In this document: positions 1-64,000 of the stretch, piece by piece
Numbering within the stretch: the stretch's first letter is position 1
Layout: every line of letters begins with the position of its first letter
DNA from: Bacillota bacterium
GTDB taxonomy: Bacteria > Bacillota > Bacilli > Bu12
Assembly (NCBI GenBank): GCA_014896485.1
Contig: JADBKH010000028.1
Coordinates: 1-64,000 of the forward strand
Reading direction: 5' to 3'
DNA length: 64,000 nucleotides
Translations under genes and position numbers: made by a program
The notes under the pieces: generated by a model
What the model was told of the DNA's origin: nothing
Database searches by the model: none
What the model saw: the letters and a program-made list of their open reading frames with translations, nothing else

Positions 1-733
1 TCCCCCAATGCAGTGCAGCAATACCCCCCCACAGCAATTTGTAATGTACCTCTTCAAAACCGGCTTGCTGCATCGCTAAAGCCAGGGTCGGAGCGTCTGG
101 AAAAGATTGCAATGACGTTGGCAGCCAGCGGTAGGGCATGTCGTCGCCGTGCATAACCAAGCGTCCCTCTAACGGGACAATGTGTTGAAAATAGAGCAAG
201 TAGATTGAGCGGAAAAGCCGAGAAGGAGGATGTGAAAGCTCCAAGGAGAGAAACGTTCCTCGCGGCTTTAGCACCCGCAGTGCTTCCTTTAGTGCTACAG
301 ACAAATCGGGGAGGTTGCGCAGCCCAAAACCGACGGTGATACAATCAAACACCGATGCCTTAAACGGCAAGGCCAGGGCATCTGCAATCACCAGATCAAC
401 CCGGCTCTCTAACCCTTTGGCACGAAGCTTTTCTTGGGCTATCGCCAGCATCTCTGGCGTCAGATCCACTGCAGTTACATGTCCACGAGGTCCAATGCGC
501 TCTGTCAACGCAATCGTGAAGTCCCCTGTACCGGCACACAAATCCAGTGCTTGCGTCTCCGCGCCGATGTCCAGCCTTCGCAGTGCGGCAATTCGCCACT
601 GCTTATGTGCCCAAAAGCTCAACAGGGAGTTCATGCGGTCGTAGTGGGGGGCAATGCGGCGAAAGACGTCCTGCACGAACGCTTCATGCGCAGCCGGATC
701 TTCGGGACGCTTCGCTGTCTGTTCCCCATTCAC
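1..733 (-). CDS. menG: Demethylmenaquinone methyltransferase MenG/UbiE (3' end runs off window start)
   Basis: Manual translation from GTG at 731-733: VNGEQTAKRPEDPAAHEAFVQDVFRRIAPHYDRMNSLLSFWAHKQWR...LDLCAGTGDFTIAL...FPDAPTLALAMQQAGFEEVHYKLLWGGIAALHWG; typical UbiE motifs. Absent from the ORF track because no stop lies in the window. Confidence 0.93.
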   Translation of the reverse strand, partial: MNGEQTAKRPEDPAAHEAFVQDVFRRIAPHYDRMNSLLSFWAHKQWRIAALRRLDIGAETQALDLCAGTGDFTIALTERIGPRGHVTAVDLTPEMLAIAQEKLRAKGLESRVDLVIADALALPFKASVFDCITVGFGLRNLPDLSVALKEALRVLKPRGTFLSLELSHPPSRLFRSIYLLYFQHIVPLEGRLVMHGDDMPYRWLPTSLQSFPDAPTLALAMQQAGFEEVHYKLLWGGIAALHWG

Positions 734-784
734 CGCGACCACTCCCTCTCCACTCTCTTTTGTCTTCTCCCCCCGGCTTGCAAG

Positions 785-1456
785 TCATCCCAATCTATGT
801 ATCGCACCTACCCAGGCGACATCGTCACGGTGCTGTTCCTCTACCCGTGCTGCCCACCGGTACAATTGCGCCATCGCCCCTTCCTGCCGAGTAAGCGAGT
901 TGTAGGAAGGGGTAAAGGCGGCCTCACGTTGCCAGGCATAGACCATCAGTGCCGCTGCCAACAAAAAACGTGGCTCTTTCGCAATCGATAGATACGGCCA
1001 TACGCGCTGCCATACCAATCCGTAAAGGCGCCACAACGGCGGAGGGAACAGCTGTTTCCCAGATCCTTGCGTCGCGGTCAGCAGCCAGTTTGTCCTTGTT
1101 TCTTCGACCGCACAGACCGTTCGGGAAAGGGAAGCCAACGCCGCCCATTCCGAATGTTTCGCCAACACCCAGTAGTATCCGCTGCTATAGGAATCTCCTT
1201 CAAGCACGGCAAATTGTTTCGCCCGATCAACAGGCGTCTTGGCCACGATGCTGAAATGCGTCTCTAGTCCGCTCTGCAACAGTACCACCGCAGAAACCAA
1301 GACGCTCGCCCGCCTCTTGTCAATGGTCGCCGCAAGTGCATGAAGCTGTGCAATGGCAAGCAAACGTCCATCGGGCGGATGATCTGCAGGAAAAGACCAT
1401 GGAGAAAGCAAGGGAGCTGACAATCTCAACTCTGGGTGCGGCGTTTGCATCTTCAT
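785..1456 (-). CDS. hepS: Heptaprenyl diphosphate synthase component I (HepS-like)
   Basis: VLEGDSYSSGYYWVLAKHSE-type motif of the HEPPP synthase subunit 1 family; directly upstream of menG, as in mtrB-hepS-menG loci. Confidence 0.75.
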   Translation of the reverse strand: MKMQTPHPELRLSAPLLSPWSFPADHPPDGRLLAIAQLHALAATIDKRRASVLVSAVVLLQSGLETHFSIVAKTPVDRAKQFAVLEGDSYSSGYYWVLAKHSEWAALASLSRTVCAVEETRTNWLLTATQGSGKQLFPPPLWRLYGLVWQRVWPYLSIAKEPRFLLAAALMVYAWQREAAFTPSYNSLTRQEGAMAQLYRWAARVEEQHRDDVAWVGAIHRLG

Positions 1457-1624
1457 TCGTCTCCTCTTGTATCATACCGCTATCGCGTCATTCTTCCCAG
1501 TCCGCTCGCAGATCGGAACGTCCTTCCACACCTTTCGGGGGAAGGACGTCTACTGTGCGAGCTCGGCTGTTCTTCGGTACTTCTTCTCCTTTTTGGAGAC
1601 CTTCAAACAAGTGCGCCTCGCTCT

Positions 1625-2122
1625 CTACAGCGACACAGCCGAATCCGGGGAAGTACGCAGGACGCGTTCAAGCACCCCACGCTTCACTTCATTGGCTTCC
1701 ATTGCGGCGGCACCAAAGCGTTTTTCAAGAACATAACAGGCAGCCCAAGGATCGACTGTATCACCACAAGTAAAAACGTCGACAGCAGCGTATCCATACT
1801 CTGGCCAGGTATGAACTGTCAGGTGAGATTCCGAAATGACAACGACCCCACTGATGCCTTGCGGACTGAACTTATGAAAAGCTACTTCGCGAATTTCAGC
1901 TCCAGATTCCAGCGCCGCATGTACCATGGTTTTCTCAACCATCTCCAGGTCATTCAGCCGATCTGGATCGCAGCCATACAATTCAGCAAGTACATGGCGC
2001 CCCAGAGCGTCCGACAACTGCCGTCCCACCCCTCTCTGTAACCCGTAACAAGAAATCGTTCCGAATTGTAACACGTCATGAGTCGCTGTCAACGGTTGTG
2101 GTCGATTGCACTTGTACCGCAT
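1625..2122 (-). CDS. speH: S-adenosylmethionine decarboxylase proenzyme (prokaryotic type); start uncertain
   Basis: [32 protein letters not shown], containing the E|S autoprocessing site; resembles B. subtilis SpeH. Confidence 0.93.
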
Positions 2123-3181
2123 TGCTTAAGATCCACAGCCGGCTGTGGCCACCGCGCCAGAGGCGCACCTCCATATGATAGCGCCCCGGCGCACGAATCG
2201 TCCAAGTAGCGGAACGACCTTCCCGCTGAGCACACAGCTGACCATCGCGATACAGCTGAATCAATGCCCGTTGGGGCAACAGTACGTGTGCAACAGCAAA
2301 CGGCTCTAGCACAGCGCTCTCACCGGGCGAAGCCACGTGTTTGCTATCTTGAATGTAGAAGACCGCCCCCTTGCTATCGGCCAACCCATCGGCAGCGATA
2401 AAGTCTCTTCCTTTTCCCAATGCTTCGACCAACACTGTACGGGCCCGCTGTGCATCGGAAGGAAGCATATCATGCAAAACAATGTGGATGCGCACAGCAC
2501 GTAAAGCCCAGTCACGTGGAATCCATTCCAGGCGTGCTTGCCCGAGCTGCCATTGTAGCCGGGGAAAAGCCGACCACGCGATCGCTGGCGGAGTCCCTGC
2601 TTTTATCCAAGCGGCTCGCAAAGTGGGATCGACGCCGGTGATGGTTTCGTATGGAAACCATAGGTGCCACAAGACTGCTGGAGCAGAGCGCGTTGTCTGT
2701 CGATAACTGGCCCAGGGATCCCACAGAGTCCACCCATCGGACTGAGACATTTCCCTTTCCGTTGTCGGGATCGCCGCTTCCGTAAACAGCAAGCCACCTC
2801 GCTGTTTCACCTGTGCTGCCAAGGTTGTATCTCTTCAGTTGGCTTTGGCAGCGTCGTCGGAGCAACAGCGTTGTACCCTCCTGCAGCGCCGATCACGCTC
2901 TCGTTGGCAAGTACGAGTAAAGGATCATGGGAAGAGGGGCTTGCTCCAAGCAAACCGGCAAATTGCAATTTCTCCCGGCGCGCTTGTTCAAGTAAAGCAT
3001 TGCGTGTTAAAACACCGCCATGCGCTGCGTCACGAAGGCCCAACACCCCGACAAATTCTTGGAACGGTCGCTTTGGAAAGGGAGGGGCCACCTCTTCGGC
3101 TGTCCCCTTCTGACTGTTTCCTGCTGCGACGAAGGTCGTCAGCAACGCACACGTGAGTACGCGGATGATGAAACGACGCAC
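2076..3181 (-). pseudogene. Secreted PHP (CehA/McbA-like) fold protein, metal ligands lost, interrupted by a frameshift near 2821-2826
   Basis: ORFs 2807-3181 (signal peptide plus GVLTRNALLEQARREKLQFAGL) and 2076-2822 (LAAQVKQRGGLLFTEAAI...VEALGKGRDFIAADG...WILSNAVQV) read as one PHP-like protein if one base is added at CC in ATACAACCTTGG. Confidence 0.55.
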
Positions 3182-3267
3182 CGTCTCCTCCTTTGCAGCC
3201 GAGTCTCATATCGGCCCACAAAGGAAGTATGCCCATCGCCGTAAATGCCGCTCACGGAGGTCTACGT

Positions 3268-3537
3268 CTACTCGGTCTCTCCAACCTCGATCGTACCCAG
3301 GTCCGTGTATAGGGTTGCTCGGCCACGCACTTTGATGGCGGCCGTCACATCGGTAAATTGGGCGATCATTGCTTCTCCAGCATCCAAACGCTCCGTATGA
3401 TGAAAACGTGTATCTTCGCCCCGCGTCATGCCGATCACCTGGACACCGTTTTGACGGGCGAGCACGACCACGTAACGCGCCAGCCCTGGAGTCACCTTGC
3501 CTTCGTCTATCCTCAAGACCCGCCTCCCTTCTGGCAA
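3268..3537 (-). CDS. mtrB: Transcription attenuation protein MtrB (TRAP)
   Basis: YVVVLARQNGVQVIGMTRGEDTRFHHTERLDAGEAMIAQFTDVTAAIKVRGRA closely matches B. subtilis TRAP ([41 protein letters not shown]). Confidence 0.95.
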   Translation of the reverse strand: MPEGRRVLRIDEGKVTPGLARYVVVLARQNGVQVIGMTRGEDTRFHHTERLDAGEAMIAQFTDVTAAIKVRGRATLYTDLGTIEVGETE

Positions 3538-3592
3538 TCTGCCAGGCCCTTAGGGTTGCCTTGCATTTATTTTATAAAGAAGCGTTTAAAAA

Positions 3593-3620
3593 GAGCAGGG
3601 CCTTCTCAAACACCCTGCTC
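3593..3620 (-). terminator. Intrinsic terminator downstream of the RNase J gene
   Basis: Minus strand GAGCAGGG-TGTTTGAGAAGG-CCCTGCTC followed by TTTTT. Confidence 0.85.
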
Positions 3621-3648
3621 CAGTGCGGGAAAAACATGCTCACGGGAG

Positions 3649-5316
3649 CTATATCTCCATGATAATCGGTAAGATCATTGGCCTTCTCTTGGTCTTTTCA
3701 AACAAGAAAGAACCGACTGCATCACGTACGCTGGTCTTCAAGCTCGACCAATCCGTCATTTTCTCTCTTACACAGTGCGCAACGGTCTCGGTCACCAATT
3801 TGTTTGTCTCTTCCAGCAAGTGTTCGGATTCACGCATGTATACAAAACCACGTGTAATGATATCTGGCCCGGAGACCACTTGTCCGGTCTGGGTTGAGAG
3901 GGTAAGCACAACGACGAGAATGCCGTCTTGTGAAAGGACTTTACGATCCCGTAAGACGATATTGCCCACATCTCCAACCCCATACCCGTCGATGAGCACA
4001 CTGCCATTGAGAACGCGTGCACCCACATGGGCGCGTTCTGCAGACATTCGAAGTGGATCGCCATTTTCTAGGATGAAAATGTCCTGGGGAGAGATCCCAC
4101 AGGCGATCGCCAACTCCGCATGGCGCTGCTGCATCCTGTACTCTCCATGCATGGGGACAAAATATCGTGGCCGTACCAGATTGAGCATCAGTTTAAGCTC
4201 CTCCTGGCTGGCATGGCCCGAGGCGTGCACGGAAGTGACAGCAGCATAGACAACATGAGCCCCTGCCCGTTCCAGCTGATCGATCGTCCGTGCAACAGGC
4301 GTTTCATTGCCAGGAATGGGATTGGCAGAGATAACCACCGTATCTCCAGGCACAATCTCAACCTTGCGGTGAGAGGCATTGGCCATGCGTGTCAGCGCAG
4401 AGGTCGGCTCCCCCTGGCTACCCGTCGAGAGAATGACCAGCCGCTCTGCAGGAAGAGAACCGATATGATCGAGGTCGATAAACTGGTCGTCGGTGGCACG
4501 GACAAATCCCAATTCCCGGGCAATGTTTAAGACGTTGACCATGCTGCGTCCCACAACCGCCACACGCCGATGATAGGTGGCAGAAGCATCCAACACTTGT
4601 TGAATGCGGTGGATATTGGAGGCAAAGGTGGCGACGATAATGCGTCCGGGTGCCTCATTAAAAACGCGGTCGATCGTCGTGCCTACGCTGCGTTCCGAGA
4701 GGGTGTACCCCGCCCGTTCTGCATTGGTGCTATCAGAGAGCAAGGCCAGAACACCCTTCTCTCCAACGGCAGCAAGGTAGCTGTAATCGGGAATGCGCCC
4801 GTCCACCGGCGTTTGATCGAACTTAAAGTCACCCGTATGCACAACCGTGCCTGCCGGAGAATCAATGATCAATCCCGCTGCATCGGGAATGCTGTGCGTC
4901 TGATGAAAGAAGGTGACGCGGAAGGCACCGGCCCGCACAGGGGTGCGAGGTTCTACAACATAGGTTCGAATTTTAGAACCGAGCCCCGCTTCGCGCAGCT
5001 TTTGCTCCACCAAGCCGATCGTCAACTGAGTGCCGTAAACAGGGACACGTAATTCCCGCAACACGTACGGCAAAGCGCCGATGTGATCTTCGTGTCCGTG
5101 GGTCAAGAAGATACCGCGCACCCGCTGTTTCCGCTCCAGCAGATAGGTGATGTCGGGAATGACCAGGTCGATACCGAGCATCTCCGGATCGGGAAACTTA
5201 AGGCCGCAATCGACCACGATAATGTCCTCGCCATACTCGTAGACGTATAGGTTCTTGCCGATCTCCCCCATGCCGCCCAGGGGAATCAGCGTCAATTCAT
5301 TGTCGTCCTTTGCCAA
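3649..5316 (-). CDS. rnjB: Ribonuclease J
   Basis: LIPLGGMGEIGKN, FLTHGHEDHIGALPY, HTGDFKFD, VPMHGEYRM; operon position after dapA as in B. subtilis ymfA/rnjB. TTG start at 5316 with GGAGGT SD. Confidence 0.92.
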   Translation of the reverse strand: MAKDDNELTLIPLGGMGEIGKNLYVYEYGEDIIVVDCGLKFPDPEMLGIDLVIPDITYLLERKQRVRGIFLTHGHEDHIGALPYVLRELRVPVYGTQLTIGLVEQKLREAGLGSKIRTYVVEPRTPVRAGAFRVTFFHQTHSIPDAAGLIIDSPAGTVVHTGDFKFDQTPVDGRIPDYSYLAAVGEKGVLALLSDSTNAERAGYTLSERSVGTTIDRVFNEAPGRIIVATFASNIHRIQQVLDASATYHRRVAVVGRSMVNVLNIARELGFVRATDDQFIDLDHIGSLPAERLVILSTGSQGEPTSALTRMANASHRKVEIVPGDTVVISANPIPGNETPVARTIDQLERAGAHVVYAAVTSVHASGHASQEELKLMLNLVRPRYFVPMHGEYRMQQRHAELAIACGISPQDIFILENGDPLRMSAERAHVGARVLNGSVLIDGYGVGDVGNIVLRDRKVLSQDGILVVVLTLSTQTGQVVSGPDIITRGFVYMRESEHLLEETNKLVTETVAHCVREKMTDWSSLKTSVRDAVGSFLFEKTKRRPMILPIIMEI

Positions 5317-5423
5317 AAAGACACCTCCGGTAGGAGAGGCCCCACCGTACCGCACGTTCCCGCACCAAAACGCTTGGTACCGATTATAGTCGCCCCACAG
5401 ACCAACAACAATGCAAACGGGCA

Positions 5424-6344
5424 CTACGCCAGAGAAAGATCATCATGCAGCGCGCTCAACACTCCGCTCAATCGAGCACGCGTGGCATGAGTCACAGAGA
5501 CCAGAGGCAAACGCAAAGGGCCCAGTGGTTGATCGAGCAGCTCGTAACACGCCTTGAGTGGAGCCGGTGAACTCTCTAGGAAAAGCGCTTCAAAAGCTGG
5601 GGCAAGACGTTGGTGCAGTGTGACCGCAGTGGTAACATCGCCAGAAAGGTAGGCATCAATCATGCGCCTCATCGTACGCCCAAAAAGGTGGGAAGCGACA
5701 CTAACAACCCCATAAGCACCGACAGAGAGCATCGGCAAGGTCAAGGCGTCCTCGCCACTGTAGAGTGTAAAGGCATCATTTCTGGAAGCTATCGCCAGCT
5801 GCGTAATCGCACTGAAATCTCCATCGGCTTCTTTCACCGCTCCAATCACGCCAGCTTCCGCTAAGCGTTCTACGGTCTCTGGTGAAACGTTGACACCTGT
5901 ACGTTTTGGAATATTATACAACATTATTGGCAATTTGGCAGCCTGGGCAATGTAAGAAAAATGTCGGTACAAGCCTTCTTGAGTAGGGCGATTGTAATAA
6001 GGGGCAACCACCAGCAGTCCATCGACACCGAGCTGTGCCACTTCCCTGGCAAATGCAGCACTCTCTTGGGTCTCGTTGCTTCCAACGCCGGCCCAGATTT
6101 CTGCACGGCCGTTGGCTACTTCAACTGCCTTTTCAAAAAGGAGCCGTTTCTCCTGATGGCTCAATGTCGGGGATTCACCGGTCGTCCCAGCGATCACCAA
6201 GCCTTCGGAACCAGTGGTGATCAGCTGCTCGACCAAGCTTTCAAAGCGAGGTACGTTCAGACTGCCATCGGGTAAAAAGGGAGTCGCGGCCGCTGTGATC
6301 AAACGTGGCGGAGCCCCATGGCGCTCCGCCCAACGCGTATTCAT
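5424..6344 (-). CDS. dapA: 4-hydroxy-tetrahydrodipicolinate synthase
   Basis: AAATPFLPDGSLN, GTTGESPTLSHQEK, VAPYYNRPTQEGLYRHF, LYNIPKRTG. Confidence 0.96.
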   Translation of the reverse strand: MNTRWAERHGAPPRLITAAATPFLPDGSLNVPRFESLVEQLITTGSEGLVIAGTTGESPTLSHQEKRLLFEKAVEVANGRAEIWAGVGSNETQESAAFAREVAQLGVDGLLVVAPYYNRPTQEGLYRHFSYIAQAAKLPIMLYNIPKRTGVNVSPETVERLAEAGVIGAVKEADGDFSAITQLAIASRNDAFTLYSGEDALTLPMLSVGAYGVVSVASHLFGRTMRRMIDAYLSGDVTTAVTLHQRLAPAFEALFLESSPAPLKACYELLDQPLGPLRLPLVSVTHATRARLSGVLSALHDDLSLA

Positions 6345-7630
6345 GAGACAGCCTCCCTTGCCGCAGTCAAGGTGATGCTCTTTCCCAATTCGAAAGCATC
6401 GTGCAAGGTAACCACCGCTTCCTGAAGCCTCTCTTGGGGTACCAAACACCAAATGGTCGTGTGTGAATCAGCGCTCTGTAGGATAGGAATACGCGTCTTT
6501 GTCAGAGCAGTCACGATCTTGGCCATCACCCCGGGCACTCCGTGCATCCCTGCTCCCACCACCGAAACTTTGGCGCATCCACTGCGGATGCGCAATACCG
6601 CATGGATCTCCTCTAGCGCTGCCTTGGCCCGCGAAAGATCCTCCTCTGCGATGGTAAACGAGGTCCCCAGGGTGTTGACATTGATGAAATCAACCGATAC
6701 ACCAGCCGAAGCCATCCTTTGGAAGACTGCAGCCTCGAGCTCGAGTGCCTGTCGGGTACGTTCCTCTTGTTCCTCGTCATCCAATGAAGCCTGTGGTAAC
6801 AATACCTTCACTTGCACCAGATGTGCCGTATGGGCAATACCGGTCACTAGTCTCGCCGGACCAATCCGTCCCCGGTCCATCTCGGTCACACTGGTGATCA
6901 GGGTCCCTGCAGTCGAGCTGCTTGTCTGTCGCACACGCATGGGAATGTTGTGGGCCATGACAACTTCAACTGCCCGGGGATGGACCACTTTTGCACCTTG
7001 ATAGGCAAGGTTGAAAATCTCGTTGTAGGTCACGACATCGAGGCGCCTGGCTTCATCGACCAGACGTGGATCGGCGGTCATCACTCCGTCGACATCCGTA
7101 AAGATATCAACCATCTCAGCCCCAAGCGCGACACCCAAGGCTGCAGCTGTAGTATCGCTGCCCCCTCTGCCGAGGGTCGTCACTTCTCCGCTGTCCGTGA
7201 TACCCTGGAACCCTGTTACGACGACCACAATGCCTTGCGAGAGGAGATCGAGAATACGCTGTGGTCGTATACGAAGGATCTGGGCGTCTCCAAAAGAATC
7301 GTCCGTCTCAATGCCGGCCTGCCACCCGGTCAAGGCACTCGCCTGAATCCCAGAGGCATTTAGCTCCGCAGCAAAGATCGCTGCTGAAATCGTTTCACCA
7401 CAAGAAAGCAAAAGATCCAATTCCCGTGGAGGCACCTCTCCTGCCACTTCACGTGCTCGGCTGATGAGTGTATCCGTTGCATAGGGATCTCCCTTGCGTC
7501 CCATCGCAGAGACAACGACGACAACTGCATAGCCCTCTTTCGTCGCCTCCCGCACATGTTCGATCGCATGCTTGCGCATCTCGCGCGTGTGCAACGAAGT
7601 TCCCCCAAATTTCTGCACCAACACCCTCAT
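6341..7630 (-). CDS. dapG: Aspartate kinase (dapG-type)
   Basis: MRVLVQKFGGTSLHT; TTLGRGGSDTTAAALG; C-terminal ACT domains; dap operon context. Confidence 0.95.
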   Translation of the reverse strand: MRVLVQKFGGTSLHTREMRKHAIEHVREATKEGYAVVVVVSAMGRKGDPYATDTLISRAREVAGEVPPRELDLLLSCGETISAAIFAAELNASGIQASALTGWQAGIETDDSFGDAQILRIRPQRILDLLSQGIVVVVTGFQGITDSGEVTTLGRGGSDTTAAALGVALGAEMVDIFTDVDGVMTADPRLVDEARRLDVVTYNEIFNLAYQGAKVVHPRAVEVVMAHNIPMRVRQTSSSTAGTLITSVTEMDRGRIGPARLVTGIAHTAHLVQVKVLLPQASLDDEEQEERTRQALELEAAVFQRMASAGVSVDFINVNTLGTSFTIAEEDLSRAKAALEEIHAVLRIRSGCAKVSVVGAGMHGVPGVMAKIVTALTKTRIPILQSADSHTTIWCLVPQERLQEAVVTLHDAFELGKSITLTAAREAVS

Positions 7631-7640
7631 CGAACTGCTC

Positions 7641-8714
7641 CTATCCATGAACTGCCTCTGCCCACGTTTCGGCAATCGCCACCGCATTGGATGCGGCACC
7701 GCGCAGCAGGTTGTCTGAAACAATCCAAAAATGGATGCCTCTCTCTTCGTAGCGATCGCGTCTCAGCCGTCCCACAAACGTCTCTTCCCGACCTGCGCAC
7801 ATCAAAGGGTACGGATAGCGCTGCTCATCCGGATCATCTTCGACGACAACCGTTGGAAAAGCCCGTAAGGCATCACGTATTTCCGGGATTTCTGCCGGCT
7901 CCTCCAATTCCACATAGACACTTTCACTGTGGCCACGGACCACAGGAACGCGCACACAGGTCGCACTGACCGCTAGTCTCGGCGCATGCAAGATCTTCTG
8001 AGTCTCATTCTGCATCTTTTCTTCTTCTTTGGTAAAGCCGTCTGCAAGAAAATGATCGATCTGCGGCAAGACATTCAGTGCGATCGGGTAATGCACAGCA
8101 GCATCTGCTACTGGAAGCACCGCAGGTGCAACGCTTTCTCCTCGTACCCAAGCTTGTAATTGGTGCTCTAGTTCATCAATTGCTCTCTGGCCACTGCCAG
8201 ATACGGCCTGGTAGGTCGAGACGATCACACGGTGCAACCCGAACCGCTGTTTCAGTGGTTCAAGGGCCAAAACCAACTGAGCAGTGGAACAATTTGGGTT
8301 GGCAATTAACCCGTGATGATGGCCAAGATCTGCACCGTTGACTTCGGGGACGATCAAAGGCACATCGGGCTCCATGCGAAATGCGCTGGAATTGTCGATT
8401 ACAACGCATCCAGCATTGACAGCAACAGGTGCCCACTGGCGCGAAGCACTGCCTCCGGCTGAAAAGAGGGCAAGATCAACCCCATCAAAGGAATGCTCAT
8501 TGACTGCCTCTACGCGCAACTGCTCACCGGAAAAAGGGAGCAAGGTCCCGGCGCTACGCGGTGAAGCGAGCAACCGTAACGAAGCGACAGGAAAGGCATG
8601 GCGTTCGAGTGTGCGCACCATCTCACGGCCCACTGCCCCGGTAGCTCCCAGGACAGCCACATGGTAACCCGCCCTGTTCTCCAAAGCGAAATACCTCCTC
8701 TGGATGATCTCCAT
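7641..8714 (-). CDS. asd: Aspartate-semialdehyde dehydrogenase
   Basis: VAVLGATGAVGREMVRTLE; LFSAGGSASRQWAP; IANPNCSTAQLVLAL. Confidence 0.96.
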   Translation of the reverse strand: MEIIQRRYFALENRAGYHVAVLGATGAVGREMVRTLERHAFPVASLRLLASPRSAGTLLPFSGEQLRVEAVNEHSFDGVDLALFSAGGSASRQWAPVAVNAGCVVIDNSSAFRMEPDVPLIVPEVNGADLGHHHGLIANPNCSTAQLVLALEPLKQRFGLHRVIVSTYQAVSGSGQRAIDELEHQLQAWVRGESVAPAVLPVADAAVHYPIALNVLPQIDHFLADGFTKEEEKMQNETQKILHAPRLAVSATCVRVPVVRGHSESVYVELEEPAEIPEIRDALRAFPTVVVEDDPDEQRYPYPLMCAGREETFVGRLRRDRYEERGIHFWIVSDNLLRGAASNAVAIAETWAEAVHG

Positions 8715-8740
8715 TTGCGTTCGGCCAAATCGTCAAGGTG

Positions 8741-9634
8741 CTACGGTTTACCGTCAGCATCCTCGGTAATGATGCGCATGGCTACGTCTGCCAGAATTTG
8801 TCCAGCCGTCTGTGGCGCTACCAACCCGGGAAGACTCGGAGCCAATTGCGCATGTAACCCGAGCCGTCGAGCATAGGCAAAATCGGTCCCACCCTCGGGC
8901 TCAGAAGCGAGATCGAGCAGAAAGACATCTTTCGGCATGGCATCCAAAACGGAAGCGTCGATCACCAATGCAGGCACAGTATTGATCACCACCTGCTGAT
9001 CGCTCACCGCTTCGCGTAATGCGCCGATCGGAAGGATGCTCAACCCCATCTCACGCGCCCGCGCGAGCTTGGCACGGTTGCGGTCGGCGACGGCCACACG
9101 AGCCCCCACCTGGGCAAAAAGGCGGGCCACCGTCATACCGACACGTCCAAAGCCCACCACCAGCGTGCGGCTCGAATGTACGGTAAAGGGAGTCTCCTTC
9201 ATCACGACAGCGAGCGCGCCTTCTGCCGTCGGGATAGCATTGAGAATGGCTACTTCATCCTGATCGAGTAAACAAACCAAACGGGTAGAGGACTCGGAGC
9301 ATAGCCAGCTCAGATAAGGTCTGGCCATTCCAGTGATGACCAATGCATGGGGCTGCAGTGCTTGGAGGTGTTCGCGTGTCAACGTCAAGCGATCTTCTGC
9401 ATAGGCCGTCTTGACATGACCCTCATTGTCTGTACCTGTAATAGGCAAGATCAATACTTCGGCACCAGAGAGAGCATCTGGCGAGAATCGGCCTTTGGCG
9501 GTACCAGGCAAATCGGCTCGATCGAACCCAAAAGTAATCACGTCCGCACCTTGAGCCCGAAATTGCCGAATCATCTCAAGTTGCCGTGCATCTCCACCTA
9601 CACAAGCAATGCGCTTGCCGGTGACGAATGCCAT
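8741..9634 (-). CDS. dpaA: Dipicolinate synthase subunit DpaA
   Basis: KRIACVGGDARQLEMIRQF; VVGFGRVGMTVARLFAQVGARVAVADRN; directly upstream of asd. ATG at 9634 with GGAGGAGG SD. Confidence 0.93.
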   Translation of the reverse strand: MAFVTGKRIACVGGDARQLEMIRQFRAQGADVITFGFDRADLPGTAKGRFSPDALSGAEVLILPITGTDNEGHVKTAYAEDRLTLTREHLQALQPHALVITGMARPYLSWLCSESSTRLVCLLDQDEVAILNAIPTAEGALAVVMKETPFTVHSSRTLVVGFGRVGMTVARLFAQVGARVAVADRNRAKLARAREMGLSILPIGALREAVSDQQVVINTVPALVIDASVLDAMPKDVFLLDLASEPEGGTDFAYARRLGLHAQLAPSLPGLVAPQTAGQILADVAMRIITEDADGKP

Positions 9635-9740
9635 CCGTCGGTTCCCTCCTCCGCAGCAGGATCCACCTGTTTCTTGCTGCTCTTCACTCATCCCCTGTGG
9701 TCAATACCCTCAAGGTGTGCTCCTCTTGACGTACTCCGCT

Positions 9741-9983
9741 TTATTGAAGCGAAGGATCGACGAGGACCGTGTCAGGGCCAACTTTGCGGATGGCGTTCCA
9801 CGACAGTCGAAGGTTTCCTCGTTCCCCGACGCCAGGATTTCGTTGGGAAAACTCTAAGCCAAGGATTTTTCCCGTCGTTTCATCGAGCAGGATTTCAGCT
9901 GAACGAAATGTGCCCAATCGCCGTCCCGTTGTGATGTCGACGATCTCCTTTCGGGCCAACTCAGACCATCGCATCGCACTCAC
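9741..9983 (-). CDS. ymxH: YlmC/YmxH family PRC-barrel protein
   Basis: MRWSELARKEIVDITTGRRLGTF...; same neighbourhood as B. subtilis mlpA-ymxH-dpaA. Confidence 0.85.
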   Translation of the reverse strand: MSAMRWSELARKEIVDITTGRRLGTFRSAEILLDETTGKILGLEFSQRNPGVGERGNLRLSWNAIRKVGPDTVLVDPSLQ

Positions 9984-9985
9984 CT

Positions 9986-10441
9986 CTATTTTCCGGTATG
10001 TCCGAAACCACCCCTGCCCCGAACCGTTTGCATCTTGGAAAACTGTTCCAACGATACCTCTTCAAATGCCAAAGCCGGAACAGCAGCAAAGACGAGCTGA
10101 GCGATACGCATCCCGCTGACGATGTGGTAGCACTCTTCTCCTAGGTTGATGAGCACAACTCCAATTTCTCCCCGATAATCACTGTCGATCGTGCCGGGCG
10201 CATTGAGTACCGTAATGCCATGGGCATCGGCGAGGCCACTGCGCGGACGAACCTGCGCTTCGTATCCCGAGGCCACTGCAATGGCAATCCCTGTACCAAT
10301 GCGCGCGCGTTGCCCGGGATGCAAAAGGATTTCGTCATCAATTGCGGCAAACAGATCAAAGCCACTGGCGCCCGCACTCATCTGCTGGGGAAGAAGTGCG
10401 TCTGTCCGCAGACGTGTCAGGTAGACGTATGGGAGCATCAC
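9986..10441 (-). CDS. dut: dUTP diphosphatase
   Basis: AGASGFDLFAA, RPRSGLA, GTIDSDYRGEI, RGRGGFGHTG: dUTPase motifs. Confidence 0.94.
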   Translation of the reverse strand: MMLPYVYLTRLRTDALLPQQMSAGASGFDLFAAIDDEILLHPGQRARIGTGIAIAVASGYEAQVRPRSGLADAHGITVLNAPGTIDSDYRGEIGVVLINLGEECYHIVSGMRIAQLVFAAVPALAFEEVSLEQFSKMQTVRGRGGFGHTGK

Positions 10442-11673
10442 ACAATCTCCAGCTTTTGGGGAAACTGATCAGGAGGAATCGGGCCAATAGCAGCAACACC
10501 CAGCCCTGCTCCGACCATCCAGGTATAGACGTCCATGAGATTGTCGCTTGTGACAGCATCGATCTTCGCTTGTACTTCTGAAATGGGCACCACACGTCCT
10601 TGCGTCATCAGATCACGGGCCAACTTGGACATACGGCTACCGGTGGATTCCAAGCCCAACAACAGCGTTCCCTTTAAATGTCCTTTGGCGTTCTCGAGTT
10701 CTTCACGATCGGGGCCTTCCCGCAAGAGTGTTTCAAGCGTTTGGCGAACTGCCTCTAGCGCTTCTTGGGTGCGTATCGGACTTGTTCCGAGGTAGATCTG
10801 CGTCAAACCAACATCACGATATTCGGACGCTGAAGAATAGACCGAGTAGGCCAGCCCATACTTTTCTCTGACCGTTTGGAAAAGGCGTGAACTCTGGCTG
10901 CCTCCCAACAATGTATTCAGCACCGCAAGGGCATAGTTCCGATCGTCGTCAGCGGCAAAACCTCTTCCAGTAAAACAGAGATGTTCCTGCTCTGTCTCCT
11001 TCTCAGAAATTCGACGATTGGCAACAAAGACAGGGGGGGGATCCTGTTCTTGACTAGGGTCGCTGGGTAGGCTCTCAAAAAGGCCTTCTAGACGTTCTAT
11101 CAACCCTCTTTCCGTCACGTTACCAGCTACGGCAACAATCATCCGGTTCGCATGGTAACGACGGGCAATGTAACCGATCAAGGAAGCTCGCGTCGCTGCA
11201 CTCACCGATGCATGGGACCCCAAGATGTCCAGTGCCAAAGGATGATCTCCAAAAACCGAAGCGGTACCTTCGTCGAGCACCATTTCATCGGGGGCATCCT
11301 CATACATGTTGATCTCTTCTTGGACAACTTGCTTTTCACGCTGCAGTTCCTCTTCGGGGAAAGTGGCATAAAAAAACATCTCAGTGAGGAGATCGATGGC
11401 GCGGGAAAGATCTTCATCAAGGGTACGTGCGTAGTAACACGTGTATTCTTTCGTCGTAAAAGCATTGACTTGAGCACCCATCGCATCGAAAAGCTTGGCA
11501 AGCTCCACAGCTGAATGAGATTCTGTCCCCTTAAAAAACATGTGCTCCAAAAGATGACTGACACCGCGTTCGTACGCTCTTTCGTCCCGCGATCCGGTAC
11601 CAACCCAAATTCCCGTACTTACTGAACGCAAGCTGTTCATCGGTTCGATCGCCAGGGTGAGGCCATTGTGCAA
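10438..11673 (-). CDS. mlpA: M16 family (insulinase-like) zinc peptidase, MlpA/YmxG
   Basis: ERGVSHLLEHMFFKGT (HxxEH motif); TTG start with GGAGGT upstream; synteny. Confidence 0.92.
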   Translation of the reverse strand: MHNGLTLAIEPMNSLRSVSTGIWVGTGSRDERAYERGVSHLLEHMFFKGTESHSAVELAKLFDAMGAQVNAFTTKEYTCYYARTLDEDLSRAIDLLTEMFFYATFPEEELQREKQVVQEEINMYEDAPDEMVLDEGTASVFGDHPLALDILGSHASVSAATRASLIGYIARRYHANRMIVAVAGNVTERGLIERLEGLFESLPSDPSQEQDPPPVFVANRRISEKETEQEHLCFTGRGFAADDDRNYALAVLNTLLGGSQSSRLFQTVREKYGLAYSVYSSASEYRDVGLTQIYLGTSPIRTQEALEAVRQTLETLLREGPDREELENAKGHLKGTLLLGLESTGSRMSKLARDLMTQGRVVPISEVQAKIDAVTSDNLMDVYTWMVGAGLGVAAIGPIPPDQFPQKLEIV

Positions 11674-11733
11674 ACGGCGTACCTCCGTCTTCGTACCCTC
11701 CTTTGCGGATTACGTGTAAGATTCCGTGCAAAA

Positions 11734-11775
11734 GGCTCTTCGTCCGAAGAGATCTGCTCCTATGGGCGAAGAGCC
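11734..11775 (-). terminator. Intrinsic terminator downstream of rpsO
   Basis: Minus strand GGCTCTTCG...CGAAGAGCC followed by TTTTGC. Confidence 0.8.
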
Positions 11776-11810
11776 TCACGCACGCATCGATACAGTTGCC
11801 GCACCAACTT

Positions 11811-12080
11811 CTAACGGCGGAGCCCCAAACGGCTGATTAGCGTCCGGTAACGTTCGACATCTTCGTCCCGCAGATAGTTCAGCAACCGTCGACGCTGTCC
11901 GACCATTTTCAGCAATCCCCGACGTGAGTGTACATCGTGTTTATGTTTGCGCAAATGTTCGTTTAATTGAATAATACGTTCGGTCAAAAGAGCGACTTGC
12001 ACTTCAGGAGAACCTGTGTCCCCTTCGTGCAACTGATAATCCCGAATGATCTCCTGCTTTTTTTCAGGTGTCAACGCCAA
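11811..12080 (-). CDS. rpsO: 30S ribosomal protein S15
   Basis: [39 protein letters not shown] start at 12080 with GGAGGT SD. Confidence 0.97.
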
Positions 12081-12105
12081 AATATACACCTCCATCAAGT
12101 CACCA

Positions 12106-12146
12106 CACGCCCAGTGAAGGCCGGTGCATTCCAACCACTGCGCGTG
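12106..12146 (-). promoter_or_regulatory. Candidate rpsO leader stem
   Basis: Minus strand CACGC-G-CAGTG ... CACTG-G-GCGTG stem just upstream of the rpsO SD. Confidence 0.35.
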
Positions 12147-12186
12147 GGTCTATGCTCGTTATGGTAACATAGCAAAACGGATTCGG

Positions 12187-13131
12187 CTAGTTGTTCAGAC
12201 GAGCAAGATAGGCGCGCGCCTCTGCCTCATCTGCACGCATTTGGGCAATCAACGCTTCGGCATTGGCAAAAGCTTGCTCAGGTCGTAGCATATGCCGCAA
12301 GGAGATGGAAAGGCGCCTGCCGTACAGATCTCCCTCATAATCGAGGATATAAACTTCCAAGGTACGGCCAGCATCGGCATAGAATGTCGGACGCGTGCCG
12401 ATGCTGGCCAGCCCCCATCGCTTCAAGGAAGAAGACGCTTCATCGAAGTTTACTTCAGCAACGTAGACCCCATTGGCCGGCAGAAGCTGTTCAGGGCTGA
12501 CGGCAAGATTTGCAGTGGGAAAACCCAGTGCATGACCGCGCCCGTCCCCTCGCACCACTTCCCCACCCATCACGTACTCATGGCCAAGTAACTGCAGCGC
12601 CTCTTCCACCTTACCCTGTTCAAGGCAAGAACGAATGCGGCTGGAAGAGACAATTTCCCCTTCACTTCGTACGGGGGGAACAATGTGGGTCTTAAACCCC
12701 AGACGCTTACCCAATTGCTCAAGATCCTCCGGACGTCCCCGACCGCCAGCACCAAAGGTGTAGTTATAACCGACAACTACCGCTTTGGCGTGCAATCTTT
12801 TTGCGAGAAGCTCTTCCGCAAATACTTCGGGCGCCAATCCTGCGAATGCCTTCGTAAAGGTTGCTATCACGACCTGCTGCGCCCCAAAACGATGTAAAAG
12901 GGAGACGCGCTGCTCGAGGGTTGTCAGCAGTTGTGGAGACTGGCCGGGAGCCAGCACTTGCCGCGGATGTGGATCAAACGTCAGTGCGATGGGTAGAAGA
13001 TGCCCGGCTTGCGCCTCTCTCCGCATCTCTGCAAGTACGGCCTGATGGCCAAGGTGCACCCCGTCAAACGTCCCCAAAGCTACCGCTACCTCATCGGTTG
13101 TCTCCCACGCCTCTAAACGAATATCTGACAT
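12187..13131 (-). CDS. ribF: Bifunctional riboflavin kinase/FMN adenylyltransferase
   Basis: VALGTFDGVHLGHQAVL; HEYVMGGEVVRGDGRGHALGFPTANL. Confidence 0.95.
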   Translation of the reverse strand: MSDIRLEAWETTDEVAVALGTFDGVHLGHQAVLAEMRREAQAGHLLPIALTFDPHPRQVLAPGQSPQLLTTLEQRVSLLHRFGAQQVVIATFTKAFAGLAPEVFAEELLAKRLHAKAVVVGYNYTFGAGGRGRPEDLEQLGKRLGFKTHIVPPVRSEGEIVSSSRIRSCLEQGKVEEALQLLGHEYVMGGEVVRGDGRGHALGFPTANLAVSPEQLLPANGVYVAEVNFDEASSSLKRWGLASIGTRPTFYADAGRTLEVYILDYEGDLYGRRLSISLRHMLRPEQAFANAEALIAQMRADEAEARAYLARLNN

Positions 13132-13156
13132 GCGCCTCTCCCTTCTCCCAAGAAGC

Positions 13157-14044
13157 TCACTGGAAAACGGCAACGGGCCGCCAACCACACGTTTGCCGGC
13201 GATAGATGGCTAAAAGCTCATCGCCGTCCATCACACGACACAACGTTCCGGGATCTGCCGGGCTTCCCTGAAATGAGCCTCCATGCTCCACCTGTCGTCG
13301 CTCTTGGGGAGAAAGTGTCTGTACCATCAGGTGAGAGACCGCTTTCCACGGCTGTTGGAGGTAGTGCATGCGCTCTTGTGGCGTTAGTGCGCGCAACAGT
13401 TCCAGCGGGACTGCCTCCTCCTGCGTAAAAGGCCCGGCCTGCGTACGCCGCAGGGCATAAAGCATGGCCAATCCACCCAACTTTTTCCCAAGTGAAGTCG
13501 CCAAAGATCGTACATAGGTACCGGAAGAGACTTCAAAGCGGACAAGGGCCCGTGGATACGCCCCAGCTTTAAAGGCGAGCAATCTGGCCTGAAAAACGAC
13601 AATATGACGCGGTGGCAGTGAAAACGCTTCTCCATGGCGGGCTCGCTCATACGCACGTTTACCGCCGACATGTACTGCCGAGAAGGCAGGAGGATGTTGC
13701 AACTGTGCGCCTTGCATCGCGTTCAGTGCATCCACCACTTGTTGCGGGTCTAGGTTGGACATTGCTTGATATTGTCGCTTCGTCCCTTGACTATCTCCGC
13801 TTTCCGAAGCAACGCCGAAGCGTATCCAGGCTTCATAGGTCTTGTGCCATTCGTTGGTAAACTGCATCAAACGGCAGCTATTACCCAACGCCACAGGAAG
13901 GACACCAGATGCGGCAGGATCCAACGTCCCCATATGGCCGGCGTGTCGCTCCCGAAAGAGTTTGGAAACCTCGGTGACCACGCGACGAGAAGTCCACCCG
14001 AGTGGTTTGTCGACAATGACGAAACCATTGACCACAAATTTCAC
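13157..14044 (-). CDS. truB: tRNA pseudouridine(55) synthase
   Basis: GFVIVDKPLGWTSRRVV; HAGHMGTLDPAASGVLPV; GTYVRSLATSLG. Confidence 0.95.
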   Translation of the reverse strand: MKFVVNGFVIVDKPLGWTSRRVVTEVSKLFRERHAGHMGTLDPAASGVLPVALGNSCRLMQFTNEWHKTYEAWIRFGVASESGDSQGTKRQYQAMSNLDPQQVVDALNAMQGAQLQHPPAFSAVHVGGKRAYERARHGEAFSLPPRHIVVFQARLLAFKAGAYPRALVRFEVSSGTYVRSLATSLGKKLGGLAMLYALRRTQAGPFTQEEAVPLELLRALTPQERMHYLQQPWKAVSHLMVQTLSPQERRQVEHGGSFQGSPADPGTLCRVMDGDELLAIYRRQTCGWRPVAVFQ

Positions 14045-15045
14045 CTTGCTTTTTCTGCAAACGTCTCTGCCACCTTGTTCCGCACGGCAGAGAGAACGGG
14101 CTGGATTGCCTCTGAAAGTGGTAGGGCCAAGGTGGCGCCTGCAGCACGCGCATGGCCTCCCCCACCAAAGGATGCGGCAATCTCAGCGACATTGACCCAT
14201 TTGCGAGAACGTAGGCTGATCTTGACTTCATTGCTCCCCACTTCTCGAAAGAGCAAGCCCACCTCTACTCCCTCAATGCCGCGGGCGTAATTGACCAATC
14301 CCTCGACATCATCCTGGGAAGCACCGCATGCAGAGAGCATTTCGAAGGGGATAGCCACCCAAGCCATTTTGGACTCCAATTCAACCTGCATCGCATCGAA
14401 AGCACGGCGCATCAGCTGAAACTGCGGCAATGTATAGGTATCGAAGAGACGGTCACTGACCACGTCAGGCTCTACCCCGTTCTCCAACAAATCCGCAGCC
14501 TGCCGCATGGTTTGTGGCGTCGTATTGCTATAATGAAACGAGCCTGTATCCACTGAAATGCCCGTAAAGAGAGCAGTAGCTACTCCACGCTCATAAGGAA
14601 GGCCACCTTCCTTTAACAGCTCAGCCACCATTTCACTGGTGGCTGCTGCTTGGGGGCGCACCCAATTGATCGTCCCGAATTGTGTGTTGGTCTCATGATG
14701 GTCGATGTTGATCAGCATGCCGGGTCGATAGAGGGACGCTACCTTACCGATACGCGCCCAATCCCCACAATCTACTGTCACCAGTCGTGTAAACGATTGC
14801 GTGGCAAGTTGATCGGGGGTATGAAAAGCGTCAATCCCCTCCAAGAAATCGTAGCGTGAAGGAATGGGACTCTCGCAACAGAGCACCGCTTCTTTTCCCC
14901 ATTTGCGCAAGGCATAGGCCACACCCAAAGCAGCGCCGATTCCATCGCCATCCGGATTGACGTGCGTGGCGATCAACGTCGGCTCTCCAGCTTGCAAAGT
15001 CGAAAGAACCGCCTTCAACGCCTCTTCATCCGTCCTCTGATTCAC
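14041..15045 (-). CDS. nrnA: DHH/DHHA1 oligoribonuclease/pAp phosphatase NrnA
   Basis: IATHVNPDGDGIGAALG; NIDHHETN; FGGGGHARAAGA. Confidence 0.92.
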   Translation of the reverse strand: MNQRTDEEALKAVLSTLQAGEPTLIATHVNPDGDGIGAALGVAYALRKWGKEAVLCCESPIPSRYDFLEGIDAFHTPDQLATQSFTRLVTVDCGDWARIGKVASLYRPGMLINIDHHETNTQFGTINWVRPQAAATSEMVAELLKEGGLPYERGVATALFTGISVDTGSFHYSNTTPQTMRQAADLLENGVEPDVVSDRLFDTYTLPQFQLMRRAFDAMQVELESKMAWVAIPFEMLSACGASQDDVEGLVNYARGIEGVEVGLLFREVGSNEVKISLRSRKWVNVAEIAASFGGGGHARAAGATLALPLSEAIQPVLSAVRNKVAETFAEKAR

Positions 15046-15428
15046 GTGTCACCTGCTCTCCAGAGGCCTGGATCGCCCGACTTTGTCTCCTTTTCGGCAA
15101 TGCTTCGCATGACAGCGTCCATGTGAGCGCCATAGGCCATCGACTCGTCGCGTGTAAAGAGAATAGCCGGTGTCCTCCTCAACCGTACTCGATGTCCAAT
15201 CTCGGTACGGACAAAGCCTGCCGCGTTCTCTAAGACCTCCAGTGTAGCTTGTTCCTCTTCTGGGGTTCCCAAAACGCTGACATAGATGCGTGCCTGCTGT
15301 AAATCAGGGGTTACCTTCACTCCCGTAACGCTGACAAACCCAAGTCGCGGATCTTTCATGTGACGCAGAATATCTGCGCTCTCCCTTTTGATTTCTTCTT
15401 CGACGCGCAACAGGCGATTGGAAGCCAC
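15042..15428 (-). CDS. rbfA: 30S ribosome-binding factor A
   Basis: RLLRVEEEIKRESADIL; DPRLGFVSVTGVKVTPDLQQARIYVSVLG. Confidence 0.95.
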   Translation of the reverse strand: MASNRLLRVEEEIKRESADILRHMKDPRLGFVSVTGVKVTPDLQQARIYVSVLGTPEEEQATLEVLENAAGFVRTEIGHRVRLRRTPAILFTRDESMAYGAHMDAVMRSIAEKETKSGDPGLWRAGDT

Positions 15429-15452
15429 AAAATCACCTTCAACTCCTTGACG

Positions 15453-18041
15453 TTAGGCACTTTCCGCCGCGCGCATCTCGTACGCCTCAATAATATCTCC
15501 CTGCTTAACATCGTTGAAGCGCTCGAGCAAGATACCACATTCATATCCAGAAGCAACTTCCCGCACGTCATCTTTAAAGCGCCGCAAAGAAGCGATGTTG
15601 CCGTCATAGACGACCACTCCGTCGCGGATCACGCGGGCCTTTGCATTACGCTCTATCTTTCCATCGACAACCAGACAGCCTGCAATCGTTCCCGCTTTGC
15701 TGGAATGGAAAATCGTCCGCACCTCTGCACGCCCAAGTGCGAGCTCGCTATATACAGGCTCCAACAGGCCTCTCAATGCCGATTCGACTTCGGCCACGGC
15801 TTCGTAGATGACGCGATAGAGCCGCACGTCCACTTTTTGCTCTTCTGCGATCCGTGCTGTATTGGGGTCAGGACGCACATTGAACCCGATGATCACCGCG
15901 TTTGAAGCTGCGGCCAGCAAGACGTCCGACTCGTTGATCGCACCGACAGCAGCATGTACGATATTGACTTTCGCACCTTCAACATCGATCTTCTCCAACG
16001 CTTGGCGCAATGCCTCTACGGATCCTTGCACATCGCTTTTAAGCACGATATTCAGCTGCTTGACCTGGCCTTCTTGCATCTGACGGTAAAGATCTTGCAA
16101 GGAAACATGAGGCGATCGGGTAATTTCTGCTTCATGCTGTCGTTGAGATCGGTACTCAGCAACCATCCGAGCGCGGTGCTCGTCTTCGTAGACGCGGAAG
16201 ATGTCTCCAGGCTCAGGTACAGAAGAGAGTCCAGTCACCACCACAGGCGTCGAAGGAGGGGCTTCTTTGAGCCGGCGGCCCCGTTCATCCAGCATGGCCC
16301 GCACACGTCCCCAGCTGGCACCAGCGACAAGCACGTCCCCGACGTGTAGAGTCCCTTCTTTAATCAGGCAGGTTGCCACCGGTCCACGCGTCTTATCAAG
16401 CTCTGCCTCAATGATCGTCCCTTTCGCTGGTTTGTTAGGATTTGCCTTCAGCTCATGAAGATCAGCGACCAACAAGATCATTTCCAGTAGATCGTCAATC
16501 CCTTCCTTGCGCAAAGCAGAAACGGGGACAAAGACGGTATCCCCACCCCACTCCTCGGGCACGAGACCATGTTCAGCCAACTGCTGCTTTACCCGATCCG
16601 GATTGGCACCCGGCTTATCGATTTTGTTGATCGCGACGATAATCGGAACTTTGGCAGACTGGGCATGGTGAATAGCTTCGATGGTTTGTGGCATGACACC
16701 ATCGTCCGCCGCAACCACCAACACGGCAATGTCGGTTACTTCAGCGCCCCGGGCCCGCATACTGGTAAACGCCTCATGCCCGGGCGTATCCAAAAAGGTG
16801 ATTTTGCGCCCGTTGATCTCTACCTGATAGGCACCAATCCGCTGCGTGATCCCTCCTGCCTCTTGCTGTGCAACGTGAGAGGATCGGATGGCATCCAACA
16901 ACGTCGTTTTGCCGTGATCCACATGGCCCATGATGGTAACGGCAGGAGGCCGCGAAACCAAATCTTCGGGACGATCAGGCTCCTCTTCGGGTTCTTGCTC
17001 GAGCAGCGTCTCTTGGCTGATCCGTTCGCTTACAGTGACGCCAAAACTGTCTGCCACCAAGCGAGTGGCATCAATGTCAAGTTCATCATTGAGCGTCGCC
17101 ATTACGCCCAATCCCATCAATTTGGAGATGACTTGCGCAGGGGTGCGGTGCAACAGGCGCGCCAGCTCTGCAACTGTAATTGGTGGCTCGACACGAATCT
17201 GCTTTGGAGGTGCTGTAACCGGTGCCGAAGCGTGCTGGGCGTGTCGGCTTTTCTTGTTCCGGCGGTTGCCCCCTTTTCCCCCCCGCACAGCCTCTTCCTC
17301 ATCGATCAGCGACGTCAAATCATGACGTCGTCCGGGCACTGCATCATTGCGATGGTGCACTCCCCGATCGTTGCGTCGATGAGGAGGAGACACAGCTGGG
17401 CGCGTTGTTGAACGGGTCTCTGCAAGGGTACTGGCCGTCACATGGGGTGCGCTCTCATGGGGCCTTTCTGCAGGCTGCGGACGCTCTGTCCGTCTGGAGG
17501 CCGAGACAGCAGAATTCCCTTTGGAAGCAGCGGCAGGCCGTTGCCCGGCGCGCTCTTGTTGCGAAGCTCCCGATCGCACCTCGCGTGTCGTTCCCCTACC
17601 CTGCTCCTCGTAACCTTGTGCGGAATGTTTTGGGCGCGTGGGGGCCCTCCTCTCAGCAGCGGCATTGGTGTGTTCTTGCTGCTGTGCAGGTGAGCCGGAC
17701 TGCCGTACAGCTTGAACTGGAGTGGGCGAAGCAGTTTTTTGTGCTGCCTGCTCGGTTGGTTGAAGGACTTTTTCTTTTTCTTCCTGTTGTGCTTCTTCTG
17801 CCCCGGAGCGAGCAACTTCAGGTTTTGCCGGCGCTTCCTGCTCTCCTTGATTGGTGAGTAATTGCTGCGCAGCTTTGGTACGTACATCGGCAAAAAACTG
17901 CTCAATCGCAGCAATGTGCTCCGGCTCTAGTGTGCTCATGTGGTTGGCAACCGGCAGGTTGAGTCGCTTCATAATGGTGATGATCTCTTTGCTCGACATA
18001 TTGAGCTGTTTGGCGTACTCATAGACGCGCAGTTTACTCAC
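15453..18041 (-). CDS. infB: Translation initiation factor IF-2
   Basis: [36 protein letters not shown]; long low-complexity N-terminus. Confidence 0.97.
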
Positions 18042-18361
18042 GCATTCCCACCCCCGAATCTGGCCATCAGCAATTCTTTCAATTCATTGGCGAGATTCTC
18101 TTCGGTAATCGCCACACACATGCGCCGGTCCTTGCCGACCGAAGCACCCAACACGTCTCCTTCCGGCCCCTCAACGCAATCGACATCATAACTACGACAC
18201 TTGTCCGTCACCTGTTTACGCAGATTCAAGCCAGAGTCCTGTGCCAAGATCACCAATCGCGCTTTGCCACTGCGAACGGCTTCAATCGTTGCTTCTGTTC
18301 CCGATACGACGCGTCCGGCACTCATTGCCAAGCCTAGTAGTCCCGTAATGTCTTTACTCAT
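18038..18361 (-). CDS. ylxQ: YlxQ, L7Ae-family RNA-binding protein
   Basis: [35 protein letters not shown]; between ylxR and infB. Confidence 0.9.
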
Positions 18362-18684
18362 GATTTCTTCAATGTACCTCCTCGCAATACGGTCATTTCA
18401 AACTCTCTTCGATCGATACTTGCTGCAATCCGTTGATAGATCTCTTCAGGGAGTGCACTATCCAATGCACGTTCCAACGCACGGCTTTTGCGCGCCTGCT
18501 GAAGACAGCGTTGGTCGATGCACAAATAGGCACCCCGACCGTTACGCTTGCCAGTCAAGTCGATATCGACTTCACCTTCTGGCGTCCGCACGATGCGCAG
18601 GAGTGCGCGCTTCGCTTTCATCTGTTGGCAGCCTACACATTTGCGTTCCGGTATCTTTCGCACAGGTGGTGCCTTTTTGGCCAT
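18358..18684 (-). CDS. ylxR: YlxR (RnpM) family protein
   Basis: PERKCVGCQQMKAKRALLRIVRTPEG...GKRNGRGAYLC. Confidence 0.92.
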   Translation of the reverse strand: MAKKAPPVRKIPERKCVGCQQMKAKRALLRIVRTPEGEVDIDLTGKRNGRGAYLCIDQRCLQQARKSRALERALDSALPEEIYQRIAASIDRREFEMTVLRGGTLKKS

Positions 18685-18700
18685 CGACTTCCTCCGTCGC

Positions 18701-19777
18701 TCAGCGATCGTTCTCCTCGTTTGGCAGTGCTTCGAGATCAAAGGCATGCACAGCATCGGATTCCCCACGGATATCGATCTTCCAACCGGTCAGCTTGGCC
18801 GCCAAACGCGCATTTTGTCCTTCTTTGCCGATGGCCAAGGAGAGTTGTGCATCCGGTACGGTAACCCGAGCGACACGTTCGTCGTCGATCCATACATGTG
18901 TCGGCTTGGCAGGAGCCAACGCATTGGCCACAAACTCCTCTGGATCGATCGACCATGCAATCACATCGATCTTCTCTCCGCGCAACTCGTTGACGACAGC
19001 CTGGATGCGCTGACCCCGAGGCCCAATGCACGCACCCACTGGATCGACTTGATCGTTATTGGAGTAGACGGCCACCTTACAGCGATAACCCGGATCGCGT
19101 GCCACCGAACGGATCTCGACGATGCCATTGTAGATTTCCGGCACTTCCAGTTCGAGAAGGCGTTTGACAAATGTCGGATGCGTCCGCGAGGCATAGATCT
19201 GCGGGCCCTTATTGGAACGTTCCACCCGCGTGATCAGCACTTTGATGCGATCCCCGGTACGCAAGTGATCGGTAGGCAATGTCTCAGACTGAGGAAGCAG
19301 CGCTTCCGCTTTTCCCAAATTGACAAAGACGTAACGTGCATCCTGTCGCTGGACCAACCCAGTCATGACGTCTTCCTCACGATCGAGGAATTCTTCGTAG
19401 ATCAGTCCACGCTCGGCCTCGCGGATACGTTGCATCACCACCTGTTTCGCCGTTTGCGCAGCAACACGGCCAAAATCGTGTGGTGTGACCTCCTGCTCCA
19501 AGATGTCTCCAACTTCGTACCTTGGATCAATTTGACGCGCGTCGTCAAGAGCAATTTGCAAACGCGGGTCACCGACATGCTCGACCACTTCTTTTTGAGC
19601 GTAGACGTGAAACTCGCCAGCCTGTGGATCGATCTCTACCCGCGCATTCTGGGCAGAACTAAAATTTCTGCGATAGGCCGACAGCAGCGCTGCTTCGATG
19701 GCAGAGAGGAGCACCTCCTTGCGGATGCCACGTTCCCGCTCCAGCTCCTCCAATGCTTCCAAGAAATCTGCCTGCAC
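18701..19777 (-). CDS. nusA: Transcription termination/antitermination factor NusA
   Basis: ALEELERERGIRKEVLLSAIEAALLSAYRRNF; DPVGACIGPRGQRIQAVVNELRGEKID. Confidence 0.96.
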   Translation of the reverse strand: MQADFLEALEELERERGIRKEVLLSAIEAALLSAYRRNFSSAQNARVEIDPQAGEFHVYAQKEVVEHVGDPRLQIALDDARQIDPRYEVGDILEQEVTPHDFGRVAAQTAKQVVMQRIREAERGLIYEEFLDREEDVMTGLVQRQDARYVFVNLGKAEALLPQSETLPTDHLRTGDRIKVLITRVERSNKGPQIYASRTHPTFVKRLLELEVPEIYNGIVEIRSVARDPGYRCKVAVYSNNDQVDPVGACIGPRGQRIQAVVNELRGEKIDVIAWSIDPEEFVANALAPAKPTHVWIDDERVARVTVPDAQLSLAIGKEGQNARLAAKLTGWKIDIRGESDAVHAFDLEALPNEENDR

Positions 19778-19792
19778 TGGAACACCTCTTCT

Positions 19793-20272
19793 TTATTTTC
19801 CCTCTTGCTGTGGCTCATAGACCAAATGGGCACGTTGCACCAGTTGTCGGGGAACGGTATAAACCGTCTCCCCTTCTTGGATGGTCAACACTTCGGGAGA
19901 AGCATCCAACAATTGTCCGCAAAGGTGCCGACGCCCTTGGTGATTCAGCGTAAGACGCACATCCACCTTTTTTCCCACAGCGCGCGAAAAATCTCGATCC
20001 CGTTGTAAGGGACGCTCCAAACCTGCAGAAGAAACTTCCAAGTAATAACGGTGTGGAATAAAGTCTTCCTGATCGAGTCGGGCACCGAGTTGGTCACTGA
20101 CGCGGGAGCAGTCGTCCAGATCGACAGTTCCATCTGGGCGATCAAGTGCAACCCGAAGAAACCAGCGCTGTCCTTGTTTTTCATAGACAATACGGACAAC
20201 CTCTAGCCCGCTACCTGCTAACATGGATTCTAGGATTTGTTCTACACGAGCAGCAATCTCTTGTGGATGCAC
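19793..20272 (-). CDS. rimP: Ribosome maturation factor RimP
   Basis: VDLDDCSRVSDQLGARLD; YYLEVSSAGLERPLQRDRDF; GTG start at 20272. Confidence 0.93.
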   Translation of the reverse strand: MHPQEIAARVEQILESMLAGSGLEVVRIVYEKQGQRWFLRVALDRPDGTVDLDDCSRVSDQLGARLDQEDFIPHRYYLEVSSAGLERPLQRDRDFSRAVGKKVDVRLTLNHQGRRHLCGQLLDASPEVLTIQEGETVYTVPRQLVQRAHLVYEPQQEGK

Positions 20273-20368
20273 CTTTTTTCCTCCTTGAGATCGCAGACAA
20301 ACGCGCTCAGCACCACAAAAAAAGTCGCTCACCTTGGGAGCAACCCACAAATGCTCTCCTAAATGGAA

Positions 20369-20396
20369 AGCGTGGGCTGTTTGCTTCTCCCACGCT
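20369..20396 (-). terminator. Hairpin terminator downstream of polC
   Basis: Minus strand AGCGTGGG-AGAAGCAAACAG-CCCACGCT then TTCC. Confidence 0.6.
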
Positions 20397-20437
20397 GCCT
20401 CCTTATCTTAGCATCGCTTTGGCAGAACTGCAATCGG

Positions 20438-23400
20438 TCAAAAAAGCGTGACCTGATTGGTCTCGGCCAAACCATCCAACGCCCCAGCGGCTCGCAAGAG
20501 ATCAATGACCGATTTAGAGAGATGGGCACGTTCACGCAAATCATCGATGGAAAGAAAAGGGTGACTCTCACGTGCACTGACCAACGCTTCGGCAGCTGCG
20601 GCCCCCAAACCAGGCAGAACCAAAAAGGGTGGGCGCAACGAACCATCCGCCTCGATCGTAAAGCGATTGGCCGCTGAGTGGTAGAGATCGATAGGAAGCA
20701 ACCGAATGCCACGGGCAAACATCTCTAAGGCAACTTCAAGCACAACTGCACTCTCTTTTTCTCGGCTGGTTGCTTCATTGCCCTTGTGCTCGATGTGCTC
20801 CAGCGCTTTTTTGACAGCTTGAGGGCCCTTCACGATCGTTGCGTAATCAAACGTATCGGTTGCCCGCACCGAAAAATAGCTGGCGTAAAAAGCCTCAGGC
20901 GCATGAACTTTGAAGTAGGCAATGCGAACGGCCATCCATACATATGCCACAGCATGGGCTTTCGGAAAGAGATAGCCGATCCGCTGACACGAGGTAATAA
21001 ACCATTCAGGCACACCGTAGTGCCGCAGCTCATCCGCTTCTTGCGAAGAGAGTCCTCTTCCATGACGGACCTGCTCCATCCGTTGAAAGGCGATTTCCGG
21101 CGGCACGCCCGAACGGATCAGCGTCAACATGACATCATCCCGCGTGGAAATGACATCGGCCAACTGTGCTTCCCCTTGACGAATCCACTCTTGGGCGTTG
21201 TTGACCCAAACATTGGTCCCGTGCGAAAGCCCGCTGATACGCACAAGCTCTGCAAAGTGATGGGGACGGGTTTCCTCGAGCATTTGCCGTACAAACCGTG
21301 TTCCAAACTCCGGCAGTCCGATGGTACCGACTTCAGATTGCAACCACCGCGCATCCAGCTTCAGCGCATCAGACGAATAAAAAAGCGAGAGCGTGGCATC
21401 ATCGTCTGGCGGCACGGTTCTCGGATCAATATTGGTCAAATCCTGCAGCATCCGTAAGACGCTCGGATCGTCATGACCGAGCAGGTCCAGCTTCAGAAGG
21501 CGGCTAGAAATGGCATGATAGTCGAAATGAGTGGTCTTGGTCTGTGCATGGATATCATCGGCTGGGTACTGAACAGGGGTAAAGTCGTGGATATCCAGAT
21601 CGGTCGGAACAATCATCACACCACCAGGATGTTGTCCGGTGGTGCGCTTGACACCGGTAAGGTGTATGGCGATTCGATCCAGCTCGGCACGGCGCATGGG
21701 TTGTTGTTGGCTGTCTGCAAATTTGCGCGCATAACTGTATGCCGTTTTCTCCGCAATTGTCGAGATGGTACCGGCTCGGAAAACGTGATTTTCGCCAAAG
21801 AGGGTCTCCGTATAACGATGGGCGCGAGGCTGGTATTCACCACCGAAGTTGAGATCAATGTCCGGCACTTTTTCACCGTGAAAACCCATGAACGTTTCAA
21901 AGGCGATGTCATGCCCGTCTTTTTCCAAGGGTCCCCCGCATTTTGGACAAGCCTTGTCGGGAAGATCGAAACCCGAGCCTACCGATCCATCGATAATAAA
22001 ATCTGTAAAATGACAAACCGGGCAGACATAGTGTGGCGGAAGGGGATTGACCTCCGTGATGCCGTAAAGCGTGGCTACCAAGGACGAACCGACCGAACCA
22101 CGCGAACCGACCAGATATCCATCGGCCAAGGATTGTTGAACCAACCTTTGAGCAATAAGGTAGATGACAGCATAGCCGTGGTTGATGATCCCGTCAAGCT
22201 CCCGTTCCAATCGCGCGGCAACCATCGTAGGCAACGGGTCGCCGTAACGTGCATGAGCCTGCCGGTACGCTTCTTCTCGGACTTCTTGAGCTGCGTTGGG
22301 AATCTGAGGAGCATGCAGCTCGTCCGGAATCGGCTTGACAGCAGAGAGGCGCTGGGCCAACGCTTGGGGCTCCTCCACGACAAGTTGATAGGCGCGGTGC
22401 TCCCCAAGGAAGGCAAAAGCATCGAGTAGCTCCTGGGTCGTCTGAAGATAGCAGGGCCCTGTGGGACAACATTGGCGATTGTGAGGAGCCCCTGCTAGTA
22501 CTTCACGAAAGAAGGTCTCACTTGGGTCGAGTACATGGGCGTCGCTTACTGCGACGAGAGGCGTCTCTGCTTGATCACAAAGGGAAACGAGCGTGGCGAT
22601 CAGTTCACGCACCTGTTGCTCCGAGAGGTTGGGAAGCTGCGCCTGCGTCCACTGCGGCGTAGTCACTTCGACATAATCATAGAAGCGCAAAGCCTCCAGG
22701 ATCTCCTCTCTGCTACGCCGATCGAGTAGACTTTGGAAAATTTCGCCCCGTACTGCCACGCTGCCTACCAAGAATCCATCATGTCCAGCTCGAATCAGGC
22801 TTTTCGGCAAACGTGGCACCCCACCTGCAAGGTAGTCAAGATGAGAGGCTGAAACCAGCTGGTAAAGCGAATGCAGGGCAGCTTGTTCAACAGGAAAAAG
22901 CACGGCCTCTTGCGGGTGAAGTTTTGCAAAGGCGTCTGGCCCAATCGACCTGTCCAAAAGCTGTAGTGTATCTAGGTTCCGTCGTTGAGCCTCTTCCAAC
23001 AGGCGCAACGCGATTTCTCCACAAGCGCGCGCATCATCCAGTGCCCTGTGGTGTGATTCAAGCGGAATCCCAAACTTGGCACACAGCGTTTCCAAACGAT
23101 AATTTTTCTCTTGAGGAAAGAGAAACCGTGCCAGTGCCAGCGTGTCCACGACATCTTGCTGGAGTGGCGGCAATCCGAGTCGTTTCAACCAATGATTGAC
23201 GAAAGTCACATCGAAGTGGGCATTGTGGGCAACCAAAACTCCGCCTTCGCAGAAGGCGAGGAATTTCGGTAAAACTTCTTCAACCAGAGGCTGTCCAACA
23301 AGCATCTTTTCGTCGATATGGGTCAGCGCAACAATTTCGACCGGTAAAGGGCGTTGGGGATTGATGAGCGTGGAAAATGTATCGACTGCTTCTCCGTCCA

Positions 23401-24718
23401 CAAATTTGACAGCCGAAATTTCAATCAGGGCATCCTCATCCGCAGACAACCCCGTCGTTTCGGTATCAAAAGCAATGAGCGGCACATGTTGCAAAGAAGC
23501 GACCGGAGTCGGATGTTCTCCATGATAGAGGATCGGTTGTTCATCATCGACCATGTACGCCGTCAGTCCCAAGTAAACGGGGATGCCGATCTTGGCAAAA
23601 GAGGCATAGACTTCCGGGAAAGCTTGTACGACCCCATGATCACAGATCGCCACGCCACCCATGCCCCATTCCTTGGCCCGCGCTGCCAACGCTTCCGGAC
23701 GGATTAACCCATCCATCGCACTCATTGTGGTATGAACATGCCACTCTACGCGTCCAGGCAATGCCTCAACGCGTCTTTTTGGAGGCAAAAGCGCGATGGC
23801 AGTGGCAGTAAGGGAAAGTTCTTTTAAATATGGATCTGGCATGAGGCTCCCCTCGATGCGTACCCATACTCCATCTTCCAATGATGCTTTCAACTGCTCT
23901 TCTTCGCCCGGGTTTCGCGGAAAATATTTTCCGATCACCGTGTCCGTTTCGTCAGTGACATGAAATTCAAGCAATTTCCGGCCTGCTCGTAAATCCCGCC
24001 AAGTGACAGAAAAGAGCTGCCCTTCAACTGCGGCTTCGGGGATGCCTTCGATCACCTCATGCAACGAAACAATCGGTAGTTGCGACATCTGTCCGCAAAG
24101 CACACGATGTGCTTCTTCTGCGGATGGGTTCCGCATGGCCGTGCTCTGCGTGACAGCCAATTCCTCTGCGCGCTGCTGCAAGTCGCGCCAAGCTTGCGCA
24201 ACAGCCGGATCAACGACACACCTCACCTGATTGGGCAAGCTTGTCCAAGCCGTCGCCAAAGCCAAAAAGCGGCGAAGGCTTTGGGGATGCGCTTCAATCC
24301 AGGAGCGAGCGGCAGCGTGCGGCACGATCAGCCGAACCTCTCCTTCCTCTACGGCAAAAAGGGTACTTCCCGCTTCTGCTCTGCCTTCAGGCCACGGCTG
24401 TATGGCGAGCTGCCAAAAAATTGGCAGCCACAATCCCAATGCATCCGGATCGAAAGAGAATCGCGTGGGATGCGGATGCAGGACCACTAGGGAGGCTTGA
24501 AGGATTTCACGTACCCGTTCCGACAAGAGCACATAGCTTTCTGGGGTCAACACTTCCGCCTTGGAAAGAGCCAAGCCGACAAATCCGGAAACAGGAGCTA
24601 CCCGTACACCCTGCAGGACAAGCAGATTCCAGGGCGGTTCGTCTAAATGGATCTGTTGCAAAACAGCTCGCCAGCGGATTGCGTCTTGGGGAATATCGGG
24701 TGGTTCTAAACTGGCCAT
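20438..24718 (-). CDS. polC: DNA polymerase III PolC-type alpha subunit
   Basis: 1426 aa; PHP domain (RVEWHVHTTMSAMDGL), exonuclease (IAFDTETTGLSADEDALIEISAVK), YLVGSRGSVGSSLVAT, PDIDLNFGGEYQ. Confidence 0.97.
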   Translation of the reverse strand: MASLEPPDIPQDAIRWRAVLQQIHLDEPPWNLLVLQGVRVAPVSGFVGLALSKAEVLTPESYVLLSERVREILQASLVVLHPHPTRFSFDPDALGLWLPIFWQLAIQPWPEGRAEAGSTLFAVEEGEVRLIVPHAAARSWIEAHPQSLRRFLALATAWTSLPNQVRCVVDPAVAQAWRDLQQRAEELAVTQSTAMRNPSAEEAHRVLCGQMSQLPIVSLHEVIEGIPEAAVEGQLFSVTWRDLRAGRKLLEFHVTDETDTVIGKYFPRNPGEEEQLKASLEDGVWVRIEGSLMPDPYLKELSLTATAIALLPPKRRVEALPGRVEWHVHTTMSAMDGLIRPEALAARAKEWGMGGVAICDHGVVQAFPEVYASFAKIGIPVYLGLTAYMVDDEQPILYHGEHPTPVASLQHVPLIAFDTETTGLSADEDALIEISAVKFVDGEAVDTFSTLINPQRPLPVEIVALTHIDEKMLVGQPLVEEVLPKFLAFCEGGVLVAHNAHFDVTFVNHWLKRLGLPPLQQDVVDTLALARFLFPQEKNYRLETLCAKFGIPLESHHRALDDARACGEIALRLLEEAQRRNLDTLQLLDRSIGPDAFAKLHPQEAVLFPVEQAALHSLYQLVSASHLDYLAGGVPRLPKSLIRAGHDGFLVGSVAVRGEIFQSLLDRRSREEILEALRFYDYVEVTTPQWTQAQLPNLSEQQVRELIATLVSLCDQAETPLVAVSDAHVLDPSETFFREVLAGAPHNRQCCPTGPCYLQTTQELLDAFAFLGEHRAYQLVVEEPQALAQRLSAVKPIPDELHAPQIPNAAQEVREEAYRQAHARYGDPLPTMVAARLERELDGIINHGYAVIYLIAQRLVQQSLADGYLVGSRGSVGSSLVATLYGITEVNPLPPHYVCPVCHFTDFIIDGSVGSGFDLPDKACPKCGGPLEKDGHDIAFETFMGFHGEKVPDIDLNFGGEYQPRAHRYTETLFGENHVFRAGTISTIAEKTAYSYARKFADSQQQPMRRAELDRIAIHLTGVKRTTGQHPGGVMIVPTDLDIHDFTPVQYPADDIHAQTKTTHFDYHAISSRLLKLDLLGHDDPSVLRMLQDLTNIDPRTVPPDDDATLSLFYSSDALKLDARWLQSEVGTIGLPEFGTRFVRQMLEETRPHHFAELVRISGLSHGTNVWVNNAQEWIRQGEAQLADVISTRDDVMLTLIRSGVPPEIAFQRMEQVRHGRGLSSQEADELRHYGVPEWFITSCQRIGYLFPKAHAVAYVWMAVRIAYFKVHAPEAFYASYFSVRATDTFDYATIVKGPQAVKKALEHIEHKGNEATSREKESAVVLEVALEMFARGIRLLPIDLYHSAANRFTIEADGSLRPPFLVLPGLGAAAAEALVSARESHPFLSIDDLRERAHLSKSVIDLLRAAGALDGLAETNQVTLF

Positions 24719-26445
24719 CAGGAATTTTCACCAAACAGTCTTGCTACAATACCCACGATCTCCTCTACTTTCAGCTCCACCGTTTTCCGGTCTCGACGCC
24801 GGCTCAATTCGACAATGCCTTCCCCCGCCTTGCGACCAACGGTCATTCGCAATGGGATACCCAGCAGGTCAGCATCCTTGAATTTCACACCCGCGTGCTC
24901 TTGCCGGTCATCGATGATCACTTCATAACCAGAAGCAGAGAGGGTCTCCGCCAAGTGCTCGCCCATCACACGCTGTTCTTCATTCTGCATATCGACAATG
25001 ACCACGTGCACATGGGCTGGAGCCACTGCCATTGGCCAGACAATGCCATCCTCATCATGACTTTGCTCTACTACAGCGGCAGCAATCCTTGAGACACCAA
25101 TCCCATAGCACCCCATGTAAAGTGGCCGCTGCTGCCCAGCTTCATCCAAATAGACGGCTCCCATCGGCGCGGAGTACTTGGTCCCCAATTTAAAAACCTG
25201 GCCGACTTCAATGCCGTGGGCTGCCGCCAATGGGGCGCCACAGGAAGGGCAAGGATCGCCGGCGTAAACCTCTTTGAGATCGAGAATCCTAGCATCCGCA
25301 AAGGCTTGGTGTGGACGAAGACCGCAACGCAAAAAGCCCTCTTCATTGGAACCACAAATCGCATACGGCAATGCCATTACATCAGGTTCTACAAAAAGGC
25401 CGACACCTTGTTCACTCAAACCCAGCGGGCCAATATAGCCATGTGTCGCTTTTGGCAGCAACTTTCTGACCCTTTCCTCTGACAACGGCGTCACTTCTGC
25501 CACGCCGAGTGCAGCGGCCAGCTTCGCTTCGTTGAGGGTGTGGTCGCCTCGCAAAATGGCCGCGATCGGTTGCCCATCCGCTTCATACAGAAGTGTTTTG
25601 AGCACGTAGGCCCGATCCACACCCAACGCTTCGGCTTGTGCCCCCGTCTCGATAACGCCGGGCAAGGAAACTTGTCCGACCGTTTCTGCACGGCTCGATG
25701 CAGCTGGTAAGGGCGACGGAACCCCTTGCGCTTTTTCCACGTTGGCTGCGTAGTCACAAGCATCACAGTAGACGATCTCATCTTCCCCTATGGGCGCGAT
25801 TGCCATGAACTCATGGGAACCACCCGTACCCCCGATTGCTCCTTGCTGAGCTTCTACGGCGCGCGTGTCTAATCCCAAGCGTGCGAAAATGCGCACGTAT
25901 GCTTGGTACATTGCTTCATACGAAGCTGCCATGCCTTCCTCGTCACAATCGAAAGAGTAAGCATCTTTCATGATAAACTCTCGTCCGCGCAGCAAGCCAA
26001 AACGTGGCCGCCGCTCGTCGCGGAATTTGTCTTGAATCTGATAGAGTGTGATGGGCAGTTGTCGATACGAACGGATCACACCGCGCACAAGATCGGTGAA
26101 TAACTCTTCATGGGTAGGACCTAAGACGAAGGCTCGTCCATGACGATCTTCGAGCCGCATCAATTCAGGGCCATAGGCTCGAATACGCCCGGTTTCCTCC
26201 CACAATTGTGCCGGCTGAAGGATGGGCGCCAAGATTTCTTGTGCACCGCTACGATCCATCTCCTCCCGGACAATGGCCTCGATTTTTTGAATGATCCGCC
26301 ATCCTAACGGTAGGTACGTGTAGAGCCCCCCCGCTACCTGGCGAATGAGACCAGCCCGTAACATTAAGCGATGGCTTGTAGCTTCTGCATCGGCCGGTGC
26401 CTCTCGTAATGTTTGAAAAAAAGCGGTCGATAACCGAAGTATCAT
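24718..26445 (-). CDS. proS: Proline--tRNA ligase
   Basis: MLRAGLIRQVAGGLYTYLPLGWRII; LGPTHEELFTDLVR; QIQDKFRDERRPRFGLLRGREFIMKDAYSF. Confidence 0.96.
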   Translation of the reverse strand: MILRLSTAFFQTLREAPADAEATSHRLMLRAGLIRQVAGGLYTYLPLGWRIIQKIEAIVREEMDRSGAQEILAPILQPAQLWEETGRIRAYGPELMRLEDRHGRAFVLGPTHEELFTDLVRGVIRSYRQLPITLYQIQDKFRDERRPRFGLLRGREFIMKDAYSFDCDEEGMAASYEAMYQAYVRIFARLGLDTRAVEAQQGAIGGTGGSHEFMAIAPIGEDEIVYCDACDYAANVEKAQGVPSPLPAASSRAETVGQVSLPGVIETGAQAEALGVDRAYVLKTLLYEADGQPIAAILRGDHTLNEAKLAAALGVAEVTPLSEERVRKLLPKATHGYIGPLGLSEQGVGLFVEPDVMALPYAICGSNEEGFLRCGLRPHQAFADARILDLKEVYAGDPCPSCGAPLAAAHGIEVGQVFKLGTKYSAPMGAVYLDEAGQQRPLYMGCYGIGVSRIAAAVVEQSHDEDGIVWPMAVAPAHVHVVIVDMQNEEQRVMGEHLAETLSASGYEVIIDDRQEHAGVKFKDADLLGIPLRMTVGRKAGEGIVELSRRRDRKTVELKVEEIVGIVARLFGENS

Positions 26446-26500
26446 CCAGCTCCCTCTCTGTCTTTTGCCAAGCATTCAAAATATTTCTCTTACGACAACG

Positions 26501-27583
26501 TCACTTCACCGATACTCTCTGCATCTCTGCAGCCATGGCTTCCACTTCTGCCATCAGCGTAGGCAGCAGGGCTTCTTCAGGAACTTTACGGTAGGGCTCA
26601 CCATGTTTAAAGAGCAAGCCCTCCCCTCGTCCTCCTGCAATCCCAATATCGGCCTCACGCGCTTCTCCTGGGCCATTGACCGCACAGCCCATGACCGCTA
26701 TCTTCAAAGGCACGCCGAGTTGCTGCACCCGTTGTTCCACCTCTTGGGCAATACCGAAAACGTCGATATGGCAGCGGGCACAGGTAGGACAAGCAATCAC
26801 CTCCGGATCGACCGTACGCAATCCCAGTGAGGTGAGAATCTGTCGGGCCACATAGACCTCTTCGACCGGATCGGCCGAAAGGGAGATGCGGATCGTATTG
26901 CCAATCCCCATTGCTAAAATAGCACCGACCCCAACCGCTGATTTGATCGTTCCCCCCCGTAGCGTCCCGGACTCAGTAATGCCGACATGCAGCGGATAAG
27001 CAACCTCTTCTGCCATCCGCCGATAAGCCTCAATCGCTGTCGGCACATTGGAAGCCTTCAAGGAGATCACGATGTCGTAAAAACCAAAGGATTCCAGCAA
27101 GCGCACTTCGCGCAATGCACTTTCGACCATTGCTTCGGCCGTAGGGTGACCATAGCGTGCCAGCAAATCCTTTTCGATAGAACCGGCATTGACACCAATC
27201 CGTATTGGGATCCCCGCTTCCTTGGCTGCCAAAACTACTTCCTTGACCTGCTCTGACTTGCCGATGTTGCCGGGATTGATGCGTAGCTTGTCGACGCCGG
27301 CGTCGATCGCCCGCATCGCCAGCCGCGGTGAGAAATGAATGTCGGCAACAACAGGGATGGGCGAACGACGTACGATGTGCGGCAAGGCATCCGCAGAGGC
27401 ATCGTCCGGTACCGAAACGCGCACAACTTCGCAGCCTGCACGCACCAGCCGGTCGATCTGTGCCAACGTTGCCCCAATGTCCGCTGTGGGCGTCGTCGTC
27501 ATCGATTGAATGATGACATGCGACGACCCCCCGATGGTGATATTACGCAAATGGACAGGTCGCGTCTGCTCGCGGAGGAACAT
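26501..27583 (-). CDS. ispG: 4-hydroxy-3-methylbut-2-en-1-yl diphosphate synthase (flavodoxin)
   Basis: [73 protein letters not shown]. Confidence 0.96.
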
Positions 27584-27643
27584 GGGACATTCCTTCCTTC
27601 CTGCCTGGTATTGCCCTCATCTCGATTATCCAAAGGCGTTCGC

Positions 27644-28953
27644 TTACTGTACCAGCTTTAACACATCCGAATAGGTGACGACAACCATAAAGGCCATCAA
27701 GATAGCAAATCCAATGAACTGGACCATCCCTTGCCGTTCCGGTGGAACAGGTTTGCCTCGCACGAGTTCGACCGCCAAAAAGAGAAATTGGCTGCCATCC
27801 AACGCTGGGAATGGAACCAAGTTGAGCAAGCCTACGCTGACATTGATCAGCGCCGACAAAAGCAACAAGCTTAAAGCCGGGCTGATACCCGCCAATCCTT
27901 CATGGGATGCCGAACCAACGATCGAAAAAATGCCGACAGGCCCCGATAGGTTGGCGCTCACGCCGCCTGGCGCCGTTCCTTGTATCAATTGTACCAGACC
28001 GACGACGGTTCCCGTGATCATTTCCCCTGTCTGACGCACGCCCTGCCACAGCGCCAGAATGGGATTGTGGCCACTGTATAGGTAATGGGTAGTGACACCG
28101 AGCATTGCACGTCCACTTTTTGGATCCGGCCGTGGAACTGCCTGAAGGGTCAGCTGATGGCCATCCGCCCGTTCAACGCGGATGGAAACAGAGGTTCCTG
28201 CTTTTCCCTCAACCAGTCGCGAAATGTCTTCTAAGCGATGGACAGGCTGTGCGTCGATAGCCAAAATCCGGTCTCCCGGCTGCAATCCAGCCTGCTGTGC
28301 CGCACTGTTGGGCAACACCTGTTCCACCTGAGGGATAGTCGTCGTTCCCTGAATTCCTGAAAAGACAGCCAAAAGCAATGCAGCCAGAAGGAAATTCATC
28401 AAGGGACCGGCAACGACCGTGACTGCCCTTACCCAGATCGGCTTGCCCCAAAAGAGACGATCCCGTGGCGCAATCTGTATCTGCTCCCGTTGATCGAACA
28501 ACTCACAAGAACGGCTCACTGGATAACTTTTGCGTTGCCCTTGTGGATCGCGCAAAGTAATCTGCAGATCATCCAAAAGATCCGCAGACTCTACACTGCC
28601 AGCTTCCCACCCTTGCGGTACAGGATCCCCGGGCTGTAAGGTTCGTATCGCCACGACAGTCTCTTTACCGTCGGCAACGGTTTCCTTACGTATGGCAACC
28701 GAAGTGCCCGGTTTAATCGGCAATTCTTCAGGCGTCTGCCTGCCATGGCGTTGTAACCACCGAACGGGATCATACGCAGCGAATAATGGGTCTCTCCCCG
28801 CCGCCAACGTAAAAGAGGGGGGCCAAACCCAATGGCAAATTCCCGCACCATGATGCCCGTACTTTTGGCGGCAAGGAAATGCCCAAATTCATGCACGAGA
28901 ATGAGCACCAAAAAAATGAGGATGGTAAGTAGAATTTGCCAGACGAGCGTCAG
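27644..28953 (-). CDS. rseP: RIP site-2 metalloprotease RseP/RasP, frameshifted near 28735-28745 in this sequence
   Basis: N-terminal frame VHEFGHFLAAKSTGIMVREFAIGFGPPLL...FGGYNAMAG and C-terminal frame TPEELPIKPG...PDZ...NLVPFPALDGSQFLFLAVELVRGKPV; one added G rejoins them. Confidence 0.9.
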
Positions 28954-30140
28954 GGCGTTCTCCCCCTTGATAGGAGATGCGCTTTTGCGATGCGCATCCG
29001 CAACTCCTTGCGTGCCGCCCGATCCGCTTCCTCAATTGCAGCCAGATCGGGTTGGTCAATCGCGTGATGATCCGTCACAACTTCAGCAACCAAGTCGACA
29101 ATTTCGCCGAAAGGGATCACACCATGCAGAAATGCATCGACAGCCTCTTCGTTTGCCGCATTGAGGACCGCAGGCAAGGTACCTCCACGTCGACCACAGG
29201 ACTCGGCCAGTTCCAATGCCGGAAACCGTTGCCGATCCGGCGCTTCAAATGTAAGGCTGCCCAATTGGGTCATGTCCATCGTCGTATGCTGAAGCGGAAT
29301 CCGTTGTGGATAGCTCAAAGCAACGGAGATGGGAATCCGCATGTCGGCACTTCCCAACTGTGCCAAAACAGCCCCGTCGGTAAAAGCTACCAATGAATGG
29401 ACAATGCTTTGCGGATGAATGACGACGCTGATCTTGTCATAGGGCACATCAAACAATACATGTGCTTCAATCTCCTCCAAACCCTTGTTCATTAGTGTGG
29501 CAGAATGGACAGTGATCGCTTTTCCCATCCGCCACGTTGGATGTGCCAGGACCTGTTGCAGATCGGCGTTGGCCATCTCTTCCTTCGGCGTATGCAGAAA
29601 AGGCCCACCGGAGCACGTCAGCCACAGGCGTGCCACACTGTCGATCGGGTTACCCTGCAGGCATTGAAAGATAGCGGAGTGTTCGCTGTCAATCGGAAGC
29701 AAACGTCGCCCCATCCGCTGCGCCGTCGCTTTGACCAACGGACCTGCGGCAACCATTGTCTCCTTGTTGGCCAATGCGACATCCTTGCCGCTCTCTAACG
29801 CCGCCAATGTGGGGCGGATGCCTTGTGCTCCGACCAAAGCGTTGACGACAAGGGTGCCGGGCGCTTCGGCAGCAAGTTCCAACAACCCCGCTTCGCCCCA
29901 CGACAGATGCAGACGACTTTGTTGCTCGACGGTCAGAGACGCGTATAAAGCTTCAGCATCCGAACGACTGGCAACAGACACCCATGTCGGCTGAAAACGC
30001 ATGATCTGATTGGCAAGCAAGGTCATATTATGGCCCGCTGCCAGTGCCGTGACACGGAAAACTTGAGGGTGCTCTGCCACCACCGCCAATGTCTGCGTGC
30101 CGATAGACCCCGTGGAGCCCAATACGACGATCTCTTTCAA
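28950..30140 (-). CDS. dxr: 1-deoxy-D-xylulose-5-phosphate reductoisomerase
   Basis: MKEIVVLGSTGSIGTQTLAVV; DVALANKETMVAAGPLV; PIDSEHSAIFQCLQG. Confidence 0.97.
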   Translation of the reverse strand: MKEIVVLGSTGSIGTQTLAVVAEHPQVFRVTALAAGHNMTLLANQIMRFQPTWVSVASRSDAEALYASLTVEQQSRLHLSWGEAGLLELAAEAPGTLVVNALVGAQGIRPTLAALESGKDVALANKETMVAAGPLVKATAQRMGRRLLPIDSEHSAIFQCLQGNPIDSVARLWLTCSGGPFLHTPKEEMANADLQQVLAHPTWRMGKAITVHSATLMNKGLEEIEAHVLFDVPYDKISVVIHPQSIVHSLVAFTDGAVLAQLGSADMRIPISVALSYPQRIPLQHTTMDMTQLGSLTFEAPDRQRFPALELAESCGRRGGTLPAVLNAANEEAVDAFLHGVIPFGEIVDLVAEVVTDHHAIDQPDLAAIEEADRAARKELRMRIAKAHLLSRGRTP

Positions 30141-30931
30141 AGCAGGCCCACCTCTAACAGATAGTACGCAGCTGGAAAAGCAAATAGCAAGGAATCAAAT
30201 CGATCCAGTACGCCGCCATGGCCAGGAAGCAATCGACCCGCATCTTTCTTACCCCAGACGCGCTTTACCGCCGATTCTGACAAGTCGCCCAATAACCCAG
30301 CAACAAAGATCAATACACCCCACAATGCAACGGTAGCAAGTGGCAATGCAGGCCTAAGCCAAGCAGCAAAAGCCATTGCAACGATCACCGCACCGATTGC
30401 GCCGGTAACTGCCCCTGTTATTGTCTTGCCAGGACTTACACGAGGCCAAAGTTTCGGCCCTTTCAGAAGACTTCCACCCAAATACGCAGCGGAATCAGCG
30501 GCCCATGTGGTCAACAGGGTCAGCAGCACCCAGAAACGTCCGTCTTCCTCCTCGCGGAGTGCAACCCCATAGCGCATGAGTAAGCCAACGTATAGCGCGC
30601 CGAACAGCGCCCATGCCATCTGGATCACAGAAACGCGGTTTTCCAACGCAACAGGAAGCAAGAGCGCTGCAAAAAGGCCGGCCAACAGGACTGAAAAAGG
30701 GGAGAATGTATCTGCTTGGGAGAGCAAGAAACCCATCCCTGCCAATTCAGCGATCCACCAGGCCACATCCAACCTTTTCAAGTCAGCGAGCCGAATGATT
30801 TCGTCACATCCGATGATCACCACAACAGCAGAGAGGAGCCACCAGGCCATTCCGCCAACATACCAACTGGAGAGCATGACAGCGGCAAAAATGGCAGAAG
30901 TGATCAGCCGGGTGTTAAGCACTTTACCCAT
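30137..30931 (-). CDS. cdsA: Phosphatidate cytidylyltransferase
   Basis: Multi-TM; SVSPGKTITGAVTGAIGA; GDLSESAVKRVWGKKDAGRLLPGHGGVLDRFDSL. Confidence 0.95.
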   Translation of the reverse strand: MGKVLNTRLITSAIFAAVMLSSWYVGGMAWWLLSAVVVIIGCDEIIRLADLKRLDVAWWIAELAGMGFLLSQADTFSPFSVLLAGLFAALLLPVALENRVSVIQMAWALFGALYVGLLMRYGVALREEEDGRFWVLLTLLTTWAADSAAYLGGSLLKGPKLWPRVSPGKTITGAVTGAIGAVIVAMAFAAWLRPALPLATVALWGVLIFVAGLLGDLSESAVKRVWGKKDAGRLLPGHGGVLDRFDSLLFAFPAAYYLLEVGLL

Positions 30932-31667
30932 TGTTTGAAACCGAAACGCCTCCAAAACGGCGTTGTCGATGTTGAAACTCTCGCATGGCCATCTCAAAAT
31001 CCATTTCAGAAAAATCCGGCCAAAATTTAGGAACAAAAAGAAGCTCACTGTAGGCCAGCTGCCATAGCAGATAGTTGCTCAATCGTTGTTCGCCGCTGGT
31101 ACGGATCAGCAAATCTGGATCGGGAAGACCCCGCGTATCCAAATGATCAGCAATCGTCTGTTCATCGATCGTTTCCGGTGACAACTGACCATTTTTGACT
31201 TCTTTGGCGATGCTGCGTACGGTGCGTACCAGCTCGGCTCTTCCACCGTAGTTGAAAGCGAAGTTAAGCACCATACCCGGATTCGCAGCCGTTTGTACAA
31301 CTCCCCGTTCAACGGCACGCAGTGTCAGCGCAGGGACGCCGACGCGGTCGCCAAGCATTTGGATGCGGATGCCCCGCGCCATCAATTCGTCCATTTCGCT
31401 GCGCAGGTACTCCCCTGGAAGTCGCATCAAATAAGCCACTTCAGTCACAGGACGTCGCCAATTTTCCGTTGAAAAAGCGAATAGCGTCAGAACCCGGATA
31501 CCCCAGTCATCCGCACACCGCACAACGCGTCGTACGGTTTCCATACCCGCCCTGTGTCCTGCTGTACGCGGCAATCCACGGCACTGTGCCCAACGTCCGT
31601 TGCCATCCATGATGATCGCAACATGCTGGGGCAATCTTTGCGCATCGACATCCGCTGCCACCGCCAT
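30924..31667 (-). CDS. uppS: Isoprenyl transferase (UPP synthase)
   Basis: HVAIIMDGNGRWAQCRGLPRTAGHRAG; LTLFAFSTENWRRP; PDLLIRTSGEQRLSNYLLWQLAYSEL. Confidence 0.97.
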   Translation of the reverse strand: MAVAADVDAQRLPQHVAIIMDGNGRWAQCRGLPRTAGHRAGMETVRRVVRCADDWGIRVLTLFAFSTENWRRPVTEVAYLMRLPGEYLRSEMDELMARGIRIQMLGDRVGVPALTLRAVERGVVQTAANPGMVLNFAFNYGGRAELVRTVRSIAKEVKNGQLSPETIDEQTIADHLDTRGLPDPDLLIRTSGEQRLSNYLLWQLAYSELLFVPKFWPDFSEMDFEMAMREFQHRQRRFGGVSVSNNG

Positions 31668-31700
31668 CGGCGAGATCCCCTCCTACCACTTCAAGCAGCG

Positions 31701-32276
31701 CTACACAGCGCGGATCTCCTCTTCCTTCTTCTCGAGCAGACGATCGATCTCAGAGATGTATTGATCGGTCAGTTTCTGCACGCGCTCCTGATCGCGATGT
31801 AGGATATCTTCTGGGACTTCTTCCTCCTTGGCCCACTGCCGCAGCGCGTCGTTGGCATCTCGACGCACATTGCGCACTGAAACACGGGCTTCCTCAGCCA
31901 ACCTATGCGCCCTGCGGCTGAGCTCCTCCCGCCTTTCTGCCGTCAACGGAGGAATACTCAACCGTACAACCGTTCCATCAGAAGTCGGCTGGACGCCCAG
32001 ATCCGCTTTCTCGATCGCCTTGACCACAGCGTTGACCATCGATTTCTCCCACGGTTGGATCACCAGCAGCCTTGGATCCGGCGAGGTCACACTGGCCATC
32101 TGCGGAATCGGTGTCGGCACACCGTAATAATCGACCATGACTCGTTCAATCAGACCAACATGCGCCCGCCCAGCACGCAATCCCCGAAACTCCGTCTCTA
32201 ACGTCTCTATCGAGCGTTGCATGCGGCGCTGTGCTTCTTGAAGGATACTCTCAGCACTTTTTTCAGCCTCTGGCAT
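31701..32276 (-). CDS. frr: Ribosome recycling factor
   Basis: FRGLRAGRAHVGLIERVMVDYYGVPTPI; ISEIDRLLEKKEEEI. Confidence 0.97.
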   Translation of the reverse strand: MPEAEKSAESILQEAQRRMQRSIETLETEFRGLRAGRAHVGLIERVMVDYYGVPTPIPQMASVTSPDPRLLVIQPWEKSMVNAVVKAIEKADLGVQPTSDGTVVRLSIPPLTAERREELSRRAHRLAEEARVSVRNVRRDANDALRQWAKEEEVPEDILHRDQERVQKLTDQYISEIDRLLEKKEEEIRAV

Positions 32277-32279
32277 GGA

Positions 32280-33026
32280 TTACACACCTCCTTTGACCAA
32301 TGTACCCACTGGTTCTCCCAGTGCTGCGCGGCGGATGCTATCGTAATCATCGATGGCAAAGACACGGATGGGGATTCCGTTTTCCATGCACAACGAGGCG
32401 GCAGTGGCATCCATGACGCCCAGGCTTTGGCTGATCAGCTGTCGGTACGTGATCTCTGCAAAGCGGTGTGCCTGGGGATTGAGAGCCGGATCAGAATCAT
32501 AGACACCGTCGACACCATGCTTGGCCATCAGAACGATCTCCGCATCAATCTCTGCTGCCCGCAAAGCAGCGGTCGTATCCGTCGAAAAGAAAGGATTGCC
32601 CGTCCCTCCTGCAAAGATGACGACACGACCCTTCTCCAAATGACGGATTGCGCGCCGGCGGATGTACGGCTCAGCAACCTGGCGCATCTCGATGGAAGTC
32701 TGTACCCGTGTGGGGACATCATTGCGTTCCAAAGCATCCTGCAGCGCCAGCGCATTGATCACCGTCGCCAACATTCCCATGTAGTCAGCGGTGGCACGGT
32801 CCATCCCCCAAGCCGTCCCGGACGCACCTCTCCATATGTTTCCCCCACCGACCACAATAGCCATCTGTACCCCCGCATGAACCCCGCTGCGGATCTGTCC
32901 GGCAATCTCTTCTGCAATCCGTGCATCTAATGGATCATCCGTCGAACCGAGCGCTTCTCCTGAAAGCTTGAGCATGACACGCCGATATCGGGGAGAAAGC
33001 GGAGGGTTTGGCTCCTGGGCTGCCAT
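32280..33026 (-). CDS. pyrH: UMP kinase
   Basis: [48 protein letters not shown]. Confidence 0.97.
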
Positions 33027-33028
33027 AC

Positions 33029-33643
33029 TTACGCCTCTTCTTCCCCTTCACCGAGCTGGAAGCGAGCAAAGCGGCGGACAACAATGTTTTCCCCGAACTT
33101 GCTGACTGCCTCTTGCACAAGCTGCCGAACCTTTTTATCGCTTTCTTTTACAAAAGGCTGATCGAGCAAACAGTTCTCTTCGTAGAATTTCTCCAAACGG
33201 CCTTCTACAATGCGTTGGAGCACATTCTCTGGCCGGCCTTCGTTGCGGGCCTGAGCCATTAGAACTTCCCGCTCATGTTCCAAGACGGCAGGAGGGACCT
33301 GGTCCCGACTTACGTATTGTGGAGCTGCAGCTGCTACCTGCATGGCGAGATCCTTGACAAACTCTTGAAACTCCTTCGTGTTCGCGACAAAATCCGTTTC
33401 ACAATTGACCTCGATCAGTACACCCAGCCGTCCTCCGGGATGGATGTAGGCAGAAATCAGCCCTTCTTTTGCCTGCCGCCCAGCTTTCTTACTCGCTTTG
33501 ACGATCCCCCACTCGCGTAGCAGCTCAATCGCCTGCTGCATCTCCCCATTCGCCTCGACAAGTGCCCGCTTGCAATCCATCATCCCAGCACCGGTGCGCT
33601 CTCGAAGTTCCTTGACTTGTGCGGCACTCACATTGATGGCCAT
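33029..33643 (-). CDS. tsf: Elongation factor Ts
   Basis: [37 protein letters not shown]-like segment; [13 protein letters not shown]. Confidence 0.97.
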
Positions 33644-33670
33644 GACGATTTTCCCCCTTTATTCATACAG

Positions 33671-33707
33671 AGAGGGTGGAAAGCGGCGATCGCTTTCTTC
33701 CACCCTC
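33671..33707 (-). terminator. Hairpin in the rpsB-tsf intergenic region (attenuator/terminator candidate)
   Basis: GAGGGTGGAAGAAAGCG / CGCTTTCCACCCTC stem on minus strand between rpsB and tsf. Confidence 0.6.
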
Positions 33708-33721
33708 CATTAAAGGCGATA

Positions 33722-34420
33722 TTAGGCTTGCTCGGCCGCCTGTTGTTTGCCTTCCAAAATGGCGTCCGCCAATTTTGAGGTGATCAAGCGAATGGCCCGA
33801 ATCGCATCGTCGTTTCCTGGAATGAGATAGTCTATTTCATCGGGGTCACAATTCGTGTCGACAATTGCCACAATGGGAATCTCCAATTTTCGTGCTTCGG
33901 TGACCGCGATATGCTCCTTGCGAGAATCGATCAGAAAAACGACATCGGGAAGCCGGTCCATTTCACGGATGCCCCCCAGATATTTTTCAAGCCGCTCCCA
34001 TTCCTTGCGCAACAAAACAACTTCTTTTTTCGGAAGCACGTCGAAAGTACCATCTTCGGCCATTCGATCCAACGCATTGAGGCGTTCTACACGCTGACGG
34101 ATGGTCGCAAAGTTTGTCAGTGTGCCCCCTAACCATCGCTGGTTGACATAGGGCATACCACAGCGTTTGGCTTCTTCCTCGACGGTGTCTTGGGCCTGCT
34201 TTTTCGTGCCGACAAAAAGAATGGTGCCACCAGCCGTTGCGGTATCGCGGAGGAAATGATAGGCTTGCTCAATCTTTTGAACCGTTTTTTGAAGGTCAAC
34301 AATGTAGATACCGTTTCGCTCCGTAAAAATATACGGAGCCATCTTCGGATTCCATCGCCTGGTCTGATGGCCAAAGTGCACCCCAGCTTCAAGCAGCTGT
34401 TTCATGGAAAGTATGGGCAT
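33722..34420 (-). CDS. rpsB: 30S ribosomal protein S2
   Basis: [46 protein letters not shown]. Confidence 0.98.
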
Positions 34421-34668
34421 TGCGCTGCTCCCTCCGGTTTTTCTCCGCTGCAGTCTCCTCCATGGCGCTACCGCCTTAAAGACGGAACCGGGCCATGTCC
34501 ACTGCATGTGTGATGACCAGGCGGTACTATATCACAAGGCTTGCGCGGGGGGCAACGATCGTCCAGATTCGACAAAGGTAGGAGCCGATCTCAAGAGGAG
34601 ATAGAGATACAGCGAGGGGAAAGACACGCATCCTCGGAAGTGTCTTTCGCCCCTGTACTTCTGTCCCC

Positions 34669-35445
34669 TCAGTGACTTACGGCAGCGAGTTCATCGAGCA
34701 ACTTGGGGTTGAGTACTTTAATGTACGTGCCCTTCATACCCAGACTGCGCGACTCGATTACCCCTGCCGACTCAAGTTTACGCAGGGCGTTGACGATGAC
34801 CGAACGCGTGATCCCCACCCGATCGGCGATCTTTGAAGCAACAAGCAGTCCTTCGTACCCGTCCAGTTCACCCAAGATATGCTGAACGGCTTCCAGCTCG
34901 GAGTAAGAAAGGGAGTTGATAGCCAGCTGAACGACGGCTTTGCTGCGTGCCTCCTGCTCAATCTCCTCAGCTCGCGAACGGAGCACTTCGATGCCAACAA
35001 CCGTCGCCCCGTATTCCGCCAAGAGCAGGTCCTCTTCATTAAAGGGACGCCCCATGCGCAGCAAGAGCAAGGTCCCTAGCCGATCTCCCCCTCCTGTGAT
35101 CGGAACGATCATCAGATATTTGTCCCCCATCTGTTCTGAAAGACCAAGGGCCTGAACGATGCCCCACCGATCCGGTGGATTGACCAAAGTCTCGCTGACT
35201 TCCAGCAAAGCCTGCCCCACAGAGGCAAAGGAAGCATTGCTTTCTCCTTGCTCCACACTGGCTACTGACCATGCGAAAGCATCAGCGACGGCTTTTCCCA
35301 TCAACTTTCCTTTGCGTCCGATCACATAGAGATTGCAGTCGATCACGTCCCGCAGCACTTCGCAAATATCGTTGAAATTGGCTGCCGAGTTGTTCGCTCG
35401 TTGTAAAGTTCGGTTGATATGCCGAGTTTTTTCTAAGAGCTCCAT
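34669..35445 (-). CDS. codY: GTP-sensing transcriptional pleiotropic repressor CodY
   Basis: [16 protein letters not shown]-terminal w[47 protein letters not shown]. Confidence 0.97.
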
Positions 35446-35507
35446 TCCGCTGGCTTTTCCTCCTGAATTTGCTTCTTTTGTGGTTAATTCTCAGTGTTTC
35501 CATGAAG

Positions 35508-36938
35508 TTACAAAATATACCTGCTGAGATCTTGATTTCCGACAATATCGTGCAGCTTCTCACGCACATAATCCCGATTGATAACAATCGGTTCACTCGT
35601 GACCTCTGGAGCAGCAAAGGAGAGATCTTCCAATACCTTCTCTACCAGGGTCTGCAACCGTCGCGCACCAATATCTTCGGTCTGCTGATTGACAACCTCT
35701 GCCAGGCTCGCAATCTCTTCGAGACCATCCCCAGCGAATTCCACATGGACCCCATCGACTTGGAGCAATGCCTGGTACTGTTTCGTCAACGCATTGGCCG
35801 GTTCCGTAAGAATACGCAAAAAGTCATCACGGGTCAATGGGGACAATTCAACTCGGATGGGAAAGCGCCCCTGAAGCTCTGGAATCAAGTCGGACGGCTT
35901 GGCCGTCTGAAAAGCCCCTGCACCGATAAAGAGCATGTGATCTGTGCGCACCGGACCATACTTTGTCATGACGGTGGATCCTTCGACAATCGGCAACAAG
36001 TCCCTTTGTACACCTTCACGCGAGACATCTGGCCCTCCATAGCTGCCATTGCGCTCTGCGATCTTATCGATCTCATCCAAAAAGAGGATACCGTTTTGCT
36101 CGGCGCGGTAGACGCCTTCGGCATTTGCTTCATCAACATCGATCAGTTTTTGCGCCTCTTCTTGGGTCAACGCCTCGAGCGCTTCGCGAACGGTCATTTT
36201 TTGTCTACGTCGCCGCGGAGGAAAGAAATTGCCGAACATCTCCTGCATGTTGATCCCCAATTCCTCCATGCCACTTCCATTGAACATGTCGAACATGGAG
36301 GGAGTTCGCTCCAGAACGTCAACTTCGATGACCACGTCATCAAATTCTCCACGCCGCAATCGTGCTTTGATATCTTCTGGCGGCGTCTCCTCTTTGGAAC
36401 GGCCTTCATCGGCACTTGTTCCGCTTCCCTGGGGAGAGAAGAGCATCTCAAAGGGGTTTCGAAAATTCGATTTGGGCCGATCGCTGCCGGAGGTCAGGAT
36501 CCGGGCCACGCGTTCTTCGGCAGCAGCACGCGCTGGTCTTTCCACTTCGGCCGTGCGCTCCTGACGAACCATGCGCACAGAGGTCTCGACGAGATCACGC
36601 ACCATGGAATCGACATCCCGGCCGACGTAGCCTACCTCAGTAAACTTGGTTGCTTCTACTTTCAAAAAAGGAGCTTTGACCAAACGTGATAGTCGACGTG
36701 CGATCTCGGTCTTGCCGACACCCGTCGGTCCAATCATCAGGATGTTTTTCGGCATCACTTCATCGCGCAGCTCGGCAGGCAGTTTTGCCCGTCGATAGCG
36801 ATTGCGCAATGCCACTGCCATGGCACGTTTAGCTTCGTTTTGACCAACGATATACCGGTCCAGTTCCTCGACGATCTGCCGGGGCGTCAACGAAGCCATT
36901 GGATCTGTGTGCGTTTTCGGAAGAGATTGTTCAGCCAT
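35508..36938 (-). CDS. hslU: ATP-dependent protease ATPase subunit HslU (ClpY)
   Basis: [50 protein letters not shown]-term LSRYIL. Confidence 0.97.
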
Positions 36939-36973
36939 CGATCTTCGTTACTCCTTTACCAGCGCGATTGCGC

Positions 36974-37525
36974 TTACCATTGCAGCGATTCAACGCGGAT
37001 CTGGTGGTTTGTATACACACAAATATCCGCCGCGATTTCAACAGCCTCTTTAGCCAATGCTTCGGCAGGCATTTCCGTATGTGCTGCCAACGCTCGTCCT
37101 GCGGCAAGGGCAAAGTTTCCGCCTGAACCGATGCCGATCATCCCATCATCCGGTTCAATCACTTCTCCTGTGCCGGAAACAACGAGCAAGCCGTCTTCTC
37201 CAAGGACAACCAGCAATGCGTTTAACTGCCGTAGCATGCGATCGGTGCGCCATAACTTGGCCAGCTCGATGGCACCCCTCTGCAAGCTTCCATGGTAGGT
37301 TTCCAGTTTCTCTTCGTACAGTTCGAAAAGCGTCTGTGCATCGGCAACCGAACCAGCAAAGCCGGCAATCACCCGATCATGATAGAGGCGGCGCACCTTG
37401 CGCGCCCCTTGTTTCATAATCGTCGATTCTCCCATCGTCACCTGACCATCTGCCGCCATTGCTGCCTGATGGTCACGACGAATGGCAAAAACAGTGGTCC
37501 CATGAAACGTCATTGCTTCAGACAT
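36974..37525 (-). CDS. hslV: ATP-dependent protease peptidase subunit HslV (ClpQ)
   Basis: [50 protein letters not shown]; start MSEAMTFHG at 37525 with GGAGC SD. Confidence 0.96.
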
Positions 37526-38459
37526 CGTTGTGCTCCTTTTCACGCGCTACACCTTTCGGTTCCGCAAGTGGATGCGCCGCTTCAAAATGCCGCCGTAGCT
37601 CTTCATCGGCAACTTTTGTATAGATGGCCGTCGTCGTCAATCGAGCGTGGCCGAGCAATTCTTGCACCGTTTTCAGATCTGCTCCGCCACGCAAAAGATC
37701 GGTCGCATAGGTGTGCCGCAATGCGTGCGGCACGATGTGACCATCGCCAGCCGCCCATCCCACATGATCCACAATGCGGCGAATAGAACGCGTCGTCAAG
37801 GCCGTTCCCCGCTGGCTGAGAAAAAGCATGGACGTCGCCTTGCCTCGGGTAAGCTGGGGACGTTCTTCCCGTAAGTACGCCTGTAGCGCTTGTGCTGCCG
37901 CTCGGCCGAACGGGACGCGCCGTTGCTTGTTTCCTTTCCCCATGACGGTCACCCAACGATCTTGCAGATCGACATCCGAAAGATGCAAGGCAGCCGCTTC
38001 AGCGACACGCAACCCTGCCCCATAGAGCAATTCAACTATCGCCTGGTCGCGCTTTGGAAAGCGACTGCCGGCCACACTGGACGCTTCGAACAAGGCATCG
38101 CGTGCTTTTGGATCGAGCGCCCGAGGCAGGGTCTGCGGCACCTTTGGGGAACGCAGACGCGCAACTGGATTTTCGTCCAGCTGATGCGTACGTTGGAGAT
38201 AACCGAAAAAGCTGCGTAGAGCACTCAACCGACGGCTGACCGAACGGGAAGATCGTCCGCGGCTGCGCTCTTCTGAGAGGAAGGCACGCAATATTTCTGT
38301 CGTCACTTGGTCCGGATAGATCGCGCCGTGAGCTGAGAAAAAGTCGGCTGCAACAGCAATATCCGATCGATAGGCGCGCAGCGTATGAGGGGAGAGCCGC
38401 CGCACATCTTGCAGATAAGATAGAAACAGCTGCACGGGAGGCTCCCAGGTTGCATTCAT
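37518..38459 (-). CDS. xerC: Tyrosine recombinase XerC (CodV)
   Basis: [58 protein letters not shown]; upstream of hslVU-codY. Confidence 0.94.
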
Positions 38460-40585
38460 GGGATGGCCACCTTTTCTTCAAGTCTGGGCAAATCGTCAAG
38501 TTCTGGATCGTCGGCATCGTACTGCCGAGCACACTCCCGATTACTACACACCCAATGCAGATTGCCGTTTCTGCCCTTCTTTTCGACGATCCAACTGCCA
38601 CAATGAGCACAGCGCTTTCCAACCGGCCGATCCCAAAAAACTTGGCGGCACTGGGGATAGTTGGAGCATCCGTAAAAACGGCGCCCCTTGCGGGATTGAC
38701 GCTCTACCAGCGGCGCACCGCATTGTGGGCAGGGAACACCGATAGAAATCAACAGGGGCTTGGTAAAGCGGCAATCTGGAAAACCAGAACAGGCGAGGAA
38801 ATCTCCAAAGCGGCCGTGCTTGACGGCCAGTGGTTTCCCACATTTTGGACAGGCTTCATCCGTCAATTCGAAGCTCTCAGGTTCCTTGGGAATGGCACGC
38901 TCGGCTACGGCCAAGCGCTGCGAGAATTCCTCCCAAAAATCAGCGACGACCTGGTGCCAATCGAGGGCCCCTTCAGCAACCTGATCGAGCCTTGCTTCCA
39001 CTTTTGCCGTAAAGTCAATGTCGACGATCTCGGGAAAGTATTCTTTGAGCAGCTCATTGACTTTTTCGCCCAGGGGTGTCGGGATAAAACGACGTTGTTC
39101 CAGTGTGACGTAACCGCGACGCTGAATCGTATCAATAATGGTGGCATAGGTTGAGGGACGACCGATCCCGAGCTCTTCGAGCGCCTTGATCAAACGCGCT
39201 TCTGTGTAACGGGGCGGCGCCTCGGTAAAGTGCTGTTGAGGATCATATGCTTTCAGCCCAAGCGTTTCGCCTTTTTCTAAAGGTGGCAGCTGACTCTCCT
39301 TGCCGTTGGCAGGTTCATCTTCCCCTTCTTCGTAAACAGCGGTGTAACCTGCAAAGCGGAGGGTTGATCCATTCGCCTTCCACTCTGTGGGCCCGGCAAC
39401 AATGTTCACTGTCACCGTGTCATACACTGCAGAGGCCATTTGACTGGCGACAAACCGCTTCCAAATCAGCTCGTAAAGCCGTTGCTGCTCTTTATTCAAG
39501 AATGACGCCACCTTTTCTGGCGTGCGCATCACCGAGGTAGGACGAATGGCCTCATGGGCATCCTGCGCCCGCTGCGCCATCGAATAGCGTCTCGGTTTGT
39601 CGGGTACAAAAGAATTCCCAAAATTGTCGCGGATATAGGTATCCGCTTCTTTTGCGGCCACATCGGAGATCCGCGTTGAATCGGTACGCATATAGGTGAT
39701 CAGTCCGACTGTGCCATCCTTGCCAAGTTCGAGCCCCTCGTAGAGTTGCTGCGCGACCGACATGGTTCGACGTGCTCGAAAATGGAGCTTACGCGCTGCC
39801 TCTTGTTGTAACGTACTGGTGGTAAAGGGGGGCTGAGGGTTGCGCAACCGGGTTCCTTGTTTAACTTCTGCCACTGTAAAAGAAACGTCGTCTAGCCGAT
39901 TCAGGAGGGCGTCGACTTGAGCACGTGAAGAAAAGGAGGCGTGCTCCCCATCAACGGCAGTCAGACGCGCGACAAATGCCCCGCCTTTGGCCTTCAACTT
40001 GGCGTCGATGGTCCAATATTCTTGGGGTACAAAGGCAATGATCTCTGCCTCACGATCACAGATCAAGCGAACTGCCGCTGATTGTACGCGCCCCGCGGAG
40101 AGACCACGCTGAATCTTGCGCCACAACAGCGGACTGAGTTCGTAGCCCACCAACCGGTCGAGCACACGGCGTCCCTGCTGTGCTCCGACAAGATCTGCAT
40201 CAATGCTGCGGACATGTTCCAGCGCTTCCTTGACACCCGGCTCAGTGATCTCATGCAGCTCAATCCGACACTTTGTCTTTGGATCGAGCTTGAGCAGCTG
40301 GGTGAGATGCCAGGCGATGGCTTCTCCTTCTCGGTCTGGATCGGAGGCGAGTATAACATTCTTTACTTTTTTGGCAGCATCACGTAACTCTTTGACAATT
40401 TCACCTTTGCCACGGATGGTGATGTAGGTCGGTTCAAATTGATGTTCGATATCGACACCCAACCGGCTCTTCGGCAAATCACGCAGATGCCCCATCGAGG
40501 CTTTGACCGTATACTTTCGCCCCAAATAACGGGCAATGGTTTTCGCTTTGGCGGGCGATTCTACGATGACCAATGTATCGGCCAT
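38456..40585 (-). CDS. topA: DNA topoisomerase I
   Basis: MADTLVIVESPAKAKTIARYLG; TYMRTDSTRIS; C-terminal CxxC zinc finger repeats. Confidence 0.97.
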   Translation of the reverse strand: MADTLVIVESPAKAKTIARYLGRKYTVKASMGHLRDLPKSRLGVDIEHQFEPTYITIRGKGEIVKELRDAAKKVKNVILASDPDREGEAIAWHLTQLLKLDPKTKCRIELHEITEPGVKEALEHVRSIDADLVGAQQGRRVLDRLVGYELSPLLWRKIQRGLSAGRVQSAAVRLICDREAEIIAFVPQEYWTIDAKLKAKGGAFVARLTAVDGEHASFSSRAQVDALLNRLDDVSFTVAEVKQGTRLRNPQPPFTTSTLQQEAARKLHFRARRTMSVAQQLYEGLELGKDGTVGLITYMRTDSTRISDVAAKEADTYIRDNFGNSFVPDKPRRYSMAQRAQDAHEAIRPTSVMRTPEKVASFLNKEQQRLYELIWKRFVASQMASAVYDTVTVNIVAGPTEWKANGSTLRFAGYTAVYEEGEDEPANGKESQLPPLEKGETLGLKAYDPQQHFTEAPPRYTEARLIKALEELGIGRPSTYATIIDTIQRRGYVTLEQRRFIPTPLGEKVNELLKEYFPEIVDIDFTAKVEARLDQVAEGALDWHQVVADFWEEFSQRLAVAERAIPKEPESFELTDEACPKCGKPLAVKHGRFGDFLACSGFPDCRFTKPLLISIGVPCPQCGAPLVERQSRKGRRFYGCSNYPQCRQVFWDRPVGKRCAHCGSWIVEKKGRNGNLHWVCSNRECARQYDADDPELDDLPRLEEKVAIP

Positions 40586-40682
40586 CAGATCCCTCCTCCC
40601 TCCACTGCGAGGATCGACACGAGCCCTACGCAGCAGACGTCAGACAAATTGGCGCTATCGTAGCCACAGGATACGGTCCCTG

Positions 40683-41792
40683 TCAAATTATCGGGTGCCG
40701 CACCACCCGTCCACCCGGCAGGCGCTCAATGCGACCTTCCAATTCTAGCTGGGTCAACGTAGCAAGCAGAGCAGCTGTAGAAGCACCATTTCGCCGAACC
40801 AACCCATCAATGGAAACAGGCTCTTCCCCGATTTGTTCCAATAGGACGCTTTCAGATGTATCCGACGTTCCTTCAGCAAGCTCAACAGCACCTGTCGCTA
40901 GCGTACATCGTTGTAAGCCCAACAATGCGGCGATATCTTCTGCATGGCGGATAAGTGCAGCTCCCTGGTGCACCAGAGCCAACGTTCCCTGGCTCTGCTG
41001 CGAAAAAATGCTACCGGGTACAGCGCCGACCTCCCGCCCTTCCGAAACTGCAAAATCGGCCGTAATCAGCGCTCCACTTTTCATCCCCGCTTCAACAACG
41101 ATGACGCCTTTGCTCAATCCTGCAATAATCCGATTCCGACGTGGAAAATGATAGGCCAATGGAGGCGCGGCAGGAGGATACTCTGTCAAGAGAGCCCCAT
41201 TGTGCGTGACGATTTCCTCTGCCAAAGCCATATTTTCTTTTGGGTAGAGGTGAGCCAGCCCGCTACCCAAAACAGCGACGGTCGGTATTCCTCCTTGCAA
41301 TGCACCACGGTGCGCTGCGCTATCAATACCCCGCGCCAATCCTGAGACCACGACGACCTCATATGGTGCCAACGTCGCTGCAAGATGCTGTGCAGCATTG
41401 CGTCCATAGCTGCTTGCTTGGCGTGAACCGACAAAAGCAACGGCGTCCTTGTTGGGCCATCTTCCGCGTATCCATAACACTGGCGGTGGATCATAGATAT
41501 GCGCCAATAAAGTGGGGTAATCGTCATCCGCTGGCGTCAACAAGCGGGCCTGTTGCCGTTCGGCCTGGCGCAACACCTCTTGTGGATCATACGCAAGCAG
41601 CGAGGAAACTGCTTCGTCCGCTCGAGGTGCAGCCCATCCGATCGCCCGAAACTCCTGAGCAGAAAAAGAAGAGAGATCCTCTGACCATGCTGGCCATTGT
41701 GTCAGTGCCCGCACCTCGCGAGGCGTGGCTTCGATGACAGCGCCTAGCCATAGGTAAGCAGAACGTTCGTCCACAACATACCTCCTCTGCAT
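40683..41792 (-). CDS. dprA: DNA processing protein DprA
   Basis: VAFVGSRQASSYGRNAAQHLA; VSGLARGIDSAAHRGAL; AVLGSGLAHLYPKEN; VVEAGMKSGALITADFA. Confidence 0.96.
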   Translation of the reverse strand: MQRRYVVDERSAYLWLGAVIEATPREVRALTQWPAWSEDLSSFSAQEFRAIGWAAPRADEAVSSLLAYDPQEVLRQAERQQARLLTPADDDYPTLLAHIYDPPPVLWIRGRWPNKDAVAFVGSRQASSYGRNAAQHLAATLAPYEVVVVSGLARGIDSAAHRGALQGGIPTVAVLGSGLAHLYPKENMALAEEIVTHNGALLTEYPPAAPPLAYHFPRRNRIIAGLSKGVIVVEAGMKSGALITADFAVSEGREVGAVPGSIFSQQSQGTLALVHQGAALIRHAEDIAALLGLQRCTLATGAVELAEGTSDTSESVLLEQIGEEPVSIDGLVRRNGASTAALLATLTQLELEGRIERLPGGRVVRHPII

Positions 41793-41797
41793 GCGAA

Positions 41798-41824
41798 GGG
41801 CCTGTACCGTAACGGTACAGGCCC
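41798..41824 (-). terminator. Perfect 12-bp hairpin between sucD and dprA
   Basis: GGGCCTGTACCG-TAA-CGGTACAGGCCC. Confidence 0.65.
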
Positions 41825-41839
41825 CCGCGGAAACATTCT

Positions 41840-42712
41840 TCAGCTACCCAATCGCTGTTTGACCAATTCTGGCACCTGCCACGGAAGCTCTGCGACGGAA
41901 ACGTGGGCAGCGCGCAATGCTTCGACTTTTGAGTCGAAAGTCCCTCGCCCACGCTCAATGATCGCTCCGGCATGGCCCATTCGTTTGCCAGCAGGTGCAG
42001 ATTTCCCGGCGATATAAGCAACAACGGGTTTGTGCATCTCGTGTGCGATAAAATCGGCAGCCAACTCTTCCTGGCTCCCTCCGATCTCTCCAACCATCAC
42101 CACAGCCTCGGTATCTGGATCTGCTTCAAACTGCTGTAGGACGTCAACGAAGGTCAAGCCGACAACCCGATCTCCACCCATTCCAACCACGGTTGTCTGC
42201 CCCAAACCGGCATTGGTAAGGCCAAACGCGATCTCATAGGAGAGAGTCCCTGAACGTGCTACCAAACCAACCGGACCAGGTTGATAGACTTGGTTGGGCA
42301 TAATGCCAATCTTCGATTTGCCAGGGGAGATAATGCCAAAAGTGTTCGGCCCGATTACTGTCGTTCCGCGCGTTCTTGCAAAAGCCACAATCTCCATTGC
42401 ATCTTGCACAGGAACATGTTCCGGAATCATGACCAGTACCTTGACGCCAGCATCGATCGCTTCGAAAGCAGCATCCTTTGCACCAGGTGCTGGCACAAAG
42501 ACAATAGAAGCATCGGCACCATACCGCTGCACAGCCTCGGCCACTGTCTCGAAGACCGGCACTCCTTCCACTTGTTCCCCGCCGCGTCCAGGGGCAGTTC
42601 CAGCTACAATCTGGCTGCCATAAGCCAGCATCTGTCCAGTGTGAAAGCGGCCTTGATTGCCCGTTATACCCTGCACGACGATCTTTGTGGCCTGATCAAT
42701 GACGATTGACAC
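41840..42712 (-). CDS. sucD: Succinate--CoA ligase subunit alpha
   Basis: [58 protein letters not shown] start at 42712. Confidence 0.96.
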
Positions 42713-42714
42713 GA

Positions 42715-43829
42715 TTATCGGGCCTCCCCACGCGTCAGTTGCACGACTTGCTGAGCTGCTTCGCTCATCTCCCGGTAAGCGGAAATACCGGCCTCCTGAA
42801 GAATACGAACCCCCTGCTCCTCGTTGGTACCAACCAACCGAACGACGAGCGGGACGGGAATACCGCTCTGCTCTTTGACCAAGCGAATTGCATTGGCCAC
42901 GTCGTCGCAACGCGTGATACCGCCAAAAATGTTGATGAAGATCGCCGTGGGATGCGTACGGAGCAGCACTTCGATCGCTTTGCGCGTGGGCTCTACAGAA
43001 GCGCCTCCCCCTGCATCGAGAAAATTGGCGGGAGAGCCACCATAATATTGTAGGACATCCAATGTCCCCATATTTAATCCAGCTCCGTTGGCCATCACCG
43101 CAATGTCGCCATCGAGCTGGACGTATGCCAGACCAAGTGCGTGCACTTCTCTTTCAAGCTCGCTCCCCTCTTCGACACGTGGTAACTCGGGATGGCGAAA
43201 CAGCGCATCGTCATCGATGTTGAGCCGCGCATCGGCTGCAATCAGGTGCCCACCTGAAACCACCAAGGGATTGGTCTCTACGAGTTCTGCATCAGTCGTG
43301 CGAAACACCTCGTACATCTTCCCAAGAATATCCGCAAACTCTTTGGCAATCGTGCCAGAAAGGCCGATTGCATGGGCCACTTTCGCCCAATATAAGGTGA
43401 GAAACCGCGCTCAATATCGACCACGCGCCGATGGATAAGCGCATCGTCTACCTCTTCAATTTCCACGCCTCCGGCAGCAGAGGCCATAATCAAGGGTTTT
43501 TTGGCAATCGGATCAAACGTAATCGAAAGGTAAATCTCCTGGTCAATGGGAATCTTCGGATCGACCAGCACCTGCTCTACGGTGTACCCTTTCAAATCCA
43601 TTCCGAGGATCTGTGCTGCTTTCTCGCGGGCCTCTTCCGGCGTGTCCGCCAGTTTGACACCACCCGCCTTTCCGCGGCCGCCTACTAAAACCTGGGCTTT
43701 GATGGCTACTGGACCTAACTCATGTGCAATGGCTTCTGCCTCTTGTGGAGAAGCTGCAACCCGCCCGCCAGGCGTTGGAACGCCATGTTGTGCCAAGATC
43801 TCTTTGGCCATGTACTCATATAGCTTCAT
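42715..43829 (-). CDS. sucC: Succinate--CoA ligase subunit beta, frameshifted at 43381-43383 in this sequence
   Basis: [22 protein letters not shown]...[13 protein letters not shown] in one frame and [16 protein letters not shown]...[20 protein letters not shown] in another; one extra A at AAA rejoins them. Confidence 0.95.
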
Positions 43830-43910
43830 GCAACACCCCTTTTGCTACGTTGCTTTGGCACCACACTTTGCAACCAAACTGCTACTTGCGCACGAAGGCA
43901 GAACACCTCA

Positions 43911-44657
43911 TTAGCGTTTGAAGAAATGTCCCAGCGCATAGACCTCGGTATCCCGATTGAGCTGCGCGATGGCGGTGGTCAAAGGAATCTCTTTAGGGCA
44001 AGCCTTGACGCAGTTTTGTGCCATCCCGCAGTCTTCAATCCCTCCTTCGCCGAGCAAGGCCTCGAGTCGCTCGTCTTTGTTCATCGCGCCAGTCGGATGC
44101 ACATTAAAACGCCGTACCTGGGCAACGGCATACGCGCCGATGTAGTCGGAGTGGTCGTTGTACTGGGGACAAACTTGCAAGCACACGCCGCATGTCATAC
44201 AGCGCGAGATGTAGTAGGCAAACTCACGGGTCTTGTCGTCCATGCGCGGACCGGGTCCGAGATCATAGGAACCATCGATCGGTATCCACGCCTTGACGCG
44301 CTTGAGGTTCTCAAACATGGCCGAGCGATCGACCATCAAATCCCGCACGACAGGAAACTTATCCATAGGTTCAAGAGTAATCGGCTGTTCCAACCGATCG
44401 ATCAACGCCGAGCAAGCCTGGCGTGCTTTTCCATTGATGACCATCGAACAGGCACCACAGACCTCTTCCAAGCAGCTCTGTTCCCAGACGACCGGCGTAG
44501 TCTTTTCCCCCTGGGCATTGACCGGATTGCGCTGGATCTCCATCAGACAATAGATGACATTGGTCCCGGAAACATAGGGGACCTCAAACTCTTCCCAGTA
44601 CGGTTTCTCCTCTGGCGAAGCTTGCCGTTTAATGCGCAGGTGTACCGTATCCGCCAT
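43911..44657 (-). CDS. sdhB: Succinate dehydrogenase iron-sulfur subunit
   Basis: CLEEVCGACSMVINGKARQACSAL; CMTCGVCLQVCPQYN; CVKACPKEIPLTTAIAQLNR. Confidence 0.96.
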   Translation of the reverse strand: MADTVHLRIKRQASPEEKPYWEEFEVPYVSGTNVIYCLMEIQRNPVNAQGEKTTPVVWEQSCLEEVCGACSMVINGKARQACSALIDRLEQPITLEPMDKFPVVRDLMVDRSAMFENLKRVKAWIPIDGSYDLGPGPRMDDKTREFAYYISRCMTCGVCLQVCPQYNDHSDYIGAYAVAQVRRFNVHPTGAMNKDERLEALLGEGGIEDCGMAQNCVKACPKEIPLTTAIAQLNRDTEVYALGHFFKR

Positions 44658-44686
44658 GAAGGCTTCCTCCTTCTTGCTCGGTTTCT

Positions 44687-46417
44687 CTAGTCGTAGTGAC
44701 GCAGTCGCGGTGGGATCAAGGAGACATCGACTGGCTCATACCAAATCTGAGGGCCATCCGGCGTCCACTTGGTCATCGTCGTCTTTAGGAAGTGCTCGTC
44801 GTCTCGGTTGGGAAAATCGGGTTTGTAATGGGCTCCACGACTTTCGTCCCGCTGTAGTGCACCCAACGTAATGGCACGGGCCAATTCGATCATATTGTGC
44901 AAATGACGGGTAAACTGCACGTATTGGTTCTGCCAACGCGTCGTATCGGCCATGCCAATCCGATGCCAACGCTCCTGAAGTTCTCTTAGCTTCTCATCTG
45001 TCTTTTTCAATTTGTCGTTATACCGGATCACCGTCACGTTATCGGTCATCACTTTTGCCAGTTCTTGATGAAGCTGATACGGGTTTTCAGGACCGTCCAT
45101 CCGGTATATCGCCTCGACTTGCTCCTCCTGTCGTTTCTGCTCTGCATTGAAGATCGGGTCGGTGATTTCGACAGAATGATCGAGCCCATTCATATAGTCA
45201 GCCGCAATCGGCCCTACCTTCAAACCGGCAAAGATGGCAGCAAGCAACGAATTGGCACCGAGGCGATTGGCACCATGGTATTGGTACTCGCACTCTCCTG
45301 CGGCAAACAGGCCGGGTATATTGGTCATTTGGTTATAATCGACCCATAAACCACCCATCGAATAATGAACCGCCGGAAAGACCTTCATCGGAACCTTATG
45401 GGGATCATCCCCGACAAACTTCTCATAGAGTTCGATCACGCCACCCAGACGTCGATCGAGTAACGCCGGATCCAAGTGAGAAACATCGAGGTACACCATA
45501 TTTTTCCCATCAACGCCGAGGCCCATCTCGATACAGACTTTAAAAATTGCCCGTGTGGCGACGTCCCGTGGGACCAGGTTGCCGTACGAAGGATACCACT
45601 CTTCCAAGAAATACCACGGCTTGCCATCACGCGGTACCCAAACCCGACCACCTTCGCCTCGGATCGACTCAGACATCAGGCGCAACTTGTCTTCTCCAGG
45701 AATCGCCGTCGGGTGTACCTGGATCATCTCCGGATTGGCATAATAGGCACCCTGTTGCCATACTTCGCTGGCAGCTGTTCCCGTATTGATCATCGAGTTG
45801 GTCGTCTTACCAAAGATAATGGAGGGACCGCCTGTCGCCAAAATGGCCGCATCCGCTGCAAAAGCACGTACTTCCATATTGCGTAAGTTTTGTGCAACAA
45901 TACCCCGGCAACGGCCGTCATTGTCGATGACAGCGCTGAGGAAGTCCCAAAACTCATACTTTGTGACCAACCCTTCCGTCTCCCAGCGACGCACCTGCTC
46001 ATCAAAGGCATACAACAGCTGCTGACCGGTCGTCGCACCAGCAAAAGCGGTCCTGTGAAAGAGCGTCCCACCAAAGCGACGAAAATCGAGCAATCCCTCT
46101 GGCGTTCGATTGAACATGACACCCATACGGTCGAGTAAGTAGATGATGGAAGGTGCTGCTTCCGCCATTTCCAAGACGGGAGGCTGATTGGCGAGAAAAT
46201 CTCCCCCATAGACCGTGTCATCGAAGTGCTGCCAGGGAGAATCGCCCTCCCCCTTGGTATTGACAGCGCCATTAATACCACCTTGCGCACAGACAGAATG
46301 AGAGCGCTTGACAGGTACGAGTGAGAAAAGATCAACGTGTACACCACGCTCGGCGGCCCGCATCGTTGCAGCGAGACCGGCAAGACCCCCTCCGACAACG
46401 ATCAACTTGCCAGGCAT
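44687..46417 (-). CDS. sdhA: Succinate dehydrogenase flavoprotein subunit
   Basis: LIVVGGGLAGLAATMRAAERG; KRSHSVCAQGGINGAV; YHGANRLGANSLLAAIFAG. Confidence 0.96.
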   Translation of the reverse strand: MPGKLIVVGGGLAGLAATMRAAERGVHVDLFSLVPVKRSHSVCAQGGINGAVNTKGEGDSPWQHFDDTVYGGDFLANQPPVLEMAEAAPSIIYLLDRMGVMFNRTPEGLLDFRRFGGTLFHRTAFAGATTGQQLLYAFDEQVRRWETEGLVTKYEFWDFLSAVIDNDGRCRGIVAQNLRNMEVRAFAADAAILATGGPSIIFGKTTNSMINTGTAASEVWQQGAYYANPEMIQVHPTAIPGEDKLRLMSESIRGEGGRVWVPRDGKPWYFLEEWYPSYGNLVPRDVATRAIFKVCIEMGLGVDGKNMVYLDVSHLDPALLDRRLGGVIELYEKFVGDDPHKVPMKVFPAVHYSMGGLWVDYNQMTNIPGLFAAGECEYQYHGANRLGANSLLAAIFAGLKVGPIAADYMNGLDHSVEITDPIFNAEQKRQEEQVEAIYRMDGPENPYQLHQELAKVMTDNVTVIRYNDKLKKTDEKLRELQERWHRIGMADTTRWQNQYVQFTRHLHNMIELARAITLGALQRDESRGAHYKPDFPNRDDEHFLKTTMTKWTPDGPQIWYEPVDVSLIPPRLRHYD

Positions 46418-46445
46418 TTGCCACCCTCTTTTCGAAGTATGATCT

Positions 46446-47093
46446 TCAAAAGATTCGAAGCCCCGACGTGAACGCGAAGACCGAAAGGATGCCGACGATT
46501 GCCAATAACGCGAAGACAATCAATCCAACAATGGTCATCACACGTTGCGAATGGGGGCCAATGGTAATGCCCCAGGTGATGCAAAACGTCGAGATACCAT
46601 TGCCGAAGTGATAACAAGTCGCAATGACACCGAGCAGATAGCCCGCCATAATCCATGGGTTGGAAAGCCCCATGCTAACCGTGTCGAAGGTGATGTTACC
46701 TGCTTGCAACACCCGGAATTGTAAAAAGTGCACAACGACAAAGATAAAGACAATCACACCGCTGATACGCTGTAACGTGTACAGCCAGTTGCGTCCCCAA
46801 CTGTAGGCACCTACGTTAGACTGACTCGAACTGATCCGGACAAACCCATAGATACCGTGGTAAAGCATGGGAAGCCAAATGAACAGTGCTTCGATAACAA
46901 CCAGCATCGGCAAGGACTGCAGGGTGTGCACCTGCTGATTGAAGGATTGCGGACTGGAAAGAGCAGCTGCGTTACTCCAAAGGTGTTCGAGTAGGAAAAA
47001 ACCGAGCGGAACGACGCCGGCCAAGGAATGCAGACGTCGCCAGAAAAATGTGTGGCCCTTTTTATGCGCGACGGCTACTGAAGATTCTGCCAC
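46446..47093 (-). CDS. sdhC: Succinate dehydrogenase cytochrome b558 subunit
   Basis: FFWRRLHSLAGVVPLGFFLLEHLWSNA; 5 TM; upstream of sdhA. GTG at 47093 with GGAGGGGG SD. Confidence 0.94.
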   Translation of the reverse strand: MAESSVAVAHKKGHTFFWRRLHSLAGVVPLGFFLLEHLWSNAAALSSPQSFNQQVHTLQSLPMLVVIEALFIWLPMLYHGIYGFVRISSSQSNVGAYSWGRNWLYTLQRISGVIVFIFVVVHFLQFRVLQAGNITFDTVSMGLSNPWIMAGYLLGVIATCYHFGNGISTFCITWGITIGPHSQRVMTIVGLIVFALLAIVGILSVFAFTSGLRIF

Positions 47094-47230
47094 TTCCTTC
47101 CCCCTCCTGTTGATTTGGTTTCGCCTGCATTTTACACCGTCTGCGGCAAAAACCCTAAGTCCTTCAATCGACGCGGTCCCCGCTTTTCCGAACGTGTGCC
47201 TAGAGGACATAAGCTTTATGATCGGAGAAA

Positions 47231-47986
47231 TCAGGAGCGCAAGGCCTCCATGGTCGTATCGCTCACTTCAAAATTAGCGTAAACGTGCTGGACATCGTCT
47301 TGATCTTCCAAGGCATCTACCAAGCGAAGCACTTTTTCCGCTTCTTGGCCAGAAACCGGCACTGTCGATGTGGGCACCATCGTCAACTCGGCTTCATCAA
47401 AAGAGAAGCCTTGTTCTTCTAATTTCTCTTTGACCTGCTCGAATGCAGCGGGATCGGTCGTGATCGTATACCCTTCTTCATCGACACTGAGATCTTCAGC
47501 GCCCGCCTCCAAAGCAGCCAGCGTCAAAGAATCTTCATCGATCGTGGCGCTTTCTTTAGCAAGAAATAGGATCCCTTTCCGCTCAAACATCCAGGCAACA
47601 CAACCACTTTCGCCAAGGCTACCCCCATACTTGGAAAAGAGATGACGGATTTCTGCCGCTGTACGGTTACGATTGTCCGTCAAAACATCAACCATCACAG
47701 CAACGCCACCAGGGCCGTAGCCTTCGTAGGTGAGCTCCTCATAATTGCTCGTCTCGCCCTCACCGACTGCTCGCTTGATGGCCCGCTCAATGTTATCAAC
47801 CGGCATGTTTGCCTGCCGCGCTCGTTGTATGGCCAAACGTAGCCGGAAGTTGGTCTCCGGATTGGGACCACCTTGTTTGGCCGCAACGATGATCTCACGA
47901 GAAAGCCGGGTATACAGTTGTCCTTTTTGCGCATCGGCCCGTTCTTTTTGATGCTTAATGTTGGCCCACTTAGAATGCCCAGACAT
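47231..47986 (-). CDS. yebC: YebC/PmpR family protein
   Basis: MSGHSKWANIKHQKERADAQKGQLYTRLSREIIVAAKQGGPNPETN. Confidence 0.96.
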   Translation of the reverse strand: MSGHSKWANIKHQKERADAQKGQLYTRLSREIIVAAKQGGPNPETNFRLRLAIQRARQANMPVDNIERAIKRAVGEGETSNYEELTYEGYGPGGVAVMVDVLTDNRNRTAAEIRHLFSKYGGSLGESGCVAWMFERKGILFLAKESATIDEDSLTLAALEAGAEDLSVDEEGYTITTDPAAFEQVKEKLEEQGFSFDEAELTMVPTSTVPVSGQEAEKVLRLVDALEDQDDVQHVYANFEVSDTTMEALRS

Positions 47987-47998
47987 GGAGAGCCCTCC

Positions 47999-49849
47999 TT
48001 ACCGCTGCCCATCCGTCACTGGTTGGTGTTTTTGGCGGGACAGCTCACGCAGTCGTTGGTTGTGATCCAATATCTTTTTGCGCATGCGTACAGACTTTGG
48101 TGTTGCTTCGACCAGCTCATCGTCGGCGATGAATTCCAAACACTGATCCAGACTCATCTCACGGGGCGATTTGAGGTGAACCAGTTCATCCTGGGTGGAC
48201 GAGCGCATGTTGGTCATGTGCTTTTTCTTACAGACGTTTACGGGGATGTCTTCCTCCCGATTGGCTTCACCGACGATCATACCGCCGTAGACACGCGTTC
48301 CAGGACGGATAAAGAACGTTCCCCGATCTTCGACTTGTTCAATCCCATACGCCGTGGCTTCTCCCGTCTCCCAAGCGATCAGGACACCACGGCGTCGGGA
48401 TTGGATCTCACCACGCTTGGGTGCATACCCTTCGAGCACATGATGCATGACGCCCAATCCGCGGGTTTCTGAAAGCAACAGCGTACGCAATCCCAATAAC
48501 CCTCGCGATGGAATCCCGAAAACAAGACGTGTCTGGCCATCACCCAATGCCTGCATGTCGCGCATTTCCGCATTACGACTTCCGCACAGTTCCACGACAT
48601 TGCCGATATACGCGTCCGGCACTTCGATGACCAGCTCTTCAAAAGGCTCAAATAGCTCCCCATCGCGTTGCTTAAAAAGGACTTTTGGCCTAGAAACCTG
48701 CAGCTCATAGCCCTCTCGGCACATCGTTTCGATGAGGACAGAGAGCTGCAATTCACCACGTGCGCGTACCAACCAGGCATCGGGAGAATCCGTATCCAAA
48801 ATCCGCAACGCCGGGTTCTGCTCACTTTCGCGGTACAGGCGTTCCCGCAGCTGGCGCGAAGTGACATAGGTGCCCTCTTGTCCTGCAAAGGGGCTATCAT
48901 TGACCAGGAAGGTCATTTCGAGTGTCGGCTCCTCGATCTGAGGTGCTGGAAGAGGCTGGGGCGTTGCCACGTCGGTGATGGTCTCTCCTAAGTTGATATC
49001 CGGAAGACCGGCCACACAGGCGATCTCTCCAACCCGCGCTTCCTCGATCTCTTCTTTTTCTAGCCCCAAATAGGTGAAAAGTTTCACGATCCGACCGCGT
49101 CTCGGCGCTTCCTCAAGGCCAACTACCGCAACTTCCTGCCCAACCCGAAGCGTTCCACGAACGAGGCGTCCTACCCCCATCCGGCCCAAATAGGGAGAGT
49201 ACTCCAAATTGGAGACCAACAACTGCGCGGGTGCCTGTACATCTCCCTGCGGTGCGGGAATATGGGCCACGATGGCATCTAGTAAAGGTCGCATATCTTT
49301 GCCTGGTTGGCGCAAATCCGTGGTCGCTGTTCCCAATGTTGCTGAAGTGTATAAAACGGGAAAATCCAGCTGACTTTCATCCGCACCGAGATCGATGAAC
49401 AGATCGAGGACCTGATCGACAACAGCTTCCGGTTTGGCCCCTTGTCGATCAACTTTGTTGATCACGACAATAGCTTTCAAATTGTGCTCCAATGCCTTTT
49501 TTAGAACAAACCGTGTCTGGGGCATCGGGCCTTCAAATGCGTCGACGAGCAGCAGGACCCCGTCCACCATCTGCAAGGTTCGTTCCACCTCGCCACCAAA
49601 GTCGGCATGTCCCGGTGTGTCGACAATATTGATACGTACCCCACGGTAGACAATCGAAGTGTTCTTAGCCAAAATCGTGATGCCGCGCTCCCGCTCCAAT
49701 GCGTTGCTGTCGAGTACACGGTCAGCCACTACTTCATTTTCGCGAAAGATGCCACTTTGTCGCAGCAACTGGTCGACCAAGGTGGTCTTTCCGTGATCGA
49801 CATGCGCGATGATGGCGATATTGCGCAAGTCATTTCGAACTTCACTCAT
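47999..49849 (-). CDS. typA: Translational GTPase TypA/BipA
   Basis: [42 protein letters not shown]-terminal BipA domain. Confidence 0.96.
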
Positions 49850-49875
49850 TGAACCCGTTCACCTCTGCACTAAAA

Positions 49876-49902
49876 AACGCCTTGGGACGCGCCGCAGGCG
49901 TT
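49876..49902 (-). terminator. Intrinsic terminator downstream of typA or within the nadE-typA gap
   Basis: Minus strand AACGCC-TGCGGCGCGTCCCAA-GGCGTT followed by TTTTAG; lies between nadE (upstream) and typA. Confidence 0.7.
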
Positions 49903-49954
49903 GTTCACTGTGATCATGGTAACAGAGCAAGTATGCCTACGACAAGGCGCCTTC

Positions 49955-50800
49955 TTACCAATCCCGAGGATAGCGAAAATCGGCTCCAATGGTTCGGGTA
50001 GAAACCTTGGCGATCACCGGCATGCGCCGTTTGTACTGATTTTGGCGCATGCGCTTGAGCACCTGCTCCACCATTTCGGTCGAAAAACCGCGCCCGATCA
50101 ACTGCTCCAGGTCCAATCGCTGGTCGACCAATCCATACAATAACCGATCGATCTCTGCATACGTGCTGCCAAGTTCCACTTCATCACTTTGACCCGGCCA
50201 AAGATCGGCCGAAGGCGGCTTGATCAGGATTTGTCGGGGCACTCCACAAAAGCGCGCCAGCTGGCGGACCTGACTTTTGTACAGGTCTCCAATCGGGTTG
50301 ACGGCACTGGCCAGATCCCCAAACTGCGTGCCATAGCCGAGCAGCAACTCCGACTTGTTGGAAGTACCAACCACCAGGCCATCAAAGACCCGCGAAAGAT
50401 CATATAGAATACTCATGCGTTCCCTCGCCATCTTGTTCCCCCGGCGAAGTGCGTCGGCTTGGGGGAACTGGCGAAAATACGCGTCGATCTGTTCGGTGAT
50501 TGCAATCGTTTCACTGGGCGTTCCCAGTGTATCGATCACGGCTTGCGCATCCCCGAGGCTTTCTGGAGAAGAAGTCTCGTAAGGCATCCGCACCAACAAA
50601 ACGTCATCGGCGCCGAAGGCTTCCACCGCCAAAAAAGCGGAAAGGGCAGAATCAATGCCTCCCGAAAGGCCGACCACCGCACGGTGAAATCCTGCACGGC
50701 CAATCTCCTCGCGTAAAAAACGCACCAATCCATCCCGAACTGCTGCACAGTCTATCCGCAGCTCTGGCGGAATTTCCCACAACGCTTCCTCTGCCACCAC
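49955..50800 (-). CDS. nadE: NH3-dependent-type NAD+ synthase domain protein
   Basis: AVVGLSGGIDSALSAFLAVEAFG (PP-loop); VVGTSNKSELLLGYGTQFGDLASAVNPIGDLYKSQV; no fused glutaminase domain. Confidence 0.95.
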   Translation of the reverse strand: MVAEEALWEIPPELRIDCAAVRDGLVRFLREEIGRAGFHRAVVGLSGGIDSALSAFLAVEAFGADDVLLVRMPYETSSPESLGDAQAVIDTLGTPSETIAITEQIDAYFRQFPQADALRRGNKMARERMSILYDLSRVFDGLVVGTSNKSELLLGYGTQFGDLASAVNPIGDLYKSQVRQLARFCGVPRQILIKPPSADLWPGQSDEVELGSTYAEIDRLLYGLVDQRLDLEQLIGRGFSTEMVEQVLKRMRQNQYKRRMPVIAKVSTRTIGADFRYPRDW

Positions 50801-50834
50801 ACCTTTTCCTCCCAAAAACCAAAAACGGTTCGTT

Positions 50835-51686
50835 CTACAATTCGCCGCGCCGTGCCAATGTCGCCTGAAGCTCCCGCAGAACCAGGTATGCGTCCTCGTC
50901 ACGCAACATCTGTGCCCCCAAACGGGCACGATGGACGGCCGTATCGTCACACTCGGCAAGCAGCAACGTCTCTTCGCCTACAGGAGCAGCGGAGACGATC
51001 TCACCAAACGGATCGATGACCATCGAACGGCCAGCAAACCCCACCCCGTCTTCATATCCGACACGGTTGCAGAAAAAGACCCAACAACCAAACAGGGTTG
51101 CGTCCGCTATAAGGAGATGCTCCCACGTTTGGATCGATTTCCAACCCTCGGCTGTAACTCCCCGCAATGGACTGCAAGAAGGGACGATCAGGAGCTCTGC
51201 TCCCTGTTGTGAGAGCAGATACCCCAACGCCGGATGCCAGGCATCTTCGCAGACGAGCAAACCTACCTCACCGAAGTCCGTCGCATGTGTCCGTACTTGA
51301 TCGCCCTTTCCGAAATAACGCATTTCATCGAACATGCCATAGGTCACCGGGTAAATTTTGCGATGACAGTGCACCAGCCTCCCTTTCGACAAATACGCGG
51401 TGCTGATATAGCGTACGTGATGGTTTGACTCCTCTACAAAGCTGGTGACGACATCGATCTCCATCGACAATGCTGCTAAGCTGGCAAAAGCTTCGGATGA
51501 AAGCGAGATGGCCACCTCGTCTACCAGGTCCTTTAATGTATATCCTGTCATCGCCAGTTCTGGAAAGACGACCAGCTGCGCACCTTGGACTTTCGCTTGT
51601 GCAATCCACTGGCGGTGCAAATCGAGATTCTCGGACCATTGACCCAACTGTGGCTTGATCTGCGCCAATGCCACACGCATCACCAT
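50835..51686 (-). CDS. Nitrilase-superfamily amidohydrolase resembling the glutaminase domain of NAD synthetase
   Basis: VVFPELAMTGYTLKDL (Glu), HCHRKIYPVTYGMFDEMRYF (Lys), VGLLVCEDAWHP (Cys): complete E-K-C triad in a NadE-glutaminase-like context. Confidence 0.88.
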   Translation of the reverse strand: MVMRVALAQIKPQLGQWSENLDLHRQWIAQAKVQGAQLVVFPELAMTGYTLKDLVDEVAISLSSEAFASLAALSMEIDVVTSFVEESNHHVRYISTAYLSKGRLVHCHRKIYPVTYGMFDEMRYFGKGDQVRTHATDFGEVGLLVCEDAWHPALGYLLSQQGAELLIVPSCSPLRGVTAEGWKSIQTWEHLLIADATLFGCWVFFCNRVGYEDGVGFAGRSMVIDPFGEIVSAAPVGEETLLLAECDDTAVHRARLGAQMLRDEDAYLVLRELQATLARRGEL

Positions 51687-52424
51687 TCACTCCATACCCT
51701 TTTCAGTCCACGTTACCTCGCTCTTTACCACTGGAACGACATCATCGGAAGAAAGACCGGGCAAGAGCGTCAACAGTTCTTGAAACCGCTCGATGACGAT
51801 ATCTGCTTCCGCCAACTCTTGCGCATCGCCGAAGCCAAAAGCACACCCGATCGCCACGATGCCATTTTGATGTGCTGCATCGATATCCGTTTTTCGATCT
51901 CCGATCATCACCGCTGCATGCGTCTGGCACTCTTGCAAAAGCTGGGCCACAAGCGCTGTCTTTGAAGAAACCTGGTAGCCGCCGGAACAGGCCAGTCGGT
52001 CAAACCAGCGACGCAAGGCAAACCGCCTCTCCAAAAAAGTGAGATAATCGAGATTACAGTTCGAGGCGGTAGCCAAACGATAGCCTCGGGCATGCAAGAC
52101 CGTAAGCGTCTCTTGTACCCCTTCAAAAAGTTGACCTTCCCCATGCGCCAGACGCTGCTGCTCAACTTTCCATGCCCTTCGTGCTGCCTCTTGACGAATC
52201 TGTGGATCCGCTTCGGGAAGCAGCCTCCGCCAAATTTCATCGATCGGATACCCAAAACTGCTGCAAATATCTGCCACGGTTGGTATCTCGCCGTCCCACA
52301 AGCGTTCTTGCCGCAGTTGATCAATGACCTCCTGGTAAGCTTTCACTGCAATCTGATCCGTACGCAGCAGGGTGCCATCGATATCAAAGAAAAGCCACTC
52401 GACGTCCTCAAGCACCAACGACAC
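51687..52424 (-). CDS. HAD-superfamily hydrolase (phosphoglycolate phosphatase-like)
   Basis: WLFFDIDGTLLRTD; LATASNCN; MIGDRKTDIDAAHQNGIVAIGCAFGFG. Confidence 0.9.
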   Translation of the reverse strand: MSLVLEDVEWLFFDIDGTLLRTDQIAVKAYQEVIDQLRQERLWDGEIPTVADICSSFGYPIDEIWRRLLPEADPQIRQEAARRAWKVEQQRLAHGEGQLFEGVQETLTVLHARGYRLATASNCNLDYLTFLERRFALRRWFDRLACSGGYQVSSKTALVAQLLQECQTHAAVMIGDRKTDIDAAHQNGIVAIGCAFGFGDAQELAEADIVIERFQELLTLLPGLSSDDVVPVVKSEVTWTEKGME

Positions 52425-52458
52425 CCGCTCCTCTGGATTTCATTTGCGGCCACTCCGC

Positions 52459-52487
52459 TTGTCCGGCAGACCAAACCCCTGTAACAT
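52459..52487 (+). promoter_or_regulatory. Candidate sigma-A promoter upstream of pstB
   Basis: TTGTCC-N17-TAACAT. Confidence 0.35.
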
Positions 52488-52528
52488 ACCGTTAGGGTTT
52501 CAATGAGATAGGAAGGGAGTCTGCCAGC

Positions 52529-53314
52529 GTGGCGGACGCATTGCAACAGCCTGCCCTTGCCCAGCCAAAACTCGCTGTTCACGATCTTAACGTCTACTAC
52601 GGAAACTTCCAAGCACTGCACGCCATCGATCTCGACATCCAAGAGCATGCTATCACTGCGCTCATTGGACCTTCTGGGTGTGGTAAATCCACTTTTTTGC
52701 GGTGTTTAAACCGCATGAATGATCTCATTGCCGATGCACGTGTCGAAGGATCGGTGCTGTTGGATGGGGAAGATATCTACCACCCGCGTGTCGACGTTGC
52801 GGCACTGCGCAAGCGGGTCGGGATGGTCTTTCAGCGGGCCAACCCTTTTCCAATGTCCATCTATGATAACGTAGCCTATGGACCACGTATCCACGGGGTT
52901 CGCTCCAAAGAGCGTTTGAATCATATCGTAGAGAGCAGTCTGCGTAAAGCTGCTTTATGGGATGAAGTCTCTGACCGACTCAACAAGAACGCAATGGGCC
53001 TTTCCGGTGGTCAACAACAGCGACTCTGCATCGCACGTCTTTTGGCAGTCGAACCGGAAGTCTTGCTGATGGACGAACCTGCCAGCGCACTTGACCCTAT
53101 CTCGACCATGCACATTGAAGAGCTCATGATCTCGTTAAAGGATGCATATACCATTGTTATCGTCACCCACAACATGCAAGAAGCGGCTCGTGTCTCCGAT
53201 ACCACCGCATTTTTCCTCAACGGCGAATTGGTAGAAGCAGGGGAGACAGAACAGATTTTTCATGCGCCCCGCGAAGAACGCACAGAGGCATATATCAGTG
53301 GGCGTTTCGGTTAA
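52529..53314 (+). CDS. pstB: Phosphate ABC transporter ATP-binding protein
   Basis: [71 protein letters not shown] start. Confidence 0.96.
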
Positions 53315-53374
53315 TGACATCTGTCCCTGCTTCCTTTATAATTAATGAAAATGCAGGAAGGGAGGTCGAACGCT

Positions 53375-54061
53375 ATGTCCTCTTCCTCGCGTACGCGGTT
53401 CGACCAGGAATTGACAGACTTGGCCCATAACCTGCTGGTGATGGGAAGTGCCGTCGAACAACAGATTCGTGACGCGGTCACCTGCCTGGTCAACCATGAT
53501 TTGAAATTGGCAGAGCAAGTCATCCAAAACGACGACATTGTCGATCATTATCATCACCAGATCGAAGACGAGTCGATCCGTCTCTTTGCTACTCAGCAAC
53601 CAGTCGCCAGTGACTTGCGCACCATCACTACTGCACTCAAAATCATTGTCGATCTCGAACGCATCAGCGATTATGCGGAAAACATCGCCCAAACCGCCGC
53701 CCGATTGGAAGATCCGTCGCTCCTTACGCCGTTGGCAGATATCCCCCAAATGGCACAAATTGCACAGACCATGCTTCGGGATGTCCTTCAAGCGTACGTA
53801 AATCGAGATATCTCCTTGGCAGAAGAGGTCTATCAGACTGACGACAGCGTGGATCAACGCTATCGGAACGTTTTCGATACACTCCGTCACCTCATGGAAT
53901 CTGATCCACGCAACGTTTATCAAGGGATGGAGCTTTTGCTCGTTGCTCGATACCTGGAGCGCATTGCCGATCACATCACCAACGTAGCGGATTGGGTGAT
54001 CTACATGGTTTCAGGCACCCATCGGCGCAATCACAAGAACAACGGAAAAGCAGAAGCCTAG
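53375..54061 (+). CDS. phoU: Phosphate signalling complex protein PhoU
   Basis: RTRFDQELTDLAHNLLVMGSAVEQQI; DLERISDYAENIA; RYLERIADHITNVADWVIYMVSG; ATG at 53375 after GGAGG. Confidence 0.95.
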   Translation: MSSSSRTRFDQELTDLAHNLLVMGSAVEQQIRDAVTCLVNHDLKLAEQVIQNDDIVDHYHHQIEDESIRLFATQQPVASDLRTITTALKIIVDLERISDYAENIAQTAARLEDPSLLTPLADIPQMAQIAQTMLRDVLQAYVNRDISLAEEVYQTDDSVDQRYRNVFDTLRHLMESDPRNVYQGMELLLVARYLERIADHITNVADWVIYMVSGTHRRNHKNNGKAEA

Positions 54062-54077
54062 TTCACCGATAGGATGA

Positions 54078-55145
54078 TTAGCCGGTTGCCACACTTTCTG
54101 CGGCGTACGTCTGCAGCAATGCTTCGATCGCCTCTTGAAAAGGCGGCAGGGTACGTGCTGTTTCCTGCGTTTGCTGTTGGGTGCGGGAAAGGCCTTGCAA
54201 AAGATACTTCATCTCTCTGCTGACCTGACCATTTCGGCGCGTAAGTGTTTCGACCGCTGCCTGCAATTGGCGCATCATCGTATAGGCCTCGTCCGCACGT
54301 TGATGAAAAGTCTCCGCCAAGCTTGAAAACCGTTTCGTCTCATCCTGAGCGGCTTCAATGGCAATCCGCAACGCCAAAAGCCGCAAATCTTGGGCAGCTA
54401 TCCGACTTTTCTCAGCCGCACGCTGGATCTGTGCGCCTTGATCTTGCAATTCCGCACCGGCCCTAGGGAAAACAGAAAGTTGTTCAGCCGTCTGCGCAAG
54501 TGCATGATCGACGCGATCGAGAAAATGAAGCGTCTGCGCCACGCGACGTTGCATCTCCTCGACAATTTCATTGACACGTTCTCGGCCCTCTTCGGGTTCG
54601 TCGCCCGGTTTATGTTCCTGCACGGTAGCAAGGTGGCGCCATTCCTTGCGCAATGCTTCGAATTCATCTAGTCCTGTCCGAAGCCGTCGCATGCGGGGAA
54701 GCAGATCCTCTGAGATCAGGCCGCCGACTTCGGCCAGTTCCTTTCTCATTCGTGTTGTGGTACTACGCATCTTCTGCAGCAGGCCGCCCATCTGTTGTGC
54801 TGCTTCTTCGATTTCTCGCGAAAGGTCTAAGACAGCCGATGCAATGACATCGACCACGTGACCTGCCTGCTGTACACGATAAGCCGTGATTGTCGCATTG
54901 AGTGCGAGCAACTGGGTTTCATCGGCCATTTCCCAAAGCGAAGCGGCATTTTTTTGGGATTCTTCCAATGCTTCTGCAATCTCTTGCACCGATCGATCGG
55001 CTGCTTCCAGCGATGTCCGAAAAACGTGCAGTTGTGCGACTGTAGCTTCGACAAACTCGGTCGTTGTGCCAATTACCGCATATAAACCGTCGAAGTGCTG
55101 CTGTAGATCCCCTTTGTGAATGGGGCCTCCTCCCTTCACGGCCAA
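54078..55145 (-). CDS. Soluble coiled-coil protein with two degenerate methyl-accepting chemotaxis-like signalling segments
   Basis: ADETQLLALNATITAYRVQQAGHVVDVIASAVLDLSREIEEA and AAQDLRLLALRIAIEAAQDETKRFSSLAETFHQRADEA resemble the MCP tip (EQTNLLALNAAIEAARAGE...); no TM or sensor domain visible. Confidence 0.7.
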   Translation of the reverse strand: MAVKGGGPIHKGDLQQHFDGLYAVIGTTTEFVEATVAQLHVFRTSLEAADRSVQEIAEALEESQKNAASLWEMADETQLLALNATITAYRVQQAGHVVDVIASAVLDLSREIEEAAQQMGGLLQKMRSTTTRMRKELAEVGGLISEDLLPRMRRLRTGLDEFEALRKEWRHLATVQEHKPGDEPEEGRERVNEIVEEMQRRVAQTLHFLDRVDHALAQTAEQLSVFPRAGAELQDQGAQIQRAAEKSRIAAQDLRLLALRIAIEAAQDETKRFSSLAETFHQRADEAYTMMRQLQAAVETLTRRNGQVSREMKYLLQGLSRTQQQTQETARTLPPFQEAIEALLQTYAAESVATG

Positions 55146-55213
55146 AACGCCTTTCCTTTTTTATTATGTGCCCTATTTGTTGATCAATGCAATTTTACGA
55201 TAAGTGCCCGCCC

Positions 55214-55243
55214 TTGTACGACCAGCCTCTGAAACAGTATCAT
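55214..55243 (+). promoter_or_regulatory. Candidate promoter for the aminotransferase-serA operon
   Basis: TTGTAC-N18-TATCAT. Confidence 0.3.
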
Positions 55244-55360
55244 GGCTACGATACGTCAATACGTCGCCGTGTCAAATTCTACGTGGCGATCGATCCTTTA
55301 CCCTTACGCTGGAGGTTTCGCACACTGTTGCACAATTCATCCAGGCCCATTTCGCTTTGT

Positions 55361-55405
55361 AAAAGAGAACTCATACGCCACAGCGTATGAGATTGCTCTT
55401 TTTTT
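55361..55405 (+). terminator. Strong intrinsic terminator/attenuator in the leader of the aminotransferase-serA operon
   Basis: AAAAGAG AA CTCATACGC-CACA-GCGTATGAG ATTG CTCTTTTTTT, ending 27 nt before the ATG at 55433. Confidence 0.8.
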
Positions 55406-55432
55406 GCTTCACCATCGAAGGGAGTTATTCTC

Positions 55433-56587
55433 ATGATTTTTCCAGAGAAAAGACACTTACAATTGCCGGGTCCCACGGCAGTACCTCCTCGGGTTCTTCG
55501 GGCGATGGAACGGCCCATGATCAGCCATCGCTCCCCCGAATTTGCCCAGCTCGTAGCCGACATCACCGCTGACCTGCAATGGGTCTTCTGCACCACCCAC
55601 CCTGTCTATATTATCAATGGATCGGGAACAGCGGGATTGGAAGCTGCTGCTGCCAACACCATCTCTTCTGGCGAAAGGGTCCTCGTCGTCGTGGGGGGAT
55701 CGTTTGGAAGGCGTTTTGCTGCGATCTACCAAGCTTTCGGTGCTAATGTGGAAACCATTGAGGTACCTCCAGGAAAAGCGGTCGACCCGCAGCAAGTTGT
55801 AGAAGCGCTTACACGCCATCCAGATACGCGTGTCGTTGCCGTTACCCATCACGAGACTTCCACTGGCGTGCTTCATCCCATAGAAGAGATCGCCAAAGTG
55901 GTCCATCGGCACAGCGATGCCCTCTACGTGGTTGATGCTATCAGTTCACTAGGAGCTGTCCCGCTCCAAACCGACGCATGGGGTATCGATGTGGTCGTCA
56001 CCGGTTCCCAAAAGGCCCTGATGACCCCTCCTGGCCTGTCTATGATTGCCATGAACGAAAGGGCGCAGAAGCGCATGGAAGGAAGTACCGCGCCTCGTTT
56101 TTATTTTGATTTGCGTACCTATGACCGTTCGTTGCGCAACAACGAGCAACCCTACACTCCGAGCATCTCCCTCTTTTTTGCGCTCAACGAAGCGCTACAC
56201 ATGCTACACGAACAAGGCTTGGAAGCAATCTATCAACGGCATGTGCAACTTCGCGATGCGTTTCGAGCCACCGTTCGAGCGGTCGGCCTGGGCCTGTTGG
56301 CCGAAGATGCGATCGCTTCCCCCACCGTCACGGCCGTCACTCCCGGTAATCGTGATCTCGACATCCAACAGGTGCGCAAGCAGCTTGCAAACCTGGGCGT
56401 CGAGAGCATGGACGGTCAGGATGAACTCAAGGGCAAGATTCTGCGTCTCGGACATATGGGTTACACCGACGCTTTGGATCTTTTAACAGTTGCCGCTGCG
56501 CTGGAAATGGCACTCATCCACTTGGGTGTCAAAGGAATTGCTGGCGTGGGTGTTGCTGCGGCAGAGGAGGTACTGCTCCATGTATAA
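55433..56587 (+). CDS. Class V aminotransferase (alanine/serine-glyoxylate or SerC-like)
   Basis: LQLPGPTAVPPRVLRAM; VTHHETSTGVLHPIEEIAK; VVDAISSLGAVPL; VVTGSQKALMTPPGLSM (PLP lysine). Confidence 0.92.
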   Translation: MIFPEKRHLQLPGPTAVPPRVLRAMERPMISHRSPEFAQLVADITADLQWVFCTTHPVYIINGSGTAGLEAAAANTISSGERVLVVVGGSFGRRFAAIYQAFGANVETIEVPPGKAVDPQQVVEALTRHPDTRVVAVTHHETSTGVLHPIEEIAKVVHRHSDALYVVDAISSLGAVPLQTDAWGIDVVVTGSQKALMTPPGLSMIAMNERAQKRMEGSTAPRFYFDLRTYDRSLRNNEQPYTPSISLFFALNEALHMLHEQGLEAIYQRHVQLRDAFRATVRAVGLGLLAEDAIASPTVTAVTPGNRDLDIQQVRKQLANLGVESMDGQDELKGKILRLGHMGYTDALDLLTVAAALEMALIHLGVKGIAGVGVAAAEEVLLHV

Positions 56588-58178
56588 CGTCCTCATCACC
56601 GATCATTTTGCCGATGAGGGACTCAAATTGCTTGCCGCAGACCCGCAGATCTCTGTCGCATATCACCCGGGCCTGACGGGAAACACCTTGTGGGAAGCCT
56701 TGCAAGAGGCAGACGGTTGGATCATCCGCAGCCAGACTCGGGTCACCGCAGAGGCATTGGAACATGCTCCCCGCCTACGGGCCATCGCCCGTGCCGGAGT
56801 CGGCGTTGACAACGTGGATCTCCCGGCCGCAACGCAACGTGGCATACTCGTCTTCAATGCACCGGAAGGCAACACAATCTCAGCAGCCGAACATACGTTG
56901 GCGATGATGTTGGCCCTGATCCGCCACATTCCACAAGCCGATCACTCTCTCCGCTCAGGACGTTGGGAGCGGAATGCATTTGTCGGTGTTGAACTGCGCG
57001 GGAAAACGTTGGGACTGATCGGTGCGGGACGGGTCGGCTCCGAAGTGGCCCGGCGCGCGCAGAGCTTTGAAATGACGGTAGTGGCTTACGATCCGTTTCT
57101 CACCGATACAAGAGCTTCTCAGATGGGCATCCGTAAAGCGGATTTGCACGCTGTACTGCAAGAGGCGGATTTTCTCTCTGTCCATACGCCGCTTACCCCA
57201 GAAACCAAAGGCATGATCGGAACAGCAGAACTACGCACCGTCAAGCCAACCGTTCGGATCATCAACTGTGCACGTGGAGGCATCATTGATGAAGCTGCAC
57301 TTGCCAAGGCGTTGCAAGAAGGACGCGTGGCTGGTGCAGCAATCGACGTTTGGGAGGAAGAACCGCCCTTCTCCTCTCCCTTGTACCAGGCGCCTCATAC
57401 GGTGATCACTCCGCATCTGGGTGCTTCTACCTATGAAGCACAGATCAACGTAGCCATCGATGCAGTCAAGGAGCTGCTGCACGCCCTGCATGGGCAACCA
57501 TTTCGCAATGCCGTCAACCTTCCGCCGATCCCAGCCGAACGTTTCACACAACTACAGCCGTATCTAGACCTGGCGACTCTTCTCGGAAAACTGATGGGGC
57601 AACGTTGTGTAGAGATTAACGAGGTGATCGTCACTTATACCGGTACGTTTAGCGGTGAAACTTCTTCCAACAGTGATGTTGCTTGGTGCACGCGTCAGCT
57701 CTTGTCCGCTCTTTTTGCACGTTACATGGGAGAGCGCGTCAATCTGGTCAATGCATTGGCCCTGGCTGAACGCTATGGCATCAAAGTCACCGAGGAATAT
57801 AACCGAACTACGGAACCTGGGGAGCCCTTTCAAATGCGGGTCCTGGTCAAACACCATGACAGAGAACAAGCTTCGGTGGCAGCAACGCGACTGGGCAACG
57901 CCATCCACTTGGTCGAAGTAGACGGCTACCCGTTGGACTTGGTTCCTGAAGCAAACATGCTGCTTTTCTCCCATACCGACCAGCCGGGCATTATTGGACG
58001 GATCGGCAGCCGGCTGGGTGAAGCCGGTGTCAATATTGCCTCGATGCAAGTTGGCCGGCGCTCCCCAGGCGGACAGGCAATTGGCGTCCTCACGATTGAT
58101 GCACCGATCGACACCCAACTATTAGAAGAATTGGCTACAGTCCCTGGTGTTGCCCAGGTGACTCAGATCACCTTGTAG
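56580..58178 (+). CDS. serA: D-3-phosphoglycerate dehydrogenase
   Basis: MYNVLITDHFADEGLKLL; ARAGVGVDNVDLPAATQRGILVFNAPEGNTISAAEHT; GLIGAGRVGSEVA; C-terminal ACT domain. Confidence 0.96.
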   Translation: MYNVLITDHFADEGLKLLAADPQISVAYHPGLTGNTLWEALQEADGWIIRSQTRVTAEALEHAPRLRAIARAGVGVDNVDLPAATQRGILVFNAPEGNTISAAEHTLAMMLALIRHIPQADHSLRSGRWERNAFVGVELRGKTLGLIGAGRVGSEVARRAQSFEMTVVAYDPFLTDTRASQMGIRKADLHAVLQEADFLSVHTPLTPETKGMIGTAELRTVKPTVRIINCARGGIIDEAALAKALQEGRVAGAAIDVWEEEPPFSSPLYQAPHTVITPHLGASTYEAQINVAIDAVKELLHALHGQPFRNAVNLPPIPAERFTQLQPYLDLATLLGKLMGQRCVEINEVIVTYTGTFSGETSSNSDVAWCTRQLLSALFARYMGERVNLVNALALAERYGIKVTEEYNRTTEPGEPFQMRVLVKHHDREQASVAATRLGNAIHLVEVDGYPLDLVPEANMLLFSHTDQPGIIGRIGSRLGEAGVNIASMQVGRRSPGGQAIGVLTIDAPIDTQLLEELATVPGVAQVTQITL

Positions 58179-59137
58179 GCACTCTCTCTACCGAAAGACC
58201 TACCGCGGAAAGGGGGATGGGTACAGCTAGTCGTACGCCAATCCCCAAATTTGAGTATGCTTCTCTCATCGCCTCGGCAACTTTTCGGGCACGCAGACCT
58301 GGTTCGCAGAGTGCAATAACCGCAGGACCAGCCCCAGAGAGTGCCGCCCCATAAGCGCCCGCCTGCAGGGCAGCCGCTATTGCTTCAGAAAAGCCTGGCA
58401 ACAGCACACTGCGGTAGGGTTGGTGCAGTTGGTCGCGCATCGCAGCCCCGAGCAAGGCGTACTTTCCGCTGACAAGTGCACCCACCAAAAGCCCCGCATG
58501 CTGTAAATTGAAAATGGCTGCTTGCCTTTCGTACGATGCAGGCAATGCTTGGCGGGCAAGCTCTGTAGAAAGGGCGTAATCAGGAAGTGCAATAACAGCC
58601 ACAAGATCCGATCGCGGTGAAAATGTGAGATAACTCCATTCTCCATCTGCACTCTGTGCTGCCACTGCGATACCCCCTTGAAGTGCGGGGAGGACATTGT
58701 CGGGGTGTCCTTCTAATTGCAGCGCCATTTGGGCAAGCTTGTCCATGGAAAAGGGAAAGCCAAGCAGCGCATTGGCGCCGGCCAATCCGGCAACCAAAGC
58801 GGTCGCGCTCGAACCAAGTCCGCTCATCAGTGGAATTTGATTCTTCTCCTGTAAATGTAGCCGTACCGGCAACGGGGCACCCACCGTCTGGAAAAGGTGC
58901 TTCAGACTTTGAAAGACGCTATTGCGTTGCGGATCGCGTAACGTCGTCACCTCTGCCCCTTCTCCCATTGACTGCTACGGACCAGCCCTCTTGTGGCGAA
59001 TCTTCCACTGGCGATACGGTAAAACAAAATTCGTTCCACAGGTCAAGTGCTAGACCAACGGAATCAAACGCTGGACCGAGGTTTGCAGAAGTGGCCGGTA
59101 CACGCACGCGCACCGTATGTTGCTGAATTTCAGACAC
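58168..59137 (-). CDS. thrB: Homoserine kinase, frameshifted at 58964-58966 in this sequence
   Basis: [35 protein letters not shown]... in one frame, [15 protein letters not shown]...[19 protein letters not shown] in another; removing one G from GGG restores VNGEGAEV. Confidence 0.94.
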
Positions 59138-60185
59138 GACGTAATGCCTCGGACAAATGATAGGGATCGACATCGAGGTGCTGGATCTCAACTTGGGCAG
59201 TCTCTAGGGCAGTCTGTGGGTCCTTCAAGCCATTTCCAGTCAGGACAGCCACCACTGTCTCTCCCGTTCGGATTTGTCCAGTAGTAAGGGCTTGGCGGAT
59301 ACCGGCAATAGCGGCGGCAGAGGCGGGTTCTGCAAAGATCCCTTCCGTGCGCGCAAGCATACGATAAGCATCGAGAATGGCATCGTCATCGACGGCATCG
59401 ATGCTTCCTCCTGACTCTCGTGCTGCATTGACCGCGCCTTGCCAACTGGCCGGATTGCCAATGCGGATCGCTGTCGCCACTGTCTGGGGATCGTCAATTG
59501 GCGTACCTTGCACAATCGCCGCTGCACCTTTCGCTTCAAAGCCCAGCATCCGGGGCAGCCGCTGAGCCTTACCCGCCTGTAGATAGGCACGAAAGCCTTT
59601 CCAGTAGGCTGTGATGTTACCGGCATTGCCAACGGGTAACGCCACCACGTCTGGCACTTCTCCCAAAGCATCGACCACCTCAAAGGCTGCTGTCTGCTGA
59701 CCCTCCAACCGGTAGGGGTTGATCGAGTTGACGATGGCCACACCTGCTTGATCCGCTTGGTTGCGCACGAGTGCCAATGCCTTGTCGAAGTTGCCTGCAA
59801 TTGCAAAGACTTCAGCGCCGTAAAGAACTGCCTGGGCCAGCTTGCCCAACGCAACTTTCCCCTCTGGAATGACAACCACTGCGCGCAGGCCAGCACGCGC
59901 TGCATAGGCAGCTGCTGAAGCAGAAGTATTTCCTGTAGAAGCGCAAAGCAACGTCTGCGCACCTTCTTCGATGGCATGTGCAACAGCCATCACCATGCCA
60001 CGATCTTTAAAAGAACCGGTCGGGTTCAACCCTTCGAGCTTTAGAAAAAGCCTAATCTGCCAGCTTTCCGAGAGATGCGATGCATAGACGAGGGGTGTAT
60101 TGCCTTCCAACAAAGTTAGGGAGGGGGTCTTTTCCGTCACAGGGAGGTACGGAGCATAAGCAGCCAAGACGCCCGGCCAACTCAT
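59130..60185 (-). CDS. thrC: Threonine synthase
   Basis: [55 protein letters not shown]. Confidence 0.96.
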
Positions 60186-61480
60186 CGCTCTTCCTCACCT
60201 TCCAGCGCAAAGCAGTTGGCTACCCGCTCAACTTCGGCTAGTCCACTTAAGCGCTGCATTGCATCATCGAGATGGATTGCGAGACAAGGATGCGTGACCA
60301 AGACCAGCTCAGCCTTCCCATCCACCGGGCGCTGGATAACTGTCCGCAAGCTGATGCCGTATTCGGCCAACAGTCCCGCAACCGCAGCAAGCACGCCTGG
60401 GCGATCGGTTACTTCGAGGCGCAAGTAATAGGCCAAACTGCGCACCGTATGGGTAAGGATAGGTTTGCGTTGTAGACCGGTTTGTATCCACCTCCCCGAT
60501 GCACTGCTTCGGAGGTTGCGTACCGCTTCAACAATATCGGAGATGACTGAACTCGCCGTCGGCAACGATCCTGCTCCAAGTCCGTAAAACATCGCTTCAC
60601 CAACGGCATCGCCTCGGACAAAAATGGCGTTATGAACCCCCCGAATTGCCGCCAGAGGATGCTTTTTCGGCAGCAACACCGGACCGACACGCACCTCGAC
60701 GCCTTCAGGTTCCTCCGTTGCCACGCCAACCAGTTTGATGACATACCCAAGTTCTTTCGCATAGAGAATATCCCGTGCATTGACCGAGGTTATTCCGGTT
60801 ACAGAAACGTCCTCCAACTGTACGTGCGCGCCAAAAGCGATGGCCCCCAAGATGGCGATCTTACGAGCAGCATCCAGTCCTGTAATATCTGCGGTAGGAT
60901 CCGGTTCCGCATATCCTCGGGCAATCGCTTCCTGCAGTACCTCGGCCATATCTTTTCCCTGTTCCGACATTTCTGTGAGAACGTAGTTCGTTGTACCATT
61001 GACGATACCCAGTACTTGTTCAATCCGATTGGCCGACAAACTCTCTGAAAGCGGTCGAATGATCGGAATCCCACCGCCGACGCTTGCTTCAAAGAGCAGA
61101 TCGAGGCGCCTTGTTTCGGCCAAATCCATCAAGTCAGCCCATTCGGCGGCCAAAAGATCTTTGTTGGCCGTGACTACGTTCTTCCCATTTTTCAATGCAC
61201 GACGAATAAATGCCCCCGCCGGCTCAATACCACCAATAACTTCTACGATAATGTCGATCTTTGGATCATCGAGTACTTCTTCGGGGTTATCGGTCAACAC
61301 TCCTGCAGGGAAGTCCACAGCTCTCGGCTTGTTCACATCACGGACCAGCACACGCTCCAACATCACCGGCGCTCCGGCTCGCCGAGCAATGATAGAAGCA
61401 TTCTGTTGCAAAATTTTTACAACTCCGGAACCGACTGTGCCACAACCCAACAGTCCAACCCGCACCGCCTCTTGCACCAA
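60182..61480 (-). CDS. hom: Homoserine dehydrogenase (start approximate)
   Basis: [44 protein letters not shown]-terminal ACT domain. Confidence 0.95.
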
Positions 61481-61544
61481 CCGAATTGCTCCTCTCCGGC
61501 GTTTCACTCGTTCCTATCCTCATCTCACGAAAAAGCATACGAAA

Positions 61545-61572
61545 GGTGGGCATCCGCAGAGGACAGCCCACC
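61545..61572 (-). terminator. Hairpin between the SufT-like gene and hom
   Basis: GGTGGGC-TGTCCTCTGCGGAT-GCCCACC then TTTC on minus strand. Confidence 0.55.
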
Positions 61573-61578
61573 CCAGCG

Positions 61579-61896
61579 TTACCAGTACCGCAGCATGGCT
61601 TTAGCTTCCTCAGACATCCGATCGGGTGTCCAGGGCGGATCCCAGACCAAAGCCACTTCTACCTCTTCAACGCCAGGTAACAAGAGCAACGCGGAACGTA
61701 CCTGCTCTTCCAGCTCGTCATACAACGGGCAACCAATGGCGGTCATGGTCATATCGATGTGGATTTTCTTTCCATCCTCTGAAAAATCAACGTTATAGAT
61801 AAGCCCCAAGTCGACGATATTGAGTCCCAGTTCGGGATCGTAAACGTCCTTGAGAGCTTCCATGACATCCTCTTGCGTTGCGCGTACGACACCCAT
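61579..61896 (-). CDS. MIP18/DUF59 family iron-sulfur assembly protein (SufT/PaaD-like)
   Basis: VMEALKDVYDPELGLNIVDLGLIYNV; MTAIGCPLYDELEEQV; VALVWDPPWTPDRMSEEAKAML. Confidence 0.9.
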   Translation of the reverse strand: MGVVRATQEDVMEALKDVYDPELGLNIVDLGLIYNVDFSEDGKKIHIDMTMTAIGCPLYDELEEQVRSALLLLPGVEEVEVALVWDPPWTPDRMSEEAKAMLRYW

Positions 61897-61953
61897 CCAC
61901 TTCACCTCCTAGCTACCCTACCTATTATACCCTTTCCAGAAAGGATCGTCTCC

Positions 61954-62721
61954 TTAACCAAGGGCATCCGCCTCTTCATCAGCTCGTTCCAATCCGATCG
62001 CTTCTTCCATCGTATAAAACCCCTTGGGCTTGTCCGAAAGCCATTGTGCTGCAAAAAGAGCTCCTTCTGCAAAAGCAGCACGGTCGACCGATTCGTGGAC
62101 AATACGGATCGTTTCGTGATTGAGACCAAAAACCACTTCATGGCGCCCGACCACACTGCCCACACGAAGGGAGTTGATGTAGCGGTCCGGATCCAGGGCG
62201 AGCGCTTCTGCCAGACGGAGTGCCGTTCCCGAGATCTCCGCTTTCTCACGGTAATGTTCTTCGACGATCTCGACATCGGCCTGCGGAACCAACTTCCGGA
62301 GATTTTTGGCCGCCTGCAATACGAAGTTTACACCAAGCGTAATATTAGGGGAATAGAGCACAGCTGTCTGCTGGGCAAAGTGTCGTAGGCGTTCCAAATG
62401 AATCTGATCGTACTTGGAGACTGCCGAAACAACGCGTATACCCTGTTCAGCTGCAGGCGCGTAGATATCCACCGACTGTGGCGCGGAAAAATCAATGATG
62501 ACATCGACCGGATGTTCCTTAAAAAAGGCCGAAGGGTCGATGGCGAAAGCGCAATAGATTTGTCCCACGGGCTGTCCGCTTCCCAAAAGCAACCCTGCAT
62601 ACGTACCCACGTCTTGTTCTGTACGGCGCAAGACCCATTCCAGACTGAAGGATTGTTCCTTCAGCAAGGTATCTGCGACCATTTTGCCGGTCTTTCCAAA
62701 GCCGATCAGACCCACCCGCAT
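61954..62721 (-). CDS. dapB: DapB-family (4-hydroxy-tetrahydrodipicolinate reductase-like) oxidoreductase
   Basis: MRVGLIGFGKTGKMVADTLL; VDVIIDFSAPQSV; YSPNITLGVNFVLQAAKNL; EEHYREKAEISGTALRLAEAL. SD AAAGGAGG before ATG at 62721. Confidence 0.82.
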   Translation of the reverse strand: MRVGLIGFGKTGKMVADTLLKEQSFSLEWVLRRTEQDVGTYAGLLLGSGQPVGQIYCAFAIDPSAFFKEHPVDVIIDFSAPQSVDIYAPAAEQGIRVVSAVSKYDQIHLERLRHFAQQTAVLYSPNITLGVNFVLQAAKNLRKLVPQADVEIVEEHYREKAEISGTALRLAEALALDPDRYINSLRVGSVVGRHEVVFGLNHETIRIVHESVDRAAFAEGALFAAQWLSDKPKGFYTMEEAIGLERADEEADALG

Positions 62722-62756
62722 GGGAACGCCTCCTTTCCTTTTGATTTCATCGCAAC

Positions 62757-62790
62757 AAAAAAGACCCACACGAAACCGGGTCCGCCTTTG
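62757..62790 (-). terminator. Intrinsic terminator of the riboswitch expression platform
   Basis: Minus strand GACCC-GGTTTCGTGT-GGGTC-TTTTTT. Confidence 0.75.
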
Positions 62791-62945
62791 GCGATTTGTC
62801 AGCGCACGTATACGCTGTGCTTCCCGGCAACGCTTACGAGGTTAGCTGACGGGCTCGGGTGGCACGCTTCACCCTTCCGACACAGATGGATTCGCCCCAA
62901 TCACTCGGTTCCCCCGTTTTCCCTTCAGGGAAATTCAGCGGACTG
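62757..62945 (-). ncRNA. ydaO/yuaA-type cyclic-di-AMP riboswitch (aptamer core about 62831-62943)
   Basis: Minus strand CCGCTGAATTTCCC...GGGGGAACCGAGTGATTGGGGCGAATCCATC...GGAAGGGTGAAGCGTGCCACCCGAGCCCGTCAGCTAACCTCGTAAGCG, the hallmark conserved segments of this class. Confidence 0.93.
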
Positions 62946-62983
62946 GACAAGTTTTTGACACCTTCAACATAGCAAGCAATAAA

Positions 62984-63012
62984 ATGCTATCACAGATCTC
63001 TGCTTACGTCAA
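62984..63012 (-). promoter_or_regulatory. Sigma-A-type promoter driving the riboswitch transcript
   Basis: Minus strand TTGACG-N17-TAGCAT with TGA directly before the -10 box (extended -10). Confidence 0.6.
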
Positions 63013-63088
63013 TGCACCACTTGCTTGATTTCCCAGAACTTGCATCATTTATACAGGCAAGCAAGATTGGTCGTTAACCATGTCGCTC

Positions 63089-64000
63089 CTACAAGGTTTG
63101 CCGGACGGTGGCAATCGCGGTTGCTCCATTTTGAAAATGGTAGAGCCATTGAATCAACGCCAAAACAAGCGAAGCAAAGGCCACAACTATCCGCGTGACA
63201 AAACCGTTAATGCCAAAGTAAAAGCCTTCACGACGTGCGTGTGTACATACCTCATTTTCATCTATGATGTCAGACAGCAGCACATCGGGCGAAACCAACA
63301 TCCCCGAAAGACCGATTCCAAGCACTGCGGTCGTGGCCAAGGCTACAAAATACCTTTCGACAAAAAAGGGGATCAGGACCACCATGAAAAAGGAGATAGC
63401 AAGCATTAGGGCTTGACGCGCCCCAATGCGTCCGACGATCGGTGGCCAGCCAAGAACGGCCATCGGCAATGCAACAAGTAAAACCGCAAGCATAAGAAAC
63501 GAACGCTGTAACGGTACCTCAATACCCAGCGTAAATTTCGCGAAGTAGTTGATGATCAATGAAAGCCAAGCAAAGACGAATTGAACGAAAAACAGGCGAC
63601 AATATAGAAATTAAACAAATAATTCTGAAATGTTTCGTTTAATGCAGCTTTCGCCTTGAGCGAAAACTGGGCATAGGTAGGATTTTCCTGGGCTTCCCAA
63701 GCAGACAGGAGCAACGTAGCAGCAGCAATCGTTCCAAAAAGAGCCCCCATTCGCGACCATCCGCCTAGCCAAACCGCCACCGATTGGGTCAGGGCCACAC
63801 CCACCACCAAGGCTAAAATCCCAAAAGCCTGGCGTAAGGCAGAGACTGCAGCACGTTGTTCGGCCGAAGAAAACATCTCCTGAAAAAGTGCAGTCCAATT
63901 GAGCACGGTCAAGGTATAGAAACTGTCGAAACAAAACGTAACGACACCCAACTGGACGGCCATGGGCAGTAAGCTTTGAACAGGTGGCGTCCACGTCAGC
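63089..64000 (-). CDS. GPH-type MFS sugar/cation transporter, N-terminus beyond window, frameshifted at 63588-63592
   Basis: LTWTPPVQSLLPMAVQLGVVTFCFDSFYTLTVLNWTALFQEMFSSAEQRAAVSALRQAFG... and IINYFAKFTLGIEVPLQRSFL...PDVLLSDIIDENEVCTHARREGFYFGINGFVTR; one extra T at TTTTT gives CFFVQFVFAWLSLIINYFAKF. Confidence 0.82.

Follow-up and report, generated by a model that had tools for sequence, protein, structure and literature searches.

The closest described systems are those of White et al. 2022 (PMC9337991), who reported a tandem Na+-I/c-di-AMP riboswitch before a dapB-annotated gene in Acetivibrio cellulolyticus, interpreted by them as serving lysine/peptidoglycan or osmoprotectant supply, and a tandem Na+-I/c-di-AMP switch before ablA in Dehalobacter. 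The Dehalobacter c-di-AMP switch was tested and found to act by termination as an OFF switch, with c-di-AMP lowering read-through to <5% (PMC9337991). Given the report by White et al., a dapB-annotated gene under c-di-AMP control is nothing new, and the novelty of the locus examined here is smaller than an earlier, sequence-only reading of this DNA had implied. In the literature consulted, in which older ydaO target surveys were not covered, we found no report of a distinct DapB paralog clade as a recurrent c-di-AMP target, nor did searches on DapB paralogs, or on c-di-AMP riboswitches of Negativicutes, bring up anything relevant. Among ydaO targets, dapB may already be listed by Block 2010 and Nelson 2013. 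Riboswitch targets can reveal the jobs of uncharacterised genes.

Infernal comparison of the window (the whole 64-kb stretch of DNA analysed) with Rfam gave a match to RF00379 (c-di-AMP, ydaO/yuaA) at 62950-62816 on the minus strand, with 86.3 bits (E=1e-18) against a gathering score of 38 bits. The alignment covers model positions 1-134 of 134, i.e., a complete aptamer. This is the sole Rfam match at gathering threshold across the entire window, and thus no Na+-I aptamer was found upstream of the c-di-AMP aptamer at that threshold. The sequence-only reading had assigned the RNA to the ydaO/yuaA class from signature motifs on the minus strand; the motifs are all present, and the significant full-length match bears the assignment out. 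In an alignment of 20 aptamers, the window aptamer keeps every invariant core column, 96.3% of cells in the published secondary structure are paired (none of 500 shuffles was as good, and slid controls gave 36-52%), and 12 of the 26 pairs show double-sided changes. Its score is lower than those of many relatives' aptamers. The source genome encodes two DAC-domain (diadenylate cyclase) proteins, and c-di-AMP is therefore likely made there. Taken on its score, intact core and covariation, the window RNA is a genuine riboswitch of the c-di-AMP class, ordinary for that class, and should bind the class ligand.

Other RF00379 matches occur in the source genome. The second strong one (73 bits, L002:1501-1633, corresponding to G000:C1:69165-69297) lies about 130-150 nt ahead of genes for the molybdenum cofactor (mobA-like and radical-SAM, moaA-like), which is unexpected for a target, and has a transposase-like gene upstream. 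Matches at L003 (46.6 bits) and L004 (36.2 bits, below the cut-off) precede LysM and Hydrolase_2 cell-wall hydrolases, a classic target of c-di-AMP riboswitches.

A consensus scan found a promoter-like site of the sigma-70 type at 63012-62984 on the minus strand, TTGACG-N17-TAGCAT with a TG that extends the -10; its position fits the leader, and it would place the transcription start at about 62977. The site matches the consensus at 9 of 12 positions, a level of agreement close to background (2 found vs 1.1 expected). On the other side of the aptamer, a pattern scan and hairpin energy point to an intrinsic terminator at 62783-62757 on the same strand, a GGACCC/GGGTCT stem with an 8-nt loop and a T run. 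Its 22-nt hairpin (62783-62762, about -9.8 kcal/mol) starts ~33 nt past the aptamer end, and the pattern is also near background, with 3 found vs 1.7 expected in shuffled sequence. Both elements, already proposed from the sequence, are believable because of their order and position around an unambiguous aptamer and not because of their scores. Downstream of the terminator follow, as had likewise been proposed, the Shine-Dalgarno sequence AAAGGAGG (62736-62729, minus strand) of the DapB-like gene and its ATG at 62721. The 94 nt between aptamer end and ATG hold the predicted terminator and the right side of a predicted antiterminator, that is, an expression platform.

The predicted antiterminator is a 7-bp pairing, including 5 G-C pairs, between GUCCGCU (62943-62937), which includes the 5' strand of aptamer P1 (CGCU), and GGCGGAC (62786-62780), which overlaps the left arm of the terminator, all on the minus strand. 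GUCCGCU is the best partner of the terminator's left side in the whole leader, and the pairing was equalled in 62 of 5,000 shuffles of the segment. The antiterminator excludes both P1 and the terminator, and the ligand should therefore promote termination (OFF). When abundant, c-di-AMP would bind the aptamer and keep P1 (CGCU/AGCG) closed; the GGAC left arm would then be free, the terminator would form and transcription would end ahead of the gene. At low c-di-AMP, GUCCGCU would instead pair with GGCGGAC, blocking the terminator and allowing the gene to be transcribed. A fall in c-di-AMP typically goes with osmotic or potassium stress. The unconstrained minimum-energy fold of the leader has the terminator formed and P1 not formed, and switching is therefore assumed to be kinetic; we infer both its direction and its kinetics in the window RNA.

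Expression platforms vary among the relatives, with a terminator in the window and several Negativicutes, and elsewhere a Shine-Dalgarno sequence next to the aptamer (within ~20 nt of its end) or a stretch pairing with the Shine-Dalgarno sequence in place of the terminator. These latter arrangements would suit a switch that is translational, or ON. For the window switch we regard this as very improbable, because it has a T-run terminator ~33 nt past the aptamer, its predicted antiterminator overlaps P1, and the tested Dehalobacter switch turns transcription OFF by termination (PMC9337991).

The gene under the switch (61954-62721, minus strand) encodes a protein of 255 aa, which we call DapB2. 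That the target belongs to the DapB family, as the sequence-only reading stated, is well founded: Pfam DapB_N and DapB_C (2.4e-28) are both above cut-off, as is TIGR00036 (137.8 against a cut-off of 122), and the AlphaFold2 model (pLDDT 90.5) has the DapB fold, with structure 4ywj at rank 1 (TM 0.83). The canonical GTTG nicotinamide loop and HHxxKxDAPSGT are, however, absent from the window protein, which has SAVSKY and HYREKAEI-SGT instead. All 46 DapB2 rows aligned share A100, S102 and Y104 at the canonical GTTG loop (A[IV]S-x-Y), E155, an F or Y at 157 where canonical rows have their second histidine (HH -> H[FY]), and a one-residue deletion in DAPSGT; since the HH motif was used to extract the canonical comparison set, the GTTG comparison alone is unaffected by selection. 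The catalytic H156 and K160 are kept, as are S164 and T166 (SGT), and these together with the GxGxxG loop argue for DapB2 as an NAD(P)H-dependent reductase. In a maximum-likelihood tree, the 46 rows are set apart by a single branch, 2.14 substitutions per site long and supported at 100/100. The nearest relatives of the window protein are 44-55% identical and are spread over Verrucomicrobiota, Negativicutes, Bacteroidota, Thermodesulfobacteriota, Actinomycetota, Acidobacteriota and a few Bacilli.

A canonical DapB is encoded elsewhere in the source genome, on contig G000:C63, with GTTGL and EMHHDQKRDAPSGTA, adjoining genes that resemble methylglyoxal synthase and birA. Among 20 genomes searched, 18 have exactly two DapB_C matches and the other two have one each, one of these being a control without DapB2. 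From its sequence and this company, the window gene is best described as a second, divergent paralog and not the housekeeping dapB. No c-di-AMP aptamer was found at any of 18 canonical DapB loci, including that of the source genome. Two of the 18 (L113 and L107) have a lysine riboswitch (RF00168) nearby, and none was found near the DapB2 loci scanned; the C. difficile dapB1 operon also has a lysine riboswitch (PMC11477304). The two paralogs thus appear to be under different signals.

Association of the aptamer with DapB2 recurs. DapB2 is rare in Bacilli (5 of 401 genomes), and three of the five carriers, namely the window, L104 and L105, have the aptamer directly upstream. It is more frequent in Negativicutes (24 of 201 genomes), where 13 carriers (G810, G811, G816, G823, G834, G844, G851, G853, G890, G914, G926, G934 and G1005) have RF00379 directly upstream on the same strand. 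The remaining 11 Negativicutes and two Bacilli carriers have no such aptamer, and the one DapB2 found among 392 Clostridia genomes has none upstream. With 67 aptamers in 25 genomes scanned (about 2.7 per genome), an aptamer <=400 nt upstream in the right direction would, by our own estimate, be expected by chance roughly 0.005 times over 29 genomes, vs 16 seen, these 16 cases coming from related genomes and so not being independent, though they span two classes. The c-di-AMP aptamer is therefore recurrently associated with DapB2 in Negativicutes and Bacilli, and the examination of homologous leaders in relatives that the sequence-only reading had proposed comes out in favour of the association. 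Judged from these sequences, what c-di-AMP recurrently controls would be a divergent paralog, and not obviously DAP supply.

As to what DapB2 does, the sequence-only reading had linked the switch to DAP/peptidoglycan or dipicolinate supply. Dipicolinate is made by dipicolinate synthase from the DapA product, ahead of the DapB step, and DapB would therefore compete with dipicolinate formation and not supply it; we reject this role on pathway grounds. The link to DAP and peptidoglycan also fares poorly, since a separate canonical DapB without a c-di-AMP aptamer is present and the window gene is a paralog with altered nicotinamide and substrate loops, all of which argues against a simple DAP role. 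In its fullest form, this alternative would have DapB2 be an ordinary DapB isoenzyme (HTPA reductase) through which the switch matches the supply of DAP, lysine and peptidoglycan to turgor. It draws on the TIGR00036 score and the best structure matches, which are DapB, on the kept H156, K160 and SGT, on a dapA-type gene directly upstream of the riboswitch at L153, on the aspartate-family genes hom and thrC downstream in the window, and on the reading of the Acetivibrio dapB as lysine/peptidoglycan supply by White et al. (PMC9337991). Yet nearly every DapB2 carrier has a separate canonical DapB, the three loop changes are fixed across phyla, and the stem branch is long, and we consider an isoenzyme unlikely.

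Downstream of dapB2 in the window, on the same strand and with short gaps, profile matches identify a SufT/PaaD-like Fe-S assembly protein (FeS_assembly_P, 61579-61905), possibly the next gene of the transcript, and the possibly co-transcribed homoserine dehydrogenase (hom, 60182-61507) and threonine synthase (thrC, 59130-60185). The true target could then be the whole dapB2-sufT-hom-thrC run, with c-di-AMP in this lineage gating the flux through the aspartate family to homoserine and threonine. But this neighbourhood is not conserved in other carriers and there is a TATAAT hexamer in the gap that follows dapB2, which makes such a reading rather improbable. Two further genes of the window appear in two frames. 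A GPH/MFS-type symporter gene upstream of the riboswitch (63089-63999) is split near 63556-63590, by a frameshift or an assembly error, and a homoserine-kinase-like gene after thrC (58168-59191), its identity judged by eye from the translation, is apparently divided into 58919-59191 and 58168-58968.

A comparison of neighbourhoods across carriers found no stable functional partner near DapB2. Genes for DUF389-type membrane proteins recur beside dapB2 in Negativicutes (L152 by Pfam match, L150 and L167 by similar sequence). That DapB2 produces a compatible solute or a precursor of one, or tunes its production, e.g., for a lysine-derived osmolyte, in parallel to the c-di-AMP and Na+ switches at lysine aminomutase ablA, is possible although we would not call it likely: ablA and dapB are osmotic genes under such switches (PMC9337991), and DapB2 mostly stands alone behind a leader of its own, but no osmolyte gene was found as a conserved neighbour. 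The boldest reading, to which we give less than even odds, is that DapB2 is an unrecognised enzyme family with a new substrate, used in osmotic or envelope stress and turned on when c-di-AMP falls. If so, some dapB annotations under riboswitches for c-di-AMP or Na+ would in fact be DapB2. In our main reading, the most likely role of DapB2 would be a stress-time reduction connected with envelope or osmolyte metabolism close to the aspartate family.

Some dapB2 genes are preceded by another conserved leader element of ~100 nt, CCUUCUCAAA..CUG..CAUGCAGGAUGAAGGUAGC..ACAGUUUUAAGGAGG, predicted to fold so as to pair with the Shine-Dalgarno sequence. It lies just upstream of dapB2 at L171-L177, L153, L155, L157, L159, L162, L165 and L168, has no Rfam match, and precedes dapB2 in 7 among 383 Negativicutes genomes, with one weak partial match in addition. 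It is a possible second regulatory RNA, with thin covariation. In one Negativicutes genome dapB2 is present twice, once (L168) with the new element only and once (G810:C6:3157592-3158469) with the c-di-AMP aptamer only. In two Negativicutes genomes, c-di-GMP-I riboswitches lie just downstream of dapB2 (L149:1183-1267 and L165:1046-1130) and probably belong to the next gene.

Overall, we think it probable that the window holds a transcriptional c-di-AMP OFF switch controlling a divergent DapB2 reductase, a recurrent target with a stress-time role. That DapB2 shares a c-di-AMP switch in two classes, and canonical dapB does not, implies that the c-di-AMP (turgor/envelope) regulon includes an enzymatic step yet to be studied. 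Annotating DapB2 as dapB would suggest direct gating of DAP supply by c-di-AMP, which is probably wrong.

Compared with known systems, the window RNA shares with the RF00379 class the complete aptamer, the invariant core, the covarying helices and the predicted P1-based antiterminator/terminator logic, whereas its target gene is unusual. Like the Acetivibrio tandem switch, it is a c-di-AMP switch upstream of a dapB-annotated gene, but the former has a Na+ aptamer, for which the window has no counterpart at the Rfam threshold, and the Acetivibrio gene may be either canonical DapB or DapB2. The OFF logic proposed for the window agrees with that of the Dehalobacter switch, although the antiterminator there is described as the right shoulder of P1 and here would involve the 5' strand of P1. 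The lysine riboswitch is similar in that it, too, controls a DapB-family gene, but it occurs near canonical DapB and not near the scanned DapB2 loci. Finally, DapB2 shares with DapB (4-hydroxy-tetrahydrodipicolinate reductase) the fold, the Rossmann GxGxxG, the catalytic H and K and the SGT, and differs from it in the GTTG loop, the second His and the DAP, usually as a second copy beside canonical DapB.
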